From: Deltaproteobacteria bacterium
GTDB lineage: Bacteria; Desulfobacterota; Syntrophobacteria; Syntrophobacterales; Syntrophobacteraceae
Reading direction: 5' to 3'
Assembly (NCBI GenBank): GCA_021793275.1
Contig: JAJYTC010000035.1
Coordinates: forward strand, 1 to 32,280
Length of the DNA stretch: 32,280 nucleotides
Shown here: one piece after another, positions 1 through 32,280 of the stretch
How the letters are laid out: the number at the start of each line of letters is the position of its first letter
Numbering within the stretch: position 1 is the stretch's first letter
Notes under the pieces: model-generated
What the model saw: the letters and a program-made list of their open reading frames with translations, nothing else
Told to the model about the DNA's origin: nothing
Databases searched by the model: none
Translations under genes and position numbers: made by a program

Positions 1-982
1 GGTATTGGCATAGCATTGCTTCGTAGAGTTCTTTGGCTTCACAGGGAACTTCTATCAGGAAGAAATTGGCCTCTGAGGGGATGTGCCGGAGACCCATTTT
101 TTCGACTTCTTTATAAAGAAATTGCAGGCCGCTCCATGTGGTCTGCCGGCTCCTGCTCAAAAACTCATCGTCGTCGAGGGCGGCAAGAGCGGCTGCCTGA
201 GCAAGAGACCCGGTATTGAAAGGCTGGCGGACACGGTTCAAAAAGCCCGCAATCTCGGGGTCCATGGCGCCGAAGCCTATGCGAAGTCCGGCGAGTCCGT
301 AGGCCTTGGAAAATGTCCTCAGAACGATTACCGCCGGCGATTGGCCGCTTATGTAATCGAACCCGAGAGGCGTATCCGGATTGGTGTTGAATTCTATGTA
401 GGCTTCGTCGAGAACGACCGCCGCGCTTTGGGGCACCCTGGAGAGAAACGCTTCGAAATCGGTCTTGCTGATTACCTTGCCCGTAGGGTTGTTCGGGTTG
501 GTGAGGAAAATGACTTTCGTTTTCGCAGTAACCGCTTCGGCCATCTTGTCCAGGTCGATCCCCCAGTCTTCCTTGAGAGGTATGGGCGCCGCCCTGCCGC
601 CCATCCATTGAACGACCAGCTTGTAGAGGAGGAAAGACGGCTCGGGCATCATCACTTCGTCGCCGGGGCTCATAAAGGCCCTGATGACCAATTCGATGAT
701 TTCGTTTGAACCGTTACCCAGCAAAATGGAGTCGAAGGGGAGGCGATGTTTTTCAGCCAGCCTCTTTCGCAGATAAAATCCGCTTCCGTCGGGGTAGCGG
801 TTCAGTTTGGAGGTCGCGGCAACAATGGCTTCAACAGCTTTTGGCGACGGCCCCAGGGGGTTTTCGTTGCTTGCAAGCTTTATCGAACCGCTTATGCCGT
901 ATTCGCGTTCCAACTCTTCTATCGGCTTGCCGGGAGGGTAGGGAACGATGTTTGCTATGTGCTCGGCTACGGAGGGTTTCAT
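1..982 (-). CDS. hisC: Histidinol-phosphate aminotransferase, C-terminus cut by window edge
   Basis: PLP-dependent class I/II aminotransferase of histidine biosynthesis, converting imidazole-acetol phosphate to histidinol phosphate with glutamate as amino donor. Translating the minus strand from the ATG at 982 gives 327 codons before the edge. The frame has LASNENPLGPSP near residues 36-47, TNPNNPTGKV at 161-170, LDEAYIEF (Asp192, Tyr195) and TFSKAYGLAGLRIGFG with the PLP lysine at about 226, the usual HisC series. HisC is usually 350-370 residues, so roughly 30-40 are missing beyond base 1. The start is secure because an in-frame TAG lies four codons upstream, with no alternative start between. 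The ribosome binding site is weak (AGAAGGGA about 17 nt upstream). No other his gene is visible, and the gene diverges from rpoH. Confidence 0.93.
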   Translation of the reverse strand, partial: MKPSVAEHIANIVPYPPGKPIEELEREYGISGSIKLASNENPLGPSPKAVEAIVAATSKLNRYPDGSGFYLRKRLAEKHRLPFDSILLGNGSNEIIELVIRAFMSPGDEVMMPEPSFLLYKLVVQWMGGRAAPIPLKEDWGIDLDKMAEAVTAKTKVIFLTNPNNPTGKVISKTDFEAFLSRVPQSAAVVLDEAYIEFNTNPDTPLGFDYISGQSPAVIVLRTFSKAYGLAGLRIGFGAMDPEIAGFLNRVRQPFNTGSLAQAAALAALDDDEFLSRSRQTTWSGLQFLYKEVEKMGLRHIPSEANFFLIEVPCEAKELYEAMLCQY

Positions 983-1025
983 ATGATTGCGGGTCTACTG
1001 TCCCTTCTCGTTTTTTAGCTGCCGC

Positions 1026-1054
1026 TTTATAATGAAAAGGTATGGAAAAATCAA
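1026..1054 (-). promoter_or_regulatory. Sigma-70-type promoter for hisC
   Basis: On the minus strand a -35 TTGATT (1054-1049) and a -10 TATAAA (1031-1026) are separated by exactly 17 bp. Transcription would start near 1019, about 37 nt before the hisC ATG. The match is by eye only. Confidence 0.55.
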
Positions 1055-1071
1055 GCATTCTTCGGAAAAAA

Positions 1072-1098
1072 TTGCATCCTTGACGGAGATGTTATAAT
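1072..1098 (+). promoter_or_regulatory. Probable extended -10 promoter for rpoH
   Basis: TGT followed by TATAAT (1093-1098) is an extended -10 element, about 75 nt upstream of the rpoH ATG. The best -35-like hexamer at a usable distance is TTGCAT (1072-1077), with a short 15-bp spacer. A better-looking TTGACG at 1080-1085 is only 7 bp from the -10 and cannot pair with it. The extended -10 may compensate for the weak -35. Confidence 0.4.
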
Positions 1099-1172
1099 AT
1101 CAAGCAGTTGTGAGCAAATGGTTTCCGGGAGCCGCCTTATTTTGTTCCCGCTTCTTAAGGGATGATTGATTA

Positions 1173-2150
1173 ATGCTAAAAAACGTTAAAGCAAAGAAAT
1201 CTTCAGCGGTCGAGCGTCAGAATTCCGCAGACGCCCGGAAAAGCGAAGAGGCTTCCTCCGGGAATGCTCAGGAGAGGCATCAGCCTATTTCCTTCGATCC
1301 ATTTCGTCTCTACCTCGACGAGATCAAGCGCTATCCGCTTCTTAGCAGGGAAGATGAAACGGAGCTGGCCATCCGCTATCGCGAGAAGGGCGATATTGAT
1401 TCGGCCTATAAGCTGATTACGGCAAATCTGAGGCTCGTGGTGAAAATCGCCATGGACTTTCAGCGATACTGGATGCAAAACCTCATGGACCTGATCCAAG
1501 AAGGTAATGTAGGGCTCATGCAGGCGGTAAAGAAATTCGATCCCTACAGGGGGTACAAGTTTTCCTACTATGCCTCTTTCTGGATCAAGGCTTACATAAT
1601 CAAGTTTATCATGGACAACTGGAAACTGGTCAAAATCGGGACCACCCAGGCCCAGAGGAAACTATTTTTCAACCTGCGCAAGGAAAAGGAAAGGCTTGAG
1701 GCCCAGGGCATCGAAGCTTCTCCCAAACTCTTGAGCCGCCGTCTCGATGTGAAGGAGTCCGAGATCATCGAAATGGACCAGAGGCTCAACAGTTGGGAGA
1801 TCTCGCTCGACAGCCCCCTCAAAGAAGACTCGGAGGATACTCACAAGTCCTTTCTTCCCTCCGACGATCTGCCGGTCGACGATCAGATAGCCGACCGGGA
1901 AGCGAAAACCATCCTCCATGACAAGCTCATGCTCTTCAGGCAGCAGCTCAAAGGCAAGGAGGCCGTAATATTTGACAAGAGGCTTCTGACCGAGGAGCCC
2001 ATGACCCTGCAGGAAATCGGAGACAAGTTCGGGATCAGCCGGGAGCGCGTGCGCCAGATCGAAAGCCGGCTGAAAAAGAAGCTCAAGGCCTACCTCGAAG
2101 AGGAAATAGCCGACATAGATCTGCTCCAGGAAAGCATGGTGGAGATCTGA
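1173..2150 (+). CDS. rpoH: Heat-shock sigma factor RpoH (sigma-32)
   Basis: Alternative sigma factor that directs RNA polymerase to heat-shock promoters. It is 325 residues, longer than the ~285 of E. coli because of a charged, low-complexity N-terminal ~40 residues. Region 1.2/2 starts at about residue 43 (DPFRLYLDEIKRYPLLSRE). Region 2 runs through NLRLVVKIAMDFQRYW and DLIQEGNVGLMQAVKKFDP. The RpoH box QRKLFFNLRK at 161-170, which separates RpoH from other group 2-3 sigmas, is intact. The region 4.2 helix-turn-helix lies at about 279-305 (TLQEIGDKFGISRERVRQIE). The ATG at 1173 has a TTAAGG motif about 12 nt upstream. It is monocistronic and convergent with the methyltransferase gene that follows. 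Confidence 0.95.
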   Translation: MLKNVKAKKSSAVERQNSADARKSEEASSGNAQERHQPISFDPFRLYLDEIKRYPLLSREDETELAIRYREKGDIDSAYKLITANLRLVVKIAMDFQRYWMQNLMDLIQEGNVGLMQAVKKFDPYRGYKFSYYASFWIKAYIIKFIMDNWKLVKIGTTQAQRKLFFNLRKEKERLEAQGIEASPKLLSRRLDVKESEIIEMDQRLNSWEISLDSPLKEDSEDTHKSFLPSDDLPVDDQIADREAKTILHDKLMLFRQQLKGKEAVIFDKRLLTEEPMTLQEIGDKFGISRERVRQIESRLKKKLKAYLEEEIADIDLLQESMVEI

Positions 2151-2235
2151 GCACGGAATCGATTGGCGACCACCATATCGCGATGGATTTTAGCCCTGAG
2201 GACGGCGCGCTTCGGAAATAGAAGTCATGCGCGGC

Positions 2236-3438
2236 CTAGTGGGCGCCCCTGTTCGTTTTGCGGACAGACTCACATGTCCACAGGCCCAATTGCCGGCGTA
2301 TGCCCAATGTCTCCTCTGTGAAAAGGGAATTATAGTTACGACGGATTTTTTCGATATAATCAGCTTCGGAGTCGATCTCCCTGAAACGTCTCTCGATGTC
2401 GTCTACAGGCCCAAGCTCGATCCCGATCCAGCGACGCTTTTTGATTTCGGCCACCATATATGTGGTTCCTGACCCGCCGAACGGGTCAAAAACCACGTCC
2501 CCCTCCTCGGAGGCCATCTGAATGATTCTGTCGAGGAGCTTGACCGATAGCTCGTTCGATCCCTTGCGTTTCTTGTATTTCGAATGACGTACGGGAGCTA
2601 TATCCATCCAAACGTCCGTCATGTTCACCCCCAGTGGGTTCATTTTGTCTTTGTACCCGCCATAGTCACGCAAATCAGCCCTGCATGCCGGGCAAACTTC
2701 CATCGGGAGCCGATCCGGGTGAAAAGTATTCGGCTTCTGACCCTTGCAATAGTAGAGAAGAGAGTAATGCGACGGATAGAGCCGCCCAGGGATAGGGAGG
2801 CTATATTTTATATCTACGCCTATCCAATGCCGGAATGTCAGACGGCCGTTAAGATAGGCGGAGATGTGCGTATTCCACTTCGGTAGGTTCCAAAAGAACA
2901 GGCTACCGCCAGGCTTCAACAGGCGGGCGCATTCAGCCGCCCAGTTCTCACACCATTCCAGGTACCTTGCTTCCTTAAGGTCGTCATCTACCCCGGAGGG
3001 GTAGAGCTTTTTCAGATTGAACGGGGGGTCGGCGAATATCAGATCGACGGTATCGCTTCCCATACTTTGCATGACCGCTAAACAGTCACCTTGATAGAGT
3101 CGTCCTAGCTTCGTTTGAAAAACGGCAGGCTGTGGTTCTGTCCGACCTCGCGGCCGCTCGACATCGTCCTGAATTAACGCAAAAACATCCTCGGCCTTTG
3201 ACTTCAATGCCTTTATTATGCGGCGGTCCAGTACACCCATTTTCAGCATCAGCTCAATAGGCGATACTCCTGATGCGGAGCAAACTTTGTCGAGGTCACA
3301 CCCCGACGGCACCGCATTGCTTCCATTGTAATGCCAAAGACGCTCCACCGGCACGCCCGAGGCGTCGGCGAACCGCTTCACAGCGAATCTGTCAGCTGCG
3401 CTTATCCCCAGGGCCTTGAAGAATTCAGAATAACTCAC
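2236..3438 (-). CDS. DNA methyltransferase M1 of a BamHI-type R-M system, with N-terminal HTH
   Basis: SAM-dependent DNA amino-methyltransferase, 400 residues. The catalytic motif ADPPFNLKK (DPPF at 137-140) precedes the SAM-binding motif FDPFGGSGTT (318-326), which is the beta-class order. CPAC (249-252) followed by DYGGYKDKMNP suggests a small Cys-containing insert in the target-recognition region. Residues 1-70 look like a helix-turn-helix domain (VKRFADASGVPVERLWHYNGSNAVP), so the enzyme may bind DNA at a second site and regulate its own gene. The start is GTG at 3438 with GAGG about 8 nt upstream. The gene diverges from the C gene across the C-box, the arrangement known for bamHIM and bamHIC. 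DPPF is more often seen in N6-adenine enzymes, but M.BamHI makes N4-methylcytosine, so the modified base is left open. Confidence 0.9.
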   Translation of the reverse strand: MSYSEFFKALGISAADRFAVKRFADASGVPVERLWHYNGSNAVPSGCDLDKVCSASGVSPIELMLKMGVLDRRIIKALKSKAEDVFALIQDDVERPRGRTEPQPAVFQTKLGRLYQGDCLAVMQSMGSDTVDLIFADPPFNLKKLYPSGVDDDLKEARYLEWCENWAAECARLLKPGGSLFFWNLPKWNTHISAYLNGRLTFRHWIGVDIKYSLPIPGRLYPSHYSLLYYCKGQKPNTFHPDRLPMEVCPACRADLRDYGGYKDKMNPLGVNMTDVWMDIAPVRHSKYKKRKGSNELSVKLLDRIIQMASEEGDVVFDPFGGSGTTYMVAEIKKRRWIGIELGPVDDIERRFREIDSEADYIEKIRRNYNSLFTEETLGIRRQLGLWTCESVRKTNRGAH

Positions 3439-3475
3439 CCGCAGTGCCTCGATCAGTTAATCTCGAAAAGTTAAT

Positions 3476-3500
3476 ACTATAGTCTGTAGATTTTTAGTCT
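3476..3500 (+). promoter_or_regulatory. C-box operator for the R-M controller protein
   Basis: The left half contains the perfect palindrome ACTATAGT (3476-3483), continued by CTGTAGA. The right half, AGATTTTTAGTCT (3488-3500), is an imperfect dyad. This matches the known layout of C-protein operators (ACT-ATAGT-CTGTAG followed by a second AGTC half) in BamHI- and PvuII-like systems. It sits between the divergent M1 and C/R genes, where bound C protein would activate C/R and repress M1. An AT-rich tract (ACATAATAATAAA, 3501-3513) follows and may supply the -10 element. Confidence 0.7.
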
Positions 3501-3556
3501 ACATAATAATAAACGCAAATGCAACTCCAACAAACCGGAAAATTTCGGGGGCGCCG

Positions 3557-3823
3557 TTGACCGTCGAAGAAGCGTTCGGACTGACCCTGCAGGGCCTTCG
3601 CAAGGCGCGAAAGATGTCCCAGGAAGGGCTTGGCTTCGAAAGCGGATATCATCGTACGTACATCAGCCAACTTGAGCGAGGCCAGAAGAGCCCGTCCCTG
3701 AAAACGGTCTTCCAGTTGGCTGCAGCACTGAGGGCATCTCCGGCCGAAATCGTCTCCAGTGTGGAGCGCATTTTAAGCAGGTCGGGGCAACCCCCCGAGC
3801 CGTTTGATGGGTGTGATTCGTGA
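3557..3823 (+). CDS. Restriction-modification controller (C) protein, XRE-family HTH
   Basis: An 88-residue DNA-binding protein with a complete XRE/Cro-type HTH at about residues 8-65: LRKARKMSQEGLGFESGYHRTYISQLERGQKSPSLKTVFQLAAAL. The motif YISQLERGQKSPSL is typical of C proteins such as C.BamHI, C.PvuII and C.AhdI, which time endonuclease expression so that methylation comes first. The likely start is TTG at 3557 with a G-rich stretch (CGGGGGCG) just upstream. C genes are often leaderless, so the start is not certain. It lies just downstream of the C-box, and its stop overlaps the endonuclease start in the tetranucleotide GTGA, so C and R are translationally coupled. Confidence 0.88.
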   Translation: MTVEEAFGLTLQGLRKARKMSQEGLGFESGYHRTYISQLERGQKSPSLKTVFQLAAALRASPAEIVSSVERILSRSGQPPEPFDGCDS

Positions 3824-4428
3824 AGGTGATCAGGGTAGAGCGACTAATTGATGTGGGTGAATTTTCCTCTTCCTATCAATGGGAGGTGATAGAAAACCAT
3901 ATTATGAGCGCCATCCGCTCCATCCAGTGGCCACCTCATTCCGGTTCCTTCACTCTTCGTGACGAGCCGGGCAAAAAACGCGGCGAGGGCAGCGGGGTCA
4001 AGCCAATAAAGAGCGCGTGCATGCAGCACCTTCGTTCGTTGGGTTGGCAGCTGGAAACTCGTATCGACGTCGCTACCCTGAGTCGGCCCGGGCCTATTGA
4101 CGCAACAATACCGGTTGGTAACCGACTTTTTTGTCTGGAATGGGAGACGGGCAATATCTCTTCAAGCCATCGTGCCCTCAACAAGATGGCTCTCGGAATG
4201 CTACGGGGCGTCTTTATCGGTGGCGCCCTGGTCCTTCCGACTCGGACCATGTACAGATATCTCACTGACCGTGTTGGCAATTACGCTGAAATCGAGCCGT
4301 ATTTCGATCTCTGGAGAGCGTTAACAGTGAAGGATGGCCTATTGGCCGTAATTGCAGTCGAGCACGACGCGGTGAGTGTTTCGGCCCCGCGCATTCCGAA
4401 GGGTACGGACGGCAGGGCGCTCCAATAG
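3820..4428 (+). CDS. BamHI-family type II restriction endonuclease (predicted GGATCC)
   Basis: A 202-residue protein clearly resembling R.BamHI (213 residues) along most of its length. Shared stretches include a WP..S.(S/T)FT segment (37-45), GPID with Asp94, LEWETGNISSSHRALNKM (106-123; BamHI has a nearly identical EFETGNISSAHRSMNK), YLTDRVGNYAEIEPYFDL (147-164) and IPKGTDG (192-198). The metal-binding catalytic residues D, E, E of BamHI (94, 111, 113) correspond to Asp94, Glu107 and Glu109 here, so the enzyme looks intact. By family it should cut G/GATCC, but that specificity is inferred. The start is GTG at 3820, overlapping the C-gene stop. It is convergent with the second methyltransferase, leaving a 9-bp gap. 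Confidence 0.92.
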   Translation: MKVIRVERLIDVGEFSSSYQWEVIENHIMSAIRSIQWPPHSGSFTLRDEPGKKRGEGSGVKPIKSACMQHLRSLGWQLETRIDVATLSRPGPIDATIPVGNRLFCLEWETGNISSSHRALNKMALGMLRGVFIGGALVLPTRTMYRYLTDRVGNYAEIEPYFDLWRALTVKDGLLAVIAVEHDAVSVSAPRIPKGTDGRALQ

Positions 4429-4437
4429 TCCAGCGTG

Positions 4438-5823
4438 TCACTCTAGCTTCAAAATTATGATGTGCTCAGTTCTCATTGTGTTTGCCATCCCGGTTATTTG
4501 CCGGTTGAGCTTGAGTATCGTGTGAAATCCGTAAAGCGGGCTCATGTCTAAGAGCAACTCGTCAATGCCTGGAACCTTGCTGGGAGGAAGCCCGAGCATC
4601 CTCCCAATCTGATTGTCATTGGTGCCAACCACAATGGTGCAATACCCACCCGGGCGCAAAACACGGGCGCATTCCGACAGCACTGTTCCCATGTCGGACT
4701 TGTAAAACTCAAACCTCTGCCGCGGCATCCCTCCACGGAGGCCTATCATCTTTTCCTTTAAGGCTTCTAAGTTGGCGCCCAGAGCCTCCAAGTGAAAAGA
4801 GTCGTTTTTGAGATAATCGATAGCAAAACTGTATGGAGGTGAAAAAAGAACTCCGTCAATACTTGAATCCTGGACTGGTAGACACCTGGCGTCACCTTCT
4901 AGAGGAGTGGCCGGCGCCAGTTCCAGGTCTACACTCCCTAGAACTTTTTGAATCTTTTCTGCAGCGAACAGATATCTCTGGAGGATGCCCCGAAAATGAT
5001 CATAAGGTGTATTCCGAGTGGTCCTGGCAGAATAGCCGGCACTGTCCAAATACGCGAGGACGAGGAAATCCCTGGTCGGCTTAGAGACGCATGCTGCAGG
5101 TAGACCCGCGGCCATTCCGGGTCTATGGATGTAATCCGAAGCAGGCTCATGAAAAAACGGATTTGAATGCCGTGGCCTTATTTTAGAGCCGGGTTTGGAG
5201 GTCCCGATGTTTTCTTGAAAATAGCTGAAAACTGATTTGCAGTCCCTCAGGGCGATGCGTATGGGGTCTAGCGGCATCCTAAGGGCAGCCAGTTTTGTTT
5301 GGGCCATGAATTGGCAGAATGGGCTGATATCCGTGCCGACCGACCTTATTCCCATTAGGCTCGCCTCAATGAGGACCGTTCCCGAGCCCATCATCGGATC
5401 GAGGATCGTCTCACCCGGCTTGAGTCCCATGACGTTGATCAATGCCTTGACCATCTGTGGGTGAAACTTGCCCCGATAGGGAAACAGCCCGTGCGTAGCG
5501 TAGCTCGTCTTGAACTGCTTTGATTCAAAAAATGACCGCAGCCTCGCTGAAGAGAAACTCGGAAGCCTCAACGCCTCTCCGCTGCATATCTGGGCATGGT
5601 AGGTCGGGCGTTCGCCGACGTGTGCGAAGTAAGCGCCACGACGGACGATTTCGTCGTCGGTGAGAAGTCTGCTTTCAAAGAAGGCAAGTTCAAGCTCGTA
5701 CACGTCGCTTATCCCTGGGATTAGCCGGAGATGTCCGGGGAACAACACGCTATGTAGTCCCCCGGATGAGAGGCTGGAAAGATGCTTTGAGTGCTGCTCC
5801 TTCGGTGTCATTCCCACCCCCAT
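4438..5823 (-). CDS. Second DNA methyltransferase (SPPY type) flanking the BamHI-like endonuclease
   Basis: SAM-dependent DNA methyltransferase, 461 residues. The SAM-binding motif ILDPMMGSGTVLIEA (DPMMGSGT at 142-149) comes first, and the catalytic motif LFSPPYSFAIDY (SPPY at 328-331) second, the opposite order to M1. HGLFPYRGKFHPQMV (111-125) before motif I is a common lead-in in this group. SPPY is typical of N4-cytosine methyltransferases. ATG at 5823 is the longest start. An in-frame ATG at 5811, preceded by GGGGGTGGGA, has the better ribosome binding site. It could protect the same site as M1, act on the other strand or in a different growth phase, or be an unlinked modification enzyme captured by the island. 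No second endonuclease is visible. Confidence 0.88.
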   Translation of the reverse strand: MGVGMTPKEQHSKHLSSLSSGGLHSVLFPGHLRLIPGISDVYELELAFFESRLLTDDEIVRRGAYFAHVGERPTYHAQICSGEALRLPSFSSARLRSFFESKQFKTSYATHGLFPYRGKFHPQMVKALINVMGLKPGETILDPMMGSGTVLIEASLMGIRSVGTDISPFCQFMAQTKLAALRMPLDPIRIALRDCKSVFSYFQENIGTSKPGSKIRPRHSNPFFHEPASDYIHRPGMAAGLPAACVSKPTRDFLVLAYLDSAGYSARTTRNTPYDHFRGILQRYLFAAEKIQKVLGSVDLELAPATPLEGDARCLPVQDSSIDGVLFSPPYSFAIDYLKNDSFHLEALGANLEALKEKMIGLRGGMPRQRFEFYKSDMGTVLSECARVLRPGGYCTIVVGTNDNQIGRMLGLPPSKVPGIDELLLDMSPLYGFHTILKLNRQITGMANTMRTEHIIILKLE

Positions 5824-5978
5824 AATCTGAGTTTAGAAGGGTATGTAAGGATCGAATTCCTCAGACCGAGGGGCGTTCCCGCCATACTGGATCTGAGGGT
5901 CGGAAAGCAACTATGGCGACGCTGTTCCGTAATCCTTCCAGACGGGAGGCCGCGTCTGGCGTTAACCTGCTCCTGAGC

Positions 5979-7460
5979 TCATCGTAACTCGACGTCCAAA
6001 CCGCGTTTGCCGCTCAGTACTCTCTCGTAAACCCAAAGGTAATGTTTGGCGGACATGGACCAGGAAAAATCCTGGGCCATGGCCCGTCTTTGAATCTGCT
6101 TCCATTTTCGGGAATCCGAAAACAGCTCCAGCGCCGATTTTATTTTTTCCAAAAATGCTTCCGGTTCGTATTTGTAAAACTTGAAGCCCGTTCCCGAATC
6201 GGGGTGGAGCAAAACGTCTTTGACGGAATTATCCAGTCCCCCTGTGGCGTGAACGACCGGGATCGTCCCGTAGCGCAGGCTGTACATCTGGTTTAGGCCG
6301 CACGGCTCGTAGCGGGAAGGCATGAGGAAAATGTCCGAGCCGGCCTCGATCATGTGCGCCATTTGCTCGTCGTGCCCGCTCGAGAGTTTTATCCGGTTCG
6401 GAAAAAGCTTCTCCATGCTTCGGATGGTTTTTTCGATCGAAGCGTCTCCGGTCCCCAGGATCATCAGGTTAACGGGTAGTTTCATCAGGTCGGGCAGAAT
6501 TTGTTCGAGCAGGTCGAAGCCTTTTTGGGCGGCAAGACGTCCTATCATGCCAAGAAGGGGAAAGTCGCATGTGCTTTCCTCAAAACCCGCCTGCTTGCAC
6601 AGGGCCAGCTTGCATGCTTTTTTTCCGGCCAGGTCATCGGCGTCGTAGTTGCCTGGTAGATAGGAGTCGGTTCCGGGGTCCCAGAGTTTTGTGTCGATCC
6701 CGTTCAGTATGCCGCTGAGGTTTTTTCCCCGCTCCTTGAGGACCCCCTCGAGGCCGAAGCCAAAATCGCCGGTTGTAATTTCATCAGCATAGCGGGGGCT
6801 CACGGTAGTAACGAAATCGCTGTAGACGATCCCGGCTTTTAAAAAATTGCATTGCCCCCAAAATTCGATCCCCTGGAAGGACCATACATTGGGCGGAAGG
6901 GTGAGCAGGGGGAAAAAACCGGCCGGGAAAACCCCCTGGTAGGCAATGTTGTGAATGGTAAAAACGGTGCCTGAGCGGGCGAAGGCGGGATCGTAGCGCC
7001 AGTTCATTTTGAAGTATGGCGCAACCAGGCCGGTTTGCCAGTCGTGCAGATGGAAAATGGTGGGGAACCACCCGGCGGCCTCGCACACATGCCTCACCGA
7101 GAGGCTGAAGGCGATAAATCGTTCAGCGTTGTCTTCATAATCTCCACGGAGGGGACTGCCGTAAAGATAGGACCTGTCGTAGAACTCGTCCTTTTCCAGG
7201 AAATAGACCGGGATGCCGGATGCGGTGCGGCTTTGCCACAGATGAACATGGTAGTCGTGCGGCCCGATCGTGATTGTCGCGCCGTGGCCCAGGGGATCGA
7301 GGACCGGCAGCATTTCCCGCACACAGCGGTAAAGGGGCATGAATATTCTGACGTCGCAGCCCAGCTTGTGGAGCGCCTCAGGCAGCGAACCGGCCACATC
7401 GGCCAGTCCGCCCGTCTTGGCAAAAGGGCTCGCTTCAGAAGTGCAAAAAAGAATTTGCAT
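5979..7460 (-). CDS. glgA: Glycogen synthase (ADP-glucose type)
   Basis: GT5-family glycosyltransferase that extends alpha-1,4-glucan chains from ADP-glucose, 493 residues from the chosen start. The N-terminal ADP-glucose site KTGGLADV is at 15-22, FHLHDWQTG at 137-145, FTIHNIAYQG at 167-176, the phosphate-binding IGRLAAQKGFD at 306-316, and the C-terminal donor-site motif EPCGLNQMYSLRYGT at 385-399. All are intact and the length is normal (about 480-500). The ATG at 7460 is chosen because AAGAGG lies about 10 nt upstream. An upstream in-frame TTG at 7469 would start right next to that Shine-Dalgarno and is unlikely. No other glg gene is adjacent. It diverges from ispG. Confidence 0.95.
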   Translation of the reverse strand: MQILFCTSEASPFAKTGGLADVAGSLPEALHKLGCDVRIFMPLYRCVREMLPVLDPLGHGATITIGPHDYHVHLWQSRTASGIPVYFLEKDEFYDRSYLYGSPLRGDYEDNAERFIAFSLSVRHVCEAAGWFPTIFHLHDWQTGLVAPYFKMNWRYDPAFARSGTVFTIHNIAYQGVFPAGFFPLLTLPPNVWSFQGIEFWGQCNFLKAGIVYSDFVTTVSPRYADEITTGDFGFGLEGVLKERGKNLSGILNGIDTKLWDPGTDSYLPGNYDADDLAGKKACKLALCKQAGFEESTCDFPLLGMIGRLAAQKGFDLLEQILPDLMKLPVNLMILGTGDASIEKTIRSMEKLFPNRIKLSSGHDEQMAHMIEAGSDIFLMPSRYEPCGLNQMYSLRYGTIPVVHATGGLDNSVKDVLLHPDSGTGFKFYKYEPEAFLEKIKSALELFSDSRKWKQIQRRAMAQDFSWSMSAKHYLWVYERVLSGKRGLDVELR

Positions 7461-7654
7461 CTCGATCAATCCTCTTTGAAGGTAAACCGGTCCAGGAAAA
7501 AACGTTTCGGCCGACCATTTGCGAATGCGCCGTGATTGATAATTCCATTTACATCATTTCGGGTCCATATTAAACACTCAACTCCAGGCATGCAGACAGA
7601 GCGAGCCATGTTTTCCGGATTGGTCTCCGCGTCCTTCCGCTAGCGTCTCGGAGA

Positions 7655-7683
7655 TTGGAAATCCGCCGAAAGTTTTTTACAAT
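7655..7683 (+). promoter_or_regulatory. Sigma-70-type promoter for ispG
   Basis: TTGGAA (7655-7660) and TACAAT (7678-7683) are separated by exactly 17 bp, ending 40 nt upstream of the ispG start. The match is by eye. Confidence 0.5.
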
Positions 7684-7723
7684 AAACATTTGACGAATCA
7701 CATGATCAAACAGGGGGCTGATT

Positions 7724-8800
7724 TTGGAAAACAAACGCCGGGTGAGCAGGCAAATCCGCATCGGCAACGTTCCCATCGGCGGGGGCGCGCCGGTTTGCGT
7801 CCAGTCGATGACCAACACGGACACGCGCGACTGGCGTTCCACGGTGGCCCAGATCGAAAGGCTCCAGGACGCGGGCTGTGAAATAATAAGGGTTGCCGTT
7901 CCCGATGAGCAGGCCGTGGAGGCGGTTCCGATGATAAAAAAGTCGGTTCGAATACCTCTAATAGCCGACATCCACTTCGATTTCCGCCTGGCGATCGGGG
8001 CCATGCGCGCGGGAGCCGACGCCATTCGCATCAACCCGGGCAATATCGGCGGCCCGGACAAGCTCAAAAAAGTCATAGAGGTGGCCAGGGAGCGGGAGGT
8101 TCCCGTGCGCATAGGGGTGAACAGCGGATCGGTGGAAAAGGACCTGCTGGCAAAACACGGCCATCCCACCCCCGAGGCTATGGTGGAGAGCGCCCTTCGG
8201 CACATAAGGTTTTTTGAAGATAACGACTTCGGCCTGATAAAGGTTTCCATCAAATCGAGCGATGTCATCGCGACGATCAACTCCTACAGGCTTCTGGCGC
8301 AAAAGACCGACTGCCCCTTTCACCTGGGAGTGACCGAGGCGGGAACCGTGGTGGGGGGGGCCGTAAAATCGGCCCTGGGGATCGGTTTTTTGCTGCTCGA
8401 CGGGATCGGAGACACGCTGAGAGTTTCCCTCACCGCTGCGCCGGAAGAAGAGATGTTTGTGGCCTGGTCGATCTTGAGGGCCCTCAAGTTGCGCGAGAGG
8501 GGCGTCGAACTGGTGAGCTGTCCGACCTGCGGACGCACGGAAATCGACCTTATACCGATGGTGCAACGGGCTGAGGCTTTGTTGAAAAGTGTAAAGACCC
8601 CTCTTAAGGTCGCCGTGATGGGATGCGTGGTCAACGGTCCCGGCGAAGCCAAAGAGGCCGATGTAGGCATAGCCGGAGGCAGGGGTGTGGGCATACTGTT
8701 CAAAAAAGGCAGCCGGGTGGAAAAGGTGCCCGAGAGTGAACTGCTCGACAGGCTGTTGTCCGAGGTCGAACGGATAACGGGAGAAAAAATCAGAGGCTAA
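7724..8800 (+). CDS. ispG: 4-Hydroxy-3-methylbut-2-en-1-yl diphosphate synthase
   Basis: Penultimate enzyme of the MEP isoprenoid pathway. It reductively converts MEcPP to HMBPP using a [4Fe-4S] cluster. The 358-residue protein is the common bacterial two-domain form: TIM barrel (VQSMTNTDTRD at 26-36, ADIHFDFRLA at 81-90, RINPGNIGG at 102-110) plus C-terminal cluster domain. The cluster ligands are visible: SCPTCGRTEIDL (Cys266, Cys269), and MGCVVNGPGEAKEADVGIAGG (Cys301 and Glu308). The start is TTG at 7724 with CAGGGGG about 7 nt upstream. The stop codon is immediately followed by the 7-bp repeat array that leads into rel. The downstream UbiA prenyltransferase may use the polyprenyl products. 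Confidence 0.95.
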   Translation: MENKRRVSRQIRIGNVPIGGGAPVCVQSMTNTDTRDWRSTVAQIERLQDAGCEIIRVAVPDEQAVEAVPMIKKSVRIPLIADIHFDFRLAIGAMRAGADAIRINPGNIGGPDKLKKVIEVAREREVPVRIGVNSGSVEKDLLAKHGHPTPEAMVESALRHIRFFEDNDFGLIKVSIKSSDVIATINSYRLLAQKTDCPFHLGVTEAGTVVGGAVKSALGIGFLLLDGIGDTLRVSLTAAPEEEMFVAWSILRALKLRERGVELVSCPTCGRTEIDLIPMVQRAEALLKSVKTPLKVAVMGCVVNGPGEAKEADVGIAGGRGVGILFKKGSRVEKVPESELLDRLLSEVERITGEKIRG

Positions 8801-8916
8801 GTCAAAAGTCGAAGGTCAAAAGTGGAAAGGTGGAGCGCGCGGGCGCCCGGAAATTCACAACGACTTACAACTTTCGAATTACGACTTACGACTTTCGACC
8901 TTCGACTTTCCGCTTT
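8799..8916. repeat. Inverted array of 7-bp repeats between ispG and rel
   Basis: The left arm (8799-8833) is five consecutive heptamers of the AAGTCGA type (aagtcaa, aagtcga, aggtcaa, aagtgga, aaggtgg). After a GC-rich 27-bp centre, the right arm (8861-8916) is eight heptamers of the complementary CGACTTT type (cgactta, caacttt, cgaatta, cgactta, cgacttt, cgacctt, cgacttt, ccgcttt). The arms can fold into a long imperfect hairpin. The array overlaps the ispG stop at one end and ends 11 nt before the rel Shine-Dalgarno at the other. Confidence 0.85.
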
Positions 8917-8936
8917 TGCTTACCCCGGAGGGGTTA

Positions 8937-11093
8937 GTGCGCTTCTATGAATTGATAGACGCCATTTTGGCTTATATGCCGCAGGCAAACATAGAGCTTC
9001 TGGAAAAAGCCTATGTTTTTGTCTCCAAGGCCTACAGGGACAAAAATATTGGCGGGGAAGGACCGTACCTGAGCCATCCTCTCGCCATCGGAGCGATTCT
9101 TGCAAGGATGCGCCTTGACGAAGAGAGTGTAGCCGCCGGCTTGCTCCATGATTCACTCGAGAAGGAATATGTTGAGCCCGAAGAACTTGTCGAGATGTTC
9201 GGGCAGGACGTCTGCCGGATCGTGCAGGGCGTAACCCGGTTGACGCAGATTGCCTATGGCAACCGGCAGGAGCGTCAGGCCGAATACATCCGCAAGATGA
9301 TCATGGCGATCTCCAGTGATGTCCGGGTGGTCCTTGTCAAGCTTGCCGACCGCCTGGACGGCATTGGCGGAACGTTGCGCGGAGGCAATCGGTCCGGCGC
9401 GGGCCTGGCCCGTGAAACCCTCGACATCTATGCGCCGCTTGCGGGCAGGCTCGGCATCGACTGGATGAAACAGGAACTGGAAAACTTTTCCTTCAGATGC
9501 CTCTATCCCGAAGCCTATGCCGAAATTGAAGCCGGCCTTGCCAAAACCGAGGAGGACCGCATTCGGTACATCAAGGAGGTCCAGCAGGTCCTCAAGGCGC
9601 GGATGAGCGAGTTCGGGATCAAGGGCCGCATATACGGGCGTCCCAAGCACATCTACTCCATCTATCAGAAGATGGAACGGCAGAAGCTGGACTTGACGCG
9701 TATCTACGACCTGATAGCGTTCCGTGCCGTGGTGGATTCGGTCAAATCCTGCTATGAGGCCCTCGCTCTCATTCATGCCCTGTGGGAACCGGTGGAAGGC
9801 AGGTACAAGGACTATATCGCAAGACCGAAAAACAACATGTACCAGTCTTTGCATACGACCGTTATCGGTCCTTACGGAGAAAGGATGGAAGTCCAGATCC
9901 GCACCGAGGAGATGGACCAGGTCGCTAACGAGGGTATTGCCGCTCACTGGATGTACAAGGAAGGAAAACCGGTCACCGAGATGGATCGGGCGGAGACTCT
10001 GCGGTTTTCATGGCTTCGCCAGGTTATGGAATTGGGTCGAGACCTGGCAGGGGGCAAGGGCGATTACAAATCGGTAATGGAAGCGCTCAAAGTCGACTTC
10101 TACCCTGATGAGGTCTATGTCTTTACACCCGTTGGGGATGTGAAGGCTTTTCCCAAGGGCGCCACTCCGGTTGACTTCGCCTATGAGGTCCATACCGAGG
10201 TCGGCCACAGGTGCGTGGGCGCAAGGGTTAACGGCAAACTGGTTTCACTCAGGTATGAACTCCAGAACGGCGACACCGTTGAAGTGCTGACCTCGGCCAG
10301 TCACAAGCCCAGTAAAGACTGGCTAAAACAGGTCAAGTCCGCCAAGGCGATAAACCGCATCAGGCATTGGTTCAAAACCGAGGAGAGGGAGCGTTCGATC
10401 TCGCTGGGCAGGGAAATCTGCGAAAGGGAATTCAGGAAGAAGGGGTTGAATTTCAACAATTATCTGAATTCAGCAGAACTTGCCGAAGCAGCCAAAGCGT
10501 TTTCGCTAAAAAGCGTAGATGATCTTCTCGCAGGCATAGGCTATCACAAGATTACCCCGAATCAGGTAATCGGTAAACTGACGGCGCTTCCCCCCGAAGA
10601 GGAACATCCACGGGAAGAGGTGATCGAGAAAAAGAAGCCGGTTGCTTCAAAAGACGGCATCAAGGTCGATGGACTCGAAGATATCCTCATCAGAATGGCC
10701 CAATGCTGCAACCCGGTTCCGGGCGAACCCGTGATGGGATACATAACCAGGGGGCGCGGAATTACGGTTCACCGGGTTTCGTGCAAAAATCTCCAGAGGG
10801 GAAGCGCTGAGGGCAGAAAGATAGACGTGCAGTGGAATTCGGGAAAAGAGCTGCTTTTTCCGGTAGATATCCGGGTCGCCTACTCCGGCGAAAGGGATGT
10901 GCTCGCCGCGCTAAACGCGGTTCTGGGCCAAATGGACGTTAATGTTATTACTCTCAGAGTCGATCGTCAGGCGGACACATCGAGCGTATGTCACCTGCGA
11001 ATAGAGGTGAAAGACTCCAAGCATCTTCAGCGGGTTATGTCAGCTCTAAGAAACGAAAGAGGGGTCTACAAAGTCCAAAGATCAATGGAATGA
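8937..11093 (+). CDS. RelA/SpoT-family (p)ppGpp synthetase with degenerate hydrolase domain
   Basis: Long Rel/SpoT enzyme of the stringent response, 718 residues, with the full order HD (about 25-150), synthetase (230-345), TGS (390-450), a Cys-containing domain (MAQCCNPVPGEPVMGY) and a C-terminal ACT domain. Synthetase motifs look functional: GRPKHIYSIYQKM, RIYDLIAFR (Asp258), RYKDYIARPKNNMYQSLHTT and MEVQIRT (Glu318). The hydrolase site is altered. His71-Asp72 remain, but the usual V-E-D after them reads S-L-E-K (Lys76 for the catalytic Asp), and KLADRLHNMRT reads KLADRLDGIGG, losing the conserved Asn. Hydrolysis is therefore doubtful. GTG at 8937 is chosen because GGAGG precedes it by 5 nt and RFYELIDAILAYMP matches the usual family N-terminus. 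An upstream TTG at 8916 lies inside the repeat array. Confidence 0.93.
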   Translation: MRFYELIDAILAYMPQANIELLEKAYVFVSKAYRDKNIGGEGPYLSHPLAIGAILARMRLDEESVAAGLLHDSLEKEYVEPEELVEMFGQDVCRIVQGVTRLTQIAYGNRQERQAEYIRKMIMAISSDVRVVLVKLADRLDGIGGTLRGGNRSGAGLARETLDIYAPLAGRLGIDWMKQELENFSFRCLYPEAYAEIEAGLAKTEEDRIRYIKEVQQVLKARMSEFGIKGRIYGRPKHIYSIYQKMERQKLDLTRIYDLIAFRAVVDSVKSCYEALALIHALWEPVEGRYKDYIARPKNNMYQSLHTTVIGPYGERMEVQIRTEEMDQVANEGIAAHWMYKEGKPVTEMDRAETLRFSWLRQVMELGRDLAGGKGDYKSVMEALKVDFYPDEVYVFTPVGDVKAFPKGATPVDFAYEVHTEVGHRCVGARVNGKLVSLRYELQNGDTVEVLTSASHKPSKDWLKQVKSAKAINRIRHWFKTEERERSISLGREICEREFRKKGLNFNNYLNSAELAEAAKAFSLKSVDDLLAGIGYHKITPNQVIGKLTALPPEEEHPREEVIEKKKPVASKDGIKVDGLEDILIRMAQCCNPVPGEPVMGYITRGRGITVHRVSCKNLQRGSAEGRKIDVQWNSGKELLFPVDIRVAYSGERDVLAALNAVLGQMDVNVITLRVDRQADTSSVCHLRIEVKDSKHLQRVMSALRNERGVYKVQRSME

Positions 11094-11445
11094 TTGAGGA
11101 TGTGCAATCAGAAATGAAGGAAATGTTTGATGGTTGCGAATATTTCTCTTGCGCTTTTCATTATCCGGCCATATTGTTCACAGTTAGGGCGGAGGCCATT
11201 TTTTCTTGCCCCTTGTGGCGATTTTTATGGACAAAACGATTATTCCGGATATAAGAACCTAGCTTAGTCAAAACGTGAGCGGGCGCGAGTCTCGCGGCCT
11301 TTTGCCTTGATTCGGATAAATCGACGGTGTACGGCAGCTTTTGGCATTTGCTCTGGTTTAAGGAGGTGTGGAGAATAGGAAGTTTCTAAGAGGTGTTAAG
11401 GAGGAGGCGTTTTTTATTACCCGAATAAGTCGAGGAGGAAAGGAA
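11094..11445. other. Intergenic region between rel and the HU gene
   Basis: No convincing gene in about 350 bp. A short hairpin CGCGA-GTC-TCGCG (11284-11296), followed by GCCTTTT, could weakly terminate rel transcription. Several purine-rich AAGGAGG-like tracts at 11360-11410 precede the true HU ribosome binding site. An open frame running into HU from 11368 is an extension of HU, not a separate gene. Confidence 0.5.
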
Positions 11446-11718
11446 ATGACAAAAGCCGAACTGGTTGGAAAAATCGCGAACGAAGGTGGGATCACGAAGG
11501 CACAGGCCGAAAAGGCAGTTGATGGGTTCGTTTCCGCCGTTTCGACCGCTTTGGCGGATGGCGACAAGATTACGCTGGTTGGCTTCGGCACTTTCAGTGT
11601 CGGCTCAAGGTCTCAGCGCGAAGGCCGCAATCCCCGGACCGGTGAAAAGATCAAGATCCCTGCTTCGAAAGTTGTCAAGTTCAAAGCTGGCAAAACCCTC
11701 AGCGAAAAAGTCAAGTAG
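11446..11718 (+). CDS. hup: HU-family DNA-binding protein
   Basis: Histone-like nucleoid protein that bends DNA as a dimer. It is exactly 90 residues, the standard HU length. It starts [11 protein letters not shown], has [10 protein letters not shown] at about 43-52, and carries the DNA-binding arm signature [24 protein letters not shown] at about 60-83. The ATG at 11446 follows GAGGAGGAAAGGAA, a very strong ribosome binding site consistent with an abundant protein. An upstream in-frame start at 11368 would add a non-HU 26-residue tail and is rejected. A terminator-like hairpin follows, so it is probably a single-gene unit. Confidence 0.96.
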
Positions 11719-11752
11719 ATATCCTCGTCCGCTCTTTCTATAAGAAATTCGG

Positions 11753-11800
11753 AAGGGACTGTCAGTATAGATGGATGGACTGCAGTCCCTTTCTTCTTAT
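11753..11800 (+). terminator. Rho-independent-type terminator after the HU gene
   Basis: AAGGGACTG (11753-11761) pairs with CAGTCCCTT (11783-11791), closing a 21-nt loop, followed by TTCTTCTTATTTT. The T tract is interrupted, so termination may be partial. Confidence 0.6.
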
Positions 11801-11847
11801 TTTAGCCCTTAGCTCCCTACCGTTTTTGTCGGTAATTGACATTATCC

Positions 11848-11856
11848 TGCTATAAT
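11848..11856 (+). promoter_or_regulatory. Extended -10 promoter element for the aconitase operon
   Basis: TGC immediately before TATAAT (11851-11856), about 63 nt upstream of the aconitase start. A consensus TTGACA at 11836-11841 is only 9 bp away and too close to act as its -35. TTGTCG at 11826-11831 (19-bp spacing) is the better candidate. Confidence 0.45.
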
Positions 11857-11918
11857 CTTACGTTTTATCGGATTATAAACTGGTAATGGAAGCGCTGTAG
11901 CATTTACAGGAGGAAGCG

Positions 11919-13844
11919 GTGCCTAAGAATTTGACCCACAAGATACTCGAAAGCCACCTGGTCATAGGAAAGCTGGTCGCGGGAGAGGAAATCGCCATCC
12001 GGATCGACCAGGTCCTTCTCCAAGACGCCACGGGAACCATGGCGATGCTGGAATTCGAGGCGCTGGGAATCGAGAAAATAAAGGCCGAACTCGCAGTTCA
12101 ATATGTCGATCATAATATAATACAGACGGATAACAAGAATGCCGACGACCATGTATACCTTCAGAGTGCTTCGGCCAGGTACGGGCTCCATTTCAGCCCT
12201 GCCGGAAACGGCGTTTCGCACCAGGTTCATATGGAAAGGTTCGGTGTTCCAGGCAAGACGCTGATCGGCTCGGACAGCCATACTCCCGGGGCGGCGGGAG
12301 TGTCCGTTCTCGGCATAGGCGCGGGCGGCCTCGATGTTGCCCTGGCCATGGCCGGACACCCTTATCACCTCCCATGTCCTAAAGTGCTCGGGGTAAGGCT
12401 CATTGGAAAACTTCCCCAATGGGTCAGCGCAAAGGACGTTATCCTTGAAATGCTTCGGCGATACGACGTGAAGGGCTGTGTCGGAAAAATTGTCGAATAT
12501 TACGGGCCGGGGGTCGCGAGCTTGTCTGCGACCGACCGTGAAACGATCGGCAATATGGGGACCGAGCTTGGGGCCACCAGTTCGATTTTTCCCTCCGACG
12601 AAAACACCAGGGCCTATCTGGAAGCCCAGGGGCGGGGCAGTGACTGGACTGGTTTGAGCGCCGACCCTTCGGCTGAATATGACGAATACGATGAAATCGA
12701 CCTCTCCAAAGTCGAACCCCTCATTGCCAAACCGAGTTCGCCGGGAAACGTGGTCCCGGTGCGTGAGGTAGCAGGACTAAAAGTCGATCAGGTCATAGTC
12801 GGGAGCAGCGTGAACTCCTCGTTCCGAGACCTGATGGTGCTGGCGCGGATACTGGAGGGAAGGCATGCGTCCCCGTGGACCTCTCTCAATGTGAATCCGG
12901 GCAGCCGCCAGGTGATCGAGAATGTGGCCGCAGGGGGCGGGGTCCTGTCTCTATTGAGGGCCGGGGCGCGAATACACGAACCGGGATGCCTTGGCTGCAT
13001 CGGCATGGGGCAGGCGCCGGGCAGCGGCCAGGTGAGCCTTAGGACCATGCCGCGCAATTTCCCTGGCCGTTCGGGAACCAAGGATGACCAGGTCTATCTC
13101 TGTTCGCCCGAAACGGGAGCCGCCGCCGCCCTTAAAGGCGTCATAACCGACCCGAGAGACTTGGGCGCGGAGATGGCTTACCCCGGTGTCGAAGACCCGA
13201 AGGAATATATCGTAGACGAATTATCGATTGTGAAGCCAAGCGAAGAACTCAGGAAAACTGAAGTTGTTCGCGGCCCGAATATCGCCCCGCTGCCCGCTTT
13301 CGAAGTGCTGCCGGCCTCTATCGAAACGAAAGTGGTGCTGGTGGCAGGAGATAATATATCGACCGATACGATCATGCCTGCGGGCAGCAAGGTCCTGCCT
13401 TTGAGGTCCAATATTCCGGCAATAAGCCGGTTTGTGTTCTCCATTATCGACGAGGAATTCCCCCGCAAGTGCGAAGAAGCCGGAGCGGTTACGATCGTCG
13501 GGGGAGAAAACTACGGCCAGGGGTCGAGCCGGGAGCACGCCGCCCTGGCGCCCCGCTTTCTTGGCGTCCGGGTGGTGCTGGCGAAGAGTTTTGCCCGGAT
13601 ACACATGGCCAATCTTTGCAACTACGGAATTATCCCGCTGGTATTCGCAAATCCCGATGACTATAGTTCAATAAATACGGGGGCGACTGTCGTCTATCGC
13701 GACATTCGACACAAACTCATCGAAGGCGCCGTAGAGTTGCCGGTTGAGGTCGACGGAAAACAGATACGCGCTCTTTTGCGCGTATCGGAAAGAATGCGCC
13801 GCATGCTGCTCGAAGGCGGGGCCCTGAACCTGGTCGGAAAATGA
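11919..13844 (+). CDS. Aconitate hydratase, monomeric ~640-residue type
   Basis: Aconitase-superfamily enzyme of 641 residues that should interconvert citrate and isocitrate. The large domain carries GSDSHTPGAAGVSVLGIGAGGLDVA (117-141) and PGCLGCIGMGQAPGSG (Cys357, Cys360). The swivel domain carries GENYGQGSSREHAALAPRFLGV, with the substrate-binding SSREH motif. The usual first cluster cysteine, in GSCTNS, is replaced: residues 295-300 read GSSVNS (Ser297), leaving two of three cysteine ligands. This short aconitase class is known from Deltaproteobacteria. The change may be clade-wide, in which case a different ligand is used. The start is GTG at 11919 after ACAGGAGGAAGCG. It is the first gene of the run leading to citrate synthase and SdhAB. 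Confidence 0.9.
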   Translation: MPKNLTHKILESHLVIGKLVAGEEIAIRIDQVLLQDATGTMAMLEFEALGIEKIKAELAVQYVDHNIIQTDNKNADDHVYLQSASARYGLHFSPAGNGVSHQVHMERFGVPGKTLIGSDSHTPGAAGVSVLGIGAGGLDVALAMAGHPYHLPCPKVLGVRLIGKLPQWVSAKDVILEMLRRYDVKGCVGKIVEYYGPGVASLSATDRETIGNMGTELGATSSIFPSDENTRAYLEAQGRGSDWTGLSADPSAEYDEYDEIDLSKVEPLIAKPSSPGNVVPVREVAGLKVDQVIVGSSVNSSFRDLMVLARILEGRHASPWTSLNVNPGSRQVIENVAAGGGVLSLLRAGARIHEPGCLGCIGMGQAPGSGQVSLRTMPRNFPGRSGTKDDQVYLCSPETGAAAALKGVITDPRDLGAEMAYPGVEDPKEYIVDELSIVKPSEELRKTEVVRGPNIAPLPAFEVLPASIETKVVLVAGDNISTDTIMPAGSKVLPLRSNIPAISRFVFSIIDEEFPRKCEEAGAVTIVGGENYGQGSSREHAALAPRFLGVRVVLAKSFARIHMANLCNYGIIPLVFANPDDYSSINTGATVVYRDIRHKLIEGAVELPVEVDGKQIRALLRVSERMRRMLLEGGALNLVGK

Positions 13845-13892
13845 TGCGTTTTTATTTGATATATTGCGACGACAAACCATCGGGAGGGAAAA

Positions 13893-15089
13893 ATGGCTGC
13901 TGAAACGGTCCGCGTTAAAAATATCGGACTCCGGGGAGTTACGGTCGCCGATACGAAAATCAGCTACATCGACGGCGAAAACGGGGTCCTGATCTACCGC
14001 GGTTACAGAATCGAGGAACTGGCCGAACGGTCGACCTTTATGGAAACTGCCTTTCTGCTGTTGAACGGCCGTCTTCCCGGAAAAAGCGAACTGGAGCGGT
14101 TTGAAGGACAAGTCGTGGAGGCGCGGGAGTTGCCCGGCTTTATCCTCGAGAATATGGAAAAATTTCCCAAACGGACCGATCCCATGGAGGTGCTCCAGGC
14201 CTGCGTTCCCATGCTTGCCATGGCGGACCCGGAACTGGCTGACGATTCCAGGGAGGCCAATGTCAGAAAAGCCGTGAGGCTCATAGCCCGCGTTCCTGCA
14301 ATCGTCGCCGCCTGGCATCGGATTAGAAACGGGGAAAAAGCTCTTGCGCCCGACAACGGTCTGTCGCACGCCGCCAATTTCCTCTGGCAGTTGACCGGGA
14401 AAAAACCGGGCGCGGAAATTTCCCGTGACTTCGACATTTGTCTGATCCTGCACGCCGATCATACCTTCAATGCATCGACCTTTGCCTGCCGTGAGGTCGT
14501 ATCCACGAACGCCCATATTTACGCGGGAGTCGCGGCGGGAGTTGGCGCGCTTTCGGGCAGTCTGCACGGGGGCGCCAACGAACGCGTCATGAAAATGCTG
14601 CTCCAGCTTGAATCCGAACTCGGATCGGTCGATGATGTCGGTCCCTGGGTCAGGGACAGGATAGCATCGGGCAAAAAAATAATGGGTATGGGACACGCGG
14701 TTTACAAAACCCTCGATCCGAGGGCAAAGATACTCAAGGAAATGTCGCGCCGGCTGAGTGAAAAGGCCGGTCATCTGAAATGGTACGAGTATCTGGTAAG
14801 GATCGAAGAGGAAGGTCGAAAGGAGTTTTCCGCTCGCGGAAAACCCGGCATCAACACCAACGTCGATTTCTACAGCGGTTCCGTGTATGCCTCCATAGGA
14901 ATTCCTATCGACATAATGACCCCGGTTTTCGCCATATCGAGGATCTCGGGGTGGTGTGCGCACATTATCGAGGAAAAATTCGCCGAGGCCCAGGAGAAGC
15001 CCGCTCTGTACAGACCGGAAGCGGAATATGTCGGTAACTATTGCGGGGTGGTGGGCTGCACCTACGAGCCCTTGTCCGCCAGGGGCTAA
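13893..15089 (+). CDS. gltA: Citrate synthase
   Basis: Condenses acetyl-CoA and oxaloacetate to citrate. The 398-residue protein has all expected active-site segments: [11 protein letters not shown] (His190), [12 protein letters not shown] (His225), [15 protein letters not shown] (His268) and [12 protein letters not shown] (Asp325). The short N-terminus without a zinc or beta-sheet NADH-regulatory domain fits the dimeric, Gram-positive/archaeal-like or methylcitrate-synthase-like branch. Use of propionyl-CoA (a 2-methylcitrate synthase) cannot be excluded. The adjacent aconitase and SdhAB favour TCA function. The ATG at 13893 follows GGGAGGGAAAA, 48 bp after the aconitase stop. The sdhA start is 17 bp downstream. 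Confidence 0.93.
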
Positions 15090-15106
15090 ACGCGGGGAGA
15101 CCTCAG

Positions 15107-16828
15107 ATGGTTTTTCAACACGATGTTTTGATCGTAGGGGCCGGACTTGCTGGACTCAGGGCGGCCACAGAGGTTGCGGGAAAAGCCGATGTGGCCCTTA
15201 TAAGCAAGGTCTATCCCACCCGGTCGCATTCCGGGGCGGCGCAGGGCGGAATAGCCGCCGCGCTCGAAAACGAAGAGCCCGATTCCTGGGAATGGCACAT
15301 GTACGATACGGTCAAGGGCGGAGATTATCTCACCGACCAGGACGCTGCCGAAATTCTGGCCAAAGACGCCATCAGGGCCGTTTATGAACTCGAACATATG
15401 GGTGTTCCTTTCAACCGCACCTCGGAGGGTAAAATCGCCCAGCGTTTCTTTGGCGGCCATACCAGGAATTTCGGCGAAGCGCCCGTCAAGCGCATATGCT
15501 ACGCCGCCGACCGCTCGGGCCGGGTTATCATGGATACGCTCTATTTCGATGCGGTAAAGAAGGGCATAAAGATATACCCGGAATTCCATGTGCTCGATCT
15601 GGTCTTCCGGGACGGGCAGGTAGCGGGCCTGGTGGCCTATGAACTGGCTACCGGGGAGGTTCACTTCTTCCACTCCAGGGCGGTCCTGCTGGCTACCGGT
15701 GGATACGGGAAAGTGTACAAGGTTACCTCAAACGCCTTTGCCAGCACGGGCGACGGCCCGGCCCTTGTCTACAGGCGGGGGCTTCCTCTGCAGGACATGG
15801 AATTCGTTCAGTTCCATCCCACCGGGATCTGGGGACTGGGGGTCCTGATAACCGAGGCGGCAAGAGGTGAGGGCGGGATCCTGCGTAACGGCGAGGGCGA
15901 GCGCTTCATGGAAAGATATGCTCCCACCATAAAGGACCTTGCCCCAAGGGACATGGTTTCGCGGGCAATCTATACGGAAATCGGGGAGGGCCGGGGGATT
16001 AACGGTCAGGATTACGTCCATCTGGACCTTACTCATCTTGGAGAAAAAAGGCTTGCCGAAAGGCTTTCGGACATTTCCTCCTTCGTAAAGATTTACCTTG
16101 GTCTCGACCCGGCGAAGGATCCCATCCCGGTTCATCCCACGTGCCATTATATGATGGGCGGTATTCCCGTAAATACCGACGGAAACGTGACTGATGAAAA
16201 CAACAGGGTCGTTCCGGGACTGTATGCTGCGGGCGAATGTTCGTGCATCTCGCTCCACGGGGCTAATCGGCTCGGCTGCAATTCGCTTCTCGATCTCGTC
16301 GTCTTCGGTAGAAGGGCCGGTTTGCATATCCTCGAAAACCTCGACCGGTTGCCCTGGATCGACCCGCCTGAGGCCCCGGAACGGGACGCGGTCGAGCGCA
16401 TGAGACGGATCCGGGAAAACACAAAAGGCGAAAAGGCCGTTAACATCCGGCGGGAGCTTCAGCAGGCCATGATGGACGGCTGCTCGGTTTTCAGGGATGA
16501 GAAGGGTTTGAAAAAGGTCGTCCAAACGCTCGGGGAACTGGAACAAAGGGCGCGCAGCCTTTCTATCGACAATTCGGGAAATCGATTCAACACCGATTTG
16601 ATCGACGCACTGGAACTGCTGAACATGCTTTCCCTTGCCGAAGCGATAGCGGCTTCGGCGTTGAACAGGACCGAAAGCCGCGGGGCGCACTCGCGCCAGG
16701 ACTATCCGGAAAGAGACGATGAGCATTGGCTCAAGCACACGCTTGTCCGAAAAACGGACCAGGGCGTGTCGATCGGCGGAAAACCGGTAACCATCACCCG
16801 GTTTAAACCCAAACCGAGAACATACTGA
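15107..16828 (+). CDS. sdhA: Succinate dehydrogenase / fumarate reductase flavoprotein subunit
   Basis: FAD-containing catalytic subunit that oxidises succinate or reduces fumarate, 573 residues. The FAD-binding Rossmann start is [15 protein letters not shown] (residues 6-20). [15 protein letters not shown] contains the histidine for covalent flavin attachment. [39 protein letters not shown] and [23 protein letters not shown] are the substrate and FAD motifs. The ATG at 15107 is chosen for GGGGAGA 8 nt upstream. A longer frame into the end of gltA adds an unrelated 22 residues. sdhB follows after 16 bp, and no membrane-anchor subunit is adjacent. Confidence 0.94.
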
Positions 16829-16844
16829 GAGAAGGAAAAGGACA

Positions 16845-17558
16845 ATGCTCAGCTTCAGGATATTCAGGTTCGATCCCGAGTCGGACAAGGAGCCCTGGTA
16901 CAAGACATATGAGGTCGATGCCAAGCCGGGCGAGCGTATTCTTGATTGTCTCAACAAGATCAAGTGGGAGCAGGATGGGACGCTGGGCTACAGGATGTCC
17001 TGCGCCCACGGAGTTTGCGGCTCGGACGGCATGCGAATAAACGGCGTCTGCTCCCTGGCGTGCCAGAAGCTGGTGAAGGACTATGCCGGGGTTGAGGAAA
17101 TAACCCTTGAGCCGCTGCCTTTTTTCCAGGTTCGAAAAGACCTGATAGTGGATATGGATGACTTCTTAAACAGGGTCGGGTCCATGCGTCCTTATCTGGT
17201 CCGCGATCAGGCCCCCCCGGAAAAGGAAAGTCTCCAAAGTCCTGAAGATCACAGGAAGGTGGAGGATGCTATCCGCTGTATCCTTTGCGCCTGCTGCACG
17301 AGCGCATGCCCCGTCATGCGGGAAAATCCCGACTACGTCGGTCCGGCAGCCCTGGTGTGGGCGTACAGGTATCTCTACGATTCGAGGGATGGCGGTTTCA
17401 TGAGCAGACTCGAAAAGTTGAACGAGCCCAACAGCGTTTGGCCCTGCGCGAATTATTTCGAATGCACCCGCGTGTGCCCCAAGAATATCCCGGTCACCAA
17501 GTCGATCAATTTCATGAAGCGGGAAATAAAAAAGCAGCTTCCACAAACGGGCCAGTAA
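16845..17558 (+). CDS. sdhB: Succinate dehydrogenase / fumarate reductase iron-sulfur subunit
   Basis: Electron-transfer subunit passing electrons between SdhA flavin and quinone, 237 residues. The N-terminal 2Fe-2S domain has SCAHGVCGSDGMRINGVCSLAC (Cys53, Cys58, Asp61, Cys73); Asp at the third ligand position is also seen in E. coli SdhB. The C-terminal ferredoxin-like domain has CILCACCTSACP and CTRVCPKNIPVTKSI, giving the ligands for the 4Fe-4S and 3Fe-4S clusters. The ATG at 16845 follows AGAGAAGGAAAAGGACA. It is in one transcription unit with gltA and sdhA. No sdhC/sdhD-type membrane protein is encoded before or after it in this window. Confidence 0.94.
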   Translation: MLSFRIFRFDPESDKEPWYKTYEVDAKPGERILDCLNKIKWEQDGTLGYRMSCAHGVCGSDGMRINGVCSLACQKLVKDYAGVEEITLEPLPFFQVRKDLIVDMDDFLNRVGSMRPYLVRDQAPPEKESLQSPEDHRKVEDAIRCILCACCTSACPVMRENPDYVGPAALVWAYRYLYDSRDGGFMSRLEKLNEPNSVWPCANYFECTRVCPKNIPVTKSINFMKREIKKQLPQTGQ

Positions 17559-17636
17559 ATAAGTGGGTTGCACAAAAGCTTATTTTCCTTGTAAATTTCT
17601 CCGCTGCTGATCATAAATATGTGGCGGAGGAATCTC

Positions 17637-19001
17637 ATGAAGCTCAAATCGATAAATCCATTCACCGGCGAATTGACTGCCGAGTTCGATACCATGACGG
17701 AGGACGCGTGCCGCGAAGCGGTTTTCAAGGGAAGGGGAGCATTTGAAAAATGGAAAAGGCTCTCAGTTGCCGACCGGCTGAAGCCTGTGGCAAAGCTTGC
17801 CTCGATTTTCCGGCGTAAAAAGGAAGAATATGCGCGCCTGGTTGCCGTCGAAATGGGCAAGCCTGTGCGGCAGGCCGTGTCTGAAATCGAAAAATGTGCT
17901 CTTCTCTGCGACTATTATCATCGGAGCGCCGAAAAGGCTCTGATGAGTGAAACAATCGAGACCGATGCGGCCAAAAGCTACGTGGTCTTCGACCCTCTTG
18001 GCGTTATCCTTGGCATAATGCCCTGGAATTATCCTTTCTGGCAGGTGACCCGCTGGGCCGTGCCGGCGCTTGCGGCCGGCAATGTCTGCCTGCTAAAGCA
18101 TGCGTCCAATGTTCCTCTTACGGCGATCGAGATGGAGAAGATCTTTTGCGAAGCCGGTTTCCCGGAGCACGTCTTCCAGACCCTCCTGATCGGTCCGCAG
18201 AGCGCCGAACGGTTGATAGAACAGGACCTTGTCGATGGGGTCTCGCTTACCGGAAGCGTCGCCGCCGGGGCCGCCATTGCCTCACTTGCGGGAAAGAACC
18301 TCAAAAAATCAGTCATGGAACTCGGCGGCTCGGACCCGTTTTTGGTCTTTGCGGATGCCGACCTCGACAAGGCCGCCCGCGCAGCCGCGAGAGCCAGGAC
18401 GACCAACGCCGGTCAAAGCTGTATTGCCGCCAAGCGCCTTATAGTGGCTGAGTCGGTCTTCGATGCGTTCAGGGATAAATTTGTCGAAGCGATGAGCACC
18501 ATCAAAATGGGCGACCCTCTGGACATGTCCACCGATCTGGGACCCGTTGCCAGGAAAGAATTTCTGGCGACCCTTGACAAACAACTGGACGATGCATTGA
18601 AAAAGGGGGCATCGGTCTTCAGGGGACCGGAGCCTCCGGAGCGGGGTTATTTTTTCCGTCCGGCTGTTTTGACCGGCCTTACCCCCGACATGCTGGTGTT
18701 AAAGGAGGAGGTTTTCGGCCCCGTAGCCGTCCTGGCCGCCGCAACCAGCGAGGAGGAAATGATCCGGATCGCCAACGGAACCGAATTCGGCCTGGGCGCC
18801 GCGATCTGGACAAAGGACGTCGAGAAGGCTCAAAAACTGGCCAGGGAGATTGACTCCGGGTTTGTGGCCATAAACTGCATCGTCAAATCCGATCCGCGCC
18901 TTCCCTTCGGGGGAGTAAAAAAATCGGGATTCGGAAGAGAGCTTTCTCATTATGGACTCAAGGAGTTCGTAAATATAAAGACGGTCGTTGTCGGGCAATG
19001 A
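17637..19001 (+). CDS. NAD(P)-dependent aldehyde dehydrogenase, succinate-semialdehyde type
   Basis: Aldehyde dehydrogenase of 454 residues with the full catalytic set: PWNYPFWQ (Asn131), SLTGSVAAG (coenzyme binding), MELGGSDPF (general base Glu228), NAGQSCIAAKR (nucleophile Cys262) and EEVFGPV. The short N-terminus (INPFTGELTAEFDTMT) and NAGQSCIA resemble the Sad/GabD-like short succinate-semialdehyde dehydrogenases, which would feed succinate to the neighbouring SdhAB. The substrate is inferred from similarity and context. The ATG at 17637 is preceded by GCGGAGGAATCTC. A start six codons earlier lacks a ribosome binding site. It lies 78 bp after sdhB. Confidence 0.9.
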   Translation: MKLKSINPFTGELTAEFDTMTEDACREAVFKGRGAFEKWKRLSVADRLKPVAKLASIFRRKKEEYARLVAVEMGKPVRQAVSEIEKCALLCDYYHRSAEKALMSETIETDAAKSYVVFDPLGVILGIMPWNYPFWQVTRWAVPALAAGNVCLLKHASNVPLTAIEMEKIFCEAGFPEHVFQTLLIGPQSAERLIEQDLVDGVSLTGSVAAGAAIASLAGKNLKKSVMELGGSDPFLVFADADLDKAARAAARARTTNAGQSCIAAKRLIVAESVFDAFRDKFVEAMSTIKMGDPLDMSTDLGPVARKEFLATLDKQLDDALKKGASVFRGPEPPERGYFFRPAVLTGLTPDMLVLKEEVFGPVAVLAAATSEEEMIRIANGTEFGLGAAIWTKDVEKAQKLAREIDSGFVAINCIVKSDPRLPFGGVKKSGFGRELSHYGLKEFVNIKTVVVGQ

Positions 19002-19086
19002 TCGATCAGTATAGATGAGCCGTGGCGTGGGGTGGGCCAAGCGTAGCGGAGCCTGCCGTTGACTTTTCAAAGACAGAGGAGCTCTT

Positions 19087-20028
19087 ATGGAAATAGGCGC
19101 CTCGACGGTTTCAACGCCGTCCCGTGTAAAACTCTTTATGGCATTGTCGCGAACGCCGCACGGCGTGCTCGACATGGCTACCCCGGCCCTTGCGGCTCTT
19201 TTCTGGCTCGGCGCGATCCCGTCGTTTCACGTGGTGATAATCGGCGTGATTACGGCTTTCGCAGGCTATACTGCCGTATATGCCTTGAATGACGTCGTCG
19301 ATTACAGGACGGACCGGCGCAAAATCCGCGAGTGCGGCGGACTGAAGACTTTGGCGGGCGACCCGGACGCTGTCTATGCGCGCCATCCGCTTGCGCAGGG
19401 CATGCTAAGCCTCAGGGAAGGAATCATTTGGACGGCGGCGTGGGGTGCGGTTGCCCTTTTGGGCGCATGGCTTCTCAACCCGGCCTGCGCGGTCATCTTT
19501 GTCCTTGGATGCATCGCGGAAACGATTTACTGCCTGATGTTGAGGCTTAGCTGGGCGAGGACGCTGGTAAGCGGGGCGGTCAAGAGCGCAGGCGGCCTGG
19601 CGGCCATTTTCGCCGTTGCGCCCAAAACGCCGGCACCTTTTTTGATCGGATTTTTTCTGTGGTTTTTCTTCTGGGAAATCGGGGCGCAAAACGTTCCAAA
19701 CGATTGGAGCGACCTGGACGAAGACGTGCGGATGGGGGCGGAGACCGTTCCGGTCAGGTTCGGGCCTGATATATCGGCCCGGATCATTGTGGGATGCATC
19801 GGGGTCGCGGTATTCATGAGTATGGTCCTGTTCTGGCTCACGCCCGCGCACCTGAGCGCTTTGTATTTTGCAGGGTCGATTCCGGCAGCCCTGTTTCTTC
19901 TTCTTTTGCCCGCGTGGAAGCTCTATAACGCAAAGACCGGCGATCTTGCTTCCGGGCTGTTTAACAGGGCCAGCTATTATCCCCTGACCATGTTTATCGT
20001 GATCCTGGTGAGCGCGCTCATCCGATAG
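19087..20028 (+). CDS. UbiA-family membrane prenyltransferase
   Basis: Integral membrane prenyltransferase of 313 residues that joins a polyprenyl chain to an aromatic or other acceptor. Both Asp-rich metal and diphosphate motifs are present: NDVVDYRTD (68-76) and NDWSDLDED (205-213). Multiple hydrophobic helices are visible (for example 34-66, 113-150, 165-200, 228-245 and 255-275). The acceptor cannot be read from sequence. Menaquinone-type (MenA/UbiA) or heme/tocopherol-like roles are possible, and its place behind SdhAB suggests quinone synthesis. The ATG at 19087 follows GAGGAGCTCTT, 85 bp after the aldehyde dehydrogenase, and may be the last gene of the unit. Confidence 0.88.
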   Translation: MEIGASTVSTPSRVKLFMALSRTPHGVLDMATPALAALFWLGAIPSFHVVIIGVITAFAGYTAVYALNDVVDYRTDRRKIRECGGLKTLAGDPDAVYARHPLAQGMLSLREGIIWTAAWGAVALLGAWLLNPACAVIFVLGCIAETIYCLMLRLSWARTLVSGAVKSAGGLAAIFAVAPKTPAPFLIGFFLWFFFWEIGAQNVPNDWSDLDEDVRMGAETVPVRFGPDISARIIVGCIGVAVFMSMVLFWLTPAHLSALYFAGSIPAALFLLLLPAWKLYNAKTGDLASGLFNRASYYPLTMFIVILVSALIR

Positions 20029-20070
20029 GGAAAACCGTTTGAAAACACACTGCCGCGAAAGAGGTATTTA

Positions 20071-20349
20071 ATGCCAAGAGCAGCGGTTGAGGATAACAGC
20101 CGAATGTAACTGAGAATCCGCCCGGAGGACAAGGCGCTGTTGATGCGTGCGGTTGCTTACGAGCACACCGACCTCACGGATTTTGTACTGCGAAATGCTA
20201 TCCAGGCGGCAAGGGCCGTGATTGCCCGGGCAGAAAGGGTTTCACTATCGGAACGTGATAGCCTGCGCGTACTTGACGCCCTGGAAAACCCGCCCTCTCC
20301 AAATGCGAAACTGCTGGCGGCGGCAAAAGCTTTACCCACAATGCCGTGA
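20071..20349 (+). pseudogene. TacA-like (DUF1778) antitoxin gene with premature stop at codon 13
   Basis: From the ATG at 20071 (GAGG 7 nt upstream) the frame reads MPRAAVEDNSRM, then TAA (20107-20109). It continues in the same frame as LRIRPEDKALLMRAVAYEHTDL and so on to 20349, 92 codons in all. The family normally has a coding residue at the stop position, within the N-terminal ribbon-helix-helix DNA-binding strand. The C-terminal part, which in this family binds and neutralises the toxin, is intact and could be made by restarting at TTG 20140 or ATG 20143 behind GGAGGACAAGG (69 or 68 residues). Loss of the DNA-binding strand would remove autoregulation but perhaps not neutralisation. The stop overlaps the toxin start (GTGA). 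Confidence 0.85.
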
Positions 20350-20873
20350 CCATCCCCCTTTGGCATGAGGAGTCGATTTCCAAGCGATATAATCGGGAAG
20401 CATTCGATTGTGGTGACGTTACGCTAAATGATTTCTTGCGCCGGCACGCACGTCAAACGCACGACCGCGGGGGCGCCAAAACTTTCGTTGCGGTCAAAAA
20501 TGATGACGCATCATTGGTGCTTGGTTTCTATTCAGTCAGTCCCGCCTCGGTAGAATTTTCCAAAACTCCTGATATTGTCAAACGAGGATTGGCGCGGCAT
20601 GATGTGCCCGTTTTCCGCCTCTGTGGTCTGGCTGTTGATAAGTCTATGCAGGGCGAGGGCCTTGGCGGACATCTTCTTTTGTCTGCCGGCAGGCGCTGTC
20701 TCCGTGCCTCTCTGGAAGTAGGGGGTGTTGCCCTGCTGATTGACGCCAAAGATGAAAGTGTCGCCCGCTGGTATGCCGGCTACGGTGCGTTGCCGCTTCT
20801 GGATACTCCGCTTTCCTTGCTGCGGCCGATGGCTACCATCCGAATGGCTCTGGAACCAGCCGGAAAACTATAA
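20346..20873 (+). CDS. GNAT-family toxin (TacT-like acetyltransferase)
   Basis: Type II toxin-antitoxin acetyltransferase of 175 residues. Characterised relatives acetylate the amino group of aminoacyl-tRNA and stop translation. The acetyl-CoA pyrophosphate loop QGEGLG is at 102-107, in FRLCGLAVDKSMQGEGLGGHLL. The conserved tyrosine lies in RWYAGYGALPL (about 143-146). The N-terminal FDCGDVTLNDFLRRHARQTHDRGGAKTFV is characteristic of the TacT group. The start is GTG at 20346, overlapping the antitoxin stop by 4 nt, so its translation is coupled. The gene shows no damage, although the antitoxin frame upstream has a nonsense codon. Confidence 0.88.
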   Translation: MTIPLWHEESISKRYNREAFDCGDVTLNDFLRRHARQTHDRGGAKTFVAVKNDDASLVLGFYSVSPASVEFSKTPDIVKRGLARHDVPVFRLCGLAVDKSMQGEGLGGHLLLSAGRRCLRASLEVGGVALLIDAKDESVARWYAGYGALPLLDTPLSLLRPMATIRMALEPAGKL

Positions 20874-21201
20874 TTCATTATGGTTGTTTTTAAGAAATAC
20901 GCCCTTGGCCCTTTACCTTCTCTATCCATCGCGCCGACGTTCCCGCCACTTGTGCTCCCCGTGCGGCGGCGGTGGTGGAAGGCACGAAAACAGAGGACAT
21001 GTTGAGGTGTATTGTAAATGATGTCAGATAGGTATCGATATTGGCGCTGACTTTTATGCATGGAATCAGCGACTTGGGCTGCTCAGATCTAATGCCGAAC
21101 AATGCCGCCATTCGAACTTGATCCCCGGGAAATCGGGCGGCGTGTCGCCGCCCCGGCGGAGCCTAGAGGCGCGCTGGCTTGACGTTATTAATAATTAAGA
21201 A
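20874..21201. other. Intergenic region with a strong hairpin
   Basis: I see no secure gene. A perfect hairpin GGGCGGCG-TGT-CGCCGCCC lies at 21135-21153 and lacks a following T tract. A minus-strand frame at 20890-21111 (73 codons) has plausible composition but no recognised motif and no ribosome binding site. Confidence 0.45.
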
Positions 21202-21801
21202 ATGGGGGATATCTATGGCAGAAACGATTTTGAATGGAGAGTTTTTTATGTGAGCCGTGACGTCCCCTATAATCAGCACTCCCCGATGACGATAGGTACA
21301 TCGCTCGAAGTTGGAAATCGATCAAATCCGTTTTTTGGTTTCTATGAGGGCGTTTGCAGATACGCTGTGACAACGCGTGAAGGGATTGTTCAAGTTCCGG
21401 CGCTCAAATTTCTAAAGAGCGTTTCGCGTGGAGAAATCACTTGCCCCGAATTGCCCCGGATAGCCGTTGATGTAGCAGAGCATTATCTCATTCTTGCGCG
21501 CGAAATTATTATGGAGCAGGTGCGCCGGGAGATTGCTCCCGATGTCCCATCTCGCCAGACCTGTTTGTGGCTCACCGACACCCTTGATGCAGCAGGATTT
21601 CGGCAGGCTAGGCGGTAACTCCCGCATTGTACGTTTGAAAGTGCGGGGGATTATACATCGCGCCGACGCCGCCCTCTTGCTCGCAGTGAACCACTCACGA
21701 AGACCTATGACCGCGCTCGGGCTTATTGGGACGGACGATATTCTGAGAACCCTGAAGCAGAGATACTATTTTCCGGGACTGCCGAGGTCGTTGAGCTATA
21801 A
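21202..21801 (+). pseudogene. DUF2441-like gene interrupted by two compensating frame changes
   Basis: The first frame reads from 21202 to the stop at 21616-21618 and includes FFGFYEGVCRYAV and REIAPDVPSRQTCLWLTDTLDAAGF, typical of the DUF2441 family (function unknown). The sequence expected next (LGGNSRIVRLKVRGIIHRADAALLLA) is encoded in the +1 frame, about 21607-21690. The expected C-terminus (SEPLTKTYDRARAYW through FSGTAEVVEL) is back in the original frame, ending at TAA 21799-21801. One gained and one lost base thus bracket ~85 bp. Either the gene is decaying or the assembly has two indels. The start is uncertain: ATG 21202 lacks a Shine-Dalgarno, while GTG 21250 has GGAGAG 8 nt upstream. 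The family assignment is from memory. Confidence 0.7.
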
Positions 21802-21819
21802 ACCTAAAGGTAATGTGCT

Positions 21820-22032
21820 ATGGACGATAAGGTTAAAAAGGCCCTCGAAGCTTATTCATGCGGGGAAATGATCGCACTCGAATTGCGGCGACGTCTAGGG
21901 GGCGCGACTTACGGAGAAGTTCTTCAACTTCTCAGTGAACCGGAATTGCCGCTTCCGCGTGCGCCTGTAGCTGGTCGCGAAGAAAATATAGCTCGCACCC
22001 GTCGCTGGATGTTCCCGAAACGGGCCAACTAA
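21820..22032 (+). CDS. Small antitoxin-like protein, orphan
   Basis: A 70-residue protein that begins MDDKVKKALEAYSCGEMIALELRRRLGGATYGEVLQLL, continues with a Pro/Leu-rich SEPELPLPRAPVAG, and ends REENIARTRRWMFPK. The pattern (helical HTH-like start with a YGEVL..L core, then a basic tail) resembles small predicted antitoxins usually followed by a PIN-domain (DUF3368) toxin gene. That link is from memory. No PIN gene follows here. ATG 21820 has AAAGG about 8 nt upstream. It lies 18 bp after the DUF2441-like remnant and may have been cotranscribed with it. Confidence 0.6.
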   Translation: MDDKVKKALEAYSCGEMIALELRRRLGGATYGEVLQLLSEPELPLPRAPVAGREENIARTRRWMFPKRAN

Positions 22033-22075
22033 GTTAGGGGATTACGAGATGCAACTGCTTGGGCGCCCCCTCACC

Positions 22076-22325
22076 TTATGCCCGCGTAGCCCATGCAACC
22101 CGAGGCATTTTTTCACCGGCCATGACCATGGCGTTCACCCTCAATAGCGCGCCGCAGTGGGCGCACGGGATCGTGAAAATGCGTTTCGCCTTCTTGTCCT
22201 GGTCTAGTTTCAAAACGGCGTCCTTCTGACAGGCGGAGCACCTGACACTCGGTTTCGGGGGGGGCCGTATACTTGAATCCTAACGGCGTCAGGCCCGCCC
22301 TGACCTTATCGTAAGTTTCCCGGCC
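22076..22325 (-). pseudogene. Zinc-ribbon protein remnant with frameshift in a C8 homopolymer
   Basis: Directly after the stop of the 101-residue gene, the same frame continues as GRETYDKVRAGLTPLGFKYTA. A run of eight C (G on the + strand, 22257-22264) shifts the frame. One base fewer would join it to PPKPSVRCSACQKDAVLKL, then IPCAHCGALLRVNAMVMAG, ending at TAA 22076. The two CxxC pairs (CSAC, CAHC) form a zinc-ribbon pattern. No start codon serves the shifted half. A homopolymer sequencing error is possible. Confidence 0.6.
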
Positions 22326-22631
22326 TTAGACCAGGATCAAATCCTCTTCCTGCTTCACGTCGTCGCCGGGATCAAGGTAAACGACACGAGGGTTATGATC
22401 GAGCCACGTATCCGGAACGCAACCAAGATCATCGATGATATGGAGCTCGGTGGGTCCCCACGCTTTTTCGCCAAACTTTTTGGCGGCCAGCGCGACGCCC
22501 AGGCGGTGATGTAAAAGCCGCCTGTGCGATATGCGGTATTTCGGGAAAAACCGGTCGGGAAAGTTATGGACTTCATCCGCCCGCCTTCCGTAGATGCGCA
22601 GCGTATGTTTGACGTGGTCGTCAAAGTGCAT
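22326..22631 (-). CDS. 101-residue hypothetical protein, DUF6915-like
   Basis: From ATG 22631 the product is MHFDDHVKHTLRIYGRRADE followed by HNFPDRFFPKYRISHRRLLHHRLGVALAAKKFG, with HIIDDLGCVPDTWL near residues 64-77. The layout (paired H-R..LLHH, then FG, then a DDLG-x-x-P-x-x-WL end) resembles the DUF6915 family, whose function I do not know. No convincing ribosome binding site precedes the ATG. The frame is also open upstream, but that part is the wrong frame of the DUF6166-like remnant. It sits between two broken genes on the same strand, so it may be non-functional. Confidence 0.55.
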   Translation of the reverse strand: MHFDDHVKHTLRIYGRRADEVHNFPDRFFPKYRISHRRLLHHRLGVALAAKKFGEKAWGPTELHIIDDLGCVPDTWLDHNPRVVYLDPGDDVKQEEDLILV

Positions 22632-22659
22632 GGTCGTTGCCTGGGGCCGGCGCGGCAGG

Positions 22660-23018
22660 CTACCGAAGGCTATTCGCCAGCGCGCCGCTTGCGGACCCGT
22701 GCGCCGGATCGCAGCGCTGCGCCTCCGCGATCCATTCGCGTATGTTGATTTCCGTCTCGAAATCTTCCTGCGGAAGCGCGGCGATAGACTTCCACCTGAA
22801 ATCCCGATGCAGGGAAACGGCGTCCCTCTCCGGAAGGTGTCTGAGCAGGATCGCCAGGGCGAACTGCGCCGGTCCCGATTCGCCATAGCCCCACGAAAAT
22901 CCTGGGCTGTGATTGAACGCTTTGAGGCTGCGATCCGCGAGAGGGGTTTTCCGTTCACCCAAACCTCACCGGTGACGAGCCTGCCTTTAAGCCTGAGCAT
23001 GCCGGGCAGTTTCGGCAC
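22660..23018 (-). pseudogene. DUF6166-like gene with an early frameshift
   Basis: Starting at GTG 23018 (AAAGGAGAG about 6 nt upstream) the frame reads MPKLPGMLRLKGRLVTGEVWVNGKPLS. The expected continuation ADRSLKAFNHSPGFSWGYGESGP..FALAILLRHL, then DFRWKSIAALPQEDFE and IREWIAEA, is in another frame, ending at 22660. A single missing G near 22945 (TCG-GCG-GAT reduced to TCG-CGG-AT) explains the break. The WGYGGSGPAQLALALL-type core is the hallmark of DUF6166, of unknown function and often found in mobile or plasmid regions. The family name is from memory. Confidence 0.65.
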
Positions 23019-23203
23019 TTTCCGCTCTCCTTTGCTCTGCGTTTTCCATCCGATAACATAAGATGCAACAAGGCTGCCGGTTTTTTGAACAAAACCACTT
23101 AGGGATATACCGCTCTGCCCCACTTTTTCTCACAGACCTCACACTGCCCCACTTGGACCATGGCAACGATTCATACGCTGTACTCTACTACACTTACGTG
23201 TTT

Positions 23204-23737
23204 TTATTTTCCCGTTTCGTGAGCAGATCCCAAAGACCCCGTCTTCGTCTCCAATTGCCGTATCCGACCGGATTCTGTGCAGGCTTCGGACAGGAGTTGA
23301 TCCCAATCGTCAGGCGGATGACCACTCTCCAGCATCTTGCGAAAGACCTTGTAGGCGTCATCGCTACTCTCGCAGGCCCGCTTGCTCTCTTCGTCATTCA
23401 CCCAGGCGTAGACGATTATCTTGCTCTTGGCGTGGTAGCGGAAGAACAGCCGGTATTGCTGGAAAAATGTGGCACGAAACCAGTGCTTGCGACCCTCTCC
23501 GAGGGTCTTGCGCTGCCGGTATTCCGGTCTTGCGGGATCCTGTGGAATGATATCAAACGCCAATTTGGCAATCGCCGCCAGTCGCTTGGCTGCATTCTTC
23601 CTGGTGAAACCATCCGGGTCTTTTTGCTTGAGTCCCTCGACCTGCCGGGTCAGCGCTTCGAGTTGATCAAGAAACAGCGGGTGAGCAAAGATCGTCCAAT
23701 CATTGACGACCAGGGGGGCGGGCTTATCCCCGCTCAT
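23204..23737 (-). CDS. yhaV: YhaV-family ribonuclease toxin
   Basis: Toxin of the PrlF-YhaV type II module. YhaV is a RelE-superfamily endoribonuclease that cleaves mRNA and rRNA. Of the 177 residues, the first ~152 align in style with E. coli YhaV (154 residues): NDWTIFAHPLFLDQLEALTRQVE (12-34), KNAAKRLAAIAKL (48-60), FRATFFQQYRLFFRYH (87-102), VYAWVNDEES (109-118), DDAYKVFRKMLESGHPPDDW (126-145). The last ~25 residues are an extra hydrophilic tail. ATG 23737 overlaps the prlF stop by 4 nt, giving translational coupling, with the antitoxin first. No damage is visible. Confidence 0.92.
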   Translation of the reverse strand: MSGDKPAPLVVNDWTIFAHPLFLDQLEALTRQVEGLKQKDPDGFTRKNAAKRLAAIAKLAFDIIPQDPARPEYRQRKTLGEGRKHWFRATFFQQYRLFFRYHAKSKIIVYAWVNDEESKRACESSDDAYKVFRKMLESGHPPDDWDQLLSEACTESGRIRQLETKTGSLGSAHETGK

Positions 23738-24063
23738 TCATCATCTTCCAATAAAGCCGCGTCGAGATCGACTTCAACGCCGCCAACCAGCGACTGAATG
23801 CGATTGACAAGGCCGGTGTCTACAGCCCGGAGCCGTTCGGGGTGGCTGGCGATATCACGCGCCAGAAAGTCCAGGAACTGCCCAAGCACAGGATCATCAC
23901 CTTCGGTAGGGGTGGCGCGTGTGAGCACCACTTCGCCGTTCTGGCGGAGGGTGTAGCGAATCTTGTCGCGCTTGCCGAGTTCGAGCACACGACGGACGGC
24001 TTCCGGCACCGTGGTCTGGTAGCGATCGGTGAGCGTGGATTCGACTTCAAGGGTAGCAGCCAT
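23734..24063 (-). CDS. prlF: PrlF-family antitoxin (AbrB/SpoVT fold)
   Basis: Antitoxin that neutralises YhaV and represses its own operon. It has 109 residues with a swapped-hairpin AbrB-type N-terminus: TLEVESTLTDRYQTTVPEAVRRVLELGKRDKIRYTL at about 4-39, then VLTRA. An acidic C-terminus (VEVDLDAALLEDDE) is probably the toxin-binding tail. ATG 24063 is chosen for GGAGAG about 5-8 nt upstream and because AbrB-fold proteins begin here. A longer frame to 24165 only reads through the promoter region. It overlaps yhaV by 4 nt. Confidence 0.92.
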   Translation of the reverse strand: MAATLEVESTLTDRYQTTVPEAVRRVLELGKRDKIRYTLRQNGEVVLTRATPTEGDDPVLGQFLDFLARDIASHPERLRAVDTGLVNRIQSLVGGVEVDLDAALLEDDE

Positions 24064-24097
24064 GGGCACTCTCCAGCGAGATAAACTGAACGCATAT

Positions 24098-24126
24098 AGA
24101 GTAATGCATTTGCATTGCCTGGTCAA
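24098..24126 (-). promoter_or_regulatory. prlF-yhaV promoter with palindromic operator
   Basis: On the minus strand TTGACC (24126-24121), a 17-bp spacer and TACTCT (24103-24098) form a plausible promoter 35 nt before prlF. The spacer holds the inverted repeat AATGCA-AA-TGCATT (24116-24103), a likely PrlF/YhaV binding site. Confidence 0.5.
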
Positions 24127-24290
24127 GAGCTTTGAACGTCTTCGCCTGGTCCACCAATTCCCCACACCAGGTTACATAAGACTCCTTTGGATTTCTAATT
24201 TATAAAGATTTTCCCCCCTGTCACCGGCGATCTGGAACGGCCTGAGGATGACGGTCTGAAAGTGCGTCTGTCCCCTGTATTTTCTTCCCC

Positions 24291-24599
24291 TTAATACTTT
24301 TTCTTCGCGTTGTCGATTCGACGCTTTCCTGAAACAATTCCGCTTTCCACCTCGATGTGAAATTCGGCCTTAAAGACTGACGCACAACCCGTGTGGAGGG
24401 CCCCGAGAAGTTTATTTTCGATGGCGCGCCGGACAGTCGTGAGCCAATCGTCGAACAGCGGCGATTGATCCGCCACGTGGAAGCAACAGAGCGGCTCGTT
24501 AAGATAAGGTCTTCCGTCATTGATCTCGCATGTGCCTATGCAGCGCCGCCGGCATGCGGTTGACTCAAGACCTGAAGGACATTTATCCCAAAAGTTTAT
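24291..24599 (-). pseudogene. Cys-rich conserved-looking frame lacking a standard start codon
   Basis: The minus-strand frame from 24599 to TAA 24291 (102 codons) reads NFWDKCPSGLESTACRRRCI, GTCEINDGRPYLNEPLCCFH, then VADQSPLFDDWLTTVRRAIENK, FKAEFHIEVESGIVSG, ending RRIDNAKKKY. It has six Cys in the first ~43 residues and protein-like composition. A Shine-Dalgarno-like CAGGAG lies 8 nt upstream of an ATA triplet where ATG would be expected, with an in-frame stop a few codons above. The shorter GTG start at 24476 would drop the Cys-rich half and has no ribosome binding site. I do not recognise the family. It may be a gene with a mutated start, or a rare ATA start. Confidence 0.45.
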
Positions 24600-25209
24600 C
24601 CCTGTTCGCTCCTGTTTTTATGTGAGAAGCGCACCTTTGGGGTCGGGTTCTCTCAGGAAAAGTCCCAACGGAGGCCTCTTGGCGCTTCGCGCCCCGGACA
24701 CCGAGTGTCCGGGCCACCCCGGTCCTTCGTAACCTCTGATGGTTTCAGGTTGTAACGTAAGAGACGCCGGTGTCCATTTTTTGATGGGAGACTCAGTCTT
24801 ACAGGCCCCCTATCGGCGTAGCCGGCCCAGATAGTATAAACATACAAGGGTGGAGTTTTCCCCCTGCCACCCGAAACCCCAATCGCGAGCGGATCCCAAA
24901 TAACCCTTATGCTTCAGTAAATGTTATCCGATAGAGATAAAAAGGGTGGCCGGGCTCAAAGTCCGGCCGCATTTCCGGGGATCGTGGACGCCGGTAATTG
25001 CCGGCAATCACAAGTGGGTGGCGGCTGGACATGAATCAAAGCAGCTTGCCGTGGTGAGAAACAGGGAAAAATATCCACAACGGATTTTCTAAACCGTGCT
25101 CATCCATATATCCTGAGATAGGGCATTAAACAAATATGTTTTCCATAGCACCAACATTCAACATAAGAAGTCACTTCATAATGAAATCAGTGTTCCTTGG
25201 GAGAGTGCG
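24600..25209. other. 610-bp non-coding region with several hairpins
   Basis: No gene found. Visible structures are GGCGC-TTC-GCGCC (24681-24693), directly abutting CCCGGACAC-CGA-GTGTCCGGG (24693-24713), GGCCGG-9 nt-CCGGCC (24948-24968), and GCCGG-TAATTG-CCGGC (24990-25005). None has a T tract. I could not match the fold to a riboswitch class I know. The promoter of the metallophosphoesterase gene must lie here, but none stands out. Confidence 0.5.
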
Positions 25210-27252
25210 ATGACAAACAGGCATTCAAAGAAGCGAAGCGACATTTTGCCCGGCGACGACCTGAAGATGGTCCATGGCGTAAGCCGGCGGCAATTCCTGA
25301 AATATTCCGCTGAAATAGCTGCAGTTATGTGCCTTAATCCGTTGATGCCCAAAACCGCGGGCGCCGGCGTCAGCAGCGAAGTCATAACGTACCCGATTGA
25401 TTCCAATGTGCTTACGACCAAGGACCGGACGCTGGCATTTCCCTCCCTGGCGACGGGACTCACCCCGCCCGAGCTTCCACGGATATCCGAGTACGGCGCC
25501 TATGGCTACGGCAACTACACGTTCGGCGCGGGGCTTTCCAACGAGCAGCGGACCGATGTCATGCCCAACGGCTACAGCAATCCCTCACCCCTTAGACTGC
25601 AACAACTCACCAGTTTTTTTTCCATCTCCGACATCCATATCACGGATAAGGAGGCTCCTAACCAGATGATATATTTGCAGCAAACGGATCCGGTGCTCTA
25701 CACCATGTCGTCGATATACTCGCCTGTCATGTTGTATACGACGCACGTCCTCGATGCCGCCATCCAGACGGTAAACGCACTGCACAAAGAAACTCCGTTC
25801 GACTTCGGCATCTCCCTGGGAGATGCCTGCAACACCTCTCAGTATAATGAGATAAGATGGTATATCGACGTTATCGACGGCAAGGTCGTCACTCCCTGTT
25901 CGGGCATCCATCTCGGGATCACCTCCATCGACTATCAAAGACCCTTTAAAGCCGCGGGACTCGACAAATCCATCCCGTGGTATCAAACGCTCGGAAACCA
26001 CGATCATTTCTGGTTGGGCACCTTCCCGGTGGACGCCGATAGTTCCCTCGGGCTTCGGGATTCGTATACCACCGGTAATGTAATGGCCTGCGGGGTGTTA
26101 GACTATAACCTGAAGCTTTTCCCCTGCCTGTTCGATGTGGCCGCCGCCTTGAAAGAACGGACTCATTATATGGGCGTGCTCGATGGTTCAACTCCTGACG
26201 GCGACATTATCGATGCCGGAAGTTACTCTGCTACGCCGGCCGTCGCGGCTGACCGGGACCGTCACCGGGTGACGATAGCCGAATGGATGCAGGAATTTTT
26301 CAATACAACCACCAGCCCGGTCGGTCACGGGTTCAACCTGGTCGACCCCTCCCGGGGAAGCGACTTCGCCTGTTACAGCTTCATGCCGAGGTCGGACATC
26401 CCGCTCAAGGTCATCGTGCTGGACGACACCCAGTCGGAAACCGACGGCTCGCACGATATTCACGGACACGGGTTTCTGGACGCGGGCCGGTGGAGTTGGC
26501 TCAAGGCTGAGCTTGCCGCCGGCCAGGAGGCCAACCAATTGATGATCGTCGCCGCCCACATACCGATCGGAGTTGAAACCATCGGCTCCGAGGTGGAATG
26601 GTGGGAATCCGATAAGGACCCGAACGCCACGGAACAGAACGCCGTTTCCTTGACGGAGCTGGTCAATGAACTGTGGAACACCCCGAATCTTCTCATGTGG
26701 CTTGCGGGGCATCGCCATGTGAATACGATCAAAGCGTTTCTATCACCCGATCCGGCCAACGCCCCTGAAAAAGGCTTCTGGCATGTCGAAACCTCATCGC
26801 TAAGGGATTTCCCCCAGCAGTTTCGCACGTTCCAAATACACCTCAACAGCGACTATACCGTTTCCATCGTTACGACCAACGTCGATCCATCGGTGGCCGA
26901 AGGAACGCCGGCCGCGACTTCGCGTTCTTATTCAATCGCCGTGGAACAGATACTGCAAACCAATCTTACTAGAAACACTCCGAATCTCGCCAGTCTGGGC
27001 AAATTAAGTCTCGAAACCGTTGATCCGAGTCGAGCGCAGAATGGCGACTTGGATCCGACCATCAAGTGGCCGCTGGTGACGGGGTATGGGCCGTTCCCTT
27101 CCTTGCAGAGCGGCCAGTATAATTTTCCTGCCTATAATACGAATGCGTACCCATCGTACAACGCGGAGCTGTTTAAGCAATTGAGCCCGGCAATGATCGC
27201 CGCGATGAAGGAAAGATTCCCCGGGGGAACGGTTGAAATCAAAGCGGGATGA
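25210..27252 (+). CDS. Tat-exported metallophosphoesterase (calcineurin-like)
   Basis: Binuclear metal phosphoesterase of 680 residues. A twin-arginine signal is clear: SRRQFLK at 25-31, then the hydrophobic YSAEIAAVMCLNPLM and a cleavage-like AGA near 49-52, so it should be folded and metallated before export. Metal-site motifs run in order: SISDIHITD (Asp141, His143), SLGDACN (204-208), LGNHDH (262-266), VAAHIPIG and LAGHRHVN. The size and motif order match the TIGR03768 group of large bacterial metallophosphoesterases, whose substrate is unknown. ATG 25210 follows GGGAGAGTGCG. It is monocistronic after a long untranslated region. Confidence 0.9.
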   Translation: MTNRHSKKRSDILPGDDLKMVHGVSRRQFLKYSAEIAAVMCLNPLMPKTAGAGVSSEVITYPIDSNVLTTKDRTLAFPSLATGLTPPELPRISEYGAYGYGNYTFGAGLSNEQRTDVMPNGYSNPSPLRLQQLTSFFSISDIHITDKEAPNQMIYLQQTDPVLYTMSSIYSPVMLYTTHVLDAAIQTVNALHKETPFDFGISLGDACNTSQYNEIRWYIDVIDGKVVTPCSGIHLGITSIDYQRPFKAAGLDKSIPWYQTLGNHDHFWLGTFPVDADSSLGLRDSYTTGNVMACGVLDYNLKLFPCLFDVAAALKERTHYMGVLDGSTPDGDIIDAGSYSATPAVAADRDRHRVTIAEWMQEFFNTTTSPVGHGFNLVDPSRGSDFACYSFMPRSDIPLKVIVLDDTQSETDGSHDIHGHGFLDAGRWSWLKAELAAGQEANQLMIVAAHIPIGVETIGSEVEWWESDKDPNATEQNAVSLTELVNELWNTPNLLMWLAGHRHVNTIKAFLSPDPANAPEKGFWHVETSSLRDFPQQFRTFQIHLNSDYTVSIVTTNVDPSVAEGTPAATSRSYSIAVEQILQTNLTRNTPNLASLGKLSLETVDPSRAQNGDLDPTIKWPLVTGYGPFPSLQSGQYNFPAYNTNAYPSYNAELFKQLSPAMIAAMKERFPGGTVEIKAG

Positions 27253-27561
27253 AAGCCGGTATTAAGGGCCAATGAAAACATTGTAAAAATTCCCTGTAGC
27301 TGAATGGCACTGGAATATTGCTTCGATCCGGCCTAAAAAGGGGGTTTTTCTATCCGGTTTCCGGGGAAAAGTCCGCGAAAACTTCCGGTTCTCCCAGTTC
27401 CCGTTCTTTGAGAGGACGGCATCGGTTACGCAAGTGCTCCTCTTTTTCATCCCACCTGACAGTAATGCGGAATCGCTTGTCAACCTTCATGGCAAAGTAG
27501 TGCTCTCCTTTGGGCTCTACATGAAGGCCCGGGGGGCAGGGCGGATGAGTATGCGTCGAAA
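27253..27561. other. Region between the metallophosphoesterase and kinase genes
   Basis: The two genes converge here. No clear terminator is seen: GCCGGTATTAAGGGCC and nearby repeats are weak. It carries the possible short minus-strand frame described separately (27350-27565). Confidence 0.4.
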
Positions 27562-27565
27562 TCAG
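27350..27565 (-). CDS. Possible small protein downstream of the kinase
   Basis: A minus-strand frame with protein-like composition runs from the kinase stop to TAG 27350: [54 protein letters not shown], then [17 protein letters not shown]. The first in-frame ATG is at 27490 (46 residues, no well-placed Shine-Dalgarno). The better-looking part extends upstream to a CTG at 27565 that overlaps the kinase TGA, behind AAGGAAA. The HTHP motif is suggestive but too little to assign a family. It could be a truncated or displaced gene. Confidence 0.35.
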
Positions 27566-30500
27566 GATCGATCGATTTCCTTTCTGACAGCGGTTGCAAG
27601 CTTTTCGAGTATGTAGGGTTTTTTCACGTAGGGGCCGGCACCCAATGCCTGGGCTTTGGCCACGCGTTCGGTCTCCGAAAAACCGCTCACGATGATCGCT
27701 CTCTGGCCGGGGTGGAGTTCAAGTATCCGGGTATAAGTGGCCAGACCATCCATGCCGGGATCCATGATCATATCCAGGACTACAAGGTCGGCCCTGTTTT
27801 TCTTCAGATGCTCCACTGCTTCTTCCCCGCTTCGGACGCCCGCCACGGAGTAATTCATTTTCTTTAGCATGAGGCAGGCGAGCTCCAGTTGCTCTTTAAC
27901 GTCATCTACGACCAGGATGGATTCACCCTTTCCCATGTATTCGGCCGCTGATGCCGCTGCCTGTTCAGCGGCCTCTTCTTCCCGCGTCACTGGAAAATAC
28001 AGGGTGAATGTCGTACCTTTGCCTTCCACACTCTCGACATTGATGTAGCCGTGATGATCTTTCACCGTTCCCCACACTACGGCAAGGCCAAGGCCTGTTC
28101 CACTCCTCCCCATCGCCTTTTTCGTATAAAACGGCTCGAAGATGCGTTTGAGATCATCAGCCGGAATCCCCTCACCGGTGTCGCAGATGGTGAAAACGAC
28201 ATAATCTCCCGCCTTGACTTCATCGTATCCTGAAACGGGCTTGTCCAGGTACTGGTTCCTTGTGCTCATCTTTATCACGCCTCCGTTTGGCATGGCTTCG
28301 ACGGCGTTGTAAACCAGGTTCATGAAAGATTTCTCCAAATGAACCGAAGAACCTGAAAGGTTTAACAAGTCCTTATCGAGATCCGTCTCGATCGATACGC
28401 CGGGGTTGTTCGAACAGATCGCCGAGAATTCCGGGGAGTTTTGACAATCGACTATCATTTTATTGAGGTTTAAGACCCTCCTGTTGGATACCCCCCTTCT
28501 CGCCAGGGTCAAAAGGTCCTGAACGATGGCGGCCGCTCTTTGCCCTCCCTTTAAAACCTGCATGGCCTTCGATCTGGCGGGGTCGGACTCATCCAAATCA
28601 TACGTGAGAAGCTCTGAATATCCGACCACGATGCCCAGGACATTGTTGAGATCGTGGGCCACCCCCCCTGCAAGGGTCCCCAGCGCCTCCATCTTTTCCG
28701 CGCGCTGTAGACGCTCCTCCAATCTCTTGCGCTCATCTTCGGCCTGCTTTACACTGGTGATATCTCTTACCAGCGCCTGAACGAGTCGCACATTTTCAAG
28801 CTGGATGCAGTTTAAGGAAACCTCGGCGTCGAACGGGGTGCGATCTTTTCTGATATGCTGCCAATAGAAGCGTTGAGGCATCCCTGCGACTGCCGCTTTT
28901 AGCACCTCCAGGGCTTTTTCCCTTGAATTTCTCCCGTCGGGTTGCGTTGGAAGGCTGAAATCCCACGGCGTACGCCCCAAGATGTCGGCCGCTTGTTCGC
29001 AGCCGAAAAACTTGAGGGCAGTCTGGTTGCACTCTGTGAACGATCCTTCCGGAGTCATGATCAAAGTGCCGTCATTGGCCCCCTCGAACAGGGTGCGGTA
29101 TCGCTTCTCGGCTTCTCGCAGTTCCTCCTCGGCACGCTTTCGTTCCGTGATATCGCGTACTACTGCCAGTATGCGGCGCTCTCCGCTGATCTCGGCGCTC
29201 TTCAAGGACACCTCGTCCCAGAAAAGCTCGCCGTTTTTCTTTCGAGCATGCCATTCAAAAACCTGGGGCCCTTGCTCCACTGTCTTCCTGAGCCACTGGT
29301 GAGCCTCCGCTGCCGAGTAGGGGCTGACGCCAAGACTTGCCTCATTCGGGGACAGGCGCAAAGCTTCTTCACGACTCAAGCCGAAGAGCCGAAGCATGGA
29401 ATCGTTAATATCGAGGATGGCCCCGGTGTCGGGATCATGAATGAAGATGGAGTCGTTTACGGCGTTGAAGATTTCCCTGTAGTTGCGCTCGCTTTGTTTT
29501 AATGCCTCTTCTGCCCGTTTACGTTCGGTAATATCCTGGATAACTCCGAACACTCTGCCTTCCTCCGGGGAGTACTCGGCTATGGAATGGATATCGATGA
29601 TCTGCCCGTCAGTGGGCCGGCGGATTTTAAACTCGACATTATAGGGTTCGCCTTTTTCTATGAGAGCTTTGAGCGCCGCGTCGAGCATTCCCCGATACTC
29701 CGGCAGGATAATTTCCCGCACTTCTGCCAGGGACCACTCCCTGTCTTGCACACCGTAAATGATCCTCGCGCCCTCGGAGGCCACTACTCTATAACTTTCT
29801 AAAATAAGCTCCCAATTGCCTGAGCGGGCTGCCACCTCCGCCCTTTTAAGACGCTTTTCGCTAAGCCGCAGTTGCTCCTCCGCGTGCTTGCGTTCTGTGA
29901 TGTCATTACCCACACAAAGCACTTCGACAATCTGCCCGTTTTTATGACGGATAGGTATATTGGTCCATGCGATCCAGACTCTTTCCCCGTTTCGGCGCAT
30001 ATTTTCGTTAATGTTAGTGTTGTATTTGTCGGGGTTGCGCACGAGGTCCTCAACCATGGACGCAAGGTCGCGCCCCGTGCTCTCGATGGGTGGGACAATG
30101 GCGCCTACCACGCTTTTTCCCAATATCTCTTTTTCAGTGTAGTCGAAGAAGCTACGTGCAAATTCGTTGAAAAAGGTCACCCTGCCAAGATCATCTATTC
30201 TTAGTATAATGCTGTTGGCGTTTTCAACCACTTCCCGGTATTGCTTTTCACTTCCTCTCAATGCGTCCAATGTAAGTTGTAGTTGTGATGTCTTGACAGA
30301 CACCTTTTTCCGAAGGCTATAGTTCCATAGTGCTAAAAGAAAAATAAGAAAAGATGTGCCAATTGATGAGTACATCAGATATCGTATGTACCCTGGATTG
30401 ATTATCAACAATGATCCAAGCCATTTGTTTTCGATATCCGAGTATTTCTTTGATGGTATTTTGGAAAATCCGTCTTCAATGACGTGGAGAAGATCGCTAT

Positions 30501-31176
30501 TTCCTTTTGAAACAGCTCGATGCAAATGTCCTGAGTAAAGAGGCGGAGAGCGTCGATATGTATTTTCAATATTCATCCTGTTAAGGTAGTAGAGAGCTGA
30601 CGGAACATCCATGCAAAATACCCTGATCTCTTTAGTGGCCGCTGCTTTAATGATGTCTTCACAGCTTGGATATTCCTTCAGTGTGGTAATACCGTGATCT
30701 TTCAGGTATCGGATACATGCGTCGCCCTCCCTGACACCGACGGTGAAACCCCGTAGCGAATCTACGCTGCTGATGCCGCTAATACCTTTGTGGAAAAAGA
30801 TAGAGACTTGTATTGTGGCGTATGGTTTTGAAAAATCGAATAGCTTCGCCCCTCTCTTTGTCCTGAATATTGTATCGATTACGTCCGCTTTTCCTTCCTC
30901 CATGAATTGAAGAGCTTTATCCCAATCCATCCCGACGAGGTTGACCCGTATCCCGGTCTCCTTCTCCCACAGGTTCCACTGATCCACTATGATGCCCTGC
31001 AGTTTCCCTTTCGAATTACGAAAGATATATGGCGGATAATTATCGTCGGCTACGACAGTAATCGATTTTGGGCTTTTGTAATTGATTCCATGGGTTGCAT
31101 AACAGATGGACAGGAGACAAAAAATAATTGCAGCGGCGGGTGGCGCCGCAGCACAGACCTTCTTCCACACTCCCAT
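27562..31176 (-). CDS. Hybrid sensor histidine kinase with periplasmic binding-protein sensor and four PAS domains
   Basis: A 1204-residue membrane kinase. Order: signal sequence (1-28), SBP_bac_3-like periplasmic sensor (about 38-258; [20 protein letters not shown] start, [15 protein letters not shown]), one transmembrane helix (about 268-290), four PAS/PAC units, three of them ending in DITERKxAEE-type linkers, HisKA with phospho-acceptor His841 in [14 protein letters not shown], HATPase ([24 protein letters not shown]), and a C-terminal receiver (about 1085-1204) with Asp1135 in [14 protein letters not shown] and a conserved Lys in YVKKPY. The sensor resembles those of amino-acid-binding or BvgS-like kinases. 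The ligand is unknown. ATG 31176 is chosen for AAGGAAATC and the signal peptide. No partner response regulator is adjacent. Confidence 0.93.
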
Positions 31177-31596
31177 AATGATTTCCTTGTAACTCCAATA
31201 CCATCGAAAACTCGTGAACCTCCCGGGGATTGGCGCTTCCCGCCCCGGCCCGCTTCGCAGCTCGGTCGTTCGCCAGCCTGCCGCCTTTTCCACATCCTGG
31301 CTGATGCGAGGGTAGCAAGTTTTATACCTTATTGCTGAAATTGTGGTTGCTGTAAACGCTTGGACTTCCCGTTCGAATTTAAGGCCGTTTTATACCAATT
31401 AAGTGAGTTGAAGCAATCATTTTGTCCCGGATAGTATGGTGCTTATGGATGTCTTGAATTATGATGTATGAGTGGAGCGGCATGCCTTGCGTCGACACGG
31501 AACTTCACGGTTCCGGCTGGTTCCGGTTTAAAGACGTCCCCATTGAAATCTTTTCTCCATCGGGGTGTGGTGTGCAAACCGGATCGCGGGCCGTCA
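31177..31596. other. Intergenic region between the TetR-family and kinase genes
   Basis: About 420 bp with no credible gene on either strand. It must contain the kinase promoter. I see no clean -35/-10 pair or strong hairpin. Confidence 0.4.
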
Positions 31597-32271
31597 TTAT
31601 TCAGTTGTGCGCTTGACGGAAGAATTCGACTGCGCCAGTATTCTATCGGCTGCAACCGCCCCAAGCCTGGAAATATAGGAAGTCGCACCGTCCATAAATA
31701 TATTATAGCAGATTTGCGACAGTTCTTCGAGCTTAACGGGGCCTTCAGAATTGTACCAGTACATTATAGAATTACACATTCCAAACATTATATAAGTAAA
31801 AGCTTTAAGCTTGTGCGTATCCATCTTGCCGTTAAAAAGGCCGGATAGCACATCGGTCAATATCCGGCCGTACTTTTTTTGTTTGTTTGCAACTTCTCTG
31901 TAATATTCGACAGGCAGATTGTGTGCATGGTTGAGCAATGCTCTGGCCTCCGGTACCTGCCTGTTGTAATGCTTGAAGTGCCTGAACATGATTAACTGTA
32001 TCTTCGAAGGGATGTCGGAAATCGTCTTTAGTTCTTCTTCTAGTCCAACCATCAAAAGGTCCATATAATTGTCAAGAATGTAATAAAGAATTTCATGCTT
32101 GTTCGAGAAATAGTGATAGATGCCACCCTTGCTCAACCCCGCCGCAATGGAAATGTCCTTCAGGCTGGTCTCTATATATCCATTCTTGTCGAACAGGGTT
32201 GCGGCCGCCTTCACTATGACCGTTACCTTACTCAATTCCTTTTCGGTGAACTTTTTCGAGCTGTTTTCCAT
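31597..32271 (-). CDS. TetR/AcrR-family transcriptional regulator
   Basis: Ligand-responsive repressor of 224 residues. The N-terminal HTH is typical: IVKAAATLFDKNGYIETSLKDISIAAGLSKGGIYHYFSNKHEIL, with the recognition helix near residues 47-57 (LSKGGIYHYFS). The all-helical C-terminal ligand domain includes YIMFGMCNSIMYWYN. The style is close to FadR/AcrR-type regulators of fatty-acid or acyl-CoA genes, but no target is visible because the window ends 9 nt upstream of ATG 32271. The short upstream stretch (GGACGGTTA) shows no clear Shine-Dalgarno. It need not regulate the kinase, which lies on the same strand 420 bp downstream. Confidence 0.9.
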   Translation of the reverse strand: MENSSKKFTEKELSKVTVIVKAAATLFDKNGYIETSLKDISIAAGLSKGGIYHYFSNKHEILYYILDNYMDLLMVGLEEELKTISDIPSKIQLIMFRHFKHYNRQVPEARALLNHAHNLPVEYYREVANKQKKYGRILTDVLSGLFNGKMDTHKLKAFTYIMFGMCNSIMYWYNSEGPVKLEELSQICYNIFMDGATSYISRLGAVAADRILAQSNSSVKRTTE

Positions 32272-32280
32272 TAACCGTCC

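Follow-up and report, generated by a model that had tools for sequence, protein, structure and literature searches.

Predicted reciprocal splitting of (p)ppGpp synthetase and hydrolase between two long RSH proteins in Syntrophobacteria, separate from the RelA/SpoT pair

RelA and SpoT of E. coli are the famous pair of (p)ppGpp enzymes. The window analysed here, a stretch of 32,280 nucleotides, corresponds to contig C65 in the assembly of a Syntrophobacteraceae-like MAG (4.65 Mb, 97% complete); among named genomes, those closest to this MAG are Syntrophobacteraceae MAGs and Desulfoferrobacter suflitae. The window carries a long RSH gene with a seemingly damaged hydrolase site and an intact synthetase site, which raises the question of what this enzyme does and how the cell would remove (p)ppGpp. 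From residues, trees and patterns of constraint, we consider it very probable that this protein, Rel1, is a synthetase akin to RelA whose hydrolase domain is a pseudo-enzyme, that a second protein, Rel2, is a hydrolase akin to SpoT whose synthetase domain is one, and that this split is independent of RelA/SpoT.

The rel1 gene is flanked by ispG and an HU-like gene. Its frame is open from 8916 to 11093 (a 725-aa reading), and the GTG at 8937 is the likely start. The original prediction counted from this GTG, so its His71-Asp72 pair is H78-D79 of the 725-aa reading. The Pfam families PF13328, PF04607, TGS, RelA_AH_RIS and ACT_4 match in this order, all above cut-off, identifying Rel1 as a long RSH, and TIGR00691 scores 680 bits against a cut-off of 499. 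The features of the locus are as follows.

8927-8931, forward strand: putative ribosome-binding site GGAGG, 5 nt 5' of the GTG at 8937 (sequence)
8937-11093, forward strand: Rel1, complete long RSH of 718 aa, HD-SYN-TGS-helical/ZFD-ACT (ORF and translation, Pfam, TIGR00691)
9009-9458, forward strand: predicted pseudo-hydrolase (HD_4) domain (PF13328 match; pLDDT mostly 85-94; octad I-H-H-D-E-K-D-G)
9045-9080, forward strand: degenerate first HD motif IGGEGPYLSHP in place of R-x-SGEPYxxHP, with R44 lost and H53 kept (alignments)
9147-9164, forward strand: HDSLEK in place of HDxxED, with H77, D78 and E81 kept and D82 changed to Lys (translation and alignment)
9345-9374, forward strand: ADRLDGIGGT in place of ADRxHNMRT, with D144 kept and N148 changed to Gly (translation and alignment)
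9636-9968, forward strand: intact synthetase domain (PF04607, 144 bits), 13/13 checked residues canonical, RKHSDRYHEQRAH

Between ispG and rel1, positions 8801-8915 also hold an inverted repeat with imperfect 25-nt arms (88% complementary, separated by 55 nt), composed of ACGACTT-like heptamers. As RNA, its fold is beaten by only 1 of 200 shuffles (z -2.5). Heptamer arrays resembling it are common in G024, a genome of the same order, and rare in the window's own genome.

We read the catalytic residues with E. coli SpoT as guide, in RelSeq numbering, and from alignments to B. subtilis Rel and E. coli SpoT. Against the canonical octad R-H-H-D-E-D-D-N (R44, H53, H77, D78, E81, D82, D144 and N148), Rel1 has lost three of the eight key hydrolase residues, R44 having become Ile, D82 Lys and N148 Gly; the reference motifs RKSGEPYIIHP, HDVVED and ADRLHNMRT are those replaced. 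The original prediction, which had described a Glu-Lys in place of Glu-Asp after the His-Asp pair, DGIGG in the HNMRT segment, an apparently lost Arg in the RxSGEPYxxHP region and an intact synthetase site, is thus borne out on all these points. It made no mention of the metal ligands H53, H77, D78 and D144, which Rel1 retains together with E81. Rel1 has the synthetase residues of a bifunctional Rel[HS] (RKHSDRYHEQRAH) without its full set of hydrolase residues. A 2026 structure paper on RelSeq (PMC13299517) reports that the R44Q and D78A variants no longer hydrolyse and that Asn148 touches both the guanine base and the 3' phosphate. From the residue losses and these mutant and structure data, we infer that the Rel1 hydrolase is inactive, while slow residual hydrolysis is conceivable because the four metal ligands and E81 remain.

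The damage is common to ten same-genus genomes, and N148 is replaced, usually along with other changes, in all 39 relatives that bear the Rel1/Rel2 pair. Together with an intact reading frame under purifying selection (dN/dS of the pseudo-HD domain about 0.10 within the genus), this excludes chance or sequencing error as the source. The AlphaFold prediction retains the HD fold, and the catalytic half of the model matches solved Rel structures. Such constraint fits the expectation for a regulatory domain, a role shown for the pseudo-hydrolase domain of E. coli RelA (PMC8012599). The extent of decay varies by genus: some have lost a single residue and others most of the site, and the metal ligands are often retained. 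In the Rel1 of G015, which we take to be S. fumaroxidans, the sole departure from the octad is N148 to Asp.

An alternative is that Rel1 remains a weak or unusual hydrolase, either because the lost contacts are compensated or because the site acts on another nucleotide. The purifying selection, the well predicted fold and the conservation of the metal ligands and E81 within the genus, broken only by E81 to Arg in L009 and D144 to Glu in L014, would agree with such an activity. Nevertheless, variation at the lost positions is free, with G, D, E, T, V, R or M in place of N148 and no common substitute, and other genera additionally lose D78, H53 or E81. The alignment of the HD domain across relatives, proposed earlier as a check for compensation within the clade, revealed none, the positions drifting to different residues by genus. 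R44Q by itself kills the RelSeq hydrolase (PMC13299517). We regard this alternative as quite improbable and favour a dead hydrolase in Rel1.

If so, (p)ppGpp would have to be removed by another enzyme. Synthetase-family matches in the assembly comprise two proteins only, Rel1 and Rel2. Rel2 (G000:C15), also a long RSH, measures at least 714 aa; its gene runs off the end of the contig, and its tail appears to continue on C240. Its hydrolase octad is intact, R-H-H-D-E-D-D-N, and its synthetase positions H252, D264, E323 and Q325 read G, N, L and K. The original prediction had reasoned that, if a second Rel existed, Rel1 would represent the parallel evolution of a RelA-like monofunctional synthetase; the hydrolase-intact protein on C15 supports this reading, and its lost synthetase residues, which lay beyond the view of that prediction, make the loss reciprocal. 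Within the genus, dN/dS is 0.045 for the Rel2 HD domain and 0.084 for its pseudo-synthetase domain, a constraint on the latter that fits a regulatory role and does not prove inactivity. Inspection of the Rel2 gene neighbourhood gave no functional clue.

The genome search suggested at the outset also returned a small alarmone hydrolase (SAH; G000:C263:28468-28851) and detected no small alarmone synthetase in the assembly. With all eight octad residues present and a homologue in S. fumaroxidans, this SAH could be the main hydrolase and Rel2 a decaying copy. We consider this very improbable, given that Rel2 occurs in 39 of 40 relatives, has the highest hydrolase-domain conservation of the set (mean identity 0.70) and evolves under strong constraint in that domain, whereas SAH-like matches turned up in some but not all of the relatives searched. 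Rel2 thus remains the preferred hydrolase, possibly assisted by the SAH. Contamination of the MAG was also considered as the origin of Rel2, and was ruled out by its presence in 39 relatives and its co-divergence with Rel1; the Mantel correlation between Rel1 and Rel2 distances (r 0.96, 37 genomes) indicates that Rel2 is not a binning error.

All 39 relatives that carry both proteins exhibit reciprocal loss. In every one, Rel2 keeps the complete octad and has replaced H252, D264, E323 and Q325, the residue pattern predicted for a SpoT[Hs]-like enzyme, with hydrolase intact and synthetase lost. Rel is intact in the only relative without Rel2 (G038) and in a related named MAG (L075). Mean pairwise identities across 37 genomes are 0.53 for the HD and 0.66 for the SYN domain of Rel1, and 0.70 and 0.52 for those of Rel2, compared with 0.62 and 0.55 in 81 single Rels. 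The resulting HD/SYN ratios of 0.80 for Rel1, 1.36 for Rel2 and 1.14 for single-Rel genomes show that constraint has shifted in opposite directions in the two proteins.

We extended this reading to the phylum by examining the resident Rel in about 80 further genomes from a 198-genome sample. Besides Syntrophobacteria, pairs occur in two sets of families, f20/f68/f80 (7 genomes) and f27/f50/f65 (8 genomes), and in three named MAGs, two of them Desulfuromonas-like. A hydrolase-type second copy, by its residues hydrolase-intact and synthetase-dead, is present in 57 genomes, and all 57 have a resident Rel with a damaged octad. In all of the about 87 readable genomes lacking such a copy the octad is complete. 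As some genomes are close relatives, these counts are not independent. The tree supports a small number of independent contrasts, four, each of which points the same way (sign test p 0.125). The single Rel of G074, with a seemingly damaged octad, looked like a counter-example, but this reading was frameshifted: the HD domain lies in another frame, where the octad is complete.

Other arrangements were seen as well. L180 (G096:C79), of the same phylum, has an intact bifunctional Rel and an extra copy of the reverse kind, a 504-aa RSH whose HD domain is dead and whose synthetase residues are intact. The Desulfuromonas-like genomes L279, L280, L281, L176 and L177 carry a shorter hydrolase-type RSH of about 483-537 aa with a heavily degenerate synthetase region. 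In the unclassified MAGs L094 and L103, each with a single HD-type RSH, D82 is replaced by Glu (HDAIEE) in an otherwise intact octad.

How often the hydrolase was lost was addressed with a tree of resident Rels built from synthetase and C-terminal columns, leaving out the HD domain (48 rows, mixture model). In this tree, the damaged residents form four groups apart from one another. A single clade of all of them is rejected (p-AU 1.1e-5), as is a grouping of the damaged residents of Syntrophobacteria and f20 (p-AU 0.013); joining the f27/f50 group with the f65/Desulfuromonas-like group gives p-AU 0.11, and these two may share one origin. On these grounds we count at least three separate hydrolase losses. 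Descent of all pairs from one ancestral duplication, with the multiple losses being a long-branch artefact, would be in line with a larger, quicker tree (126 rows) in which the single clade is not rejected (p-AU 0.148). In addition to the mixture-model result, this is opposed by the placement of the f20-group resident Rels among intact single Rels (99/90) and by the f50-type second copies, which are separate and lie outside the Rel2 clade. We therefore judge a single duplication unlikely and retain the reading of repeated loss.

A second tree, of the second copies (HD and C-terminal columns), bears on how the pairs arose. The f20-type second copies nest inside those of Syntrophobacteria (99/97 and 99/98). 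The simplest reading is that the f20 lineage received a hydrolase-only gene by transfer and that its resident Rel subsequently lost hydrolase function, a reading that is provisional because of long branches; that of the Rel2 clade measures 1.7, and its root is uncertain. More generally, we lean slightly towards the view that RshD, the family to which Rel2 appears to belong, moved between bacterial classes and that the resident bifunctional Rel of each holder lineage loses its hydrolase. If true, the RelA/SpoT type of division of labour would be a repeatable evolutionary outcome, and Rel1, as a metal-binding, catalytically dead pseudo-hydrolase, would offer a natural test of whether synthetase-only RSHs need the loss of metal binding.

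Taken together, our analysis suggests that Rel1 would act as a (p)ppGpp synthetase of the ribosome type, with a hydrolase domain that has lost its activity and is kept as a folded pseudo-enzyme, probably for allosteric control of the synthetase as in E. coli RelA. (p)ppGpp would be removed by Rel2, with its intact hydrolase and predicted dead synthetase site. The two halves of one bifunctional Rel would then reside on two genes, as in RelA/SpoT, through an independent split in which the hydrolase-only copy was presumably gained before the resident hydrolase was lost. What we say of catalytic states, of ribosome-dependence in Rel1 and of regulation by the pseudo-domains is predicted from sequence. 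The residues point to complete splitting of synthetase and hydrolase in another phylum, at least three times and independently of E. coli RelA/SpoT, with a near-perfect link between the presence of a hydrolase-only copy and the loss of the resident hydrolase. Moreover, the graded decay of the pseudo-hydrolase among genera provides test material for the proposal in the literature that losing Mn2+ binding was the key step towards RelA.

Rel1 resembles RelA[hS] of Beta- and Gammaproteobacteria in being a long RSH with an intact synthetase and a dead hydrolase kept as a folded pseudo-domain, and in coexisting with a hydrolase-competent paralogue. However, Rel1 groups with Desulfobacterota Rel in the tree and E. 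coli RelA elsewhere; E. coli RelA reads FP for HD, whereas Rel1 keeps its metal ligands. Rel1 also lacks the RelA-type H-loop insertion between helices 6 and 7, being of bifunctional-Rel length and 6 residues shorter than EcRelA, and the NCBIfam RelA equivalog scores 475 bits on it, below the cut-off of 728. Acquisition of Rel1 by transfer as a RelA orthologue was ruled out by the tree and the H-loop. RshB of Bacteroides, in another phylum and compared by description, is likewise a second copy of Rel, and its HD domain has diverged (PMC3153485).

A literature search with little reach into subscription papers found only Atkinson et al. 2011 on the Syntrophobacter split, and no mention of RshD in the other ppGpp papers searched. 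Atkinson et al. reported the second copies of S. fumaroxidans and Desulfotalea psychrophila as RshD[HS], in one clade with 100% support, labelled the partner Rel[HS], and reported complete splitting only in Moraxellaceae (PMC3153485). Tamman et al. 2022 characterised the SpoT of A. baumannii as a hydrolase-only enzyme and counted at least two cases of subfunctionalisation, both of them gammaproteobacterial, complete splitting again being confined to Moraxellaceae (PMC9974481). Like Rel2, the Moraxellaceae SpoT[Hs] (A. baumannii, PDB 7QPR) has an intact hydrolase octad, keeps its TGS and zinc-finger domains, and has replaced its synthetase catalytic residues, the Asp and Gln positions included; in contrast, Rel2 is a separate lineage, of the RshD clade and not SpoT. 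Rel2 appears to be the RshD of Atkinson et al., matched by organism and divergence, and it belongs to one supported second-copy clade spanning Syntrophobacteria and f20/f68/f80. Whereas both copies were labelled [HS] in 2011, the residues read here would correct this bifunctional label, making the second copy [Hs] and its partner Rel [hS].
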